Positions 1 to 64,000 of a stretch of 64,000 bases of DNA are shown here, in pieces. Positions within the stretch are counted from its first letter, which is position 1. The number at the start of each line of letters is the position of its first letter. The translations under genes and the position numbers were made by a program. Under the pieces are notes generated by a model. That model was not told the DNA's origin and ran no database searches. It saw nothing but the letters and a program-made list of their open reading frames with translations. Source of the DNA: Parolsenella catena (GTDB lineage: Bacteria > Actinomycetota > Coriobacteriia > Coriobacteriales > Atopobiaceae); assembly GCF_003966955.1 (NCBI RefSeq), contig NZ_AP019367.1, positions 186,001-250,000 of the forward strand. Direction: 5' to 3'.

Positions 1-2
1 TG

Positions 3-893
3 AGCGCCAAGCAGGTCGAGGACATGATGATGAAGTTCCAGCGCGGCGACATCGACGTGCTCGTGGCCACGACCATCATCGAGAGCGGCATCGACAACCC
101 GCACACGAACACGCTCATCATCGAGGACTCCCAGCGCCTGGGCCTGGCCCAGCTCTACCAGCTCAAGGGGCGCGTGGGCCGAGGCCGCACGCAGGCCTAC
201 GCCTACTTCATGTTCCCGGGCGAGCGCCCGCTCACGCCCGAGGCCACGGAGCGCCTCACGGCAATCAACGAGTTCCAGGAGCTCGGCAGCGGCATGCGCG
301 TGGCCATGCGCGACCTCGAGATTCGCGGCGCCGGCTCGCTCATGGGCGCCGAGCAGCACGGAAACCTCTCGAGCGTGGGCTTTGACCTGTTTACCCAGAT
401 GCTCGGACAGGCCGTGGCCGAGGCCCGCGGCGATGCCGCCGATGACCTCGCGCAGAGCGAGGTCAACATCAACCTGCCGGCCGACTTCTATCTGGCCGAG
501 GAGTACCTGCCCGAGGTGGACCGCCGCGTGCTCGTCTACCGAAAGCTCGCCTGCGCCATGGAGCTCGCCGAGGTCGATGCCCTGCAGCACGAGTGCGAGG
601 AGAGCTTTGGCTCTCTGCCCCAGGCCGCGTGCAACCTGTTCGACCGCACGCGCATCCGCATCCGCGCGCAGCGCCTGGGCGTGTCGAGCGTCTCGATTGC
701 GAGTGGCAGGATCATCTTCCAGGGGCTCAAGTGCTCGCGCGAGCTCACGCTCAAGCTCAAGGAGCAGCGAGCGCTCGTGTACCCCAAGACCGAGAAGGTC
801 GCCTACCCGCTGCGCCGCGACGAGGCGGGTGCTGTGGCGCAAGCCCTCTCCGTCCTCGAGCTTGCCGGCGGAGACGACGACCCCGAGGAGTAG
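3..893 (+). CDS. mfd: Transcription-repair coupling factor Mfd, C-terminal part (5' end outside window)
   Basis: Mfd is an ATP-driven DNA translocase that pushes stalled RNA polymerase off damaged DNA and recruits UvrA. Only about the last 296 residues are visible. They begin inside the second RecA-like lobe, with helicase motif V (VLVATTIIESGID) and motif VI (LKGRVGRGRTQAYAYF). The IRGAGSLMGAEQHG stretch characteristic of the Mfd/RecG translocation module follows, then the C-terminal TRCF domain that masks the UvrA-binding face. The frame is open from base 3 and stops with TAG at 891-893. Start and N-terminal domains lie upstream of the window. The family call is secure. Confidence 0.96.
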   Translation, partial: SAKQVEDMMMKFQRGDIDVLVATTIIESGIDNPHTNTLIIEDSQRLGLAQLYQLKGRVGRGRTQAYAYFMFPGERPLTPEATERLTAINEFQELGSGMRVAMRDLEIRGAGSLMGAEQHGNLSSVGFDLFTQMLGQAVAEARGDAADDLAQSEVNINLPADFYLAEEYLPEVDRRVLVYRKLACAMELAEVDALQHECEESFGSLPQAACNLFDRTRIRIRAQRLGVSSVSIASGRIIFQGLKCSRELTLKLKEQRALVYPKTEKVAYPLRRDEAGAVAQALSVLELAGGDDDPEE

Positions 894-935
894 CGCGCCG
901 CCGGACCGCTTCTCGCGCCGTTCCGCGCCGCCCTG

Positions 936-1032
936 CAAACTCCGCTTATGGGGACGTTTCCTCGCAAGCTCCGCCTCCCGGGATGTTGTGGGCCCATTTT
1001 GGGGCTGGCTCCATCCCCAGAGGCGGAGTTTG
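936..1032. repeat. Imperfect inverted repeat downstream of mfd
   Basis: An 18-nt arm at 936-953 (CAAACTCCGCTTATGGGG) is nearly complementary to 1015-1032 (CCCCAGAGGCGGAGTTTG). A third related copy (GCAAGCTCCGCCTC) starts at 964. Transcribed, this could fold into a long stem, but no U-run follows, so it is not a classical intrinsic terminator. It may be a processed 3' end or a small dispersed palindromic repeat. Copy number in the genome cannot be judged from this window. Confidence 0.5.
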
Positions 1033-1051
1033 GCCAAGCCAAGGCTGTGTG

Positions 1052-1087
1052 CTGATTATGTACAGACATAATCAGCTGCGCTATGAT
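1052..1087 (+). promoter_or_regulatory. Palindromic operator over the -35 of the oxidoreductase promoter
   Basis: A perfect dyad, CTGATTATGT - 4 nt - ACATAATCAG, occupies 1052-1075. A -10-like TATGAT lies at 1082-1087. With a 17-bp spacer the -35 hexamer would be TGTACA (1059-1064), inside the dyad. A regulator bound here would be expected to block polymerase. No regulator gene lies next to it, so its identity is unknown. Confidence 0.6.
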
Positions 1088-1142
1088 TGCGGCGTCAACA
1101 AGCAAGGACCGCCAGCGCCTTCGCTGGCCGAGAGGAGCGAAC

Positions 1143-2231
1143 ATGGCAGACAACACCAACGCCGGTCCCATCGACGCCGCCGCGGCGGCAAAGGCGGCCT
1201 TCGCGTCCGTCGAGGGCAAGCCCTTCCCCAGCGACCTCTTCGAGGCCCCGCAGCTGCGCTGGGCCGTCATCGGCTGCGGCGGCATCGCCAACGAGATGGC
1301 GCAGTCGCTTGCGCTCGCCGGCCGCAAGTTCGTGGCCGTGCAGAACCGCACGCACGCCAAGGCCGTGGCGTTTGCCGAGCGCTGGGGCATCGAGCGCGTC
1401 TACGAGACCCCCGAGCAGCTCTATGCCGACCCAGACGTGGACGCCATCTACATCTCCACGCCGCACAACACCCACATCGGCTTCATGCGCGGGGCGCTCG
1501 CCGCGGGCAAGCACGTGCTGTGCGAGAAGTCCATCACCCTCAACTCCGAGGAGCTCGACGAGGCCATCAAGCTTGCCGACGAGCACCACGTCGAGCTCGT
1601 TGACGCCACGACGATCCTGCACATGCCCCTCTATCGCGGCATCATCGCACGCGCCATGGCGGGCGACTTCGGCAAGCTCAACCTCGCCACGCTCAACTTT
1701 GGCAGCTACAAGCCCTATGACCCCGAGAACCACTTCTTCAGTCGCAACCGCGCCGGTGGCGCCATGCTCGAGATCGGCGTCTATCCCGTGACGCTCGCCC
1801 GCCTGTTCATGGTGAGCCAGCCCGTGGACGTCATCTCCATCTGCAACGCCTGCGAGACGGGCGTTGACGTCACGAGCGGCATCGTCATGCGCAACGCCGA
1901 GATGCAGATGGCCACCATCACGATGTCGCTGCACTCCAAGCAGCCCAAGCGCGCCATGCTGAGCTTCGAGGACTGCTACATCGAGATCATGAACTACCCG
2001 CGAGCGGACCATGCCACCATCACGTGGACGGCCGACAACCGCCGCGAGGAGGTCCACCTGGGCGAGGAGGCCTACGCGCTGTGCTATGAGGTCGCCGACC
2101 TCGAGCGAGCCGTCGCCGGTGATGAGATCGAGCACTCGATGCTTGCCTATACGGTGGACAACATGCAGATCATGACGCAGCTTCGCCGCCAGTGGGGCGT
2201 GACCTACCCCGAGGAGGAGGGCCTCGCATAG
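1143..2231 (+). CDS. Gfo/Idh/MocA family NAD(P)-dependent oxidoreductase
   Basis: This is a predicted cytosolic dehydrogenase of 362 residues that oxidises or reduces a sugar, inositol or related polyol using NAD(P). An N-terminal Rossmann fold is shown by AVIGCGGIANEMA, followed by STPHNTH and CEKS at the usual position of the EKP motif, where the lysine contacts cofactor and substrate. The C-terminal domain has the GGAMLEIGVYP segment typical of the family. The ATG at 1143 is preferred because GAGAGGAG lies just upstream; earlier in-frame codons lack a ribosome site. It stands alone behind a palindromic operator. The substrate cannot be read from the sequence. Confidence 0.88.
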   Translation: MADNTNAGPIDAAAAAKAAFASVEGKPFPSDLFEAPQLRWAVIGCGGIANEMAQSLALAGRKFVAVQNRTHAKAVAFAERWGIERVYETPEQLYADPDVDAIYISTPHNTHIGFMRGALAAGKHVLCEKSITLNSEELDEAIKLADEHHVELVDATTILHMPLYRGIIARAMAGDFGKLNLATLNFGSYKPYDPENHFFSRNRAGGAMLEIGVYPVTLARLFMVSQPVDVISICNACETGVDVTSGIVMRNAEMQMATITMSLHSKQPKRAMLSFEDCYIEIMNYPRADHATITWTADNRREEVHLGEEAYALCYEVADLERAVAGDEIEHSMLAYTVDNMQIMTQLRRQWGVTYPEEEGLA

Positions 2232-2303
2232 GGCATCGCCCTCGGGGCGCTGGGGCGGGCCTGCTCGCCCCCCCCCATTCGTCCCATTCACATACGCTCA
2301 CGG

Positions 2304-2333
2304 TCGGGCCGGCGCGATTATGCGTCGGCCCGA
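2304..2333 (+). terminator. Hairpin terminator after the oxidoreductase gene
   Basis: The stem is TCGGGCCG (2304-2311) with CGGCCCGA (2326-2333), followed by a weak TTT. It separates the oxidoreductase from the SGNH-MazG gene. Confidence 0.5.
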
Positions 2334-2417
2334 TTTGCGTAAGCGTTGCGTCGGGCGCCCCAGCGTGCCCGTGCGGCGGGGTACACTTGCCGGGAAACCC
2401 AATGAGAGGAAGGCAGC

Positions 2418-4328
2418 ATGACCGCAGCAAACATCGTGCCGTTCATTCGCGGGGCCCACCACCTCGTCTATCGCCCCGATGGGCTCGTGCGCCCGTCTCG
2501 CATGTCAAACAAGCAGATGGACGCGGCGAGCGCGGCAGGGCGCGAGCGCGCCGCCAGCTATACGGCAGGCGTCACCATCAGCCTCGTGACGACGGGTGAC
2601 GAGGTCTCGTTTGACCTGTCCGTCGTGGCCCCCATCCACTACGAGAGCGCCTCGGTGACCGAGACGATCGAGCTCGCCCGCGCCCGGGGAGACGAGCGCG
2701 CGGCCGAGGAGGGCCTCGTCGACGGCGTGGACCTCTACGTCGACGGCGCCTACGTCATGACGGCGCCCGCCACCGACGGCGTCGTGACGCTTGCGTTCGA
2801 CAACCCCAACCACGCGCCCGCAAACGTCACGGTCTACCTGCCCTGCCTCATGTCCGTCGCCGTGGGCAACCTCTCCACGAACGGCAGCCTCGAGCAGGCG
2901 CCGACGCGCGGCTACCTGCTCGCGCTGGGAGACTCCATCACGCAGGGATACGTCGTGGGGACGCCCGGCAGCTCCTGGCCGGCGCAGGTCTCGCGCGCGC
3001 TTGGCCTCGACCTCGTGAACCAGGCGATCGCAGGCCACCACTTTGATGTCCATACGCTTCGTGGCATGAAACTGCTGCGTGAGAACCCGCCGGCCGTCAT
3101 CGTCGTTGCCTACGGGACGAACGACTGGGCTCACACCGACAGCGCCGAGGACCTCGTCGAGAACATGAGCCGCTACCTCGCCAAGCTCGCGGATCGCTTC
3201 TGCGACACGCCCATCTACGTCCTGAGTCCCGTGTGGCGCGCCGACATCGACGAGCCGAGACCGCACGGTCGTGATCTCGCGTGGGTCGGCAGCGTCCTGT
3301 GCGACGAGTGCGCCCGCCTCGACCTCAACTATGTGGACGGAACGTCGCTCGTCCCCGCGGACCGCGCGCTGTACGCGGACGGCCGCCTGCACCCCGACGC
3401 GGCCGGGGCCACCCACATGGCGGCGGGGGTCATCGAGCGCCTGCAGCACGACGGCATCACCGAGCTTCTCGGCGGACGCCATGACGAGCCCCGTGCCCGC
3501 GCGGACGCCCAGACGCTGCTTCGCGCCGGGGCCCCTCGTCGGCAGCGCGAGCTCGAGCAGGCCGTGCGCACCATCTGGCGCCTCCGCCAGCCGGACGGCT
3601 GCCCCTGGGACAAGGTGCAGACGCACGAGAGCATCAAGAAGAACATGATCGAGGAGGCCTACGAGGCCGTCGACGCCATAGAGGCCGGCGACGCGGCGCA
3701 CCTGCGCGAGGAGCTCGGGGACGTGCTCATGCAGGTGCTGCTCCATGCCCAGATCGCGGCCGACGCGGGCGAGTTCACGTTCGCCGACATCTGCCGTGAC
3801 CTTGACGAGAAGCTCGTCCGCCGCCACCCGCATGTCTTTGGCGCTGGCGTGGCCGCACGTAACGCCGACGAGGTCCTCGACATCTGGAGCCGCGTGAAGC
3901 TCGAGGAACGTCGTGACGCTGCGGAGGCCGAGGTGGCGCCCGCGGGCCTTCTCGACTCCGTGCCCCGTGCCCTGCCCTCCCTCATGCAGGCGCAGAAGAT
4001 CTCCAAGAAGGCCGCTGCCTGCGGCTTTGACTGGGACACGACGGCAGACGTCTGGGACAAGGTGGACGAGGAGCGGCGCGAGTTCTCGGCCGAGGAGCGT
4101 GGCAGCGCCGCCGCGCTCGACGAGTTTGGCGACGTGCTGTTCTCGGCCGTCAACGTGGCGCGCAAGGAGGGCATCGACGCCGAGAGCGCGTTGCGCCACA
4201 GCTGCGAGAAGTTCCGCGTCCGCTGGGCCGCCATGGAGGCCGCGGCCGTGAGTCGCGGGCAGTCGCTCGAGGACCTCTCCCATGAGGAGCTTGAGGAGCT
4301 TTGGGCCCAGGCCAAGCGCGAGGGCTAA
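2418..4328 (+). CDS. SGNH/GDSL hydrolase fused to MazG nucleotide pyrophosphohydrolase
   Basis: One uninterrupted frame of 636 residues holds two enzymes. Residues 1-355 form an SGNH hydrolase with an N-terminal beta-rich domain: block I GDSITQG (catalytic Ser about 173), block III GTND (about 232), and a DGRLHP block with the catalytic Asp/His pair (about 321/325). Residues about 370-636 are a full-length tandem MazG: GCPWDK, then the metal-binding acidic helices IEEAYEAVDA and EELGDVL, and RHPHVFG. MazG proteins hydrolyse non-canonical or excess NTPs. The hydrolase substrate is unknown, possibly an acyl or acetyl ester. GAGAGGAAG lies before the ATG. No stop or internal start with a good ribosome site occurs at the junction. 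Confidence 0.88.
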   Translation: MTAANIVPFIRGAHHLVYRPDGLVRPSRMSNKQMDAASAAGRERAASYTAGVTISLVTTGDEVSFDLSVVAPIHYESASVTETIELARARGDERAAEEGLVDGVDLYVDGAYVMTAPATDGVVTLAFDNPNHAPANVTVYLPCLMSVAVGNLSTNGSLEQAPTRGYLLALGDSITQGYVVGTPGSSWPAQVSRALGLDLVNQAIAGHHFDVHTLRGMKLLRENPPAVIVVAYGTNDWAHTDSAEDLVENMSRYLAKLADRFCDTPIYVLSPVWRADIDEPRPHGRDLAWVGSVLCDECARLDLNYVDGTSLVPADRALYADGRLHPDAAGATHMAAGVIERLQHDGITELLGGRHDEPRARADAQTLLRAGAPRRQRELEQAVRTIWRLRQPDGCPWDKVQTHESIKKNMIEEAYEAVDAIEAGDAAHLREELGDVLMQVLLHAQIAADAGEFTFADICRDLDEKLVRRHPHVFGAGVAARNADEVLDIWSRVKLEERRDAAEAEVAPAGLLDSVPRALPSLMQAQKISKKAAACGFDWDTTADVWDKVDEERREFSAEERGSAAALDEFGDVLFSAVNVARKEGIDAESALRHSCEKFRVRWAAMEAAAVSRGQSLEDLSHEELEELWAQAKREG

Positions 4329-4421
4329 ACTGATGGGGAAAGTCGCATGCGCGCCCGCTCGGCTCGTCCGGACGGGCGCGTGGCATGAGTTCACACGCAG
4401 CACAAACGAACCAGGAACGTC

Positions 4422-5078
4422 ATGAGCGCATATTCTGAGTCAACGCGGGGCGCGCGTCCCCGCCATACGTCTGGGCAAGAGCCGCGGCCCGTCGCCCGTG
4501 GGTCTCGGGTAGCCGCCCGTCAGGCGCCCGAGCGAGGGGCCGCCCGAGGCTCCGCTCGATCTGTCACGGGCGCCGCCGCAAGGAGCGGGCGGCCCGCGCG
4601 CTCGTCTGCACGGGAGACGGCCGGCCGTGTCGGTCCGCGTGGGGCGGCTGGCGCGTCCAGGGTTGTCTCGTGGGCAGACGCGCACCGTCTTGCCTGTGTC
4701 GTCGTGGTGGTAGTCGTGGCGCTTATCGCCGCGCTCTACTCGCCCGTGAAGGCGCTCTATGGCGCGCACCGCACGAACGCGGTGCTTGCCGAGCGCCTTG
4801 ACGCCGCAACGGCGAGCGCCACCCAGCTGCAGGGCGAGGTTGACTCGCTCATGACGCGCGAGGGCATTGAGGACGAGGCCCGCCGCCGTGGCTACGTGGG
4901 CGAGGGCGAGACGGCCGTCGAGGTCGGCGGCATCGAGGACTCCGGCAGCGCCACGACGGACGAGAGCGTCACGGGCGACTCCTCCCAGACGCAGGGCCAG
5001 GACGCGCAGGACCCCTGGTACGTCTCCGTCCTCGACTTCATCTTTGGCTATGACCCGTCGACGCAGGGGGTGGGCTAG
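4422..5078 (+). CDS. Septum formation initiator (FtsB/DivIC) family protein
   Basis: A 218-residue bitopic membrane protein. The first ~85 residues are a basic, Arg/Ala/Gly-rich cytoplasmic tail, followed by one transmembrane helix (about 90-108, VVVVVVALIAALY). A short coiled coil follows (AVLAERLDAATASATQLQGE), then the GIEDEARRRGYVGEGE motif found in FtsB/DivIC proteins, which link FtsL and FtsQ in the divisome. The acidic C-terminal tail ends at a stop directly abutting the ppx start. The position between mazG and ppx is typical for high-GC Gram-positives. Confidence 0.82.
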   Translation: MSAYSESTRGARPRHTSGQEPRPVARGSRVAARQAPERGAARGSARSVTGAAARSGRPARSSARETAGRVGPRGAAGASRVVSWADAHRLACVVVVVVVALIAALYSPVKALYGAHRTNAVLAERLDAATASATQLQGEVDSLMTREGIEDEARRRGYVGEGETAVEVGGIEDSGSATTDESVTGDSSQTQGQDAQDPWYVSVLDFIFGYDPSTQGVG

Positions 5079-6065
5079 ATGACGCGCGTTGCCGTCATCG
5101 ACATCGGAACCGTTACGGCACGCCTGGGCGTCAGCGACGTCGCGGGCGGGCGCGTGGAGCGCTGCGCCAAGACGTCGACCATCTGCAACCTGGGCGAGGG
5201 CGTGGCCGAGACGGGCCTCCTGTCGGCCGCCGCGTGCGAGCGCGTGCTTGCGTGCGTGAGGGACTATGTGGCCTCTGCGCGCGAGGCGGGCGCCAGGGCT
5301 GCCTGCTGCACGCTCACGAGCGCCGCCCGAGACGCCGCCAACGCCGACGAGCTGCTCGGTGGCCTTGTGGCGCTTGGCCTGGAGCCGCAGGTCATCCCCG
5401 GCGAGACGGAGGGCGCGCTGACGTTTCTTGGCGTGGCGCAGGACTTCCGCGGGCAACGCATCGTCGTTGCCGACAACGGTGGCGGCTCCACGGAGGTCGC
5501 GGTTGGCGCGCTGGGGAAGGGCGGCGTCTCCCTGGAGGCGGTGCGCTCGCTCAACGTGGGCTGCCGGCGCGTGACGGACCTGTTTCTCTCGCGCGAGGAC
5601 CCTCCCAGCGCGGAGGCGCTGGAGCGGGCGAGGGCCTTCTGCCGCGAGCGCTTCTGTGAGGAGCTCCCGACCGGGGCCCGCGACGCCGTGGCGGGTGGCC
5701 GCCTCGTCTGCGTTGGCGGAACGGTGACGACGCTCGTTGCCATCGCCGCGGCGCTTGACCCGTACGACCCGAGCTTCGTGCACCTTCACGACCTGGGTCT
5801 CGATGAGGTCGATGAGCTCGCCGAGCGGCTCGCGGGGCTTCCGCTCGAACGTCGGCGCGAGGTCACGGGGCTTCAGCCCAAGCGTGCGGGCGTCATCGTG
5901 GCCGGCGCGCTGTGCGTGAGCGAGCTCATGCGCGCGTGCGGGGCCGATAAGCTCACCGTGAGCGAGAGCGACCTGCTGTTTGGCCTGTCGCTTGCCGCGA
6001 GCGCGGCCGCGTGTGGCGAGGCGGCTCCCGTGGCGTGGCGGCCGCGGCTCTCCGCGATGCGCTAA
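5079..6065 (+). CDS. ppx: Exopolyphosphatase / Ppx-GppA phosphatase
   Basis: A 328-residue member of the ASKHA fold that hydrolyses terminal phosphates of polyphosphate and/or pppGpp. The phosphate-1 loop is AVIDIGTVTARLGV, ITSA-type residues are seen as LTSAARDAAN, the catalytic Glu lies near IPGETEG, and the phosphate-2 loop is DNGGGSTEV. It is a short, single-module type lacking the HD-like C-terminal domain of E. coli Ppx. ATG follows the stop of the FtsB-like gene without a gap, implying translational coupling. Confidence 0.88.
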   Translation: MTRVAVIDIGTVTARLGVSDVAGGRVERCAKTSTICNLGEGVAETGLLSAAACERVLACVRDYVASAREAGARAACCTLTSAARDAANADELLGGLVALGLEPQVIPGETEGALTFLGVAQDFRGQRIVVADNGGGSTEVAVGALGKGGVSLEAVRSLNVGCRRVTDLFLSREDPPSAEALERARAFCRERFCEELPTGARDAVAGGRLVCVGGTVTTLVAIAAALDPYDPSFVHLHDLGLDEVDELAERLAGLPLERRREVTGLQPKRAGVIVAGALCVSELMRACGADKLTVSESDLLFGLSLAASAAACGEAAPVAWRPRLSAMR

Positions 6066-6082
6066 AGTTACGGGACATAACC

Positions 6083-6167
6083 GGGGGCGTGGCGGAATTG
6101 GCATACGCGGGGGTCTTAAAAACCCTTGCCGGAAGGCTTGTGGGTTCGAACCCCACCGCCCCTACCA
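6083..6167 (+). tRNA. tRNA-Leu (anticodon TAA)
   Basis: The acceptor is GGGGGCG with CGCCCCT (first pair G-U), with U8 present. The D-arm is GGCGGAATTGGCA, the anticodon loop CTTAAAA gives TAA, the long variable arm is CTTGCCGGAAGGCTT, and the T-arm is GGGTTCGAACCC. CCA is encoded at 6165-6167. The class II shape fits leucine. Confidence 0.95.
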
Positions 6168-6180
6168 TCTGAGTGACGGA

Positions 6181-6207
6181 CGCGGGCCCGCTGGGCTCGC
6201 GCTTTTT
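6181..6207 (+). terminator. Intrinsic terminator after tRNA-Leu
   Basis: The stem GCGGGCCC/GGGCTCGC is followed by TTTTT, 15 nt after the tRNA. Confidence 0.75.
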
Positions 6208-6235
6208 CTTGCCCCACATGGGTTCGAACCCGCAC

Positions 6236-6261
6236 AAAAAAGGCCGTCCCGGAGGACGGCC
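6236..6261 (-). terminator. Intrinsic terminator for the PTS IIB gene
   Basis: Read on the minus strand, GGCCGTCC-TCCG-GGACGGCC is followed by six U. It lies 28 nt past the PTS IIB stop codon. Confidence 0.8.
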
Positions 6262-6289
6262 AATCAGGTAATCGATAGATCGCTGCCAT

Positions 6290-6610
6290 CTATGCGCAAC
6301 AGCATGCCGCATCCCTTGCGCGGCTTGGTGCGTTCATGAGCGCGAGCAGCGTGCGCTCGGAGGTGGACGTGTCGCCGCCGGTGAGGAACGGAATCCCGTT
6401 GACGTAGGGAATGTCGAGCGTGCCGGGGATGAGCGTCACGGCGATGAGGAAGTCGTGGCTGTCTGCGAGCTCGGGGACGTCGGCCATCTTGCACTGGGTG
6501 ACGTCGTAGCGGCCGGCGTAGCCGCGCTCGTCGAGCAGCTGGCAGACGCGCTCGCGCACCGCCGACGACGTGCAGATGCCTGTCCCGCAGGCCATGAGAA
6601 TGTGCTTCAT
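6290..6610 (-). CDS. Orphan PTS EIIB component (galactitol-type)
   Basis: A 106-residue phosphotransferase IIB protein. The N-terminal MKHILMACGTGICTSSAV holds the P-loop-like phosphocysteine (Cys9) that takes phosphate from EIIA and gives it to the sugar bound in EIIC. Start 6610 has GAAGGACGGCA before it; codons further upstream give non-homologous sequence. Unlike usual PTS loci there is no IIA or IIC gene nearby. The C-terminus ends in a run of cysteines (AACCCA). It could be a remnant, act with distant partners, or serve a regulatory role. Confidence 0.8.
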   Translation of the reverse strand: MKHILMACGTGICTSSAVRERVCQLLDERGYAGRYDVTQCKMADVPELADSHDFLIAVTLIPGTLDIPYVNGIPFLTGGDTSTSERTLLALMNAPSRARDAACCCA

Positions 6611-6844
6611 TGCCGTCCTTCTCAAAACGACAGATACCTGGCGACTCGTGGAGGTGTGATTGCGAGTTCGTTTATGGCGTGGCACGTGCGCTCAGGCGTA
6701 AATACAATTCGACAAGCGCGTACTTTAGCCGTTTCTCTCCCGTTTGTGTAGGGGTTTATTTGCGCGGGTCGCTGCCGTTCGCCGAATCGTATGGCGGTGG
6801 AGCGGGCGGCTCGCGGTCCTTATATGGCGAGAATAGGCGAATGA

Positions 6845-7540
6845 TTAGCGAATCTTGCCAATAAACAGCAGGTAGGAGTAGGCGTACATCGCGATGCATC
6901 CCCCAAGGCAGACCACGCTGATCGCCGCTGCGGCAACACCATCCGAGATGTAGGGTCCCGCGAAGCCAAATGCCGCGACGGCTATGCCCATGAGCACGAA
7001 GCACTTGCCGCCAAAGCGCTGGGTGCGGCGCCAGTTCTCCGGGTCATTGAGCGCCCAAGGGGTCTTCACTCCCATGGTGTAGTTCTGGCCGATGCGGGGC
7101 ATATAGTTGCCGATGCCAACGAGCAGCGCGCCAATCAGCACGGAGACGATGACGTTCGTGGAGCCCTTGGCTGCGATCACGCCCCAGATGGTAAGCTCGG
7201 GAAGCCAGCTGACGGCGATCATAAGCAGGGTAAAAACGACAACGAAGCGCTGGTAGAACTTCCCGGCGCGGGCATAGCCATTGCCCTTGGGATCGATGAG
7301 CGGAATCACGCAGAAGAGGACGAGCATCCCGAGGGGCAGCGCGCCCAAGGCGGTTGCCGTCCAGCTCGGCCCCCAGCCGTTGACCTCGCCGCCAGCGCCC
7401 CAGTGGGTGGGTATTTGTGCGGGCAAGCTTGGGAGCGCGATGAGGTGCGCGATGACGTTCGCGACGGAAAGCGCGGCGAGCGCGATGAGGCAGTTGCGTG
7501 AGATGAGGCCGTGGGTGCTGCCGTTGTTGGCGCTATTCAT
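6845..7540 (-). CDS. SdpI/DUF1648 family membrane protein
   Basis: A 231-residue membrane protein with about six helices. It has the DUF1648 segment LPAQIPTHWGAGGEVNGWG and the SdpI-type signature PRIGQNYTMGVKTPWAL followed by ENWRRTQRFGGK. In Bacillus, SdpI gives immunity to the SdpC toxin and also sequesters the repressor SdpR. The start ATG at 7540 overlaps the end of the upstream ArsR-family gene by 8 nt, so the two are co-translated. No sdpC-like toxin gene is seen nearby. Confidence 0.85.
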   Translation of the reverse strand: MNSANNGSTHGLISRNCLIALAALSVANVIAHLIALPSLPAQIPTHWGAGGEVNGWGPSWTATALGALPLGMLVLFCVIPLIDPKGNGYARAGKFYQRFVVVFTLLMIAVSWLPELTIWGVIAAKGSTNVIVSVLIGALLVGIGNYMPRIGQNYTMGVKTPWALNDPENWRRTQRFGGKCFVLMGIAVAAFGFAGPYISDGVAAAAISVVCLGGCIAMYAYSYLLFIGKIR

Positions 7541-7802
7541 GAGAGTCCTCCTTGAAGCCAAGGAACCAGCCAATCAGGTCCTGCATGACGGTGGTGTTGA
7601 GGCTATAGACGATGTTCTGGCCGTGGCGCTCGTCTGTGACGAGGCCGGCAGCCTTGAGCGTTGCCAGGTGGTGGCTGAGTGTTGGCTTGCTGACGTCAAA
7701 GTTCCGGGCGAGCTCACCCGCCGTGAGGTCGCCCGACTTGAGTAGCTCGAGAATGCGTCTGCGCGTTGGGTCAGCGAGCGCCTTGAATCCCTCTCCTGCC
7801 AT
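7533..7802 (-). CDS. ArsR/SdpR-family winged-helix repressor
   Basis: An 89-residue autorepressor type protein. FKALADPTRRRILELL opens the winged helix, and the recognition helix is in DVSKPTLSHHLATLKAAGLV. No metal-binding Cys pair is present, so like SdpR it probably does not sense metal. ATG at 7802 has a strong AAGGAGG seven bases upstream; an earlier in-frame ATG has none. The SdpI-like partner gene follows with overlap. By analogy it would repress its own operon until captured by SdpI. Confidence 0.88.
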   Translation of the reverse strand: MAGEGFKALADPTRRRILELLKSGDLTAGELARNFDVSKPTLSHHLATLKAAGLVTDERHGQNIVYSLNTTVMQDLIGWFLGFKEDSHE

Positions 7803-7848
7803 TACGCCTCCTTGGTAAGGTGTTCGTATTTCTCTCGGCAATTAGATA

Positions 7849-7866
7849 GTTAGACAAACAACTAAC
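7849..7866 (-). promoter_or_regulatory. Candidate operator upstream of the ArsR/SdpI pair
   Basis: GTTAG (7849-7853) and CTAAC (7862-7866) form a dyad with an 8-nt spacer in an AT-rich patch about 50 nt before the repressor start. The size and place suit ArsR-family autoregulation, but there is no direct proof. Confidence 0.4.
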
Positions 7867-8066
7867 AACAGAGGAGTATACAGACGTCGTATGGGAAGTC
7901 AACGGGTGGGTTTTGCGTTTGCGGAGTGCGGCGTGACGTCTCGCATGTCTATGCGGCGCACCGCCCTGCAGCTCCATATGGCGCGCCGCCCTGCGGCTCC
8001 ATGCGGCGCCGCGCGTAAAAAAGAAGCAGGCCAGAGGCTCGAATTCCTCTGACCTGCTGCAATGTC

Positions 8067-8143
8067 TGGTGCCCCCAGCGGGATTCGAACCCGCGGTATC
8101 CACCTTGAAAGGGTGGCGTCCTAGGCCGCTAGACGATGGGGAC
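8067..8143 (-). tRNA. tRNA-Glu (anticodon TTC)
   Basis: On the minus strand the acceptor GTCCCCA pairs with TGGGGGC. The anticodon loop CTTTCAA gives TTC, the T-arm is CGGGTTCGAATCCCG, and CCA is encoded. Confidence 0.96.
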
Positions 8144-8182
8144 GTGCGAAGGTGAGTATATCAGAGCGCGGCGCCGCGGTAC

Positions 8183-9148
8183 CTACCAGTCCAGGTCATT
8201 CTCGCGCGCGAAGCGCTGGGCCTGCTCGGCAAAGCCGTTCTGGGCGCTTGCCCACCCAAGGAAATCGGGCGTGTCCATGATGGCTGGGTCGCATTCGTGG
8301 ACCGCCATCATGGCCTCCGCGTAGCTGCCGGGCTCGGCGTCGGGCCGGTCGGGCAGGTACGGCTCCACGAAGGTCGGCCGAAGCAGGGCGTAGGCGCCTC
8401 CCCGGCACAGGCTCGCAAAGCCGCGAAGCGCGCGGCGGGCGGCCGGCATGCGGTCGAGCTTGAACAGCAGCAGCGCCCTCGTGAGGTGGGTCCATGCGTT
8501 GCCCTGCCTGTCAAAGCGGGCGTCGAGCTCGTCGAACGCCGCCTCGTCCTCGAGCCGCGCGAGCGCTATCGCCCACGTGTGGCGAGCGCCGAGCTCATCG
8601 GTGGGGTTAAGCGCCGCCACGCTCTCGCAGGTCGCGAGGGCGGGCCGATAGCGGGCCGTCTCGAGCCGCGCCCGCGCGATGGAGGCAAGCAGTCGCAGCC
8701 GCGGGCGGGCAAAGGCGTCCTCCCATAGGTCCGCGCCGTCGACGGGCTCCATGCTTTCGAGCCCGCGCTCGATCTCCTCGAGCCTCTCGAGAGCGTCGTC
8801 CGGCTCGCCCTTCTCGGTGAGCGCGAGAATGGCCCGTGCGTCGAGGCAGCCCTCGTCGCAGCCAAGTGCTGACTCGCAGCCGCTCCTGAGCCTCTCGATC
8901 CTGCGGTTGCGGGCGGCCATGTAGGCGTCGTCGTCCTCGATGAACTCCTCTTCCTTCTGGGCCTCCGCGCATGACGCGAGCGCGCGGCCCAGGCGAGCAA
9001 ACGCCTGGTCCTCGGCGGCCTCGAGGTAATCGTCGGGCGTCCTCTTCACGGCGGCGCGCAGCTCCTCGTAGGCGAGGTCGGACATGCCGCCAAGCTCGGA
9101 GCGCCTGCGCTGGGCGAGGCGGTCGATCAGCTCCTCTTGGTACCTCAC
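8183..9148 (-). CDS. TPR-like helical repeat protein, function unknown
   Basis: A 321-residue, Ala/Glu/Arg-rich, all-helical protein with repeated ~34-residue helix pairs, for example the stretches around LARLEDEAAFDELDARFDR and LTRALLLFKLDRMPAARRAL. This suggests a tetratricopeptide-type scaffold. There is no signal peptide, membrane helix or catalytic motif. The GTG start at 9148 overlaps the stop of the upstream related gene (GTGA) and has GGGGAGGAG before it. Both proteins look like members of one family. The partner protein is unknown. Confidence 0.7.
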   Translation of the reverse strand: MRYQEELIDRLAQRRRSELGGMSDLAYEELRAAVKRTPDDYLEAAEDQAFARLGRALASCAEAQKEEEFIEDDDAYMAARNRRIERLRSGCESALGCDEGCLDARAILALTEKGEPDDALERLEEIERGLESMEPVDGADLWEDAFARPRLRLLASIARARLETARYRPALATCESVAALNPTDELGARHTWAIALARLEDEAAFDELDARFDRQGNAWTHLTRALLLFKLDRMPAARRALRGFASLCRGGAYALLRPTFVEPYLPDRPDAEPGSYAEAMMAVHECDPAIMDTPDFLGWASAQNGFAEQAQRFARENDLDW

Positions 9149-10164
9149 TTCTGCTCCTCCCCAAGGCTTGGGTCTGCCGCGAGCTCGCGGGCCCGCGCCT
9201 GCGCCACCTCGGGGAGCCCGGCGACCCACCAGCCGAGCGTGCCCCGCTCGTGTGAGTCGCAGCCCTCCTGGAGTAGCACCGTTGCCTCGGACGTCGCGAG
9301 GATGAGCTCGTCCTCGGTGCCGGGGTCTATGGCGAGCCGGGCAAACACGCCGTCCGGCAGGTCGTCCTGGCGCGCGAGCGTGGTGCCGGCGTTCGGGTAG
9401 AGCGCGAGCAGCTTGGCCACCTGCTCGCGTGCAGCGTCGCGGTCCTCGCGCTTGAACGCGAGCGCCATGCGCGCGAGCGCGTACCAGGCGGGCCCTCGGC
9501 GCTCGTCGGCCGTGGCGCACAGGGCGCGCAGGCCCTCCTCGTCCTCGAGCTTTGCGTAGGTGAGCGCTAGCGTGAGGCTCACGTCGGCCGGGTCGTCCGG
9601 CTCGACGGCCAGCGCGTCTTGCCCCTCGCGCAGGGCAAGGCGATAGCGCCCGCAGATGAGCGAGCTCGCGCAGGAGGCCGCCATCCAGCGCAGGTAGGGC
9701 CTCATGGCGAGCACGCGGGCCACGCCCGCGAGCTCGTCGTCTCCCGTGATGGCGTCCTGCCTGCGCCCGCAGCTCTCGAGGACCTCGTCTGCGCCCCCGA
9801 CGAGGAAGCGATGGTAGTCGTTGGGGGTGGGGGATTCGGCCGCGGCGAGCATGCGGCGGGCGTCGTGGCACTCCGGGTCAAGGTCGAGCGCCTCTCCCAG
9901 GAGCTTGCGCGCCTCCGCGATCATCTGGGCGGCCGAGGCCTCGGCCGCAAACGGCAGCTGGTAGTCGATGAGCTCGGTTGCGCGCGCGACGAGGTGAAAC
10001 GCCCTGTCCTCGTCGGTCTGGGGCAGAGAGTCGCGCTTCTGGCTGTAGCGGTGGCCAAAGTCCACGGCCGCCCGGGCGGCGCCGAACGGGTCGCTTGCAC
10101 CGAGCGTTCCCGCAAATCGCAGGCTGAGGCGTTGGAAGTCCTCGTAGTTTGGATCGAGCGCCAT
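9145..10164 (-). CDS. TPR-like helical repeat protein, first gene of pair
   Basis: A 339-residue protein, predicted soluble and helical with TPR-like repeats, for example near LGEALDLDPECHDARRMLAAA and VSLTLALTYAKLEDEEGLRAL. It resembles the downstream overlapping gene in composition and in the phrase TPNDYHRFL versus TPDDYLEAA, so the two probably arose by duplication. ATG 10164 is chosen for its GGGAGG ribosome site and because residues further upstream look non-coding. No enzymatic motif was recognised. Divergent from the cstA leader. Confidence 0.7.
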   Translation of the reverse strand: MALDPNYEDFQRLSLRFAGTLGASDPFGAARAAVDFGHRYSQKRDSLPQTDEDRAFHLVARATELIDYQLPFAAEASAAQMIAEARKLLGEALDLDPECHDARRMLAAAESPTPNDYHRFLVGGADEVLESCGRRQDAITGDDELAGVARVLAMRPYLRWMAASCASSLICGRYRLALREGQDALAVEPDDPADVSLTLALTYAKLEDEEGLRALCATADERRGPAWYALARMALAFKREDRDAAREQVAKLLALYPNAGTTLARQDDLPDGVFARLAIDPGTEDELILATSEATVLLQEGCDSHERGTLGWWVAGLPEVAQARARELAADPSLGEEQK

Positions 10165-10336
10165 GCGCCCTCCCTTCTCGTGCCACCTATGGTAACAAGC
10201 GCCCGTCGTATCGGGCCTGGGACGGTGCGCCGCGGAGTGGGGTAGCCGAGGCTTCGCGGCGAGATGCATACGTATCAACAAGTGCTGCATACTGTTTCGC
10301 GAATGTTTCCATATCGACCAACATTTGCCCTGCGTG

Positions 10337-10367
10337 TTGACACTGTTCGCCGAAGTGTCACTATTAC
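10337..10367 (+). promoter_or_regulatory. Promoter of the cstA leader with overlapping dyad
   Basis: A perfect -35 TTGACA at 10337-10342 is followed by a weak -10 in the CTATTAC region (10361-10367; spacer 17-19). A dyad TGACACT (10338-10344) / AGTGTCA (10354-10360) with a 9-nt spacer covers the -35 and spacer, as a repressor site would. A second loose dyad, AATGTT/AACATT, lies just upstream. The region 10165-10336 otherwise holds nothing recognised. Confidence 0.55.
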
Positions 10368-10428
10368 GAACCATCCACTGGAGATGGCGCGTGGGGATGC
10401 GTGCCCAAGTGAATCGAGAGAGTAACTC

Positions 10429-10470
10429 ATGAACAAGCAGCTATCCATTATTGAGGTCGTCATTATCTAG
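10429..10470 (+). CDS. Putative branched-chain amino-acid leader peptide (13 aa)
   Basis: An ATG preceded by GAGAGAG opens a 13-codon frame reading MNKQLSIIEVVII, then TAG. Seven of the 13 residues are Leu, Ile or Val, including the pairs II, VV and II. Three of the four Ile codons are ATT and the Leu codon is CTA, both unusual beside the ATC/CTC preference of neighbouring genes. The stop codon directly abuts the first arm of a set of competing hairpins ending in a terminator. This is the layout of an ilv-type transcription attenuator, so the product probably has no function beyond sensing charged tRNA supply. Too short for homology support. Confidence 0.65.
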   Translation: MNKQLSIIEVVII

Positions 10471-10556
10471 AACGGGTGGCTGAGTTGCCGCCCGTTGCTA
10501 ACGGGCGGCCTGAAGAGGGGCCGTCGGGTGAGGAACCCAACGGCCCCTCTTTTTTT
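10471..10556 (+). promoter_or_regulatory. Transcription attenuator of cstA (competing hairpins and terminator)
   Basis: Arm 1 AACGGGTGGC (10471-10480) can pair with arm 2 GCCGCCCGTT (10487-10496). Arm 2 also pairs perfectly with arm 3 AACGGGCGGC (10500-10509). The 3' end of arm 3, CGGCC (10506-10510), can pair with GGCCG (10519-10523), inside the left arm of the terminator. The terminator is AGGGGCCGT (10516-10524) with ACGGCCCCT (10540-10548), then a run of T. A ribosome at the leader stop would mask arm 1, leaving 2:3 and the terminator. A ribosome stalled at Ile/Val codons would permit 1:2, freeing arm 3 to break the terminator. Confidence 0.65.
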
Positions 10557-10589
10557 GCGCATGATTCTCTCGCTATGGAAGGAGCGTTT

Positions 10590-12443
10590 GTGAACGGAAT
10601 CGTCGTTATGCTCGTCGCGGCCCTGGTGCTGTTCGGCGGCTACATGCTGTACGGCCGCTGGCTCGCCAACAAGTGGGGCGTTGATGTGAACGCCATCACG
10701 CCCGCCCGCCGTATGGAGGATGGCAACGCCTTCTCCCCGGCCTCTGCCTTTACCGCGTTCTCGCACCAGTTCAGCTCGATCTGCGGTGCTGGCCCCGTCA
10801 CGGGCACGATCGTGGCCATGGCCTTCGGCTGGTTGCCGGTTGTCCTGTGGGTCCTCGTCGGCGGCATCTTCTTTGGTGCCGTCCACGACTTCGGCGCCCT
10901 GTACGCCTCGCTGAAGAACAACGGCAAGTCGCTTGCCCAGCTCGTCGACAAGTACATCGGCAAGACGGGCCGTCGCCTGTTCCTGCTGTTCTGCTGGCTG
11001 TTCTGCATCATCGTCATCGCGGCCTTCACCTCGATGGTCTGCGGCACGTTCGCCCAGTCCGCCAAGGCCTCTGACGCCGTGAACTACGCCGCCGCCTCCA
11101 CGGGCACCATCTCGATCCTCTTCACGTTCGTGGCCATCGCCTTCGGCTGGGCCCGCAACAAGTTCAACCTCAAGGGCGTCTCCGAGTTCGTCGTCGCCGT
11201 CGTCATGGTCGTTGCCATGTTCGCCGTCGGCATGGCCGCCCCGCTGCGTCTCGACACCAACGCCTGGATCGCCATCGTCATGGTCTACCTGGTCTTCGCC
11301 GGCGCCATGCCCATCCAGACGCTCAAGCAGCCGCGTGACTACCTCACCACCATCATGATGCTCGTCATGATCGTCTGCGCCGTCCTCGGCATCGTCGTCC
11401 TCGGCGTCAACGGCCAGGCCACGATGACCGCCCCGGTGTTCACCGGCTTCTCCACCAAGTCCGGCATGATGTTCCCGGTCCTGTTCGTCTCCGTCGCCTG
11501 CGGTGCCCTCTCCGGCTTCCACAGCCTCGTCTCTTCCGGCACCTCCTCCAAGCAGGTCTCCAACGAGGCCGACGCTGTGAAGGTTGGCTACGGCGCCATG
11601 GTCCTCGAGTCCTTCGTGGGCATCCTCGCCATCGTCATCGCCGGCATCATGTGGTCCACGGTCAACACTCTCGGTGCCGATGGCGCCGAGACGGGCACGG
11701 CCTTCCAGGTCTTCGCCCGCGGCGTCGCCAAGGGCATGACGGCCTTCGGCGTCGACGGCACCGTTGCCACCGTGTTCATGCAGATGAACGTCTCCGCCCT
11801 CTGCCTGACCTCCCTTGACGCCGTGGCCCGCATCGCCCGCACGTCCTTCTCCGAGTTCTTCGCCAACTCCAACGACGCTCTGGCCATCGACTCCAAGCAG
11901 GGTGCCATGAAGGTCCTCGGCAACCCCTGGTTCGCCACGGTCGTCACCCTCATCCCGGGCCTCGCCCTCACCTTCGGCGGCTACCTCAACATCTGGCCGC
12001 TCTTCGGCGCCTCCAACCAGCTGCTCGGTGGCATGACGATGATCACGCTCGCCGTGTTCTGCAAGTGCACCGGCCGCAAGGGCTGGATGCTCTACCTGCC
12101 CGTCGCGTTCCTGCTCGTCTGCACGTTCACCTCGCTCGTCCAGAGCGCCATGGGCTGCTATGCGGCCGTCGCCGCCTACGGCTTCTTCGGCACCATCCCG
12201 GCCACCGAGACCACGGCCGCCGTGTCCGTGGCCGCCACGAAGGGCCTGCAGCTCGTCTTCGCCGTGCTGCTGATGGTCCTCGGCCTCATCGTCGCCGTGA
12301 ACTGCCTCAAGGAGCTCTTCACCAAGGAGGCCGGTTCCATGCCCGACGAGGAGCCCGAGTGGACCGAGCTCGGTCGTCAGCACGTCGCCGAGGCCGCCGG
12401 CAAGGCCGCTGCCTCTGGCTCCGCTGCCACCGACGAGGCGTAA
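10590..12443 (+). CDS. cstA: CstA family carbon-starvation protein / peptide or pyruvate carrier
   Basis: A polytopic membrane protein of 617 residues with about 16 helices. It shows the CstA landmarks: an FSHQFSSICGAGPVTG stretch, FGAVHDFGALYASLK, and FHSLVSSGTSSKQ. CstA-type proteins import peptides or pyruvate when nutrients are short. GTG at 10590 is preferred over ATG 10575 because AAGGAG lies 5 nt before it and the N-terminus then matches the family. Expression is probably governed by the leader peptide attenuator upstream. The C-terminus ends in an Ala/Glu-rich cytoplasmic tail. Confidence 0.9.
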   Translation: MNGIVVMLVAALVLFGGYMLYGRWLANKWGVDVNAITPARRMEDGNAFSPASAFTAFSHQFSSICGAGPVTGTIVAMAFGWLPVVLWVLVGGIFFGAVHDFGALYASLKNNGKSLAQLVDKYIGKTGRRLFLLFCWLFCIIVIAAFTSMVCGTFAQSAKASDAVNYAAASTGTISILFTFVAIAFGWARNKFNLKGVSEFVVAVVMVVAMFAVGMAAPLRLDTNAWIAIVMVYLVFAGAMPIQTLKQPRDYLTTIMMLVMIVCAVLGIVVLGVNGQATMTAPVFTGFSTKSGMMFPVLFVSVACGALSGFHSLVSSGTSSKQVSNEADAVKVGYGAMVLESFVGILAIVIAGIMWSTVNTLGADGAETGTAFQVFARGVAKGMTAFGVDGTVATVFMQMNVSALCLTSLDAVARIARTSFSEFFANSNDALAIDSKQGAMKVLGNPWFATVVTLIPGLALTFGGYLNIWPLFGASNQLLGGMTMITLAVFCKCTGRKGWMLYLPVAFLLVCTFTSLVQSAMGCYAAVAAYGFFGTIPATETTAAVSVAATKGLQLVFAVLLMVLGLIVAVNCLKELFTKEAGSMPDEEPEWTELGRQHVAEAAGKAAASGSAATDEA

Positions 12444-12497
12444 GGCCCCGCCCTCATCTCATCGCCGGCCCTCAGCGACTCGTGGCCGACTGATGAC

Positions 12498-12532
12498 GGG
12501 TCCGCATCCCCCAGGGGTGCGGGCCCTTTCTT
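12498..12532 (+). terminator. Intrinsic terminator after cstA
   Basis: The stem GGGTCCGCATCC pairs with GGTGCGGGCCC across a short loop, followed by TTTCTT. Confidence 0.75.
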
Positions 12533-12715
12533 GTGCCGAGACGCGCCAAGGCCCGCCGTCCGAGCCGCCTCCCAACGTGTCGGTTGTGTTCCCGATTGAG
12601 ACCGGCTGCCGGCCGCGGCTGCCTCGGCGCGTATACTTTGATTGAAAGCGAGGCGGCCGTCGCGCGGGGAGACGCGCTGTGCCGCAGCATGACCCAAGCA
12701 AACGGAGGGGGCGCC

Positions 12716-13834
12716 ATGGAGCCCGAGACCAATTCGAGCGCAGCTGGGGACGCCCAGGTCCCAGAGGGCGCCAGTGCCGAGAAGGAGCCCACGATCGAGG
12801 AGCGCCTCGAGGAGGCCATCGCCATCACGGCCCCCGGATCGGCCGTGCGCCGTGCCCTCGACATGATCATCGCCGGCCACCTTGGCGCCCTCATCTGCGT
12901 CGGCGACACGGACACCGTCCTCTCCGCCGGCAACGACGGCTTTCCGCTCAACATCTCGTTTACGGCAAACCGCCTGTTCGAGCTCTCCAAGATGGATGGC
13001 GCCATCGTCGTGGACCGCGACCTCACGCAGATCCTGCGAGCGAACTTCCATCTCAACCCGGACCCGAGCCTCCCCACGAGCGAGACGGGCATGCGCCATC
13101 GCACCGCGGCGCGCATGAGCCTGCTCACGAAGGCCCTCGTCATCTCCGTCTCCGAGCGCCGCCAGGTCGTGAACCTGTACGTGGGCGGCCGCTCGCACCA
13201 GCTGCGTGGCGTGGCCGAGCTCATGACGAGTGCCTCCCAGCTCATTACGACGCTGCAGACCACACGCCAGGCGCTCGACCACGCGCTGCTGCGCCTCACC
13301 ACGCTCGAGCTCGACAACTACGTCACGCTCGCCGACGTCACGACGATCCTCAACTACTTCGAGACCCTCATGACCGCCGCCGACGAGATTGACCGCTGCG
13401 TCGTGCAGCTCGGTAGCGAGGGCCGCACCGTAGAGATGCAGCGCGAGCAGCTCGTTGGCGACATGGAGTCCGAGTACCTCCTCATGATCCGCGACTACGC
13501 TCGCGACTCCTCCGAGGGCAACGCCGAGGCCATCCGCGAGAAGCTCCACGCGGCAGACCCGTCGCAGTGGCGCTCTCCCAAGCGCGTCGCCAAGGTCCTC
13601 GGCTACGACGACCTGCGCGAGGACAGCGTCATGGTCCCGCTCGGCCTCCGCACGCTCAGCCGCGTCTCCGTCGTGCGCGAGGGCATGGCCGACAAGATCG
13701 TCGACGAGTACGGCAACCTGCGCGAGCTCATGGACGACATCGAGCAGAACCCCTCCCGCCTCGACGACCTTGGAGTCAAGAACCCCTCCATCCTCGCGGA
13801 CAGCCTGTACCGCATGTGGGGCAAGAAGGAGTAG
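12716..13834 (+). CDS. disA: DNA integrity scanning diadenylate cyclase DisA
   Basis: DisA makes c-di-AMP from two ATP and senses branched DNA. The 372-residue protein has the N-terminal DAC domain with MDGAIVVD (about 93-100) and RHRTA (about 127-131), the two catalytic/ATP-binding motifs. A helical linker follows, then a C-terminal helix-hairpin-helix DNA-binding domain (SPKRVAKVLGYDDLRED). ATG 12716 follows GGAGGGGG at good spacing; an upstream ATG at 12689 would add nine residues. It starts a tight run with ispD and ispF. Confidence 0.94.
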   Translation: MEPETNSSAAGDAQVPEGASAEKEPTIEERLEEAIAITAPGSAVRRALDMIIAGHLGALICVGDTDTVLSAGNDGFPLNISFTANRLFELSKMDGAIVVDRDLTQILRANFHLNPDPSLPTSETGMRHRTAARMSLLTKALVISVSERRQVVNLYVGGRSHQLRGVAELMTSASQLITTLQTTRQALDHALLRLTTLELDNYVTLADVTTILNYFETLMTAADEIDRCVVQLGSEGRTVEMQREQLVGDMESEYLLMIRDYARDSSEGNAEAIREKLHAADPSQWRSPKRVAKVLGYDDLREDSVMVPLGLRTLSRVSVVREGMADKIVDEYGNLRELMDDIEQNPSRLDDLGVKNPSILADSLYRMWGKKE

Positions 13835-13836
13835 CC

Positions 13837-14607
13837 GTGGCCGAGAGCACCCATACTGCCGCCGCGCCCGACACCTGTGCCGTCGTCGCTGCGGGCGGCC
13901 TCGGCCTGCGCTTCGGCGACGCGCGAGGCAAGCAGTACGTCGAGCTGTGCGGCCTGCCCGTGCTCGACTGGTCCGTCGCCGCGCTCGACGAGGCCCCGTC
14001 GGTGGGCCACATCGTCATCGTCTGCCCGCACGGTCGCGTCGAGGAGACGCGCAAGATCGTCGGGCTCATCGCCCCTTGCGTCCCTGTCACCTTCGTCGAG
14101 GGCGGCGCCACGCGCCAGGAGTCTTGCCTCGCGGGCATCCGTGCCGTGCCCGGCGACTTTCCGCTCGTCGCAATCCACGACGGCGCCCGCCCGCTCATCC
14201 GCCCCGAGACGGTCGAGGCCGTCATCGCGCGCGTTCGCGACGACGCCTCGCTTGCCGGCGCCATCTGCGCCCATCCGTCCGCTGACACGCTCAAGGTCGT
14301 CGAGGGCGGCATCGTCCGCTCCACGCCGGATCGCTCGCGCTACTGGGCCGTCCAGACCCCGCAGGTGTTCCGGCGCGCCACCGTGCTCGAGGCGCACCTC
14401 GCCGCCGGGCGCGAGGGCTTCGTCGGCACGGATGACGCCTCGCTCGTCGAGCGCGCAGGCGGCCGCGTGGCCGTCGTCGAGAGCCCGAGCGACAACATGA
14501 AGGTCACGGTCCCGGAGGACCGCCTGCCCGTCGAGGCCATCCTCGCGAGCAGGACCGCGAGCGGCGAGGCTCCTGTCGCCGCGAGGGAGGGGGCTCGCCC
14601 ATGCTGA
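13837..14607 (+). CDS. ispD: 2-C-methyl-D-erythritol 4-phosphate cytidylyltransferase IspD
   Basis: IspD catalyses the third step of the MEP isoprenoid pathway, joining MEP and CTP to give CDP-ME. The 256-residue protein has the nucleotide-binding loop VVAAGGLGLRFG with the catalytic Arg and a following Lys (GKQY), IHDGARPL, and the ADTLK and QTPQVF segments. A GTG start at 13837 sits two bases after the disA stop with AAGGAG five bases before. The end overlaps the ispF start by 7 nt. Confidence 0.93.
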   Translation: MAESTHTAAAPDTCAVVAAGGLGLRFGDARGKQYVELCGLPVLDWSVAALDEAPSVGHIVIVCPHGRVEETRKIVGLIAPCVPVTFVEGGATRQESCLAGIRAVPGDFPLVAIHDGARPLIRPETVEAVIARVRDDASLAGAICAHPSADTLKVVEGGIVRSTPDRSRYWAVQTPQVFRRATVLEAHLAAGREGFVGTDDASLVERAGGRVAVVESPSDNMKVTVPEDRLPVEAILASRTASGEAPVAAREGARPC

Positions 14608-15080
14608 GGATCGGCCACGGATACGACGTCCACAAGCTGGTCGAGGGTCGCGACCTCATCCTGTGCGGCGTGAAGGTTCCCCACACGCTTGGGCTTCTCG
14701 GACACTCGGACGCCGACGTCGCCACGCATGCCGTGGCTGACGCCATCCTGGGCGCCACGCGCCTTGGGGACTTGGGCAAGCTCTTCCCGGATACGGACCC
14801 TGCCTATGCCGGCGCCGACTCGCTCAAGCTCCTCGAGCAGGTCATGGGCCTTGCCCGCGAGCGTGGTTACGAGCTGCTCGACTGCGACTGTACCATCGCC
14901 GCCCAGGCACCCAAGCTCGCCCCGCACCGCGAGCGGATGCGCAAGAATCTCGCGCACGCGCTTGGCGTTGACGTCTCGAGCGTTGGGGTCAAGGCCACGA
15001 CCACCGAGCGCCTCGGCTTTGTAGGGCGCGAGGAGGGCATGGAGGCCTGGGCGGTCGCCCTCATGGAATACGGCCGCTAG
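14601..15080 (+). CDS. ispF: 2-C-methyl-D-erythritol 2,4-cyclodiphosphate synthase IspF
   Basis: IspF cyclises CDP-ME 2-phosphate, releasing CMP. At 159 residues it has normal family length. The zinc ligands Asp and His are in GYDVHKL with another His in GHSDADVATHA. FPDTDPAY and the late KATTTERLGFVGRE loop are intact. Overlap with ispD implies coupled translation and a joint role in the MEP pathway. Confidence 0.95.
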   Translation: MLRIGHGYDVHKLVEGRDLILCGVKVPHTLGLLGHSDADVATHAVADAILGATRLGDLGKLFPDTDPAYAGADSLKLLEQVMGLARERGYELLDCDCTIAAQAPKLAPHRERMRKNLAHALGVDVSSVGVKATTTERLGFVGREEGMEAWAVALMEYGR

Positions 15081-15163
15081 CTGCGAGGCGTCCGCCGCGC
15101 TATCCTTAGGCGTCACACGCGAGCCGGCCTTCGCGCCCGCGCAGCACATTCGTTAGGACCCAC

Positions 15164-15895
15164 ATGTTCGACAGAATCCGTGAGGACATCGAGACGTTCC
15201 GGGCACACGACCCGGCAGCCACCTCGACGATCTCCATCCTCCTCAACTCTCCCGGCATGCGCGCCATCTGGGCGTACCGCCGTCAGCACTGGTGGTGGAC
15301 GCACGGCCACACGCTCATTGCCCGCACGCTCTCCACGTGGAGCCGCCACCGCTTCGGTGTCGAGATCCATCCCGGCGCCACGATCGGTCGGCGCTTCGTC
15401 ATCGACCACGGCATGGGCATCGTCGTGGGGGAGACCACCATCATTGGCGACGACTGCCAGCTCTACCAGGGCGTCACGCTCGGCGGCACGGGCAAGCAGG
15501 GCGGCAAGCGCCACCCAACGCTGGGCAACGGCGTGGTCGTGGGCGTGGGCGCCTCCGTGCTGGGCAACATCACGCTCGGCGACAACGTCAAGGTGGGCGG
15601 CGGCGCCGTGGTCGTACGCGATGTCCCTGCGGACTGCACGGTCGTGGGCATCCCCGGCCACGTCACCACGAAGGGCGGCGTGCGCGTGCGCTCCGCTGCC
15701 GGCGAGCGCCTCACCTGCCTGTCCATGAGCGACGCGACTACAATCGACAAGGTCATCCACGAGCGCGAGGACATCGAGCACCGCGAGTACCTGCCCGATC
15801 CCGTCGATCGCACCGTCGATGACCTCTCGGCAAAGGTCGAGCGCCTCGAGAAGCGAATCGCCGAGCTGGAGTCCCAGCTCGAGAACAAGGAGTAG
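15164..15895 (+). CDS. cysE: Serine O-acetyltransferase CysE
   Basis: CysE transfers acetyl from acetyl-CoA to L-serine, the first step of cysteine synthesis. The left-handed beta-helix hexapeptide repeats run from HPGATIGRRFVIDHG through GVTLGGTGKQGGKRHP to GAVVVRDV, with the catalytic His in DHGMGIVVGE. The 243-residue protein has a ~55-residue C-terminal extension ending in a coiled coil (AKVERLEKRIAELESQLE) that is not needed for catalysis. Placement directly before cysS links cysteine supply and charging. Confidence 0.93.
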   Translation: MFDRIREDIETFRAHDPAATSTISILLNSPGMRAIWAYRRQHWWWTHGHTLIARTLSTWSRHRFGVEIHPGATIGRRFVIDHGMGIVVGETTIIGDDCQLYQGVTLGGTGKQGGKRHPTLGNGVVVGVGASVLGNITLGDNVKVGGGAVVVRDVPADCTVVGIPGHVTTKGGVRVRSAAGERLTCLSMSDATTIDKVIHEREDIEHREYLPDPVDRTVDDLSAKVERLEKRIAELESQLENKE

Positions 15896-15897
15896 CC

Positions 15898-17382
15898 ATG
15901 CTCGTCTACAACACCCAGCTTCACAAGAAGGTCGAGCTCACGCCCATCGAGCCCGGCAAGATCCGCATGTACGTCTGCGGCCCCACCGTCTACGACCAGA
16001 TCCACGTGGGCAACGGCCGCACGTTCCTGGCGTTCGACGTCATCCGCCGCTACCTCACCTACAAGGGCTACCAGGTAACGTTCGCCCAGAACCTCACTGA
16101 CGTGGACGATAAGATCATCAACCGCGCCAACGAGCAGGGCCGCACGCCCGAGGAGGTTGCCTCGGAGTTCTCCGACGCCTTCATCGAGCAGATGCACCGC
16201 CTGGGCGTCCTCGACCCCGACATCCGCCCGCGCGCCACGCGAGAGATCCCCGCGATGATCGAGATGATCGAGGGCCTCATCGAGCAGGGCCACGCCTACG
16301 CCCCCGGCAACGGCGACGTCTACTTCTCCGTGCGCAGCGACCCCAGCTACGGCACGGTCTCCGGCCGCAACGTCGACGACCTCAAGGTCGGCGCCCGCAT
16401 CGAGGCCAACGACGAGAAGGCAGACCCGCTCGACTTCGCCCTGTGGAAGGCCGCCAAGCCCGGCGAGCCCATGTGGGACTCCCCGTGGGGCAAGGGCCGT
16501 CCCGGCTGGCACACGGAGTGCTCCGCCATGGTGCACCGCTACCTCGGCACGCCCATCGACATCCACGGCGGCGGCCAGGACCTGCAGTTCCCCCACCACG
16601 AGAACGAGTACGCCCAGGCCGTCTGCTGCTGGCACGAGCCGCTCGCCAACGTGTGGATGCACGCGGGCATGCTGCTCATCGACGGCGAGAAGATGAGCAA
16701 GAGCCTCGGCAACTTCTACACGCTCAAGGAGGTCCTGGACAAGTACCCGGCAGACGCCGTGCGCCTGCTCATGCTCCAGACCCACTACCGCTCGCCGCTC
16801 GACTTCTCGTTCGACCGCCTCGACGGCGCGGTGGGCACGCTCGAGCGCATCCGCGGCACCGTCGCCAACCTGCGCTGGGCCGCCGAGAACTCCTGCGCGA
16901 GCGCTCACGAGCTCACGGACGCAGACCGCGCGTTCGGTGCGGCCGTCGACGAGGCTTCCGCCGAGTTCGTGCGTCAGATGGACGACGACTTCAACACGGC
17001 CGGCGCCCTCGCGGCGCTGTTCGGCCTCGTGACGAAGGCCAACACCTACCTGGACGAGGCGGGTGCCGAGGCGGCCGGCGCCGTGGCGCTGCGTGCCTCC
17101 GACGCGCTCGTCGAGCTCCTTGGCGTGCTGGGCGTGGAGTCCGTGCGTCCGAGCGCGGTGGAGCTGCCCCACGAGCTCGTCGAGCTTGCCAGCGCCCAGG
17201 CCGGCTACGAGGGAGACGACGCCAGCGAGGCCGCCGAGGCCCTCGTGGCCGCCCGCGCCGAGGCTCGCGCCGCCAAGAACTGGGCCGTGGCGGACGCCAT
17301 CCGAGACGGTATCGCCGCGCTCGGCCTCGTCGTCGAGGACACGGCCGCCGGAACCCGCATCAAGCCCGCGAAGGAGGACTAG
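15898..17382 (+). CDS. cysS: Cysteinyl-tRNA synthetase
   Basis: A class I synthetase of 494 residues that charges tRNA-Cys. The zinc-binding Cys is in YVCGPTVYD, and the HIGH-like motif is IHVGNGRT. WHTECSAM and HGGGQDLQFPHHENE carry further zinc and substrate residues, and the KMSKS motif is GEKMSKSLGN. The C-terminal DALR-type anticodon domain follows. ATG is two bases after the cysE stop, with AAGGAG before it. All catalytic motifs are intact. Confidence 0.96.
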   Translation: MLVYNTQLHKKVELTPIEPGKIRMYVCGPTVYDQIHVGNGRTFLAFDVIRRYLTYKGYQVTFAQNLTDVDDKIINRANEQGRTPEEVASEFSDAFIEQMHRLGVLDPDIRPRATREIPAMIEMIEGLIEQGHAYAPGNGDVYFSVRSDPSYGTVSGRNVDDLKVGARIEANDEKADPLDFALWKAAKPGEPMWDSPWGKGRPGWHTECSAMVHRYLGTPIDIHGGGQDLQFPHHENEYAQAVCCWHEPLANVWMHAGMLLIDGEKMSKSLGNFYTLKEVLDKYPADAVRLLMLQTHYRSPLDFSFDRLDGAVGTLERIRGTVANLRWAAENSCASAHELTDADRAFGAAVDEASAEFVRQMDDDFNTAGALAALFGLVTKANTYLDEAGAEAAGAVALRASDALVELLGVLGVESVRPSAVELPHELVELASAQAGYEGDDASEAAEALVAARAEARAAKNWAVADAIRDGIAALGLVVEDTAAGTRIKPAKED

Positions 17383-17384
17383 CC

Positions 17385-18425
17385 ATGGCAAGAAGGCAGG
17401 GCGGCTCCAAGCCGTCGCGCGGCGGATCTGGGCACACCCCCGGCGGGCGCGGAGGCCGCGGCTCCCAGCGCTCCCAGGGATACCAGGGCAAGCGCCAGCA
17501 GGACGCGAGGCCCAAGGGCAGGCCTGGGCACTCGCAGCAGCAGGCCCCTCGCTCGGGCCAGCGCCCCGATGCCCGTCGTGGCGGCTCCAGGGGAGACCTC
17601 ATCGAGGGCCGTCGTGCCGCCGTCGAAGCCCTCGAACTCGGCCTTCCCGTCACGCGCGCCCTCATCCAGAAGGACTCTGGAGGCGCGGACCCTGCGCTCA
17701 CCGAGCTTGCCCGCCGCCTTGCGGCGGACGGCGTCGAGGTCGAGCGCGTGGCCAAGCCCGTGCTCGACTCGCTCTCCTCGCACGGCGCTCACCAGGGGAT
17801 CATGCTCAGGGTCCGCCCGTATCGCTACGCTTCGCTGCGCGACATCATCGACGCGGCAGGGGAGGGCAACGCCCTGGTCATCGTCCTCGACCACGTGACG
17901 GACGAGGGCAACTTCGGCGCCATCGTGCGAACGGCCGAGGTCGTTGGCGCGGCGGGCGTCGTCGTGGCCAAGTCTCGCGCCGCGCGTGTGGGCGTGGGCG
18001 CCTACAAGACGAGCGCCGGCGCCGTCATGCACCTGCCCATCGCGCAGGTGTCCAATCTCGCGAGCGCCCTCGACGAGCTCAAGGAGCACGGCTTTTGGGC
18101 GGGCGGCGCCACGGAGCATGCCCATGACCTGGTGTGGGACGCGCCCGTATCGGGCCGTCTCGCCCTCGTGATGGGATCGGAGGGCTCGGGCATCTCGCGC
18201 CTCGTGCGCGAGCACTGCGACTTCGAGTTCAAGCTCCCGCAGCGCGGCATGGTCGAGAGCCTGAACGTGGCCCAGGCAACGACGGCCATCGCCTACGAGT
18301 GGCTGCGTCGTGACATGGCTCAGGGTGGCGCCGCCTCTGCGGCGAGTGAGGCAGATGCCTACGAGTCTGGCTATGACCTGCCCGACGTCTCGGACTTCGA
18401 TTTCCCGGAGACCGACCTTGGCTAA
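17385..18425 (+). CDS. rlmB: 23S rRNA (guanosine-2'-O-)-methyltransferase RlmB-like (TrmH/SpoU family)
   Basis: A SPOUT methyltransferase of 346 residues. After an unusual ~65-residue basic Gly/Arg/Gln/Pro-rich disordered tail, residues ~70-140 form the SpoU substrate-binding domain. The catalytic domain holds motif 1 (EGNFGAIVRTAE), motif 2 (GSEGSGIS) and motif 3 (RGMVESLNVAQA) of the trefoil knot. The usual target is G2251 of 23S rRNA. ATG follows the cysS stop by two bases behind AAGGAGG; the end overlaps the next gene by 8 nt. Confidence 0.9.
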   Translation: MARRQGGSKPSRGGSGHTPGGRGGRGSQRSQGYQGKRQQDARPKGRPGHSQQQAPRSGQRPDARRGGSRGDLIEGRRAAVEALELGLPVTRALIQKDSGGADPALTELARRLAADGVEVERVAKPVLDSLSSHGAHQGIMLRVRPYRYASLRDIIDAAGEGNALVIVLDHVTDEGNFGAIVRTAEVVGAAGVVVAKSRAARVGVGAYKTSAGAVMHLPIAQVSNLASALDELKEHGFWAGGATEHAHDLVWDAPVSGRLALVMGSEGSGISRLVREHCDFEFKLPQRGMVESLNVAQATTAIAYEWLRRDMAQGGAASAASEADAYESGYDLPDVSDFDFPETDLG

Positions 18426-18966
18426 GCGCTCAGACCACGAGCTGCTCGTCGTGGACGGCTACAACGTCATATTCGGCACGCCGCGCTACAAGGCGCTCAT
18501 GGACGAGCCAGACGCCCGCCAGCTCGACCACGACCCGTTCGACAGGGCCAGGGAGCTGCTCGTGGGTGACGTTGCAGCGTTTGCCCAGGGACGCTACGAG
18601 CCCGTCATCGTCTTCGATGCCGCGGGCAACGTGAGTCCCGAGCACCCCGAGCTCAGGCGTGCGGGCGTCCGCATGATCTTCTCGCCTACGGGCGTCACCG
18701 CCGACACCGTGATCGAGAAGCTCGTGAGCGAGTGCCGCAGGCAGGGCAGGGAGGTCACGGTCGTCACGTCCGACAACGCGATCCGCGCAACCGTGGGCGG
18801 AATCCCGGTGACGAGAATCTCGAGCGCCATGCTCGCGCACGAGATAGACGTGCTGGACTGCGAGCGCGAGGTTGACATCAGCGACCGCCGGCATGGCAAG
18901 CTCACGGTGGAGGATAGGCTGGACGCTGAGACGCTCGCAAAGCTCAACGCCCTGCTCGGCAGATAG
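18418..18966 (+). CDS. NYN (YacP/Rae1-like) RNase domain protein
   Basis: A 182-residue PIN-like NYN nuclease. The opening VVDGYNVIFG carries the first active-site Asp; FDAAGN, TADTVIEKLV and VTSDNAIR carry further acidic residues. Bacillus Rae1 (YacP) is a ribosome-associated endoribonuclease, and the same cysS-rlmB-yacP order occurs there. The TTG at 18418 has CGGAG seven bases before it and overlaps the rlmB stop; no ATG fits as well. Confidence 0.87.
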   Translation: MAKRSDHELLVVDGYNVIFGTPRYKALMDEPDARQLDHDPFDRARELLVGDVAAFAQGRYEPVIVFDAAGNVSPEHPELRRAGVRMIFSPTGVTADTVIEKLVSECRRQGREVTVVTSDNAIRATVGGIPVTRISSAMLAHEIDVLDCEREVDISDRRHGKLTVEDRLDAETLAKLNALLGR

Positions 18967-19034
18967 CCGCAAGCTTGGCATCCGGGCCGCATATCGGCTA
19001 CCATGCAAGAGCGCCCGAGATGGGCCGTACATAC

Positions 19035-19109
19035 GCCAACGTAGCTCAATGGTAGAGCCCCTGTCTTGTAAACAGGCCGTTGTAGGTTCGATTCCTATCG
19101 TTGGCTCCA
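19035..19109 (+). tRNA. tRNA-Thr (anticodon TGT)
   Basis: The acceptor is GCCAACG with CGTTGGC, the anticodon loop CTTGTAA gives TGT, the T-arm is TAGGTTCGATTCCTA, and CCA is encoded. Confidence 0.96.
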
Positions 19110-19117
19110 CGCATCCA

Positions 19118-19140
19118 GGGCCCCGTTCGGGGCCCTTTTT
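19118..19140 (+). terminator. Terminator after tRNA-Thr
   Basis: GGGCCCC-GTT-CGGGGCCC is followed by TTTTT. Beyond it, 19141-19276 is AT-rich with no recognised gene. Confidence 0.85.
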
Positions 19141-19276
19141 GATGCCATTTGTGGCCATTATTTGCGCGCTGACGACCAACTTTTTAAAAATATTTTTCGA
19201 GCGAAAACAGAGAATGTAGCAAAACTGCAGGTAAACGGGCAAAAAGATATAGATACGCCCGGGTGGGTGGAATACG

Positions 19277-19305
19277 TTGACAAGGATTCTGAGGCCTTGT
19301 AATAT
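19277..19305 (+). promoter_or_regulatory. Promoter of the tRNA-Tyr/Thr/Met-tuf unit
   Basis: TTGACA (19277-19282), a 17-bp spacer and TAATAT (19300-19305) form a near-consensus housekeeping promoter. Strong expression of the tRNAs and tuf is expected, and no terminator lies between them. Confidence 0.85.
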
Positions 19306-19357
19306 GCTTTCCGCTGCGAGGGGCAACGGCCCCGAACCAGCGGCTTGAAAACGGTAT

Positions 19358-19440
19358 GGGGATGTGGCACAGCGGCAACTGCGGCGGACTGTAAATCCGC
19401 TCCTTCGGGTTCCTTGGTTCGAGTCCAAGCATCCCCACCA
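19358..19440 (+). tRNA. tRNA-Tyr (anticodon GTA)
   Basis: The acceptor is GGGGATG with CATCCCC. The anticodon loop CTGTAAA gives GTA, the long variable arm is CTCCTTCGGGTTC, and CCA is encoded at the 3' end. Confidence 0.95.
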
Positions 19441-19441
19441 T

Positions 19442-19517
19442 GCCCGTGTAGCTCAGTAGGTAGAGCACTTCGTTGGTAACGAAGAGGTCACCGGTTCAAA
19501 TCCGGTCGCGGGCTCCA
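19442..19517 (+). tRNA. tRNA-Thr (anticodon GGT)
   Basis: The acceptor is GCCCGTG with CGCGGGC, the anticodon loop TTGGTAA gives GGT, the T-arm is CCGGTTCAAATCCGG, and CCA is encoded. Confidence 0.95.
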
Positions 19518-19526
19518 TTCAAGCAC

Positions 19527-19603
19527 GGCGGTGTAGCTCAGTTGGTTAGAGCACGCGGTTCATACCCGCGGCGTCACTGGTTCGAATCCAGTCACCGCTA
19601 CCA
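19527..19603 (+). tRNA. tRNA with CAT anticodon (elongator Met most likely)
   Basis: The acceptor is GGCGGTG with CACCGCT, the anticodon loop TTCATAC gives CAT, and CCA is encoded. It lacks the unpaired first position of initiator tRNA. A lysidine-modified Ile tRNA cannot be fully excluded from sequence alone. Confidence 0.9.
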
Positions 19604-19699
19604 GAGCCCTCGCGGCGTCGCGCAAGCGGCGCCGCTGGACATATAAATAGGCAAAAGGGCCGTCAAGGCCTAAAGCTAGCATCCATGAGGAGGATGGCA

Positions 19700-20890
19700 A
19701 TGGCCAAGGAGAAGTTTGAGCGCACCAAGCCGCACGTGAACATCGGCACGATTGGTCACGTTGACCACGGCAAGACCACGCTGACGGCTGCTATCACCAA
19801 GGTCCTTTCTGAGACCGAGGGCTGCAAGGCCGACTTCACCGCCTTCGAGAACATCGACAAGGCTCCCGAGGAGCGCGAGCGTGGCATCACCATCTCCGTC
19901 GCTCACGTCGAGTACGAGACGGCTTCCCGTCACTACGCCCACGTTGACTGCCCGGGCCACGCTGACTACGTCAAGAACATGATTTCCGGCGCTGCTCAGA
20001 TGGACGGTGCCATCCTGGTCATCGCCGCCACCGACGGCCCCATGGCTCAGACCCGCGAGCACATCCTTCTCGCCCGTCAGGTCGGCGTGCCCTACATCGT
20101 CGTCTTCCTGAACAAGTGCGACATGGTCGACGATGACGAGCTCATCGACCTCGTCGAGATGGAGACCCGTGACCTCCTCTCCGAGTACGACTTCCCCGGC
20201 GACGACATCCCCGTCATCCGTGGTTCCGCTCTCGGCGCCCTCAACGGCGACGAGAAGTGGATGAATTCCGTCCGCGAGCTCATGAAGGCCGTCGACGAGT
20301 ACATCCCGACGCCCGCCCGTGACAACGAGAAGCCGTTCCTGATGGCCATCGAGGACGTCATGACGATCTCCGGCCGTGGTACCGTCGCCACCGGTCGTGT
20401 CGAGCGCGGCGAGCTCAAGCTCAACGAGCCGGTCGAGATCGTGGGCATCAAGCCGACGCAGAACTCCGTCGTCACCGGCATCGAGATGTTCCGCAAGACC
20501 ATGGACTTCTGCGAGTCCGGCGACAACGTCGGCCTGCTTCTCCGTGGCATCAAGCGCGAGGACATCGAGCGCGGCCAGGTCATCTGCAAGCCCGGCACCG
20601 TTACCCCGCACTCCAAGTTCACGGCTGAGGTCTACGTCCTCACCAAGGAGGAGGGTGGCCGTCACACGCCGTTCTTCACGAACTACCGTCCGCAGTTCTA
20701 CTTCCGCACCACGGACGTCACCGGCTCCATCGTCCTCCCCGAGGGCGTCGAGATGGCCATGCCTGGCGACCACGTGACGATTGAGGCTGACCTCATCCAC
20801 GGCATCGCCATGGAGGAGGGCGACCGCTTCGCCATCCGTGAGGGCGGTCACACCGTCGGCGATGGTCGTATCGCCACCATCATTGAGTAG
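19700..20890 (+). CDS. tuf: Elongation factor Tu
   Basis: EF-Tu is the GTPase that delivers aminoacyl-tRNA to the ribosome. The 396-residue protein has G1 GHVDHGKT, an intact switch region with RGITI, G3 DCPGH, G4 NKCD and G5 GSAL, then domains 2 and 3 ending in [14 protein letters not shown] 19700 is chosen because AGGAGG lies just upstream and the protein then begins [10 protein letters not shown] as usual. It follows three tRNA genes from one promoter, an arrangement like thrU-tyrU-glyT-thrT-tufB in enterics. Confidence 0.98.
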
Positions 20891-20914
20891 ATTTAGTTTC
20901 TCTCAGTGACTTCA

Positions 20915-20946
20915 GGGCCCGACTCCTCTGGGAGCCGGGCCTTTTT
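20915..20946 (+). terminator. Terminator after tuf
   Basis: GGCCCGACTCC-TCT-GGGAGCCGGGCC is followed by TTTTT. Confidence 0.85.
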
Positions 20947-20999
20947 CGTGGGGCTTTTGTTGAGGCGCGAGGATCTGGAAGATTTCCAGCGTCAGAGTG

Positions 21000-21028
21000 T
21001 TGACGAAGCCCGTTGACGCTGGTAATGT
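21000..21028 (+). promoter_or_regulatory. Promoter upstream of rpmG
   Basis: TTGACG (21000-21005), a 17-bp spacer and TAATGT (21023-21028). A second TTGACG at 21013 has no suitably spaced -10. Confidence 0.7.
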
Positions 21029-21084
21029 ATTCGACCGCGCCATGGCTGAGACAGTCTTGGCCATGACTCATCAGGAGGAAAGCA

Positions 21085-21234
21085 ATGCGTACGATGGTTA
21101 CCCTCGCCTGCACCGAGTGCAAGCGCCGCAATTACACCACCAAGAAGAACAAGCAGAACAATCCTGAGCGCATGGAGCTCAAGAAGTACTGCCCCTGGTG
21201 CCGCAAGCACACTCTTCACAAGGAGACCCGCTAA
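21085..21234 (+). CDS. rpmG: 50S ribosomal protein L33
   Basis: A 49-residue zinc-ribbon form of L33, with CxxC pairs CTEC and CPWC and the basic middle [19 protein letters not shown]. It is too short for default gene calling but has AGGAGGAAA seven bases before ATG. It sits between tuf and tRNA-Trp/secE, the conserved position in Gram-positive bacteria. Confidence 0.96.
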
Positions 21235-21252
21235 GCCGGGAATCCCCCTTAC

Positions 21253-21328
21253 AGGCCAGTAGCTCCAATGGTAGAGCGGCGGTCTCCAAAACCGTTTGTT
21301 GTGGGTTCGAGTCCTACCTGGCCTGCCA
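21253..21328 (+). tRNA. tRNA-Trp (anticodon CCA)
   Basis: The acceptor is AGGCCAG with CTGGCCT, the anticodon loop CTCCAAA gives CCA, discriminator G is followed by encoded CCA. It lies between rpmG and secE, as often seen. Confidence 0.96.
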
Positions 21329-21336
21329 GACTTAAC

Positions 21337-21365
21337 ACCGGCCTTCCCTTGTGGAAGGCCGGTTT
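21337..21365 (+). terminator. Hairpin between tRNA-Trp and secE
   Basis: ACCGGCCTTCC pairs with GGAAGGCCGGT across a 5-nt loop; only TTT follows, so termination may be partial. Confidence 0.6.
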
Positions 21366-21401
21366 GCATGAATGTACGAGGCCTCGCCCGAAGGGATAAG
21401 A

Positions 21402-21758
21402 ATGGCCAACAAGGATCGCCAGAAGAGGAGCGCCCGTAAGGCGCGTGCTGCCGAGCGCAAGGAGCTCGAGGAGAAGCGCGCCGCCTCCCAGGTTGACGCG
21501 CCGAAGAAGGCCGCCCCTGCTCAGGCTGCGGGCAGCTCGAAGAAGGCTGCTCCCAAGAAGAAGCACTTTGCCCGCATCCGCGGTTGGTTCGCTGATGTCA
21601 AGGCGGAGATGCACCGAGTCACTTGGCCCTCCAAGAGCGAGCTCAAGAACTACACCGTTGCCGTCATCGTGATGCTCGTTGTGTTTGGCGTTGCCGTCTG
21701 GCTCGTCGACACGGGTGTCGTGGCGGCTCTCGTCGGCTACTCCGGACTGAGGGGCTAA
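21402..21758 (+). CDS. secE: Preprotein translocase subunit SecE
   Basis: SecE clamps SecY in the Sec channel. The 118-residue protein has a basic Lys/Ala-rich N-terminal region of about 60 residues, then the amphipathic helix and conserved [19 protein letters not shown], and one transmembrane helix ([17 protein letters not shown]). ATG 21402 follows GAAGGGA; an ATG ten codons earlier lacks support. nusG follows after one base. Confidence 0.93.
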
Positions 21759-21759
21759 C

Positions 21760-22308
21760 ATGGCGAAGCGCTGGTACGTGATTCACACCTATTCTGGTTA
21801 CGAGAACAAGGTCAAGAACGACCTCGAGCACCGCATCGAGACGTACGGCCTTGAGAACGTCGTCGTCGACATCAAGATCCCGACCGAGGAGGTCACGGAG
21901 ATCAAGGAGGGCGGCAAGCGCGAGACCAAGGAGTCCAAGGTCTTCCCGGGCTACGTTCTCGTTCGCATGGAGATGGATGACAACTCCTGGTCTGTCGTTC
22001 GCAATACTCCGGGTGTGACCGGCTTCGTCGGCATCGACGGCAAGCCCGCGCCGCTCTCCCGCGAGGAGTTCAACAAGATCATGCGTCGCTCCAACCCCAG
22101 GGCTGGCGCGGCTCCCGCTCCGCACCGCACTGCCACCAACCTCGAGGCCGGCATGTCCGTCCGCGTTCTCAGCGGCCCTCTTGCAGACTTCGACGGCCTC
22201 ATCTCCGAGGTCAACGCCGAGTCCGGCAAGGTCAAGGTCATGCTCACGATCTTTGGCCGCGAGACGCCTGTCGAGCTCAACCTCGACCAGGTCTCCGTCA
22301 TCGCCTAA
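21760..22308 (+). CDS. nusG: Transcription termination/antitermination protein NusG
   Basis: NusG binds RNA polymerase and couples it to ribosomes or Rho. Of its 182 residues, the NGN domain begins [17 protein letters not shown] and contains [13 protein letters not shown] and the [12 protein letters not shown] loop. The C-terminal KOW domain starts near [18 protein letters not shown]. Normal length and position after secE. Confidence 0.97.
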
Positions 22309-22418
22309 GCCAGGCAATACTCGCCGGCCCCTCTTTCGGTGAGGAATGCTTCTGTGGGGCAGGCACGACATAGCACGTAGGTACACGCTTTGTAACTTCG
22401 CAATGAAAGGGAATGACA

Positions 22419-22847
22419 ATGGCTGAGAAGAAGGTTGTCAACTTCATCAAGCTCCAGATTCCGGCTGGCGCCGCTAACCCCGCGCCCCCGATCGGCCCGG
22501 CCCTCGGCGCCGCCCAGGTCAACATCATGCAGTTCTGCCAGGCGTTCAATGCCGCCACGCAGGACAAGAAGGGCGACATCATCCCCGTTGAGATCTCCGT
22601 CTACGAGGACCGCTCCTTCACGTTCATCTGCAAGACGTCGCCCGCCGCTGAGCTCATCAAGAAGGAGCTCGGCCTCAAGGGTGGCTCCGGCGTTCCCCAG
22701 CGCGACAAGGTTGGCGAGCTCACGCAGGAGCAGCTCACCAAGATCGCCGAGATCAAGATGCCGGACCTCAACGCCAACGACATCGAGGGCGCCAAGAAGA
22801 TCATCGCCGGCACCGCTCGTTCCATGGGCGTCACGATCGCCGAGTAG
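22419..22847 (+). CDS. rplK: 50S ribosomal protein L11
   Basis: A 142-residue 23S rRNA-binding protein of the GTPase centre. The N-terminal domain has [20 protein letters not shown], the classic L11 proline motif, and the C-terminal RNA-binding domain has [30 protein letters not shown] (split here only for description). ATG 22419 fits the AAAGGG ribosome site better than the ATG two codons earlier. Confidence 0.97.
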
Positions 22848-22962
22848 CTCGCCCAGAGCACTTGCATTCAGGTACCCCGCCAGCATCCGCTGGCTAAGCT
22901 CGGCGCACGAGCGCCGCTAGATGTGGGAGGGCGCATGCCCTGTGACCACAGGAGGAAACAAC

Positions 22963-23670
22963 ATGCCTAAGCACGGTAAGAAGTACACCGCCGCCGCTGC
23001 CAAGATCGAGGCTGGCAAGCTCTACACGCCGAAGGAGGCTGCCGCTCTCGTCAAGGAGGTCGCGTTCGCCGGCTTCGACGAGACGATCGAGGCCACGTTC
23101 CGCCTCGGCGTCGACACCCGCAAGGCCGACCAGAACATCCGTGGCTCCATCGCTCTGCCCCACGGTACCGGCAAGACCGTCCGCGTCGCCGTCTTCGCCG
23201 AGGGCGAGCAGGCTCGTGCCGCCGAGGAGGCTGGCGCCGACCTCGTGGGCTCCGACGACCTCGTCGCCCAGGTCCAGGCTGGCAACATCGACTTCGATGC
23301 CGCCATCGCCACGCCCCCGATGATGGCCAAGGTCGGTCGTCTCGGCAAGATCCTCGGTCCCCGTGGCCTCATGCCGAACCCCAAGCTCGGCACCGTCACC
23401 ATGGACGTCGCCAAGATGGTCAACGAGCTCAAGGCCGGCCGCGTCGAGTATCGCGCCGACCGCTACGGCATCTGCCACGTTGCCGTGGGCCGCGTGTCCT
23501 TCCCGCTCGAGCAGATCGTCGAGAACTACGGCGTCCTGCTGAACGAGATTCTCCGCGTCAAGCCGTCCTCTGCCAAGGGCAAGTACATCAAGTCCGTCTC
23601 CCTTGCCTCCACGATGGGCCCCGGCGTCAAGGTCGACAGCTCCATCGTCCGCAACCTCCTCGAGGCCTAG
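22963..23670 (+). CDS. rplA: 50S ribosomal protein L1
   Basis: A 235-residue protein that binds the L1 stalk of 23S rRNA and often represses its own operon. Landmarks are [16 protein letters not shown], the domain II segment [15 protein letters not shown] and the C-terminal [13 protein letters not shown] 22963 is preceded by CACAGGAGGAAA. Upstream spacing from rplK is 115 bp, enough for a leader. Confidence 0.97.
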
Positions 23671-23733
23671 CCTCTAAGAGTTTGCGCAAAGCGTGAACGT
23701 TTTCCGCCCGTCTCGGTTGTTTCTTGACTTCCG

Positions 23734-23761
23734 CGGCGGGCGGAATATCATTTCAATCGTT
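23734..23761 (+). promoter_or_regulatory. Promoter of rplJ-rplL
   Basis: TTGACT (23734-23739), a 16-bp spacer and TATCAT (23756-23761), just before the L10-type leader. Confidence 0.65.
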
Positions 23762-23774
23762 ATGCACATAGCAC

Positions 23775-23894
23775 GTCCGCTGCCAGAGACAGCCGGTGCC
23801 CGTAGGGGCCTAAGGGGTCTAACCCGCCTGCCGAGGTGGTCCAACGAGTGAAATTGTTGAGACCCCGTCTGGCTTAGCGCCGGGCGGGGTCTTT
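23775..23894 (+). ncRNA. Ribosomal protein L10 leader with terminator-like hairpin
   Basis: The untranslated region before rplJ contains the conserved-looking block CCGCCTGCCGAGGTGG within a structured stretch, matching the usual L10-leader site bound by the L10(L7/L12) complex. It ends with a stem GACCCCG (23861-23867)/CGGGGTC (23885-23891) followed by TTTG. Together these suggest feedback attenuation of rplJ-rplL. Boundaries are approximate. Confidence 0.7.
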
Positions 23895-23963
23895 GTTCTT
23901 CCTCGAGCGAAGTCCCGCCTAGTGGCGAGACGTGCATCAGCACGCTCGAGGGGAGGTGTACAT

Positions 23964-24482
23964 ATGCCAGCTCAGTCCAAGATCGATATGCTCGAGAAGG
24001 TCTCCGCTTCCCTGGAGGCTTCCGCGGGCCTGTTCGTGATCGATTACCGTGGCCTTACGGTCAAGGAGACGCAGGAGCTTCGTCGCGGTCTGCGCGAGGC
24101 CGGCGCGCACATGAAGGTCTACAAGAACAACCTCGTGCGCATCGCGCTCGAGAAGGCCGAGATGCCCGCCATCGACGATTGCCTCGAGGGCACCGTTGCC
24201 TGCGTGTTCTATGACAGCGACCCCGCCGCCGCTGCCAAGGTCATCAAGGAGACCTCCAAGAAGCTCAACAAGATCGAGTTCCGTGGTGGTATCACCGATG
24301 GTCAGGTTGTCTCCGCCGAGGAGGTCATCGCCATCGCTGACCTGCCCTCCAAGGAGCAGCTCCTCGGCCAGATCGCCGGTCTCATCAATGGCTTCGCGCG
24401 CGACATCGCCGTGTGCGTCAATGGTGTTTCCTCCGGTCTCGCTCGCTCGATCCAGCAGGTTTCCGAGCAGAAGGCCGCCTAG
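23964..24482 (+). CDS. rplJ: 50S ribosomal protein L10
   Basis: A 172-residue protein that anchors L7/L12 dimers on the ribosomal stalk. The N-terminal rRNA-binding domain includes LFVIDYRGLTVKETQELR and MKVYKNNLVRIAL; the C-terminal helix binds L12. ATG 23964 has GAGGGGAGGTG upstream. Expression is probably autoregulated through the preceding leader. Confidence 0.96.
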   Translation: MPAQSKIDMLEKVSASLEASAGLFVIDYRGLTVKETQELRRGLREAGAHMKVYKNNLVRIALEKAEMPAIDDCLEGTVACVFYDSDPAAAAKVIKETSKKLNKIEFRGGITDGQVVSAEEVIAIADLPSKEQLLGQIAGLINGFARDIAVCVNGVSSGLARSIQQVSEQKAA

Positions 24483-24581
24483 CAGCAGCCTTGCGGCTTG
24501 TCCGCGAACCAGGCGCGCGTCCGCGCGTCGAACCACGAAGAATTTCATGCCCATGCGCATGAGCTATGAAAGGACTTAGAA

Positions 24582-24959
24582 ATGGCTAAGCTCACCACCG
24601 ATGAGATCATCGATGCCCTTAAGGAAATGACCCTTCTCGAGGCCTCCGAGCTCGTCAAGGCCATCGAGGACACCTTTGGTGTCTCCGCCGCCGCTCCTGC
24701 CGCCGTCGTCGCCGCTCCTGCCGCCGGCGAGGCCGCTGCCGAGGAGAAGACGAACTTCGACGTCGTGCTCGAGGGCTTCGGCGACAACAAGATCGCCGTC
24801 ATCAAGGTCGTCCGCGAGCTCACCAGCCTTGGCCTGAAGGAGGCCAAGGAGGTCGTCGAGAGCGCCCCGAAGGCCGTCCTCGAGGGCGCCAAGAAGGAGG
24901 ACGCCGAGGCCGCCAAGGAGAAGCTCGAGGCCGCCGGCGCTGCCGTCTCCCTCAAGTAA
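24582..24959 (+). CDS. rplL: 50S ribosomal protein L7/L12
   Basis: A 125-residue acidic stalk protein that recruits translational GTPases. It has an N-terminal dimerisation domain ([21 protein letters not shown]), an Ala-rich hinge ([20 protein letters not shown]), and the C-terminal factor-binding domain with [25 protein letters not shown] lies before ATG. A strong terminator follows. Confidence 0.97.
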
Positions 24960-25010
24960 CTTCTCGGCACCGTTCGGTGCTTTCTGCCTAAGGGCAGCAT
25001 GAGTTACGCT

Positions 25011-25047
25011 GGGCCCCGCATCGACTCGTCGGTGCGGGGCCCTTTTC
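25011..25047 (+). terminator. Terminator after rplL
   Basis: GGGCCCCGCA (25011-25020) pairs with TGCGGGGCCC (25033-25042), followed by TTTT. Confidence 0.88.
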
Positions 25048-25240
25048 TGTGGCCGTCGGGCGCGTCGGCCAGTGCGAGGCATGGTGGAACTGGCGTGGGG
25101 GAGCATGGCCGGTTTGTCGCGTTAACCCAGCTTGCACATATCGTCTTCACATGCGTATGCCGCGAGCCGAGACAAAACCCCAGCACGCGGCATAAGTGCG
25201 AAAAGATAAATGAATAAAAATAGAATGTCAAGACTGTTCA

Positions 25241-25269
25241 TTGACGAGACAGGCAACCTTCGGTAGATT
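25241..25269 (+). promoter_or_regulatory. Promoter of rpoBC
   Basis: TTGACG (25241-25246), a 17-bp spacer and TAGATT (25264-25269), within an unusually AT-rich stretch (25195-25275). Apart from this and the rplL terminator, the 362-bp gap 24960-25321 shows no gene. Confidence 0.75.
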
Positions 25270-25321
25270 ACTAGTTTGCGACAACTGCCGCCATATGCCA
25301 TGTTGAAGGAGGAAATGCCTG

Positions 25322-28825
<3,504 letters not shown>

Positions 28826-28831
28826 CGAACC

Positions 28832-33268
<4,437 letters not shown>

Positions 33269-33304
33269 CGCCCAGTCGTTACCGTTCACAAAATAGTTGT
33301 GTAA

Positions 33305-33339
33305 CGAGGCCGTAGCCAAAAGCTACGGCCTCGTTTTTC
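33305..33339 (+). terminator. Terminator after rpoC
   Basis: CGAGGCCGTAGC pairs perfectly with GCTACGGCCTCG across AAAA-type loop, followed by TTTTT. Confidence 0.92.
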
Positions 33340-33391
33340 ATATAAGATTGAACTATTGATATAGTTAGGGGCGCAGCTTTGAAGGGGGGCT

Positions 33392-33616
33392 ATGCCTGTA
33401 ATGAAGGGTGAAACGAGGAACTCGTATCCGTTCGAGACGAAGATGAGCGCCGTGAAGGCGCACGTCGAGGATGGCATGACGTCAGCGGAGGCGATGAAGG
33501 CCTACGGTATCAAGAGCAAGAGCGCCTTCTTCCGTTGGTGTGCCACATACAGGGACGAGGGGGAGGATTCCCTCAAGCCTCGCAAGAGGGGGCGCCCTCC
33601 CAAGAAGAGGCAGTAG
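33392..33616 (+). CDS. Small HTH protein resembling IS3/IS150 OrfA N-terminus
   Basis: A 74-residue protein: TKMSAVKAHVEDGMTSAEAM and YGIKSKSAFFRWCATYRDEG form a helix-turn-helix like the N-terminus of IS150-type OrfA, ending in an AT-hook-like KPRKRGRPPKKRQ. A good AAGGGGGG ribosome site lies before the ATG. No orfB, inverted repeats or target duplications are visible, so this is either a remnant of an insertion sequence or a domesticated DNA-binding protein. It has its own terminator and sits between rpoC and rpsL. Confidence 0.7.
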   Translation: MPVMKGETRNSYPFETKMSAVKAHVEDGMTSAEAMKAYGIKSKSAFFRWCATYRDEGEDSLKPRKRGRPPKKRQ

Positions 33617-33660
33617 CCTGCTCAAGTAAAAGAATCGCTCCCATTCCGGGGGCGGCCAAG

Positions 33661-33688
33661 AAGGTGCCACGTGGCGCCTTCATTTTTA
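33661..33688 (+). terminator. Terminator after the small HTH gene
   Basis: AAGGTGC-CACGTG-GCGCCTT followed by CATTTTTAT. Confidence 0.65.
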
Positions 33689-33771
33689 TGCGCAAATGGG
33701 AAACGGAGCGGCCGCCACCGCCTTCGCTATGAGCGAGATGTGGAGATGGATACGCCCGGCACCGTGGCGTT

Positions 33772-33800
33772 TTGACAAGTATTTCTAGCACGCGTAATCT
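33772..33800 (+). promoter_or_regulatory. Promoter of the rpsL-rpsG-fusA(-rpsJ) unit
   Basis: TTGACA (33772-33777), a 17-bp spacer and TAATCT (33795-33800), about 90 bp before rpsL. Confidence 0.8.
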
Positions 33801-33891
33801 ACCAACTTGCGCCAATTCGGGGCGTGCGTGTGAGCGCCGCCTTCAAATGAGGCAAACGCACAGGTCTAGATAGGTATGAAGGAGAGAGACT

Positions 33892-34260
33892 TTGCCTACT
33901 ATCAACCAGCTGGTCCGTCAGGGCCGCACCACGATCAAGAGCAAGTCGAAGAACGCCGCTCTTAAGCACAACCCCCAGAAGCGTGGCGTCTGCACCCGCG
34001 TCTTCACCACGACGCCCAAGAAGCCGAACTCCGCCCTTCGCAAGGTTGCCCGTGTGCGCCTCGTGAACGGCATCGAGGTTACCGCCTACATCCCGGGCGA
34101 GGGCCACAACCTGCAGGAGCACTCCATCGTGCTCGTCCGCGGCGGCCGTGTCCGTGACCTGCCTGGTGTCCGCTACAAGATCGTCCGTGGCGCCTACGAC
34201 TGCGCTGCCGTCCAGGACCGCAAGCAGGCCCGTTCGCGCTACGGCGCCAAGCGCGGCTAA
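33892..34260 (+). CDS. rpsL: 30S ribosomal protein S12
   Basis: A 122-residue decoding-centre protein. It opens with [11 protein letters not shown], and the streptomycin-related loops are [18 protein letters not shown] and [13 protein letters not shown], with Lys present at both classical resistance positions. The start is TTG at 33892, fitting the AAGGAGAG ribosome site and the universal N-terminus. First gene of the str-type operon. Confidence 0.97.
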
Positions 34261-34323
34261 GTCCAGCGCACTCGTAATCCCAACGCCCCAAAGGCGGGGC
34301 TAGTTTTCTGAAGGAGCTTCAAT

Positions 34324-34797
34324 ATGCCGCGTCGTGCATCTGCTAATCACCGCCGTGAGGTCACGCCGGACGCCGTTTACAACAACCGTCTCGTGACGCA
34401 GCTCATCAACAAGGTCCTCCTCGACGGCAAGAAGTCCGTCGCCGAGCGCATCGTCTACGGTGCCTTCGACCTCGTCAAGGAGAAGACCGAGTCCGATCCC
34501 CTGTCCGTGTTCAAGAAGGCCATGGACAACGTTCGCCCGACCCTCGAGTGCAAGCCCAAGCGTGTCGGCGGCGCCACCTACCAGGTGCCGATGGAGGTCA
34601 ACTCCCGTCGTGCCACCACGCTGGCCATCCGCTGGATCGTCACCTTCTCCCGCGCCCGCAAGGAGAAGACCATGGCCGAGCGTCTCGCCAACGAGATCAT
34701 CGATGCCTCCAACGGCGTGGGTGCCTCCGTTAAGAAGCGCGAGGATATGTACAAGATGGCCGAGGCCAACCGCGCCTTCTCGCACTACCGCTGGTAA
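34324..34797 (+). CDS. rpsG: 30S ribosomal protein S7
   Basis: A 157-residue 16S rRNA 3'-domain organiser with [20 protein letters not shown], the [11 protein letters not shown] loop and [13 protein letters not shown] end. AAGGAG precedes ATG. Lies between rpsL and fusA as usual. Confidence 0.97.
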
Positions 34798-34821
34798 TCG
34801 CGCAGGTTAGGGAGATAACTC

Positions 34822-36918
34822 ATGGCAAAGAGCAAGTACACGCTCAAGGACATGCGCAATATCGGCATCATGGCCCACATCGATGCCGGTAAGACCACGA
34901 CCACCGAGCGAATCCTGTACTACACGGGCAAGACCCACAAGATCGGTGAGGTCCACGATGGCGCCGCCACCATGGACTGGATGGTTCAGGAGCAGGAGCG
35001 TGGCGTGACCATTCAGTCCGCCGCCACCACGTGCTTCTGGAAGGACTCCGTCATCCAGATCATCGACACCCCGGGCCACGTTGACTTCACGGCCGAGGTC
35101 GAGCGCTCCCTGCGCGTCCTCGACGGTGCCGTCGCCGTCTTCGACGCCGTCGCCGGCGTTCAGCCCCAGTCCGAGACCGTGTGGCGTCAGGCCCACAACT
35201 ACAACGTCCCGCGCATCGCCTTCATCAACAAGTACGATCGCATCGGCGCCGACTTCTTCCACGCCATCGATACGATGAAGGAGCGTCTGCACGCCAACGC
35301 CATCGCCGCTCAGATCCCGATGGGCGCCGAGGACCAGTTCTGGGGCCTCGTCGACCTGGTCACCATGACCGCCTGGGACTTCAAGGAAGACGACAAGGGC
35401 ATGATCTACCCTGAGCCCATGGACGCCATCCCCGATGAGTTCGCCGAGGTCGCCCAGGCCAAGCGCGAGGAGCTCCTCGACGCCGCCGCCAACTTCGATG
35501 ACGACCTGATGGAGAAGATCCTCATGGAGGAGGAGATTCCCGTCGACCAGCTCAAGGCCGCCCTGCGCAAGGGTGTCATCGCCAACGAGCTCAACCTCGT
35601 CTTCGTGGGCTCCGCCTACAAGAACAAGGGCATCCAGGAGCTTCTCGACGCCGTCGTCGACTACCTCCCCAGCCCGCTTGACGTTCCTGCCGTCGAGGGC
35701 ACGAACCCCAAGTCCAAGGAGACCGAGACCCGCGAGGCCGACAACAAGGCCCCGTTCAGCGCCCTGGCCTTCAAGATCCAGACTGACCCGTTCGTTGGTA
35801 AGCTGACGTACTTCCGCGTCTACTCCGGCACCGCCGAGGCTGGCTCCTACGTCTACAACGCCACGAAGGGCACCCGCGAGCGTCTGGGCCGCATCCTCGA
35901 GATGAACGCCCACGACCGCACGGACCGCGAGGCCTGCTCCACGGGCGACATCGTCGCTGCCGTGGGCCTCAAGTCCACGACCACGGGTGACACCCTGTGC
36001 GACGAGGCCCACCAGATCATCCTCGAGTCCATCGAGTTCGCCGACCCGGTCATCGATGTCGCCGTTGAGCCCAAGACCAAGGCCGAGCAGGACAAGATGA
36101 GCGTTGGCCTTGCCAAGCTGGCCGAGGAGGACCCGACGTTCCAGGTCCACACGGACCAGGAGACGGGCCAGACGATCATCGCCGGCATGGGCGAGCTTCA
36201 CCTCGAGATCATCGTCGACCGCCTGAAGCGCGAGTTCAACGTTGACTGCAACGTGGGCAAGCCGCAGGTCGCCTACCGTGAGACCGCTGGTCACGCCGTC
36301 GAGAAGGCCGAGGGCAAGTTTGTCCGCCAGTCCGGTGGTCGCGGTCAGTACGGCCACGCCGTCATCAACATCGAGCCGCAGGAGTCCGGCAAGGGCTACG
36401 AGTTCGTCAACGCCATCGTCGGCGGCGTCGTGCCCAAGGAGTACATCCCCTCGATCGACAAGGGCATCCAGGAGGCGCTCGAGAGCGGCGTCATCGCCGG
36501 CTACCCGGTCGTCGACGTCAAGGTGACCCTCGTTGACGGCTCCTACCACGAGGTCGACTCCTCCGAGGCCGCCTTCAAGATCGCCGGCTCCATGGCCATC
36601 AAGGACGCCCTCAAGAAGTCTGATCCCGTCCTGCTCGAGCCGATCGAGGACGTCGAGGTTGAGACCCCGCAGCAGTACCTCGGCGACGTCATGGGCAATC
36701 TGAACTCCCGCCGTGGCGCCATCCAGGGCATGGAGGACCGCAATGGCACCACGTCCATCAAGGCCAAGGTGCCCCTGGGCGAGATGTTCGGCTATGCCAC
36801 CGACCTTCGCTCCCAGACGCAGGGTCGCGCGAGCTACACCATGCAGTTCAGCGACTACGAGCCCGTTCCCAAGTCCGTGGCCGACCAGATCGTCAGCAAG
36901 GCTGGCGGCAACGCCTAA
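34822..36918 (+). CDS. fusA: Elongation factor G
   Basis: A 698-residue translocase GTPase. G1 is [12 protein letters not shown], the switch contains [13 protein letters not shown]3 DTPGHVDF and G4 NKYD (most EF-G have NKMD; the x position is variable). Domain IV has the loop [11 protein letters not shown] and domain V ends normally. Gene order rpsL-rpsG-fusA is conserved; tuf lies elsewhere (19.7 kb) and rpsJ follows. Confidence 0.97.
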
Positions 36919-36985
36919 GTCAGGCCCTTTCGAATACGACCGGTTGTCCGCATGACACGCGTGCAATCGCCGATGGAGGTACCAA

Positions 36986-37294
36986 GTGTCTAACCAGAAG
37001 ATCAGGATTCGTCTCAAGGGCTTTGACCACGAGGTCGTTGACCAGTCCGCCAAGCTCATCGTCGACACCGCCCAGAAGACGGGCGCCAAGGTGTCCGGCC
37101 CCATCCCCCTGCCCACCGAGCGCAACCTCTACACGGTCATCCGCTCGCCGCACAAGGACAAGGACTCCCGCGAGCAGTTCGAGATGCGCACCCACAAGCG
37201 CCTCATCGACATCCTCGAGCCCACGAGCTCCACGGTCGACTCGCTCATGCGTCTCGACCTGCCGGCTGGCGTCGACATCGAGATCAAGCTCTAA
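36986..37294 (+). CDS. rpsJ: 30S ribosomal protein S10 (NusE)
   Basis: A 102-residue protein that also acts as NusE in antitermination. Begins [20 protein letters not shown], with [22 protein letters not shown] and [15 protein letters not shown] start at 36986 with GGAGG upstream. It follows fusA, but instead of running into rplC it is followed by a 504-bp structured gap. Confidence 0.96.
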
Positions 37295-37318
37295 GCTAGC
37301 GATCTTGTAGACTCGCCC

Positions 37319-37402
37319 GGAAGCCCCCGGCGCTGACTCGGAAACGCTCTCGCGCGCTTTGCGCGCTGCGGAATGTTTCCTCTGCCAGCACCGGGGGCTT
37401 CC
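37319..37402. repeat. Very long hairpin between rpsJ and rplC
   Basis: The 17-nt outer arms GGAAGCCCCCGGCGCTG (37319-37335) and CAGCACCGGGGGCTTCC (37386-37402) match at 16 of 17 positions. Nested inside are GGAAAC/GTTTCC and a GCGCGC-TTT-GCGCGC core. No U-run follows, so it is not a standard intrinsic terminator; it may be an RNA end-protecting structure or a repeat. The rest of the gap before the rplC promoter (37403-37542) shows no gene. Confidence 0.7.
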
Positions 37403-37542
37403 TCTGTAGACTCACTTGTTGAGCCGCATCGGGCGACGTGCGAACGGTGGGGGGCTCAGAAGGGCGAGGCGGCAGGTGTGATGACCGAAAGGCCGCCTTA
37501 CTTTCCCAGATTGAAGCTGCCGTGTAGCAACACATATAGAGA

Positions 37543-37571
37543 TTGTGAAGGGCCTCTCACCTGTGTATACT
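37543..37571 (+). promoter_or_regulatory. Promoter of the rplC ribosomal operon with ~220-nt leader
   Basis: TTGTGA (37543-37548), a 17-bp spacer and TATACT (37566-37571). The following untranslated leader up to rplC (37799) is GC-rich with several possible stems (for example CTCGAACGGGCTCGAG around 37636), a plausible site for ribosomal-protein feedback. No known leader family was recognised. Confidence 0.65.
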
Positions 37572-37798
37572 AGACAGGCTGCGCTTTTAGGGGCATGCTG
37601 TGTCGACCTCATATCCACGGGGTCGGGCGTATCCCTCGAACGGGCTCGAGAAGCACACGTGCTTCCGCCGGCAACGCGAGGGACCAGCGCCACAGCCAAC
37701 GCCCTCACCCGCGTGGCGCAACTGTAGGTTGTGGTCCGCTGGGACCGTGCGCAAGGGGCGTGCGGAAGACCCAAGACCACCGAAGGTAAGGAACGTGT

Positions 37799-38419
37799 AT
37801 GGTCAGCACCATCCTCGGCCGCAAGATCGGGATGACCCAGGTGTTTGACGAGGACGACAACGTCGTGCCCGTCACGGTCATCCAGGCCGGCCCCTGCGTT
37901 GTCTCGCAGGTCAAGACCGTTGCCACCGACGGCTATGACGCCGTTCAGATCGGCTTCGGCAGCATCAAGCCCAAGCACGTCAACAAGCCCATGGCGGGTC
38001 ACTTCGCCAAGGCCGGCGTCGAGCCCATGCGCTACCTGCGCGAGGTCCGCGTCGCCAACGGCGAGGAGCACAAGGTGGGCGACGTCGTGTCCGTCGCCGA
38101 CTTCGCCGAGGTCAAGAACGTTGACGTCACCGGCACCTCCAAGGGCAAGGGCTTCCAGGGCACCATCAAGCGCTGGAACTTCGCCTGCGGCCCCATGACG
38201 CACGGTTCGCGCAACCAGCGCAAGCCGGGTTCCATCGGCCAGTGCGCCTACCCCTCGCGCGTCCGCAAGGGTCTGCACATGCCTGGTCACATGGGTGACG
38301 AGCGCGTCACGGTCAAGAACCTCAAGCTCGTCCGTGTCGATGCCGAGCAGAACCTCATGCTCGTCAAGGGCGCTGTCCCCGGCGGCAAGAACGGCCTCGT
38401 CTCGATCCGCATGGCCTAA
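37799..38419 (+). CDS. rplC: 50S ribosomal protein L3
   Basis: A 206-residue protein that reaches toward the peptidyl transferase centre. Landmarks are [37 protein letters not shown] and the loop [18 protein letters not shown], which contains the site methylated in some bacteria. AAGGTAAGGA precedes ATG. First gene of this operon segment, with its own promoter. Confidence 0.97.
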
Positions 38420-38462
38420 GGGCCCAGAGCAACCAAACCTTTAGGCTACCAAGGAGAACATG

Positions 38463-39089
38463 ATGTCCAAGATCGAACTCAAGAACGCGGAGGGCAAGGC
38501 GGCCGGCACCGTCGAGCTCGACTCCAGCGTGTTCGGCATCGAGCCGAACATCCCCGTTATCCACCAGGTCGTGACCGTGCAGCTCGGCAACCTCCGTCAG
38601 GGCACGCACGACACCAAGGGCCGTTCCGAGGTCTCCGGTGGCGGCGCCAAGCCTTGGCGCCAGAAGGGCACCGGCCGTGCCCGTCAGGGCTCCATCCGCG
38701 CCACCCAGTGGGTCGGCGGCGGCGTGCCCTTCGGCCCCATCCCGCGCAGCCACAATCGTCGCCTCAACAACAAGGAGATCAAGCTCGCTATGCGCGGCGT
38801 GCTCTCCGGCAAGCTCCGCGACAACGAGCTCGTCATCGTTGACGACTACGGCTTCGAGAAGCCCAGCACCAAGCAGGCCGTCGCTCTGCTCAAGGCTCTT
38901 GGCCTCGAGGGCAAGCGCGTGACCCTCGTTGTCTCTGACGACGACATCTACACCTACCTGTCCTTCCGCAACGTCGAGACCGTCCGCGTCATCGGCGTCG
39001 GCGAGGCCTCTACGCACTCCCTCATCGACAACGCTGCGCTCGTGCTCTCCAGCGCCGTCGCCAAGAAGCTCGAGGAGGTGCTCGCTTAA
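38463..39089 (+). CDS. rplD: 50S ribosomal protein L4
   Basis: A 208-residue exit-tunnel protein and, in many bacteria, operon repressor. The internal loop GGGAKPWRQKGTGRARQGS reaches the tunnel constriction. Two adjacent ATG codons at 38460 and 38463 are possible; the second gives a better six-base spacing from GGAG. rplW begins immediately after the TAA. Confidence 0.95.
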   Translation: MSKIELKNAEGKAAGTVELDSSVFGIEPNIPVIHQVVTVQLGNLRQGTHDTKGRSEVSGGGAKPWRQKGTGRARQGSIRATQWVGGGVPFGPIPRSHNRRLNNKEIKLAMRGVLSGKLRDNELVIVDDYGFEKPSTKQAVALLKALGLEGKRVTLVVSDDDIYTYLSFRNVETVRVIGVGEASTHSLIDNAALVLSSAVAKKLEEVLA

Positions 39090-39386
39090 ATGAACTCCGC
39101 TTACAACGTCATCATTCGCCCGGTCGTCTCCGAGCGTTCCTTCGACCTCATGAGCCAGAACAAGTACACCTTTGAGGTTGCCAAGCAGGCTCCCAAGGAG
39201 GAGATCGCCGCCGCCGTCGAGAAGCTCTTCGGCGTCCACGTTCTCAAGGTCAACACCATCAACGTGAAGCCCAAGACGAAGCGCGTCCGCTACGTCGCCG
39301 GCCAGACCCGTTCCTGGAAGAAGGCCATCGTCACCGTCGCTGAGGGCGACAGCATCGAGCTCTTCGCTCAGCAGAGCGCCGAGTAA
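39090..39386 (+). CDS. rplW: 50S ribosomal protein L23
   Basis: A 98-residue protein at the tunnel exit, docking site for trigger factor and SRP. Has IIRPVVSERSFDLMSQNKYTF and VKPKTKRVRYVAGQTRSWKKA. The start abuts the rplD stop and has GAGGTG in the coding end of rplD. A 188-bp structured gap separates it from rplB. Confidence 0.95.
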   Translation: MNSAYNVIIRPVVSERSFDLMSQNKYTFEVAKQAPKEEIAAAVEKLFGVHVLKVNTINVKPKTKRVRYVAGQTRSWKKAIVTVAEGDSIELFAQQSAE

Positions 39387-39574
39387 CGAGGCAATCTCGC
39401 CCCTGTCCATGAGACGGGGGCGTGTCCGCGCCGCGTGGAAGGATACGCGCGGCACCGTGGTAATCCGGCGTCATCTCGCCGAGGCTACGCGCCGACTCAG
39501 TCGGCACATGCCCGAGAGGGTAGGCCTCATCCCTTGAGCGGGATGGCCAACGGAAACAAGAAAGGGAAAGCAAC

Positions 39575-40408
<834 letters not shown>

Positions 40409-40432
40409 CGCGAGAAGTAGGAGAAAGCACCT

Positions 40433-40693
40433 ATGAGCAGAAGTCTCAAGAAGGGCCCGTTCGTGGAGACTCGCCTCCTTTCGCGTGTCGCTGCGATGAA
40501 CGAGGCTGGCAAGAAGGAGGTCATCAAGACCTGGTCGCGCTCCTCGACCATCTTCCCGGAGATGGTTGGTCACACGATCGCCGTCCACGATGGCCGCAAG
40601 CACGTCCCCGTGTACATCACCGAGTCCATGGTTGGTCACAAGCTGGGCGAGTTCGCCCCGTCTCGCACCTTCCGTGGCCACAAGCAGGCTTAA
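40433..40693 (+). CDS. rpsS: 30S ribosomal protein S19
   Basis: An 86-residue 30S head protein with [37 protein letters not shown] and [25 protein letters not shown] precedes ATG. Shorter than the usual ~92 by a few C-terminal residues, within normal range. Confidence 0.97.
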
Positions 40694-40707
40694 GGAGGTA
40701 CTGACTA

Positions 40708-41070
40708 ATGGCTAAGAACACCAACCCGAACTGGGTCTCCGCGACCGCCAAGTATGTCCGCGTCGCTCCGCGCAAGGCTCGCCTTGTCGTCGATCAGGTC
40801 CGCAACCAGCCCGTCGCCCGTGCCTTCGAGCTGCTTCAGTTCTGCGAGCGCGCCGTCGCCGTGGACGTCGAGAAGGTCCTGAAGTCCGCCGTGGCTAACG
40901 CCTACCAGAACAAGGGCATGCGCCCCGAGACGCTCCAGATCGTCGCCGCCTACGTTGACGAGGGCCCGACGCTCAAGCGCATTCGTCCGCGCGCCAAGGG
41001 CTCCGCGAGCCGCATCAACAAGCGCACGAGCCACATCACGATCACCGTCGCTCCCCGAAAGGAGGCGTAA
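40708..41070 (+). CDS. rplV: 50S ribosomal protein L22
   Basis: A 120-residue protein whose beta-hairpin lines the exit tunnel. KYVRVAPRKARLVVDQVR starts the globular domain; the hairpin tip region is RPRAKGSASRINKRTSHITI. AGGAGG precedes ATG by normal spacing. Confidence 0.97.
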   Translation: MAKNTNPNWVSATAKYVRVAPRKARLVVDQVRNQPVARAFELLQFCERAVAVDVEKVLKSAVANAYQNKGMRPETLQIVAAYVDEGPTLKRIRPRAKGSASRINKRTSHITITVAPRKEA

Positions 41071-41076
41071 AGCCAC

Positions 41077-41783
<707 letters not shown>

Positions 41784-41784
<1 letters not shown>

Positions 41785-42299
41785 TGCTGGCTCCTAAGCG
41801 TATTCGTCACCGCAAGGTTCAGCGTGGTTCCATGAAGGGCCACGCCAAGGGCAACACCGAGCTGCACTTCGGTGAGTACGGCATCGTCGCCCTCGAGGCC
41901 CACTGGATCACCAACCGCCAGATCGAGGCCGCCCGTATCGCCATGACCCGCTACATGAAGCGTGGCGGTAAGGTCTGGATCACCATCTTCCCGGACAAGC
42001 CGATCTCCAAGAAGCCGGCCGAGACCCGCATGGGCAAGGGCAAGGGCAACCCCGAGGAGTGGGTCGCCGTCGTCAAGCCCGGCCGCGTTATGTTCGAGAT
42101 TGGTGGCGTGACCGAGGAGGTTGCTCGCGAGGCCCTTCGTCTTGCCCAGCACAAGCTCCCGATTAAGACCAAGATCATCATCGCCCAGGACGCCGAGGAG
42201 CGCGCCGAGGCCGAGATTGAGGCCGAGCGTGAGCTCGAGGCCAAGTGGGCCGCCGAGGACGCTGCCGAAGGCGTTGCCACCCCGGAGGAGGATAAGTAA
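41784..42299 (+). CDS. rplP: 50S ribosomal protein L16 with C-terminal extension
   Basis: A 171-residue protein of the A-site region; the canonical body ([58 protein letters not shown]) ends near residue 140. About 30 Glu/Ala-rich residues follow ([19 protein letters not shown]), longer than the typical ~137-144. TAATG overlaps link it to rpsC and rpmC. Confidence 0.96.
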
Positions 42300-42502
42300 T
42301 GAAGCCCGCTGAGATTCGTGCGCTCTCCGACGAGGAGCTCGCCAAGAAGCTTGAGGACGGCCGCGCCGAGCTGTTCAACCTGCGTTTCCAGATGGCCACC
42401 AGCCAGCTGGACAACACGGCTCGCGTGAAGAACGTCAAGCGCGACATCGCCCGCGTCCAGACCGAGATGCGCGCCCGCCAGATCGCCGCTGAGGCGAAGT
42501 AG
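42299..42502 (+). CDS. rpmC: 50S ribosomal protein L29
   Basis: A 67-residue two-helix protein near the exit tunnel: [20 protein letters not shown], then [20 protein letters not shown] with a basic arginine-rich end. Overlaps the rplP stop by one base (TAATG). Confidence 0.96.
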
Positions 42503-42522
42503 AAGAGTCTAGGGAGAAGAAC

Positions 42523-42789
42523 ATGAGCGATACCGAGGCTCGCAACAGCCGCAAGGTGCGCGTGGGCGTCGTCACCTCCATCTCCGGTGCCAAGTCCATC
42601 ACCGTGAAGATCGACAACCGCAAGCGTCACCCCAAGTACGGCAAGATGATTACCGTCACCAAGAAGCTCCACGCCCACGACGAGAACGAGGTCGCGCACG
42701 TCGGCGACACCGTCAAGGTCATGGAGACGCGTCCCCTGTCCAAGACGAAGCGTTGGCGCCTCGTCGAGGTCGTTGAGGCCGCCAAGTAA
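42523..42789 (+). CDS. rpsQ: 30S ribosomal protein S17
   Basis: An 88-residue OB-fold primary 16S rRNA binder: [39 protein letters not shown] and [30 protein letters not shown] precedes ATG. An 83-nt gap with a CAACCCA/TGGGTTG stem (42808-42848) follows before rplN. Confidence 0.96.
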
Positions 42790-42872
42790 CAGCCAAGGCC
42801 ATCTTTCAACCCATGTGCGCCGCACGTGAGGGCGCACCTCTGGGTTGGATGAGCTTCTGAAAGGGATTTGCA

Positions 42873-43241
42873 ATGATTCAGATGCAGACCATGCTCACCG
42901 TCGCCGATAACTCCGGCGCCAAGAAGGTGAGGTGCATTAAGGTCCTGGGTGGCTCGAAGCGCCGTTACGCCGGCCTCGCCGACGTCGTGATCGGTGCCGT
43001 GCAGGAGGCCACCCCGGGCGGTTCCGTGAAGAAGGGTGACGTCGTTCGCTGCGTCATCGTTCGCACCGTCAAGGAGAACCGTCGCAAGGACGGCAGCTAC
43101 ATCAAGTTCGATGAGAACGCTTGCGTCCTCATCGACAAGGACGGCAACCCGACCGGCACCCGTATCTTTGGCCCCGTCGCCCGTGAGCTGCGCGATCACA
43201 AGTACATGAAGATCGTCTCGCTCGCGCCTGAGACGCTTTAG
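42873..43241 (+). CDS. rplN: 50S ribosomal protein L14
   Basis: A 122-residue intersubunit-bridge protein: [40 protein letters not shown] and [20 protein letters not shown]. Exact family length. AAAGGGA precedes ATG. Confidence 0.97.
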
Positions 43242-43255
43242 GAGGAGTCGCCACT

Positions 43256-43591
43256 ATGGCTAAGATGAAGATCAAGACCGGCGACACCGTCCAGGTTCTC
43301 TCCGGTAAGGACAAGGGCAAGCGCGGCGTCGTCGTGCGCGCCCTTCCCCGCGAGGGCAAGGTCGTCGTCGAGGGTGTCGCCGTCGCCAAGAAGGCCGTGC
43401 GCCCCACGCAGGACAACCAGCAGGGTGGCTTCGTGAACAAGGAGATGCCGATTGACGTCTCCAACGTCGCCCTCATCGACCCGAAGACCGACAAGCCCAC
43501 GCGCGTGGGCTACCGCTTCGAGGAGGACGGCACCAAGGTGCGCGTCGCCAAGAAGAGCGGCGAGGTCATTCCCGACCCCTACAAGAAGTAG
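43256..43591 (+). CDS. rplX: 50S ribosomal protein L24
   Basis: A 111-residue KOW-domain assembly initiator: KMKIKTGDTVQVLSGKDKGK, then RGVVVRALPREGKVVVEGV and the GFVNKEMPIDVSNVALIDP segment. Normally followed directly by rplE; here a terminator and a ~14-kb catabolic block intervene, making this the end of a transcription unit. Confidence 0.97.
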   Translation: MAKMKIKTGDTVQVLSGKDKGKRGVVVRALPREGKVVVEGVAVAKKAVRPTQDNQQGGFVNKEMPIDVSNVALIDPKTDKPTRVGYRFEEDGTKVRVAKKSGEVIPDPYKK

Positions 43592-43623
43592 GAAACGGGA
43601 CTTTTGGTCCTTTGCGTACTGGA

Positions 43624-43655
43624 CGCCCGCGGGCTTTGGCTCGCGGGCGTTTTTG
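43624..43655 (+). terminator. Terminator closing the rplC-rplX operon
   Basis: CGCCCGCG (43624-43631) pairs with CGCGGGCG (43642-43649), followed by TTTTTG. It separates the ribosomal genes from the inserted block. Confidence 0.9.
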
Positions 43656-43742
43656 TTAGCTTACTTGCATAAAAATGCGGGTCAGAGACGTTAAGTAGTG
43701 CTAAGCGACTAAAATAGAGACAGTTAAGATTAGGAGCTCATC

Positions 43743-44549
43743 ATGCCTCTCTCGTACCTCGCTGTCTTCATCGTCGCCTTCCTTGCCTCGCTGCTGGGGC
43801 CTCTGTGCGGCATTGGTGGCGGCGTGATCATCAAGCCGGTGGTCGACGCCATGAACGTGATGCCGGTTGCCACGGTCTCTTTTCTCTCGAGCATCTCGGT
43901 GCTCACGATGTCGCTTGCCACGCTAACCCAGAATGCCGTGGCAAAGACGTCGACCGTCAACGTTCGCTCTATGCTCCCGCTCGCCCTGGGATCTGCCGTT
44001 GGCGGCGTGGTGGGCAAGCTCGTCTTCAATAGCCTCGGGACAATCCTGCCTGATGCCGAGCTGGTAGGTGCTGCTCAGGCCGCGGTGCTTATCGTGCTTA
44101 CGGCCGTCGTGTTTGTCTATACGATAAGAAGGTCTTCCATTCAGGGTCTTAACGTCCAGGCTGGTGCCGCCAAGGCCGGAATCGGATTCGTCGCGGGTGC
44201 CCTGTGGTCGTTTCTCGGCATTGGCGGAGGTCCCTTTAACCTCGCCATCCTCACGTTCTTCTTCGCGATGTATGCCAAGCCTGCCGCTCAGGCGTCCCTC
44301 TTCATCATTGCCTTCTCGCAGACGGCGAGCCTCGTCTATTCTCTCGCTGGCGGCGGCATTCCCGAGTTTGCGCCCGTTGCCCTCATCGGTATGTGCGTAG
44401 CCGCGGTCTGCGGGTCCGTTGTGGGCAGAAAAGTGGCGAAGAGGGTCAGCACGTCTACCATCGACAGACTTTACCTCTTCGCCCTCGTTCTTATCGCGCT
44501 TATCTGCTGCTACAACTTTGCTCGCTTCACGGGGCTCGTCTCCCTCTAG
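43743..44549 (+). CDS. TauE/SafE (TSUP) family membrane carrier
   Basis: A 268-residue polytopic protein with about eight helices in two homologous halves, each with the TSUP loop (GPLCGIGGGVIIKPVV; FLGIGGGPFNLAIL). Family members move sulfite, sulfonates, sulfur or other small organic anions, typically outward. ATG 43743 follows TAGGAG. It is convergent with the isomerase gene, their ends overlapping by 3 nt. Next to a sulfonate-type importer, export of a sulfonate end product is an attractive but unproven role. Confidence 0.82.
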   Translation: MPLSYLAVFIVAFLASLLGPLCGIGGGVIIKPVVDAMNVMPVATVSFLSSISVLTMSLATLTQNAVAKTSTVNVRSMLPLALGSAVGGVVGKLVFNSLGTILPDAELVGAAQAAVLIVLTAVVFVYTIRRSSIQGLNVQAGAAKAGIGFVAGALWSFLGIGGGPFNLAILTFFFAMYAKPAAQASLFIIAFSQTASLVYSLAGGGIPEFAPVALIGMCVAAVCGSVVGRKVAKRVSTSTIDRLYLFALVLIALICCYNFARFTGLVSL

Positions 44550-45823
44550 GCCCCACGGAGCGTCCTGAACATGAGCTGCTTGTAGGCCTCGACTCCCGGC
44601 TGGTTGAAGGGGTTGACCTCGAGGAGCCTTGCGGAGAGATAACAGCTGAACATGAAGAAGTACAGCAGCTCTCCTAGGGTGTGCTCGTCGAGTCTTTCGA
44701 GCTCGATGGTGGGGCAGGGGAGCCGGCGTGCATGCGCGGCGCGCGTGGCATGGAAGCTTGCCTTGTTGATATCCCAGAAGTCCATTCCGTCCAGGTAATC
44801 AAAGCCGTCGGCCACGTCCGTGCCGCCCAACACGAGCCTGTCGGACTCTCTGGCCTCGAGGACGTCAAGGAGGGTCTCCATGAGCAGGGGTGTCCCCTCC
44901 TGGACGTACTGTCCAAGGCTGTGAAGATCCTCGGAGTATTGGGCGGAAGCGGGGAGCAGGCCGCGGTCGCCCTTGCCCTCGGACTCTCCAAAGAGCTGCT
45001 GCCACCAGAGGGAAACGCCCGAGAGGCAGGGTTCGAAGGAGCTGAGCAGCTCTACGCGCATGCCCTCCTCCCAAGCGAGGTGCCTGATCTGGGCGTAGCG
45101 CAGCGCGGCGTTGTCCTCAGGGCGCGCCGATGTCTGGCGAAGCCGCCGCTCCTCGTCTCGCGCGCCCTGGACCAGGGCATGGATGTCGATGCCGGCATAG
45201 GCAAGGGCGAGGAGATGCACGGGGGTGAACGCCGTGAAGCGCCCTCCCACGTTGGGAGGAAACGTCGTGAACGCATAGCCCTCGTCCGTGCAGAGCTTCT
45301 CTAGCTGGCTTTTCGGCGTTCCGCAGCAGACGATGTGCCGAGCTATCTGGCTTGCATCCATGTGGGCGGACATCCACTGCCGCAGCAGGCGGAAGGAGGA
45401 GCCAGGCTCGAGCGTCTCGAAGTTCTTCGCCACGCAGTCAATCACCGCCTCGTGGCCCTCGAGGCTTGCGAGCATCTCGTTAAGCGCGCGAGGGGAGAGG
45501 GTGTTACCCGCCCAGACAACCTGGTGGGTGGAATCTGGCTGTCCCAGGGCGCGCAGAACGGCACGGGCCGCGTTGTTCGACCCGCCAACTCCAATGAGCA
45601 CGAAGGTGTCGGTCTCGGCGCGGAGGCGGCTGGCAAGCTCTGCGATCCGAACGAGCTGCTCCACGGAGGCCCATTCGTCCACATGCAGCCAACCCAAGGA
45701 GCTGCGATAGCAAACCTCCCCCTTCTGCACCTGGGCGAGCAGCTCGCCCGATGCGCGGGAGGCCCGCGTCACATCGTCGGACGTGACGCGGGCCCCCAGG
45801 GAGGCTTCGTTAAGCCTCAGCAT
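44546..45823 (-). CDS. Glucose-6-phosphate isomerase-like protein
   Basis: A 425-residue SIS-fold protein matching the shorter Gram-positive Pgi. The sugar-phosphate loop is IGVGGSNNAARAVL, the signature NVGGRFTAFTP resembles GGR[FY]S, WWQQLFGESEGK is typical, QYVQEG has the catalytic Glu, a His is retained in RAAHARR, and the C-terminal QPGVEAYK holds the catalytic Lys. It should interconvert aldose and ketose, normally Glc-6-P and Fru-6-P. Last gene of the minus-strand run, 12 nt after the LarA-like gene. A housekeeping pgi probably exists elsewhere; whether this copy has shifted substrate is unknown. Confidence 0.85.
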   Translation of the reverse strand: MLRLNEASLGARVTSDDVTRASRASGELLAQVQKGEVCYRSSLGWLHVDEWASVEQLVRIAELASRLRAETDTFVLIGVGGSNNAARAVLRALGQPDSTHQVVWAGNTLSPRALNEMLASLEGHEAVIDCVAKNFETLEPGSSFRLLRQWMSAHMDASQIARHIVCCGTPKSQLEKLCTDEGYAFTTFPPNVGGRFTAFTPVHLLALAYAGIDIHALVQGARDEERRLRQTSARPEDNAALRYAQIRHLAWEEGMRVELLSSFEPCLSGVSLWWQQLFGESEGKGDRGLLPASAQYSEDLHSLGQYVQEGTPLLMETLLDVLEARESDRLVLGGTDVADGFDYLDGMDFWDINKASFHATRAAHARRLPCPTIELERLDEHTLGELLYFFMFSCYLSARLLEVNPFNQPGVEAYKQLMFRTLRGA

Positions 45824-45835
45824 GTCTGTTCCCTC

Positions 45836-47335
45836 CTAGCAGCAGCCGCATGGATGCGCGGGGGCGTCATCCATGAAGTGACTGTTCTGGGATGGGTCCT
45901 TCATGCAGAGATGCGGTACGGCGCTTACATAGGCGCCGGGCAGGGCAAGGATGTTGGGGTTGCCGTCGGTGTACTTGCGTGTGGCATCGGCAAGCGCCTC
46001 CTCGAAGGTGGGACGGGTCTTGAGCCCCATGGTGCGCGCGATGCCGGGCTTCTGGGCGCCCACGATGTAGGTGGCAGAGAGGTACTTCTCGGCGAGGTTT
46101 CCGCACGTCATCATGCTAAAGCCGTGGAAGGGGTGGAAGGCCCCGGCAAAGCGGTACTTGCGGATGTACTCCTGGTTGGTCGCAAAGTACTCGCCGTACT
46201 TGATCATCTCGTCCAGGGTGTTCATCTTGTCGGACTGCCACAGCTCCCACTGCTCGCGCAGATACGGCCAGCGCTCGTCATGGAACCACCCGTCGCAATA
46301 GCTCGAGATGATGAAGACGGGATGCTCGGAGAGGATTCTCTTGTGGCGAATCACCATGGCGGAGACGCCCTGCATCATTTGGATGGGGTTCGTGCCCATG
46401 CCGTCGCCGTAGTGGAACTTCGTGGGCATGCCCATGACAACGATGTCGTACTTCTTCTCGGCCCAGTGTACGTAGGTGCGCTTGTCGGCGGTCTTCCATG
46501 CGATGGGCTGCATCTCGGCCGCCCAGCCCGAGTTGATCTCGATCTGGCGGCTCCAGGTGTCGAGCACGGCATCGCAGCAGAAGAACTTCTTGCCCATCTT
46601 CTCTTCCATGAACATGCCCTGCTGGTCGAACTTGTCGCGCATGAGGCTGTGCGTGGATACGGGAACGAAGTCCGGACGGCTCATGACCGCTGGCACGTGG
46701 TGGGCGGCAATGGAGCGCCAGTGGGTGATTCCGGTGGCGCAGTGCTTGTAGCCGCCCGAGTATCCGCCATAGGGGTTGCCCTGGGTATGGCCGATGAGGA
46801 TGGCGATGTCTGCCTCATAGACCTTCTTGTTCATGATGACGTGGTCGCCATAGGCGGTGTAGCCCAGGTCAACGAGGTTGTCGTAGTCCTCGGAGTCGTG
46901 CGAGGCGATCTGGTTGGTCCCGATGAACTCGTTGTAGAGATCCATGCCAAGGATTTGGCGAGCCTCTGCGTCGCTCGTGCGGGGGTGCAGGCCGTTGGAG
47001 AACAGCAGCAGGACGTCATCGTGGTCGACGCCGTTGGCAAACAGCTCGTCGAGGCAGGCGCGGATGGCAACGCGACGATGGGACGTGGGCTGCGTGCCGC
47101 CCTTCACGATGTCGGGAATGACGATGACAACCTTGGCGCCGGGGTGGGCGAGCTTGGCGAGCGGATCCATGCCGATGGGGTTGCGGATGCTCTCAAGCGT
47201 GGCGTTGTAGAGGCTGTCCCAGTCCTGGGGCAGGCACTCGGGATCCTTGACCGTCTCGCCGGTAATGAAGACGTCCGTGCTGTCGGGCAGCTCGGCACCG
47301 AGCTTTCCGGTTCCGTACTCGAATTCGAGATGCAT
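45836..47335 (-). CDS. LarA-like (nickel-pincer racemase family, DUF2088) protein, divergent
   Basis: A 499-residue protein related to lactate racemase LarA. Seen are SNGLHPRTSDAEA (His117, matching the LarA catalytic His), a HDSED segment, and GGYSGGYK (Lys197, matching the Lys that binds the nickel-pincer nucleotide). The equivalent of the second catalytic His in the usual PHxFAGYSGG stretch is Asn187 (QGNPYGGYSGG), and the usual D-x-T-R-P loop reads PDIVKGGTQP. The protein ends in CGCC. LarA homologues racemise or epimerise alpha-hydroxy acids; here the substrate is unknown, and the cofactor genes larB/C/E are not in the window. Confidence 0.75.
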   Translation of the reverse strand: MHLEFEYGTGKLGAELPDSTDVFITGETVKDPECLPQDWDSLYNATLESIRNPIGMDPLAKLAHPGAKVVIVIPDIVKGGTQPTSHRRVAIRACLDELFANGVDHDDVLLLFSNGLHPRTSDAEARQILGMDLYNEFIGTNQIASHDSEDYDNLVDLGYTAYGDHVIMNKKVYEADIAILIGHTQGNPYGGYSGGYKHCATGITHWRSIAAHHVPAVMSRPDFVPVSTHSLMRDKFDQQGMFMEEKMGKKFFCCDAVLDTWSRQIEINSGWAAEMQPIAWKTADKRTYVHWAEKKYDIVVMGMPTKFHYGDGMGTNPIQMMQGVSAMVIRHKRILSEHPVFIISSYCDGWFHDERWPYLREQWELWQSDKMNTLDEMIKYGEYFATNQEYIRKYRFAGAFHPFHGFSMMTCGNLAEKYLSATYIVGAQKPGIARTMGLKTRPTFEEALADATRKYTDGNPNILALPGAYVSAVPHLCMKDPSQNSHFMDDAPAHPCGCC

Positions 47336-47354
47336 CTGTGTGCCTTTCTCTTCG

Positions 47355-48194
47355 CTAAGCGTTCAGGTAGAGGTCGACGATCTGGGCGTACTCCTCGGGG
47401 TAGAAGCCAATCTCTCCCGAGAAGCGCGTGAGCGCAATGAGGCCGCCGTCGATCTCCTCGATTCCGGCAAGCATCTTGGCGTTGTCTGCCTTGAGGCCTC
47501 CGCCGTAGACGACGTCGACGCCTGTCACGACTGACTTGACGAGCCTTGCGACCTTGGCGATGTAGGGGGCGTCTGCGGGCGTCTTGCCGGGGCCGATGCT
47601 CCAGACGGGCTCGTAGGCAATGCGAACGTTCTCAAGATCGCAGCCCTCGAGCCCCTCGCTCACCTGGGCAGTGAGAACCTGCTCCCAGGCATCGACCTCC
47701 TCGGAGCGCTCGCCCATGCAGAACAGGACCTTGAGGCCTGCTGCCTGCGCTGCCTTGACTTCGCGATTGAGGATTCGGTTGACCGCAGGCTCGATCTGGT
47801 CTGCCGTGGCTCCCGACTCGCCCATGATGGCGCGAAGGTTCATGCGCTCCTCGCAGTGACCCACGAGCGTCCAGCCGCAGCCGAGCTGCGTCACCGAATT
47901 GGCGGTGCGAAGCGTCGTGAACGCGCCAAAGTTGCCGCCCGGGGCGGTGTCCGCGCCATGGACGCCCTCGGAGCCGATGCCAAGGTGGCTGCCCGCCGCC
48001 GCATTGGCGGCACCGATGAGGTGCGCCTCGGGCAGGAAGGCCGCGAACTCGGCGACGTCGGCGTAGGCGTCCGCCACGTCCTTGATGGAGGAGGCCACGG
48101 CCTGCCCCCACTGCCCCGGCTCGGCAAGGCGGTTGACTCCGCCCAGCTCCGGTGTGATGTCAAAGCGCTTGAGGTTGAGGAAGATGTGCTTCAT
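47355..48194 (-). CDS. Triose-phosphate isomerase-like protein, divergent
   Basis: A 279-residue TIM barrel. Catalytic residues are kept: Asn7/Lys9 (FLNLKR), His113 (VGHCEER) and Glu195 (AYEPVWSIG). Phosphate-gripping loops differ from standard TPI: loop 7 YGGSV reads YGGGL (about 230-234) and the loop 8 DGALVGGAS reads DGGLIALTR (249-257). It is longer than the usual ~250. The chemistry is probably aldose-ketose isomerisation of a three- or four-carbon compound, with the substrate head group in doubt. GGAGG precedes ATG; it lies between the pfk-like and larA-like genes. Confidence 0.8.
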   Translation of the reverse strand: MKHIFLNLKRFDITPELGGVNRLAEPGQWGQAVASSIKDVADAYADVAEFAAFLPEAHLIGAANAAAGSHLGIGSEGVHGADTAPGGNFGAFTTLRTANSVTQLGCGWTLVGHCEERMNLRAIMGESGATADQIEPAVNRILNREVKAAQAAGLKVLFCMGERSEEVDAWEQVLTAQVSEGLEGCDLENVRIAYEPVWSIGPGKTPADAPYIAKVARLVKSVVTGVDVVYGGGLKADNAKMLAGIEEIDGGLIALTRFSGEIGFYPEEYAQIVDLYLNA

Positions 48195-48209
48195 GGTGCC
48201 TCCAACTCG

Positions 48210-49379
48210 TTAGACAAAACTCGCGAACCTGCGCAGCGGTTCCCCAAGCAGGGGACGGCACCACGCGCGGAACTCGTCGGTGACGCCGTTGCCCTGCTCG
48301 TTGATGTAGGCGTCGGGCAGGGTTCGCTCATCGAGCATGACCTGCTCGATGGGGATGCGCGTGTAGCGAACCTCGTAGGGGCTGGTGGAGAGACGCTCGA
48401 TGCCCACCATCTTGCCGGAATCGCCGGCAAGTACGGCGCGAACCGCCTCGCGGCCGCACTCGATGGCCTCGTTGCGGTCGATCGTGCTCTGCCAGGGCAT
48501 GGAAGCCCTGCCCAGAAGCCCTGGCTTCTCCGAGCGCGACTTGTAGCCAAGCTCGGAGATGACGAGTCTCGAGAGGTGCGCCGAGACGTCGCCAAAGTAG
48601 GTCGAGCGGCCCGTCTGCATGAGGATGGGGGCCACGGGCCCGCCGCCCGTCTTGTGCAGGCCCTCGCTCACCACCACGACGCCCGAGCCCTTCTCGTCGA
48701 TGAGACGTTGGCAATCGTCGAGGAAGGCATGCTCGTCGAATTCCCTCTCGGGAAGGTAGATGAGGTCGGGCCCTCCTGTGCCGGATTCGTCTGCCAGGGC
48801 GCTTGCGGCGGTGACCCAGCCGGCGTTTCTGCCCATGGCTTCTACGATGACGATGTGGATGGGCAGGCCGCGCACATCGCAGCACACCTCGGAGACGCTT
48901 GCCGCCATGTAGAGGGCCGCGCTCGCATAGCCGGGGGCGTGGTCGGTCACGGCTATGTCGTTGTCCATGGTCTTGGGGATGCCCACCACGTCGATGGACA
49001 CGCCCTCGGCCTGGCACGCGCGCCAGATCTCGCCGCAGGTGTTCATGGTGCCGTTGCCCCCCGTGGGCAAAAGCCAGCGAACGCCGGCGCGCTCGAGGGC
49101 ATGTGCCAGATCGCGATAGTCGTCGGCCTCGAGCGGCTTCCTGCTCGTGCCGATGGCCGACGAGGGCGACGAGGGGAGAAGCGACAGCTTCTCGGGGCTC
49201 ACCTGGGCAAAGTCAACGAACGTGCCATCGGTGATGCCACCCATGCCGCCCAGGGCTCCCAGCACCCGTCCTACGCCGGGGGTCTTGAGCGCCTCGTCGA
49301 CCGCTCCGAAGAGCGACGCGTTGATGACCGCGGTGGGACCGCCGCCGTGAACGACGAGCAGCGCGTCTTGCGTGGCCAT
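48210..49379 (-). CDS. 6-phosphofructokinase family protein
   Basis: A 389-residue PFK-A fold protein. Visible are GGGPTAVINA (11-20), the donor loop TGGNGTM (106-112) where the usual motif is GGDG[ST], so the magnesium-binding Asp is Asn, and the catalytic PKTMDND (135-141) with Lys at the position that is Gly in classic ATP enzymes and Lys in PPi-dependent or clade-X types. GRNAGW and SEGLHK follow normally. It should phosphorylate a ketose (phosphate) at C1. Donor and acceptor are unclear. The start lies one base after the aldolase stop, so the genes are coupled. Confidence 0.82.
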   Translation of the reverse strand: MATQDALLVVHGGGPTAVINASLFGAVDEALKTPGVGRVLGALGGMGGITDGTFVDFAQVSPEKLSLLPSSPSSAIGTSRKPLEADDYRDLAHALERAGVRWLLPTGGNGTMNTCGEIWRACQAEGVSIDVVGIPKTMDNDIAVTDHAPGYASAALYMAASVSEVCCDVRGLPIHIVIVEAMGRNAGWVTAASALADESGTGGPDLIYLPEREFDEHAFLDDCQRLIDEKGSGVVVVSEGLHKTGGGPVAPILMQTGRSTYFGDVSAHLSRLVISELGYKSRSEKPGLLGRASMPWQSTIDRNEAIECGREAVRAVLAGDSGKMVGIERLSTSPYEVRYTRIPIEQVMLDERTLPDAYINEQGNGVTDEFRAWCRPLLGEPLRRFASFV

Positions 49380-49380
49380 G

Positions 49381-50535
49381 CTAGATCCCGGCCTTCTCGT
49401 AGCGCTCGGCCATCTCGGCAAGCGTGGCGACCTCGACCTTGGGGGCCTTGCCAAAGCTGCCAAACTCGACGATGAGCGTGGAGACGGCCTCCTTGACGCC
49501 CGCTTCGATGGCGGCCACGAGCGCCGCGCGGTCGTCGTCCTCCACGACGCCATACATGACGGTGTCGAACACCGGCGGGAGGAAGGCGCGGGGATCGGGG
49601 TTCTCGGGGTGCTCGAGCAGCAGCTTGTAGACCCCGCCGATGGACTCGCTCTTTTGGAGCTCGGGGCGCTTGGCGAACAGCTCGCGCATGTTGCGCGTTA
49701 CGGCGAGGCGGATGTCAGTGTCGATGTTGATTTTGTTGATGCCGGCGGGGATGGCCGCCTTGAGCTCGGTCAGACTGATGCCGTAGGCGTTCTGGATGTT
49801 GCCGCCCAGCTCGTTGATCTCGTCGACGATGTAGCGCGGGACGGTGGAGGAGCCGTGGCTCACGAGTGCGCAGTCGAGTCCCTCGTGGGCGAGGCACTCG
49901 CGCACCGCGATGGGGATCTCGCGACGCAGCTTGACGTCCTTGCCCTTGCTGGGGCCATGCATGGTGCCATAGCTGATGGCGAGCGCGTCGACCTTCGTCT
50001 TGCGGACGAAATCGACGGCGGAGAGTGGGTTGGTGTAGGTGCTCGAGGCGGCGAACACGTGGTCCTCTACGCCTGCCAGCACGCCGAGCTCGCCCTCGAC
50101 GGAGACGCCGCGCGGGTGGGCGTACTTCACGACCTCGCGGGTGAGCTCGATGTTCTCCTCGAAGGGAAGCGACGAGCCGTCGATCATGACGGAGGTGTAG
50201 CCGCCTGCGATGGCGGCCTTGACGCTCTCCATGTCACGACCGTGATCGAGGTGCAGCACCACCGGGATGGGGCTGTCCTCGCCATACTTCTTCACGGCAT
50301 CGCCGATGTTCTTAGCGCCGGCGATCTTGTCCTTCACGGTGCCGTTGGCAAAGTCCGCGCGGCCGCCCATGAAGGCGTTGGCGAGGTCGGCGCCCTGAAG
50401 GATGGCGGCGCTCCTCAGGGTCTCGTGGGCCTCGATGACGGCTTTTGCCTGGCATACGGCGTTGACATTGAAGGCTCCCTGGGCGTAGCCACCCTTGCGG
50501 GCTGCGTCGAGGACGGGCTTGAGCGGAACGAGCAT
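49381..50535 (-). CDS. Class II (metal-dependent) ketose-bisphosphate aldolase
   Basis: A 384-residue Fba/GatY/KbaY-family enzyme. Motifs include VVLHLDHG (metal His and catalytic Asp), SVMIDGS, EGELG, YGTMHG, VSHGSSTVP and KINIDTD in the substrate phosphate loop. It cleaves a ketose 1-phosphate or 1,6-bisphosphate to DHAP and an aldehyde. It is some 40-90 residues longer than common members, mainly C-terminal (after RNMRELFAKRP). AGGAGGAGA precedes ATG 50535. It leads the pathway genes, 54 nt after lacI. Substrate specificity within the family is not readable. Confidence 0.86.
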   Translation of the reverse strand: MLVPLKPVLDAARKGGYAQGAFNVNAVCQAKAVIEAHETLRSAAILQGADLANAFMGGRADFANGTVKDKIAGAKNIGDAVKKYGEDSPIPVVLHLDHGRDMESVKAAIAGGYTSVMIDGSSLPFEENIELTREVVKYAHPRGVSVEGELGVLAGVEDHVFAASSTYTNPLSAVDFVRKTKVDALAISYGTMHGPSKGKDVKLRREIPIAVRECLAHEGLDCALVSHGSSTVPRYIVDEINELGGNIQNAYGISLTELKAAIPAGINKINIDTDIRLAVTRNMRELFAKRPELQKSESIGGVYKLLLEHPENPDPRAFLPPVFDTVMYGVVEDDDRAALVAAIEAGVKEAVSTLIVEFGSFGKAPKVEVATLAEMAERYEKAGI

Positions 50536-50589
50536 AGCGACATCTCCTCCTGTTGGGTCCGGGCGAGCCCGGGCGCTTTGTGTACGTGC

Positions 50590-51666
50590 CTAATAGTTCG
50601 GGGCCTGTTGGCCCAGTGGTGCCTCGATGATATTGGAGAGCTTCATGATTCGTGCCGAGGGGACTCCCGTGCGCATGAGGGCGAGGACGTCTTCGGCGCA
50701 GGCGGCACCCGCCTCATAGTTGGGCAGCCTCGTGTAGAGGTCTGCAGCGAGCCAGGACTCCCCGTTGTTGGCGAGCTCAGCGTAGGTGAGTCGGCGCCTG
50801 GACCCTCGTTGGGTCTCGATGCGGCGGAAGTAATGGGTCCATGTGGCCCAGCTCGAGATGACGGCGTCCCCGTCGTCCACGAGCTCGAGGGCGTTAGCGA
50901 CGGATGCGAGGAAGCGCTCGGAGAGGCGCAGTCCCTCCTCGGTGTCTGCCCCAACGTAGCGGGCGTCCCACAGCTCGATGTTACCGAGCGTGATGGGGGA
51001 GCGTGCGCAGACGAGCTCGACGCCCGCCGCCTCGCACGTCTCCCTCACGCCCTGCTCGCGCAGAGTCTCCTGGGGCTTATCGATGTCGGGCCTGAAGTAG
51101 AGGACGCGCTTGCAGCCGCGCGAGAGGACCCGCTCGCAGGACAGGCGGGCGCCGCCAACGTAGTCGAGGTCTACGGTGCTGTAGGAGTCTGCCTGGGTCT
51201 GGGTGTCGAACACCACGAGCGGGGCATGCTCGTCGGCGAGGACCTTGAGGCTTCGCTCGTCCGGGCCCTGGTTGTCGGTCCCAATAAAGATGATGCCGCC
51301 CACGCGGCCGGCCAGGAAGGCCTCTGCGTAGTCGGCAATGCCAAGATTGTTGATCTTGTTGCCCAGCAGAAGGGCGTTGTAACCCTCCTGCTCGAGCTTG
51401 GTTTGGATGCCGTAGGCCATCTGCGAGAAGCGCGGCACGGCCAGGTTCTTGCGTATGACCATGCCGATGCAGGGGCTGTGGTGGTTGCGAAGGGTGCGGG
51501 CGTGCGCGTTGGGCGCGTACTTGAGCTTGCGGGCGGCCTCGAGCACGCGCTTGCGAGTCTCGGGGCGGATGGACTGGCCCGGCGTGTTGTTGATCACGTA
51601 GGAGACGGTCGCCGGCGTGACATCGGCCTCCCGTGCGACGTCCTTGAGAGTGGACCGCTTGCCCAT
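50590..51666 (-). CDS. LacI-family transcriptional regulator
   Basis: A 358-residue regulator: N-terminal HTH TLKDVAREADVTPATVSYVI and hinge YAPNAHARTL, then a periplasmic-binding-protein-like effector domain from CIGMVIRKN. The effector domain shows no sugar-family-specific signature and its usual C-terminal NDxxA area reads VISSWATWTH. It is transcribed away from the ABC transporter genes; the 293-bp divergent region carries LacI-like palindromes, so it probably controls both directions in answer to a pathway metabolite. Confidence 0.92.
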   Translation of the reverse strand: MGKRSTLKDVAREADVTPATVSYVINNTPGQSIRPETRKRVLEAARKLKYAPNAHARTLRNHHSPCIGMVIRKNLAVPRFSQMAYGIQTKLEQEGYNALLLGNKINNLGIADYAEAFLAGRVGGIIFIGTDNQGPDERSLKVLADEHAPLVVFDTQTQADSYSTVDLDYVGGARLSCERVLSRGCKRVLYFRPDIDKPQETLREQGVRETCEAAGVELVCARSPITLGNIELWDARYVGADTEEGLRLSERFLASVANALELVDDGDAVISSWATWTHYFRRIETQRGSRRRLTYAELANNGESWLAADLYTRLPNYEAGAACAEDVLALMRTGVPSARIMKLSNIIEAPLGQQAPNY

Positions 51667-51781
51667 TTCGCCTCGATTGCCACGGAATAGCTTTTACGTT
51701 TAAGTAACCACTAACTATGTACCACGGACAGCGATTTGGTGCCACAAAACTGGTCAAATAACGTTTGCCCCCACAAAACCG

Positions 51782-51870
51782 CCGTTTACCGAGGTAATCG
51801 GCTTGTTGCTTTGTGAACGGTCTGTTTCGGAACGCGAACGGTAAAAAAGGGACGCCTTTACGAATCGTAA
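51782..51870. promoter_or_regulatory. Candidate LacI operators in the divergent lacI / ABC transporter region
   Basis: Site 1 is CCGTTTACC (51782-51790) - GA - GGTAATCGG (51793-51801), an even 20-bp palindrome with 8 of 9 arm matches, typical in size for LacI proteins. Site 2 is TTACGA-A-TCGTAA (51858-51870), a perfect 13-bp dyad. The rest of 51667-51959 is AT-rich promoter-like DNA with repeated GAACG elements and two CGTTTAAGT copies (about 51697 and 51914). Confidence 0.55.
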
Positions 51871-51959
51871 GCAAATCCGAAATCTTGGCTGTGGTACAAC
51901 TCCAATCACTTACTCGTTTAAGTGCTTTTCCGACGTTCCGGAGGAGAAGGAGGCCGTCG

Positions 51960-52739
51960 TTGAAAAACAAGAAGGAGTCAATCTGGAGCAAGGTGCCAAG
52001 CTGGGCTTGGGCGCTTATCTCCCTGGCGCTGGCAGTGGCCTTGTGGCTGCTTGCGTCTAGCAAGTGGCCAGCAGTGTTCGCGCCGCCCCTCAAGGTGTGG
52101 GAGGCGTTCGCGAGTCGAGCCGCGAGCGGCATCCTGTGGGCCCACGTCTGGGCGTCCGTCTCCCGCGTGCTCACGGGATTTGGCCTTGCCTTCGTGGTGT
52201 CGATCCCGGTGGCGTTCCTCATGGCCTGGTATGACCCGTTCCGTCACGTCGTTGAGCCCTGGATCCAGTTCATCAGGAACATCCCGCCGCTGGCCTACGT
52301 CTTCCTCATCATCGCGGCTTTGGGCATCGGCCAGGCCTCGAAGATCACGGTCATCTTCATCGCTTCGTTCCTCGTGATGGTCGTGACCATCTACCAGGGC
52401 GTCAAGGGCGTAGACACGACGCTCATCAAGGCGGCGAAGGTCCTCGGTGCCAAGCAGTCCGACATCTTCTTCAAGGTCACCATCCCCGCCTCCACCCCGT
52501 TCATTCTCGTCGCCGCGCGCCTTGGCCTGTCCACGTCGCTCACGACCCTCATGGCCTCGGAGATCGTTGGCGGAGACAAGGGCATCGGCATGATGATTCA
52601 GCAGGCAAGCGGCTACTACCAGATGGACGTCGTCCTGCTCGGCATCATCCTGCTCGGCATCATCGGAATTCTATTCGAGAAGATCGTCCGCTACCTTGAG
52701 AGGAGGTTCACGGGATGGCAGGAAACGGTGCAGCAGTAA
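51960..52739 (+). CDS. ABC transporter permease, taurine/sulfonate/nitrate type
   Basis: A 259-residue SsuC/TauC-like inner-membrane subunit with about six helices. The EAA loop that docks on the ATPase is KAAKVLGAKQSDIFFKVTIP; the conserved SEIVGGDKGIGMMI follows. TTG at 51960 has AAGGAGG six bases before it and gives the usual N-terminus; an upstream ATG would add about 50 atypical residues. It overlaps the ATPase gene by 25 nt. This family carries taurine, alkanesulfonates, nitrate, and pyrimidine or riboflavin precursors. Confidence 0.9.
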   Translation: MKNKKESIWSKVPSWAWALISLALAVALWLLASSKWPAVFAPPLKVWEAFASRAASGILWAHVWASVSRVLTGFGLAFVVSIPVAFLMAWYDPFRHVVEPWIQFIRNIPPLAYVFLIIAALGIGQASKITVIFIASFLVMVVTIYQGVKGVDTTLIKAAKVLGAKQSDIFFKVTIPASTPFILVAARLGLSTSLTTLMASEIVGGDKGIGMMIQQASGYYQMDVVLLGIILLGIIGILFEKIVRYLERRFTGWQETVQQ

Positions 52740-53506
52740 AGGTTCACATCGACAACGTCGTCAAGAAGTTCGATACCCGCAAGGGCGAGATGACCGCCCT
52801 GAACGGAGTGAACCTTGACATTCACGAGAACGAGTTCGTCTGCGTCGTGGGCCCCTCCGGCTGCGGAAAGTCGACGCTGCTCAACATCATCGGCGGGCTT
52901 GAGGAGCCCACGAGCGGCAGCGTCACCGTGGACGGCAAGCCCGTCGAGGGCCCCGGCCCCGACCGCGGCATCGTCTTCCAGCAGTACGCGCTGTTCCCTT
53001 GGCTCACGGTGGAGGAGAACGTCAAGTTCGGCCTCAAGCTCCAGGGTAAGAGCAAGGAAGAGTGCGACGAGATCGCCAACAAGTACATCAAGCTCGTCGA
53101 GCTCCAGGACTTCGCGAAGTCCTACCCCAAAGAGCTTTCGGGCGGCATGAAGCAGCGCGTTGCCATCGCTCGCGCCTACGCTGTAAACCCCAAGGTCCTG
53201 CTCATGGACGAGCCCTTTGGCGCGCTCGATGCCCAGACGAGGACCCAGCTACAGTCCGAGCTGCTCGAGACGTGGGAGAAGGAGCAGAAGACCTGCTTCT
53301 TCATCACCCACGACGTCGAGGAGGCCATCGTGCTCGCCCAGCGCGTCGTGATCATGTACGCGCGCCCGGGTCGCGTCAAGGAGGTCGTCGACATCGACAT
53401 CCCCTATCCGCGTACGCAGGAGACCAAGATGTCGCCCCGGTTCCTCGAGCTCAAGAACCACATCTGGAGCCAGGTCTACCAGGAGTACCTCTCGGTCAGG
53501 AAGTAG
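52715..53506 (+). CDS. ABC transporter ATPase, SsuB/TauB type
   Basis: A 263-residue ATPase with Walker A GPSGCGKST, Q-loop QQYALFPW, signature LSGGMKQRVAIARA, Walker B LLMDEPFGALD and switch His FFITHDVEEA. The LFPWLT after the Q-loop is typical of the nitrate/taurine/sulfonate group. Start overlaps the permease end, so the two are coupled; the binding-protein gene lies 121 nt downstream. Confidence 0.93.
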   Translation: MAGNGAAVKVHIDNVVKKFDTRKGEMTALNGVNLDIHENEFVCVVGPSGCGKSTLLNIIGGLEEPTSGSVTVDGKPVEGPGPDRGIVFQQYALFPWLTVEENVKFGLKLQGKSKEECDEIANKYIKLVELQDFAKSYPKELSGGMKQRVAIARAYAVNPKVLLMDEPFGALDAQTRTQLQSELLETWEKEQKTCFFITHDVEEAIVLAQRVVIMYARPGRVKEVVDIDIPYPRTQETKMSPRFLELKNHIWSQVYQEYLSVRK

Positions 53507-53627
53507 GGCCGCCGCAAGGCGGGGCGCCTCGGAGCCCAAGCAAGTCTGTCTGGCTTTATCGGGGCCGCGCCCCCGAAAGGAAGAGGAGGACGACGTCCTC
53601 GTCCACACACAGGGAAAGGAACCTGTC

Positions 53628-54707
53628 ATGAAGAAGCTCGATACCGCCCAGATGTCCCGTCGCTCGTTCCTGAAGATCTGCGGTTTCGGTGCGGCCGCTG
53701 CCGGCCTCGGTCTCGTTGGCTGCGGCGGCTCTGGCTCCACCGCCGCCACGACCGAGGCTGCCTCCTCTGCCGCCACGGCCTCCTATGACCCGGTTACCCT
53801 GCGCGTCGCCTTCATGCCCAACCTGGGCTCCGCCGCCACCCTGTACGCCGCCATCGACCAGGGCTACTTCGATGAGGTTGGCATCACCGTCGAGCCCTCC
53901 CAGTTCGATGCCGGCCCCGCCGAGATCGCGGCCATGCAGTCCGGCGACATCGACCTCGCCCAGATCGGCCACGGTGCCCATGCGCTGTGCATCGAGGGCC
54001 AGGCCAAGATCTTCGCCTTCGACCAGCTCTCCAAGGCAGACTCCGTCGTGGCCAACAAGTCCCACGGCATCGAGAAGGCCGCCGACCTCAAGGACAAGAC
54101 GATCGCCTTTGCCTCCGGCACGTCCTCTGAGGTCATCCTCAACTACGTCCTCAAGGACGCCGGCCTCACCACCGATGACGTCACCCTCGTCGAGATGAAG
54201 GTCGACGGCATGACCACCGCTCTCATCTCCGGCCAGATCGACGCCGCCGCCACGTGGTCGCCCAACACCGTCACGCTCGAGCAGCAGCTTGGCGACGATT
54301 ACCTCGTCCTGGGCAACAACACCGACTACTCTGACAAGGTCGCCTTCCCCGGCTCCTTCGTCTGCCTGCCCGAGTACGCCGACAAGAACGCCGAGATCCT
54401 CGAGCGCTTCGCTGCCGCCCTCGACAAGGGCAAGGTCTACCGTGCCGCCAACATCGACGCCTGCGCGAAGCTCCTCGCCGACAAGCTCGGCCTTCCCGAG
54501 GACACGCTCCTACAGTCCACGGATGAGGGCGACTGGCAGGGCTCTGTCGATGCCATCGGCCACACCGACACGATCATGGGCTACTACAAGGCCCAGCAGC
54601 AGGTCTTCATCGACAACGGCCGCATCGAGGCCGAGGTGCCCGTCACCGACTACGTCCTCGAGGACGTCATCACCGCCGGCGACAAGCTCTATGAGACCAT
54701 CAAGTAG
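53628..54707 (+). CDS. ABC transporter substrate-binding lipoprotein, SsuA/TauA/NMT1-like
   Basis: A 359-residue extracytoplasmic lipoprotein. Its N-terminus combines a twin-arginine motif (SRRSFLK, Arg11-Arg12) with a lipobox LVGC (Cys32), so a folded, Tat-exported lipoprotein is likely. The mature part has RVAFMPNLGSAATLYAAIDQ, MQSGDIDLAQIGHG and FASGTSSEVILNYVL, typical of type II binding proteins for taurine, sulfonates or similar. The ligand itself is not evident. An AAAGGAA ribosome site precedes ATG. It belongs to the importer operon and precedes nagB- and nagA-like genes. Confidence 0.88.
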   Translation: MKKLDTAQMSRRSFLKICGFGAAAAGLGLVGCGGSGSTAATTEAASSAATASYDPVTLRVAFMPNLGSAATLYAAIDQGYFDEVGITVEPSQFDAGPAEIAAMQSGDIDLAQIGHGAHALCIEGQAKIFAFDQLSKADSVVANKSHGIEKAADLKDKTIAFASGTSSEVILNYVLKDAGLTTDDVTLVEMKVDGMTTALISGQIDAAATWSPNTVTLEQQLGDDYLVLGNNTDYSDKVAFPGSFVCLPEYADKNAEILERFAAALDKGKVYRAANIDACAKLLADKLGLPEDTLLQSTDEGDWQGSVDAIGHTDTIMGYYKAQQQVFIDNGRIEAEVPVTDYVLEDVITAGDKLYETIK

Positions 54708-54820
54708 CTAACTGGTACGGTATGGCTCGCGCAATCGAGCCATGACACGCGGTCTCCTCGCAGAAGGATGATTCCCCCATCCGCGCGGGGAGGTCGCGTT
54801 GTGCGAAAACAGGAGGAAGC

Positions 54821-55636
54821 ATGGACTACTATCACATCTCGGCGGAGGAGTTGGGGCAGGGCGCCAAGATTCGCCTCGAGTTCCCCGGTGACTCGCCGGC
54901 GGTCTTTTTCGAGATGGCCCAGGACATGGTCCGTACGATTCGCGAGCACAACGCCGCCGGTGCCAAGACGGTCTTCATCTGCCCGGTTGGTCCCGTTGGC
55001 CAGTACCCCTACTTCGTGAAGATGGTCAACGACGAGCGCCTCTCGCTCAAGGACTGCTGGTTCATCAACATGGACGAGTACCTCACCGATGACGACGAGT
55101 GGATCGACGCCTCCGATGGCCTCTCGTTCCGCGGCTTCATGGACCGAGTGGTCTACAGCCAGATCGACCCCGAACTGGTCATGCCGCCCGAGCAGCGCAT
55201 CTTCCCCGACCCCAAGGATCCAGGCCACGTGGCCGAGGTCATCGAGTCGCTGGGCGGTGTCGACGTCGCCTATGGCGGCATTGGCATCACCGGCCACCTC
55301 GCCTTCAACGAGCCGCAGGAGGACCTCACTGTCGAGCAGTTCGCGGCCCTCGAGACCCGCGCCCTCGACATTCGCCCCGAGACCCGCGCCACCAACAGCG
55401 CGGCAGACCTCTGCGGAGCTCTGGAGGACATGCCTTACCGTGCCGTTACCATTGGCATGGCGGAGATCCTCGGCGCTCGCAAGGTGCGCCTCGGGGTCTT
55501 TCGCGAGTGGCACCGCGGTGCCGTGCGCCGTGCCGCCTACGGCAAGGTCACGGCGGCGTTCCCCGCGACCCTCCTGCAGAATCACCCCGATGCGGTCATC
55601 TACGTGAACGACGTTGCCCGCGAGAGGGCCTACTAG
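54821..55636 (+). CDS. Glucosamine-6-phosphate deaminase/isomerase (NagB)-like protein, altered active site
   Basis: A 271-residue NagB-fold protein. Kept are the base-bearing FNMDEY-like INMDEY (Asp85), and GHLAFNEP with His159 and Glu164. Changed are the residue equivalent to E. coli Asp141 (Asp or Asn in most NagB), here Thr157 (GGIGITGH), and the phosphate loop, usually GLPTGGTP, here CPVGPVGQ (54-61). Thus the ketose/aldose chemistry may persist with a different head group at C6. AGGAGGAAGC precedes ATG. It lies between the importer and nagA, suggesting action on the imported, deacetylated sugar. Confidence 0.75.
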   Translation: MDYYHISAEELGQGAKIRLEFPGDSPAVFFEMAQDMVRTIREHNAAGAKTVFICPVGPVGQYPYFVKMVNDERLSLKDCWFINMDEYLTDDDEWIDASDGLSFRGFMDRVVYSQIDPELVMPPEQRIFPDPKDPGHVAEVIESLGGVDVAYGGIGITGHLAFNEPQEDLTVEQFAALETRALDIRPETRATNSAADLCGALEDMPYRAVTIGMAEILGARKVRLGVFREWHRGAVRRAAYGKVTAAFPATLLQNHPDAVIYVNDVARERAY

Positions 55637-55648
55637 GGAGTGACGCTG

Positions 55649-56809
55649 GTGGAAAACGCGTGCTACATAACGGGTGCAGACGTCCTCACGCGGGGCAGGC
55701 TGGCCCGTCTCGACATCACCGTCGAGGACGGCCGCGTCGTGCGCCTTTCCTCTGCGCATGACAACCCGGGCGCCCTGCCCGTCATCGATGCGGCGGGGCT
55801 CAGGGTGCTGCCAGGCTTCATCGACGTGCACACCCACGGCGCCGCCGGCGTCGACGTGAACGCCGCGGACGTCGAGGGGCTCAGGAAGATCGGGCGCTTC
55901 TTTGCGTCACAGGGCGTCACCGGCTGGCTGTGCTCGATTCTCACGGACACGCCCGAGCAGACGCTGTGGTGCATCGAGCAGGCGAGACAGGTCATCGAGG
56001 GGGGTCCGTACGACGGTGCCGCCCTGCTGGGCATCCACCTCGAGGGTCCCTGCCTGTCGAGCGAGTACAAGGGTGCCATGCCTGAGCATCTGCTCATGCA
56101 TGAGGCCTCGCCAGACCTGTTTGCACGCTACCAGGAGGCTGCCGGTGGGCATGTGCTGTACACCACGCTGGCGCCCGAGGTGCCTGGGGTCCCCGATCTC
56201 ATCCCCGAGCTTGCCAAGATGGGCATCACGGCGGCCATCGGGCACAGCGGGGCGGGCTATGACCTGTCCATGCGCTGTGTGGAGGCCGGGGCCAAGGCCG
56301 CCACGCACGTGGGTAACGCGATGCGCCTCTTCCACCAGCACGATCCCGCGATCTTTGGCGTTGCGCTCGAGACCGACCTGTATTGCGAGACCATCGCAGA
56401 CGGCAGGCACCTCCACCCGGGCACTGTTCGCCTCTACGCCAAGGCCAAGGGCTGGGATCGCGTCCTGGCCATCACGGACTCGATCATGGCGGCGGGTCTT
56501 CCCGACGGCCACTACAAGCTTGGCGTGAACGACGTCGTGGTCGAGGACGGGGATGCCAAGCTTGCCTCCAACGGCGTGCGCGCGGGTTCCACGCTCACGC
56601 AGGCCCAGGCCCTGCGCAACCTCATGAAGTTTACCGGGGCACCGGTTGAGGAGGCCTCGAAGGCCAACTCCGCAAACCCCGCGGCACTCTTTGGATGGGC
56701 CGATCGCGGCCACATCGACGAGGGCGCACTGGCAGACCTCGTGCTGCTCGACGAGGACTACGAGGTGGCTCGGACGATCGTGGGGGGCCGCACGGTCTAC
56801 ACCCGATAG
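55649..56809 (+). CDS. nagA: N-acetylglucosamine-6-phosphate deacetylase (NagA)-like amidohydrolase
   Basis: A 386-residue TIM-barrel amidohydrolase. The metal-site HxH is in GFIDVHTHGAAG, EGPCLSSEYKGAMPEH holds the metal Glu, and GHSGA and THVGNAM hold further His ligands. DGRHLHPG and the catalytic Asp of AITDSIMA complete the set. It removes acetyl from an N-acetylated amino sugar, classically GlcNAc-6-P. GTG 55649 is preferred over GTG 55640 because GGAG lies eight bases before it. Starts 12 nt after the nagB-like stop. Confidence 0.86.
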   Translation: MENACYITGADVLTRGRLARLDITVEDGRVVRLSSAHDNPGALPVIDAAGLRVLPGFIDVHTHGAAGVDVNAADVEGLRKIGRFFASQGVTGWLCSILTDTPEQTLWCIEQARQVIEGGPYDGAALLGIHLEGPCLSSEYKGAMPEHLLMHEASPDLFARYQEAAGGHVLYTTLAPEVPGVPDLIPELAKMGITAAIGHSGAGYDLSMRCVEAGAKAATHVGNAMRLFHQHDPAIFGVALETDLYCETIADGRHLHPGTVRLYAKAKGWDRVLAITDSIMAAGLPDGHYKLGVNDVVVEDGDAKLASNGVRAGSTLTQAQALRNLMKFTGAPVEEASKANSANPAALFGWADRGHIDEGALADLVLLDEDYEVARTIVGGRTVYTR

Positions 56810-56827
56810 CGACACTTCCTCATACTC

Positions 56828-56865
56828 GGCCCTGGACGTATCCCCCCCCCTTCCCGTCCGGGGCC
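56828..56865 (+). terminator. Hairpin after nagA
   Basis: GGCCCTGGACG (56828-56838) pairs with CGTCCGGGGCC (56855-56865); followed by ACTCTTGT, a weak U-tract. The remaining gap to 57028 shows nothing recognised. Confidence 0.6.
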
Positions 56866-57028
56866 ACTCTTGTATGTAGGGAAGGGGACGCACAGCCGCT
56901 CCGCGATTAATCCCACCGTTCGCGGGAGCACCATAGGCAAGCGTGTGCGGGTGGGGGACGCTACTGTCCAAGGGTTAAGGCGCTCCGCGGGCTGCCGCAG
57001 CCACGGAGGTCAGACGAAGGGAGCTCTC

Positions 57029-57322
57029 ATGGGAAAGATGGCTGAGGAGACGGTCGAGATTGGGCCGGACACGCTCGACGCGTACCTGCGCTCCAACACG
57101 CGCGTGTTCGCCAAGGTGGGGGAGTATACCTACTATGTCACCCACACGGATGGCTACTGGCGTATCCAGGACTGCGCAAACCTCAACGAGAAGGGGCACT
57201 TCTCCGATTGCTCTGACCTCGTCCCCACGGTCAACGAGGTCATCAACCTCCCGTTCCACAACGGGCGCACGCTTCTGGAGCTCGCTGGCGAGGCAGAGTT
57301 CTTCCCCAGCATAGAAGAGTAG
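57029..57322 (+). CDS. Conserved-looking small protein of unknown function
   Basis: A 97-residue soluble, acidic protein without signal peptide or membrane helix. GAAGGGAG precedes ATG 57029; ATG 57038 is a second option. It contains a Tyr/Trp-rich strand region (VGEYTYYVTHTDGYWRIQD) and two Cys residues (DCANLNEKGHFSDCSD). No family was recognised. It sits between the catabolic block and rplE with terminators on both sides, so it need not belong to either. Codon use and ribosome site suggest it is real. Confidence 0.6.
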   Translation: MGKMAEETVEIGPDTLDAYLRSNTRVFAKVGEYTYYVTHTDGYWRIQDCANLNEKGHFSDCSDLVPTVNEVINLPFHNGRTLLELAGEAEFFPSIEE

Positions 57323-57350
57323 TGCCATTAGAATCTTTAGCTGCTATTAT

Positions 57351-57381
57351 CGGGCGTCACGACTGCGTGGCGCCCGTATTT
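57351..57381 (+). terminator. Terminator closing the inserted block
   Basis: CGGGCG-T-CAC (57351-57360) pairs with GTG-G-CGCCCG (57367-57376), then TATTTG. The region 57382-57578 before rplE must hold the promoter for the downstream ribosomal genes, but no confident -35/-10 pair was found. Confidence 0.65.
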
Positions 57382-57578
57382 GTGCGCGGGGCGTGTGCAA
57401 GCTCGCCTTCGGTTCGAATTCTTGAATTTCTACTGGTAAAACCCCATGCAAAGGCATATCCTTATGAGCTGCACTGTGAAGGCTCCTGCCGATTAGCCGT
57501 CGAGCAGGAGGTACGAGGGTAACGGGCTCACACGAGCATGCGCCAACCCCGTGCTGAGAAACCCCAGAAGGAGTGAAC

Positions 57579-58136
57579 ATGGCTGAGGAGAAGTACGTTC
57601 CCCGTTTCAAGACCAAGTACAACGACGAGGTCCGCGCCAAGCTCATCGAGCAGTTTGGCTACACGAACCCCATGTGCGTCCCGAAGATCGAGAAGATCGT
57701 CGTGAACATGGGTGTCGGCGAGGCCGCCACTGACTCCAAGGCCATCGACGGCGCCATCGCCGACCTTCGTGCCATCACGGGCCAGCAGCCGTCCATCCGT
57801 CGCGCCCGCAAGTCCATCGCTACGTTCCACCTGCGTGAGGGCCAGCCCATCGGCGCCAAGGTGACGCTGCGCGGCGACCGCATGTGGGACTTCCTCGATC
57901 GCCTGATTTGCATTGCCATTCCGCGCATCCGCGACTTCCGCGGCATCTCCGCCAAGAGCTTCGACGGCCGTGGCAACTTCTCCATGGGCGTCACCGAGCA
58001 GCTCATCTTCCCGGAGATCGATTTCGACAAGATCGATCGCACCCGTGGCATGGACATCACCATCGTCACCACCGCCAACACCAATGAGGAGGGCAAGGCG
58101 CTTCTCGACGGCTTTGGCTTCCCGTTCGCCAAGTAA
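57579..58136 (+). CDS. rplE: 50S ribosomal protein L5
   Basis: A 185-residue 5S rRNA-binding protein: [37 protein letters not shown], and [24 protein letters not shown] 57579 has AAGGAG upstream; a GTG two codons earlier is less likely. First gene of the resumed spc-type cluster after the intervening block. Confidence 0.97.
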
Positions 58137-58240
58137 CCAATGAGGTAATCCCGTCGCCGGCCACGTGCCGGCGACGTGCCGCGCAAGCGGCGTGGAAATA
58201 GCCGCACAAGAAGTGTGGCCGTCATCCAGAAGGAGGATTT

Positions 58241-58426
58241 GTGGCTAAGACATCGATGATCGTCAAGGCTCAGCGAGAGCCGAAGTACTCGACGCGCACC
58301 CAGAACCGTTGCCAGCGCTGCGGCCGTCCGCACAGCGTGTATCGCAAGTTCGGCCTGTGCCGTGTGTGCTTCCGCGAGCTTGCTAGCAAGGGCGAGCTTC
58401 CCGGCGTCCGCAAGGCGAGCTGGTAG
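58241..58426 (+). CDS. rpsZ: 30S ribosomal protein S14 type Z (zinc form)
   Basis: A 61-residue S14 with the zinc knuckle [20 protein letters not shown] (two CxxC pairs). Begins [20 protein letters not shown] and ends [11 protein letters not shown]. The start is GTG 58241 with AGGAGG before it. The zinc-containing short form is usual in Gram-positives. Confidence 0.97.
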
Positions 58427-58539
58427 GTCCTAGAGACCAACAGCTCCGTGGGCAGAAGGAAGACTCCCGTCCAGGCGATCTGGCCAAGGGCCAGACTGAA
58501 CCGGACGAAGAGGCTCATCCCTACCGAAGGAGAAACTCA

Positions 58540-58938
58540 ATGAACGTTACCGATCCCATTGCAGACATGCTCACGCGCATCCGCAACGGCAACACCGCCG
58601 GCAAGGATGTCGTCAGCATGCCGTCGAGCAAGGTGCTCGTCGAGGTCGCCCGCGTCATCGCGGAGGAGGGCTACATCGAGGGCTATGCCGTCGAGGACAC
58701 GAAGCCCCAGAAGACCCTGCACGTCACCCTCAAGTATGGTGCGCGCCACGCCCGCGTCATCCGCGGCATCAAGCGCATCTCCAAGCCGGGCCTGCGCATC
58801 TACAGCAAGGCTGAGGACCTTCCCCGCGTCCTCGGTGGCCTCGGCACCGCCGTCATTTCCACGTCCAAGGGCATGATGTGCGACCGCGACGCCCGCAAGC
58901 TCGGCGTCGGCGGCGAAGTCATCGCCTACATCTGGTAA
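58540..58938 (+). CDS. rpsH: 30S ribosomal protein S8
   Basis: A 132-residue primary 16S rRNA binder and, in many bacteria, spc operon repressor: TDPIADMLTRIRNGNTAGKD and the C-terminal VISTSKGMMCDRDARKLGVG. GAAGGAGAAA precedes ATG. Length matches the family. Confidence 0.97.
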   Translation: MNVTDPIADMLTRIRNGNTAGKDVVSMPSSKVLVEVARVIAEEGYIEGYAVEDTKPQKTLHVTLKYGARHARVIRGIKRISKPGLRIYSKAEDLPRVLGGLGTAVISTSKGMMCDRDARKLGVGGEVIAYIW

Positions 58939-58966
58939 CTCACGGCAGGATAGGAAAGGAGACACC

Positions 58967-59503
58967 ATGTCCCGCATTGGCAAGAAGCCTGTCCAGATTC
59001 CCGCCGGAGTCACTGTGACAGTCAATGGCACCAACGTCCACGTCAAGGGCCCGAAGGGCGAGCTCGATCGCACCTTCTCTGACCTCGTGACGATCAAGGA
59101 GGAGGGCGAGGAGATCCTCGTCTCCGTCAACGACGAGTCCCGCGAGGCCAACGCCCAGCACGGCCTTACGCGCACCCTCATCCACAACATGGTTCTCGGT
59201 GTTTCCGAGGGCTTCGTCAAGCAGCTCGAGCTCACGGGCGTCGGCTACCGTGTCGCGCTCAAGGGCAAGGACCTTGACCTGTCGCTCGGCTACTCGCACC
59301 CCGTGATCTACAAGGCTCCCGAGAACATCACCTTCGAGGTCCCCGACAACACGCACATCAACGTGAAGGGCATCTCCAAGGAGCAGGTCGGCCAGGTTGC
59401 CGCCGAGATCCGCATGAAGCGCCCGCCTGAGCCGTACAAGGGCAAGGGCATCCACTACATGGGCGAGCACATCCGCAGGAAGCTCGGCAAGGCTGCCAAG
59501 TAA
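58967..59503 (+). CDS. rplF: 50S ribosomal protein L6
   Basis: A 178-residue protein near the factor-binding site: SRIGKKPVQIPAGVTVTVNG, VHVKGPKGELDRTFSD, and RMKRPPEPYKGKGIHYMGEH. AGGAAAGGAGA precedes ATG. Exact family length. Confidence 0.97.
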   Translation: MSRIGKKPVQIPAGVTVTVNGTNVHVKGPKGELDRTFSDLVTIKEEGEEILVSVNDESREANAQHGLTRTLIHNMVLGVSEGFVKQLELTGVGYRVALKGKDLDLSLGYSHPVIYKAPENITFEVPDNTHINVKGISKEQVGQVAAEIRMKRPPEPYKGKGIHYMGEHIRRKLGKAAK

Positions 59504-59569
59504 GGCCTGTCCAGGAAGTCATAAAAGTCCGCCACCCTGCTAGGTGACGGCGTGACTAAGGAGATTTTC

Positions 59570-59938
59570 ATGAACAAGTTCAAGGCTAAGAGGGCTGGCC
59601 TCAAGCGCCGCGAGCGTCGCGTTCGCTCCAAGATCTGCGGCACCGCCGAGCGTCCCCGCCTCTCCGTGCACCGCACGAACACCAACATCTACGCTCAGGT
59701 CATCGACGACGTCGACGCCAAGACCATCTGCACCGCTTCCACGCTCGACCCCGAGTTCCGCGCTCTGGGCAAGCTGGGCTCCAACAAGGAGGCCGCCGAG
59801 CTCGTGGGCAAGATGGTCGGCGAGCGCGCCATCAAGGCCGGCGTCACCACGGTGACGTTCGACCGCGGCGGCCGCATCTACCACGGCCGTGTCCAGGCTC
59901 TCGCTGATGGCGCCCGCTCCGCGGGTCTGAAGTTCTAG
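59570..59938 (+). CDS. rplR: 50S ribosomal protein L18
   Basis: A 122-residue 5S rRNA-binding protein: [31 protein letters not shown] and [10 protein letters not shown]-type segment seen as [23 protein letters not shown] 59570 follows AAGGAGA; an upstream GTG would add six residues. rpsE follows after 12 nt. Confidence 0.96.
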
Positions 59939-59950
59939 GAGGTATCTGTA

Positions 59951-60475
59951 ATGGCTCGTAACCCGAAGCAGCAGCGCGACGCCTCCGAGCTCCAGGAGCG
60001 TGTCGTCTTCATCCACCGCGTTTCCAAGACCGTCAAGGGCGGCCGTCGCATGTCCCTCGTCGCTCTCGTCGTCGTTGGCGACGGCAAGGGCAACGTCGGC
60101 CTTGGCACCGGCAAGTCCGCCGAGGTGCCCCTGGCCATCCAGAAGGCCTCGGACAACGCCAAGAAGAACATGTTCAAGGTGCCTCTGACCGAGACTGGTT
60201 CCATCCCCCACGACGTCATGGGTGAGTTCGGCGCCGCTCGCGTCCTCGTCAAGCCCGCTATCGAGGGTACCGGTGTCATCGCCGGCGGCCCCGTGCGTCC
60301 GCTCTTCGAGCTGGCTGGCATCAAGAACGTCCTGTCCAAGTCCATGGGCTCCAGCAACGGTCTCAACATCATCAAGGCTGCCGCCGAGGCCCTCAAGGAC
60401 CTCTCCAGCCCCGAGGAGACCGCCGAGCGCCGTGGCCTCACCGTCGCCGAGATGTTCGTCGGGAAGGAGAACTAG
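59951..60475 (+). CDS. rpsE: 30S ribosomal protein S5
   Basis: A 174-residue decoding-fidelity and mRNA-helicase protein: ELQERVVFIHRVSKTVKGGR, RMSLVALVVVGDGKGNVGLG, then PAIEGTGVIAGGPVRPLFEL. AGGAGG precedes ATG by nine bases. rpmD starts two bases after the stop. Confidence 0.97.
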   Translation: MARNPKQQRDASELQERVVFIHRVSKTVKGGRRMSLVALVVVGDGKGNVGLGTGKSAEVPLAIQKASDNAKKNMFKVPLTETGSIPHDVMGEFGAARVLVKPAIEGTGVIAGGPVRPLFELAGIKNVLSKSMGSSNGLNIIKAAAEALKDLSSPEETAERRGLTVAEMFVGKEN

Positions 60476-60477
60476 TC

Positions 60478-60663
60478 ATGGCGAAGACCCTCACCGTCAA
60501 GCTCGTTAAGAGCGCCGTCTGCGGCGTCAAGGCCGACCAGACTCGCACCTGCCGCGCCCTCGGCCTCCGCAAGATCAACGACACGCACGTGCTTCCCGAC
60601 AACGAGAGCGTCCGCGGGATGATCTTCAAGGTCAAGCACCTCGTCACCGTTGAAGAGAACTAG
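60478..60663 (+). CDS. rpmD: 50S ribosomal protein L30
   Basis: A 61-residue protein: KTLTVKLVKSAVCGVKADQT, RTCRALGLRKINDTHVLPDN and a normal VKHLVTVEEN end. Starts two bases after rpsE behind AAGGAGAA. Confidence 0.96.
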   Translation: MAKTLTVKLVKSAVCGVKADQTRTCRALGLRKINDTHVLPDNESVRGMIFKVKHLVTVEEN

Positions 60664-60674
60664 GAGTCACACCT

Positions 60675-61124
60675 ATGCAGCTCAACGATCTGCGTCCGAA
60701 CAAGGGCGCCAAGAAGGCCCGTAAGCGCATTGGTCGCGGTAACGCCTCCGGCCACGGCACCACTGCCGGCCGCGGCACCAAGGGCCAGCTCTCCCGCTCC
60801 GGTGGCGGCAAGGGCGCCGGCTTCGAGGGCGGCCAGCAGCCGCTCGCGATGCGTCTCCCGAAGCTCCCGGGCTTCAAGAACCGCAACCGCGTCGAGTACG
60901 CTCCCGTGAACGTCTCGCGCCTCGAGGCCAAGTTCAACGACGGCGACGTCGTCGACACGCAGAGCCTCGTCGCCGCTGGCATCATCAAGCGCGACTACGT
61001 GCTCGTCAAGGTCCTCGGCGATGGCGAGCTCACCAAGAAGCTCACCGTCAAGGTTGACAAGGTCTCTCCTGCCGCCCAGGCCAAGATTGAGGCGGCCGGC
61101 GGAAAGGTAGAGCTCCCGTGCTAA
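60675..61124 (+). CDS. rplO: 50S ribosomal protein L15
   Basis: A 149-residue assembly protein: QLNDLRPNKGAKKARKRIGR, the basic GNASGHGTTAGRGTKGQLSR tail and GFEGGQQPLAMRLPKLPGFK. AGGAG precedes ATG. The stop overlaps the secY start by 7 nt. Confidence 0.97.
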   Translation: MQLNDLRPNKGAKKARKRIGRGNASGHGTTAGRGTKGQLSRSGGGKGAGFEGGQQPLAMRLPKLPGFKNRNRVEYAPVNVSRLEAKFNDGDVVDTQSLVAAGIIKRDYVLVKVLGDGELTKKLTVKVDKVSPAAQAKIEAAGGKVELPC

Positions 61125-62407
61125 ATGGCATTCTCAATGCCTTTCGCGTCAAGGAGCTTCGCAATAAGATCCTGCTGACGGTCGGTATCCTCGTCCTCTA
61201 CAGGATCGGGGCATACGTGCCCGTGCCGGGCATCCCCTTCTCGGGGATGCTTTCGGCATATCAGTCGAGCTCCAGCGCGAACAGTGCAATTGCCGTGCTG
61301 AACCTGTTCAGCGGCGGCGCGCTTTCACGCGTTTCGGTGTTCTGCCTGGGCATCATGCCCTACATTACGGCCCAGATCATCATGCAGATGCTTCAGGCCG
61401 TTGTTCCGAGCCTTGGCTCTCTCGCCCGCGAGGGCGAGAGCGGCCAGCGCAAGATCACCCAGTACACGCGCTACGTCACGGTTGGTCTCGCGCTTCTCAA
61501 TGCCGTTGGCTATCTCTTCCTCTTCAAGAGCTCCAGCTTTGGCATTGACTTCTCTCAGGCTGGCATGCCCGAGTGGCTCATGAACACGGTCGTGGTCGTG
61601 TCCATGCTGGCTGGCGCCATCCTCATCATGTGGATGGGCGAGGTCATCACCCAGCGTGGTGTTGGCAACGGGATGAGCCTCATCATCTTCGCCAACATCA
61701 TCTCTGGCCTGCCGACCTCCATCATCCAGTCGCTGCGCACCTCCGAGAACGGTGCTCTGCTCACGGTGCTCATTGTCTTGGTGATCGTTGCCGTCGTGCC
61801 GTTCATCGTGTTCATCGAGCGCGGTCAGCGTCGCATTCCCGTGCAGTACGCCAAGCGAGTCGTTGGTCGCAAGATTCTGGGCGGCCAGTCCACGTACCTT
61901 CCGATCAAGGTCAACACGGCTGGCGTCATTCCCATCATCTTCGCAAGCGCCATCCTGTACCTGCCTGCGCAGATCGCGGTGTTCTTCCCGGGTGTTGGCT
62001 GGATCAACACCTTTGCGAACGCCGTGAGCTCTGGTTGGCTTAACTGGATTCTCTCGGTGCTGCTGATCGTGGGCTTTGCGTACTTCTACACCTCCATGGT
62101 GTTCAACCCCGATGAGACGGCAGACACCCTTCGCAAGCAGGGTGGTTTCATCCCCGGCGTTCGTCCGGGCTCTGCCACGGCCGCTTACATCAAGAACGTG
62201 CTGAACCACCTCACGCTTCCTGGTGCCATCTTCGTTGCCGTGGTTGCCGTTGTGCCCTCCGTCGTCTTCACGCTCACGGGCAACTCGCTTGTGCAGGCGT
62301 TTGGCGGTACCTCGATCCTCATTATGGTTGGCGTTGCGCTCGACACCATCTCTCAGATTGAGAGCCAGCTTAAGACCACGAACTACGAGAACCTTCTGAT
62401 CAAGTAG
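61118..62407 (+). CDS. secY: Preprotein translocase channel SecY
   Basis: The 429-residue, ten-helix protein-conducting channel. Plug and helix 2 region LFSGGALSRVSVFCLGIMPYI, cytosolic loop IVFIERGQRRIPVQYAKRVV, and GGTSILIMVGVALDTISQIE near the end are conserved. GTG 61118 overlaps rplO; GGAAAGG lies upstream. Works with SecE (21.4 kb). A terminator follows. Confidence 0.97.
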   Translation: MLNGILNAFRVKELRNKILLTVGILVLYRIGAYVPVPGIPFSGMLSAYQSSSSANSAIAVLNLFSGGALSRVSVFCLGIMPYITAQIIMQMLQAVVPSLGSLAREGESGQRKITQYTRYVTVGLALLNAVGYLFLFKSSSFGIDFSQAGMPEWLMNTVVVVSMLAGAILIMWMGEVITQRGVGNGMSLIIFANIISGLPTSIIQSLRTSENGALLTVLIVLVIVAVVPFIVFIERGQRRIPVQYAKRVVGRKILGGQSTYLPIKVNTAGVIPIIFASAILYLPAQIAVFFPGVGWINTFANAVSSGWLNWILSVLLIVGFAYFYTSMVFNPDETADTLRKQGGFIPGVRPGSATAAYIKNVLNHLTLPGAIFVAVVAVVPSVVFTLTGNSLVQAFGGTSILIMVGVALDTISQIESQLKTTNYENLLIK

Positions 62408-62430
62408 CTTCGTTTGCGTCTAAGCTTTGC

Positions 62431-62466
62431 GGGGCCGTTGCCTTCGGGCGACGGCCCCGTTTGTTT
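62431..62466 (+). terminator. Terminator after secY
   Basis: GGGGCCGT (62431-62438) pairs with ACGGCCCC (62451-62458), followed by GTTTGTTTT. Confidence 0.8.
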
Positions 62467-62530
62467 TGCGGTAGTCTAGCGATAGCTCTGTTTTGATCCT
62501 AGTGCGCGAAAGCGCAGAAAGAAGGTCCTC

Positions 62531-63157
62531 ATGAACATCGTTCTGCTCGGGGCGCCCGGCGCCGGCAAGGGCACGCAGGCCCAGAAGCTCGTCGAGGAGT
62601 TCGGCGTTGCGCACATCTCCACGGGCGACCTGCTCCGCGCCGCCGTCAAGGCCGGCACCAAGCTCGGCGTCAAGGCCAAGTCCTACATGGACAACGGCCA
62701 GCTCGTCCCCGACAAGCTCGTCGTCGACCTCGTGACCGAGCGCCTTGACGCCGATGACGCCCAGAAGGGCTTCATTCTCGACGGCTTCCCGCGCAACACG
62801 GCCCAGGCCGTGACCCTTGACTCTGCCCTGGCCGAGATGGGCCGTAGCCTCGACGCCGCGCTGCTCGTCGACGTCAAGCCCGACGTCATCGTGAAGCGCC
62901 TCTCCTCGCGTCGCACCTGCAAGGAGTGCGGCTACACGGCTCCCGCTGGTGTGGACAGCTGCCCCTCCTGCGGTGGCGAGATGTACCAGCGCGACGACGA
63001 CAAGCCCGAGACCATCCAGAAGCGCCTCGACGTCTACGAGAACCAGACGGCCCCGCTCGTCGAGTACTACCGCGGCAAGGAGCTGCTCAAGTCCGTTGAC
63101 GGCGATCGTCCGGTTGACGAGGTCTACGCCGACGTCAAGGAGCTCCTCGGTCTATGA
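62531..63157 (+). CDS. adk: Adenylate kinase
   Basis: A 208-residue kinase interconverting ATP + AMP and 2 ADP. P-loop GAPGAGKGTQA, AMP-binding STGDLLRAA and DGFPRN, and a LID with a four-Cys zinc site (CKEC ... CPSC) typical of Gram-positives, though the spacer between the pairs is only ten residues. AAAGAAGG precedes ATG. Overlaps map by 4 nt (ATGA). Confidence 0.97.
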   Translation: MNIVLLGAPGAGKGTQAQKLVEEFGVAHISTGDLLRAAVKAGTKLGVKAKSYMDNGQLVPDKLVVDLVTERLDADDAQKGFILDGFPRNTAQAVTLDSALAEMGRSLDAALLVDVKPDVIVKRLSSRRTCKECGYTAPAGVDSCPSCGGEMYQRDDDKPETIQKRLDVYENQTAPLVEYYRGKELLKSVDGDRPVDEVYADVKELLGL

Positions 63158-63951
63158 TCATCATCAAGACCCCAGCAGAGATTGAGCAGATGAAGCCGGC
63201 GGGCGCCCTGTCCAAGCTCGCGCTTCGTCGTGTCGGCGCGATGATTCGACCCGGCGTCGATACTCTTGAGCTCGATCGTGTTGCCGAGAGCATCATTCGC
63301 ATGCATGGCGGAACGCCCGCATTCAAGGGCTATGGTGGTTTTCCTGCGAGCATCTGCTGCTCTGTCAACAGCGAGATCGTCCATGGCATCCCGAGCTCCT
63401 CTCGCGTCCTGCAGGAGGGCGACATCGTTTCCATTGACACGGGAGCGGTGGTGAACGGCTGGGTTGGCGACAACGCATGGACGTTCTTCTGCGGAACGCC
63501 AAGCGTGGCCGACAAGGGCCTGTGCGAGGTCACGCGTGATTGCCTTAAGGCCGGCATCGAGGCCGCCGTGCCCGGCAACCGCATCGGCGACATCGGCCAT
63601 GCGGTGCAGAGCCTTGCGGAGGCAAACGGCTACAGCGTCGTGCGCGACTACGTTGGCCATGGGGTTGGACGGGCCATGCACGAGGAGCCCAACGTTGCCA
63701 ACTACGGCAAGAAGGGCCGTGGCGTTCGCCTCCAGGCGGGCATGGTCATCGCCATCGAGCCGATGATCTGCCTGGGCGGGTACGAGAGCCACGTCATGCC
63801 CAACCGCTGGACCGTCGTCACCAATGATGGGGGTGCCGCGGCCCACTACGAGAACACGATTGCCATCACGGAGGATGGTCCCGTCATCCTCACCCAGGAC
63901 CAGGACGGCCCGTGGTGCGCAATGGCGGGCGGTACTGCCGAGCAGGCCTAG
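63154..63951 (+). CDS. map: Methionine aminopeptidase, type I
   Basis: A 265-residue dimetal peptidase that removes initiator Met. Metal ligands lie in SIDTGAVVNGWVGDNAWTF (two Asp), GHGVGRAMHEEP (His), AIEPM (Glu) and ENTIAITED (Glu). Starts within the adk stop (ATGA), so the genes are translationally coupled. The remaining 49 bases show nothing recognised; infA often follows. Confidence 0.96.
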   Translation: MIIIKTPAEIEQMKPAGALSKLALRRVGAMIRPGVDTLELDRVAESIIRMHGGTPAFKGYGGFPASICCSVNSEIVHGIPSSSRVLQEGDIVSIDTGAVVNGWVGDNAWTFFCGTPSVADKGLCEVTRDCLKAGIEAAVPGNRIGDIGHAVQSLAEANGYSVVRDYVGHGVGRAMHEEPNVANYGKKGRGVRLQAGMVIAIEPMICLGGYESHVMPNRWTVVTNDGGAAAHYENTIAITEDGPVILTQDQDGPWCAMAGGTAEQA

Positions 63952-64000
63952 GCCCGTTGTCGTATGAGTTGTGGAGAACCCGCGCTACGTGGACGTGGCG

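Follow-up and report, generated by a model that had tools for sequence, protein, structure and literature searches.

A putative leader-peptide attenuator with isoleucine-rich leaders upstream of cstA and other genes in Coriobacteriales

The window, by which we mean the whole 64,000-nucleotide stretch of the Parolsenella catena genome that was analyzed, carries on its plus strand a gene for a CstA-family carrier of 617 aa, cstA (10590..12443, GTG start; Pfam CstA, E 7.5e-139), preceded by a compact leader on the same strand that we propose controls it. The region opens with a putative sigma-70-type promoter, TTGACA-N17-ACTATT (10337..10365), which an automatic promoter scan of the window did not report; in a comparison of upstream regions, a TTGACT/A promoter-like site with an AAG-containing spacer stood at a similar distance in most leader-bearing relatives. 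Downstream, a Shine-Dalgarno-like GAGAGAG (10416..10422), 6 nt before the ATG and paralleled by purine-rich sites in the same place in relatives, precedes a leader peptide ORF of 13 codons (10429..10470) that runs from the ATG at 10429 to a TAG stop at 10468-10470, encodes MNKQLSIIEVVII (residues M N K Q L S I I E V V I I) and includes the rare codons CTA and ATT. Five arms, assigned by folding and covariation, follow: arm 1 (AACGGGTGGC, 10471..10480) abuts the leader stop codon and pairs with arm 2 (GCCGCCCGTT, 10487..10496), which may pair instead with arm 3 (AACGGGCGGCC, 10500..10510); part of arm 3 (10504-10510) may in turn pair with 10519-10525 of arm 4 as an antiterminator; and arms 4 (10513..10529) and 5 (10535..10551) are the 5' and 3' halves of an intrinsic terminator, with a T7 tract (10550..10556) as the predicted termination zone.

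In most of the relatives compared for it (L010, L011, L030-L056 and L069-L072), the spacer that separates the -35-like TTGACT/A from the -10-like hexamer of cstA contains a conserved TAAAG, and in the window (10337-10365) it contains GAAG; this could be a regulator site.

Structurally, the terminator (stem 10513-10551 plus T7) sits between the leader ORF and cstA, and the gene upstream of the leader lies on the minus strand, so there is no upstream plus-strand gene for it to serve and it therefore belongs to the cstA 5' region. The 146 nt from 10420 to 10565 have a minimum free energy of −73 kcal/mol (z = −6.9), and 0 of 200 shuffles were as stable. Judged from sequence and its comparison, the element at 10429-10556 is not due to chance, and its architecture recurs before cstA in dozens of relatives. 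None of the families of Rfam 15 fits the cstA leader at gathering score, the sole Rfam match there being a sub-threshold one to BjrC68 over the terminator, and the T-box (RF00230) gave no match at this leader at gathering score or at E up to 1. The original prediction, of a 13-codon leader with four Ile, two Val and one Leu codons that ends exactly at arm 1, is borne out by the sequence at 10429-10470, with the stop codon at 10468-10470 followed directly by arm 1 at 10471.

That the leader would use codons uncommon in this genome also proved correct: it contains one CTA and has ATT for three of its four Ile codons, and in six genes of the window CTA accounts for 0 of 219 Leu codons and ATT for 4 of 103 Ile codons. 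Against a background taken from window genes and downstream genes, the same bias persists in relatives, establishing by comparison both the leader and its codon usage: in 57 leaders Ile makes up 29.9% of codons versus 4.6% in downstream genes, ATT supplies 133 of 207 Ile codons (64%) versus 96 of 1415 (6.8%), and CTA supplies 43 of 86 Leu codons versus 24 of 3151 (0.8%), with an overall Leu share of 12.4% versus 10.3% downstream. The outcome that would have counted against the original prediction, a lack of conservation of these codons among relatives, was not observed. CTA occurs in 40 of the 57 leaders by script, or 41 with L173 corrected (its leader, MTMHLLSIASSIIS, was read by eye and differs from the script assignment), and is missing from the MHS, hydratase and PanE-type leaders and from the g62 cstA leaders. 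Valine, named with isoleucine in the original prediction as the signal, was rejected, as it is depleted in the leaders (4.8% versus 10.4% downstream); the isoleucine part stands, and leucine, through CTA, is added in cstA leaders. In the Salmonella leu attenuator, a synonymous rare CUA raises sensitivity to leucine (PMC1183508); given this precedent, the Ile enrichment and the CTA share, the signal sensed is therefore most likely Ile, plus Leu as a second signal in most cstA leaders.

These codon data also bear on a very unlikely alternative, in which a small molecule causes nascent-peptide arrest of the TnaC/Erm type and the Ile richness is incidental to a hydrophobic arrest motif. The leaders are indeed short and hydrophobic near the C-terminus, as such a mechanism would have it, but arrest peptides conserve residues rather than codons, whereas here the peptide sequences vary widely and yet the Ile content and the preference for the synonymous codons ATT and CTA are retained. 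There are 53 different peptides among the 57 leaders (for example MNKQLSIIEVVII, MGVSTLAEAIIII, MLIGLLDILVLVIS, MFVAAALILSNLIIC and MARLITNIVII), which have only the Ile/Leu pattern in common, and no conserved arrest peptide sequence was found among them.

Evolutionarily, the four overlapping pairings (1:2, 2:3, 3:4 and 4:5) among the five arms are upheld, together with the terminator, by covariation and folding, as had been predicted. In alignment A2 (MAFFT, unfitted), both sides had changed in 7 of 11 pairs of helix 1:2 and 5 of 13 pairs of helix 4:5, and in alignment A4 (57 members), which was fitted to these two helices and with which the unfitted A2 agrees, in 23 of their 24 pairs. Helix 2:3, which was never part of the covariance model, shows 93.5% pairing with double changes in 4 of 6 pairs, a result that 0 of 500 shuffles equaled, and in L051 arms 1, 2 and 3 have changed together. 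Helix 3:4 (6-7 pairs) is kept in 91.6% of cells but is mostly invariant, with few compensatory changes, such as GGCAGC/GCTGT(C/T) for GGCGGC/GCCGTC in L103 and L151-L153, and its swap test was weak (61 of 5000 permutations as good). Under covariation controls none of which fully removes the relatedness of the genomes, then, helices 1:2, 2:3 and 4:5 covary strongly in these alignments, whereas support for 3:4 is weaker.

Comparative folding of the related leaders, a check proposed with the original prediction, pointed the same way. Nascent RNA ending in arm 4 was folded with arm 1 free or masked for the 57 elements: with arm 1 free, 1:2+3:4 formed in 42 of 57, simple folding failing to give it in the other 15, and with arm 1 masked, 2:3 formed in 57 of 57; the same switch was seen in 28 of 1140 dinucleotide shuffles. 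Until arm 5 emerges, the window element itself is predicted to form 1:2+3:4; with arm 1 masked, it is predicted to form 2:3. Once arm 5 has been made, its most stable fold is 1:2+4:5, and antitermination must therefore be kinetic. In these folding models, the predicted outcome depends on ribosome position.

The covariation and the folding switch both weigh against another explanation, about as improbable as peptide arrest, that the leader ORF is mainly a translation or coupling device, the terminator a fixed reduction of expression and the alternative helices by-products of G+C-rich repeats. The mostly invariant helix 3:4 would suit this explanation; against it stand the joint covariation of arms 1, 2 and 3, the covariation of 2:3 outside the model, a masking switch much more frequent than in shuffles, and a codon choice that opposes the genome bias.

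Thus, we consider it highly probable that the element is a ribosome-mediated transcription attenuator responding to the charging of tRNA-Ile (and of tRNA-Leu/CUA in cstA leaders) and controlling a CstA-type uptake carrier. When Ile is sufficient, the ribosome would reach the leader stop codon, which in most of the 57 elements begins 4 nt ahead of the CGGG core conserved in arm 1, and cover arm 1; arm 2 would then pair with arm 3, leaving arm 4 free, so that the 4:5 terminator would end transcription near 10556. Under a shortage of Ile or Leu, the ribosome would stall at the CTA and ATT codons some 6-9 codons earlier, arm 1 would stay free, 1:2 would form and arm 3 would take arm 4 (3:4), pre-empting the terminator and allowing transcription of cstA. 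If the leader were not translated at all, this design predicts read-through. The 'classical' logic of the original prediction thus survives in its pairing scheme but not in its topology, which is not classical, the leader stopping before arm 1. The direction of this response, like the amino acid sensed, is what we infer from the arrangement, and the opposite sign, with Ile shortage turning the carrier off, is likewise a very improbable reading: the terminal Ile codons lie directly before arm 1, and a ribosome stalled there would partly mask it and favor termination, but a starved ribosome would halt first at the first Ile codon or CTA, well upstream, a ribosome at the stop codon would also mask arm 1 so that both states would be off, and shutting off an uptake carrier in starvation makes little physiological sense.

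Taxonomically, covariance model R1 found one strong match in the window's genome (E 6.5e-19) and matches at E<=1e-3 in 92 of 397 Coriobacteriales genomes, a few of the weakest of which resemble plain terminators or antisense matches; among 396 genomes drawn from the phylum, matches to the broader model R2 were confined to Coriobacteriales. No second copy of the element was found in the window's own genome with R1 or R2, where low-scoring R1 matches (248383, which is window position 62383; 53761; 1075461) resemble terminators or chance matches. Upstream regions of cstA in Collinsella and neighbours show the same architecture, with differing peptides and the same Ile pattern, and most Olsenella-, Thermophilibacter- and Parafannyhessea-type cstA genes examined are without the element. 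In Collinsella provencensis (G185; L155, L156), cstA is present twice; an Ile leader of its own precedes each copy, and one copy is followed by a T-box and ileS. Two weak tandem model matches lie near a contig end in a genome from a third family (L154; G049:C5:5574 and 5741).

The element precedes cstA in relatives, but CstA is only one of several targets. In 13 genomes, in two families, it precedes an MHS-family metabolite:H+ symporter (best NCBIfam match TIGR00883, below its curated cut-off), which amounts to 13 of the 15 genomes with that symporter. The two exceptions are G239, where no element was found at the symporter, and G145, where the element appears split by an insertion. The split attenuator of G145 lies over two contigs (L102, C8 end; L235, C14), and the sequence at the break is foreign, which would fit an insertion sequence in the terminator loop. 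Further copies precede a 2-oxopent-4-enoate-hydratase-like gene in G001, G113 and G196 (the G113 copy of the gene reads with stop codons) and a PanE-like gene, named from sequence without a profile, in G196. In G001 (L105, 4655-14775), the hydratase-like gene is followed by xanthine-dehydrogenase-type subunits, an amino-acid-type ABC transporter and an Amt/P-II fusion. Among 20 genomes that were picked for having the element and are related to each other, the symporter (at least 71% identity) was present in all 8 whose element lies at the symporter and in none of the 12 whose element lies at cstA. This pattern of exclusion between cstA and the MHS symporter is suggestive, and the element seems to have been transferred between carriers that are not homologous.

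Physiologically, IlvC (KARI) is absent from the window's genome, as it is from G001, G168, G185, G243 and G244, and is present in 14 other genomes compared, one of them partial; because of this absence, the window's organism is probably auxotrophic for Ile and Val. Its single dehydratase match (PF00920) scores like the second copies of prototrophs and so is probably another dehydratase. Eight prototrophs have a T-box immediately before ilvD, most of the T-box scores being below the Rfam gathering score. A search for a related leader at the ilv loci of five prototrophs and at the only PF00920 locus of the window's organism found none; biosynthesis thus appears to rely on T-boxes and uptake on the leader-peptide switch. 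A sub-threshold T-box was also seen upstream of pheS in the window's genome (G000:C1:1438329-1438574). CstA takes up pyruvate in E. coli, and dipeptide use is impaired in Salmonella cstA/yjiY mutants (PMC7730263); candidate substrates of CstA here are therefore peptides or 2-oxo acids, and branched-chain supply in these forms may be its role. It is possible, though in our judgement not quite probable, that an isoleucine attenuation regulon in Coriobacteriales tracks function rather than gene: T-boxes would govern biosynthesis, and the switch would stand before the carrier, be it CstA or the MHS symporter, that supplies branched-chain amino acids in the form of peptides or 2-oxo acids. If true, carriers of the CstA and MHS families would have a role in branched-chain supply.

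Most known cases of leader-peptide attenuation concern biosynthetic operons. Ribosome-mediated attenuation has been described for ilv, leu and others (PMC1183508, PMC1262725, PMC5794164), and a literature search of partial coverage found, in keeping with the original prediction, no described attenuation of a CstA carrier, nor of an MHS carrier, and no report combining Coriobacteria, leader peptide, attenuation and isoleucine. The enterobacterial ilvGMEDA, ilvBN and leu attenuators share with the element a short leader rich in branched-chain amino acids, competing hairpins and an intrinsic terminator, and those of leu also a rare CUA as the sensitive regulatory Leu codon (PMC1183508); however, they target biosynthesis, whereas the element here targets a carrier, its Val codons are depleted, its leader ends before arm 1, and it has five arms, of which arm 1 would be masked by a ribosome at the stop codon. 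Closer in lineage, the ilvB leader peptides and LEU element of Actinomycetota (PMC1262725; Corynebacterium ilvBNC, PMC11857589) likewise combine branched-chain codons with a terminator, but they precede ilvB or leuA, and R2 is without a match outside Coriobacteriales. The Leu-rich ilvD attenuator of S. aureus (PMC5794164) is also a Gram-positive case of leader-peptide attenuation by one branched-chain amino acid, yet with ilv biosynthesis as target and Leu as signal. T-box riboswitches (RF00230) similarly sense tRNA charging via transcription control, but the cstA element has a translated leader ORF and lacks an RF00230 match. In E. coli, a CstA-family carrier is likewise controlled, by CRP, Fis and CsrA, but leader-peptide attenuation is not described there (PMC7730263). 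What is new relative to these systems is the class of target, conservation across the lineage, the five-arm topology and the exchange of carriers. An attenuator conserved over an order of abundant gut bacteria (including Collinsella), before uptake carriers of uncertain substrate, would make regulation a testable hint to the substrates of CstA and the MHS carrier in organisms that are probably Ile/Val auxotrophs, and the five-arm topology gives a clean prediction that departs from the textbook design: if it is true, loss of leader translation should raise expression, opposite to trp-type attenuators.
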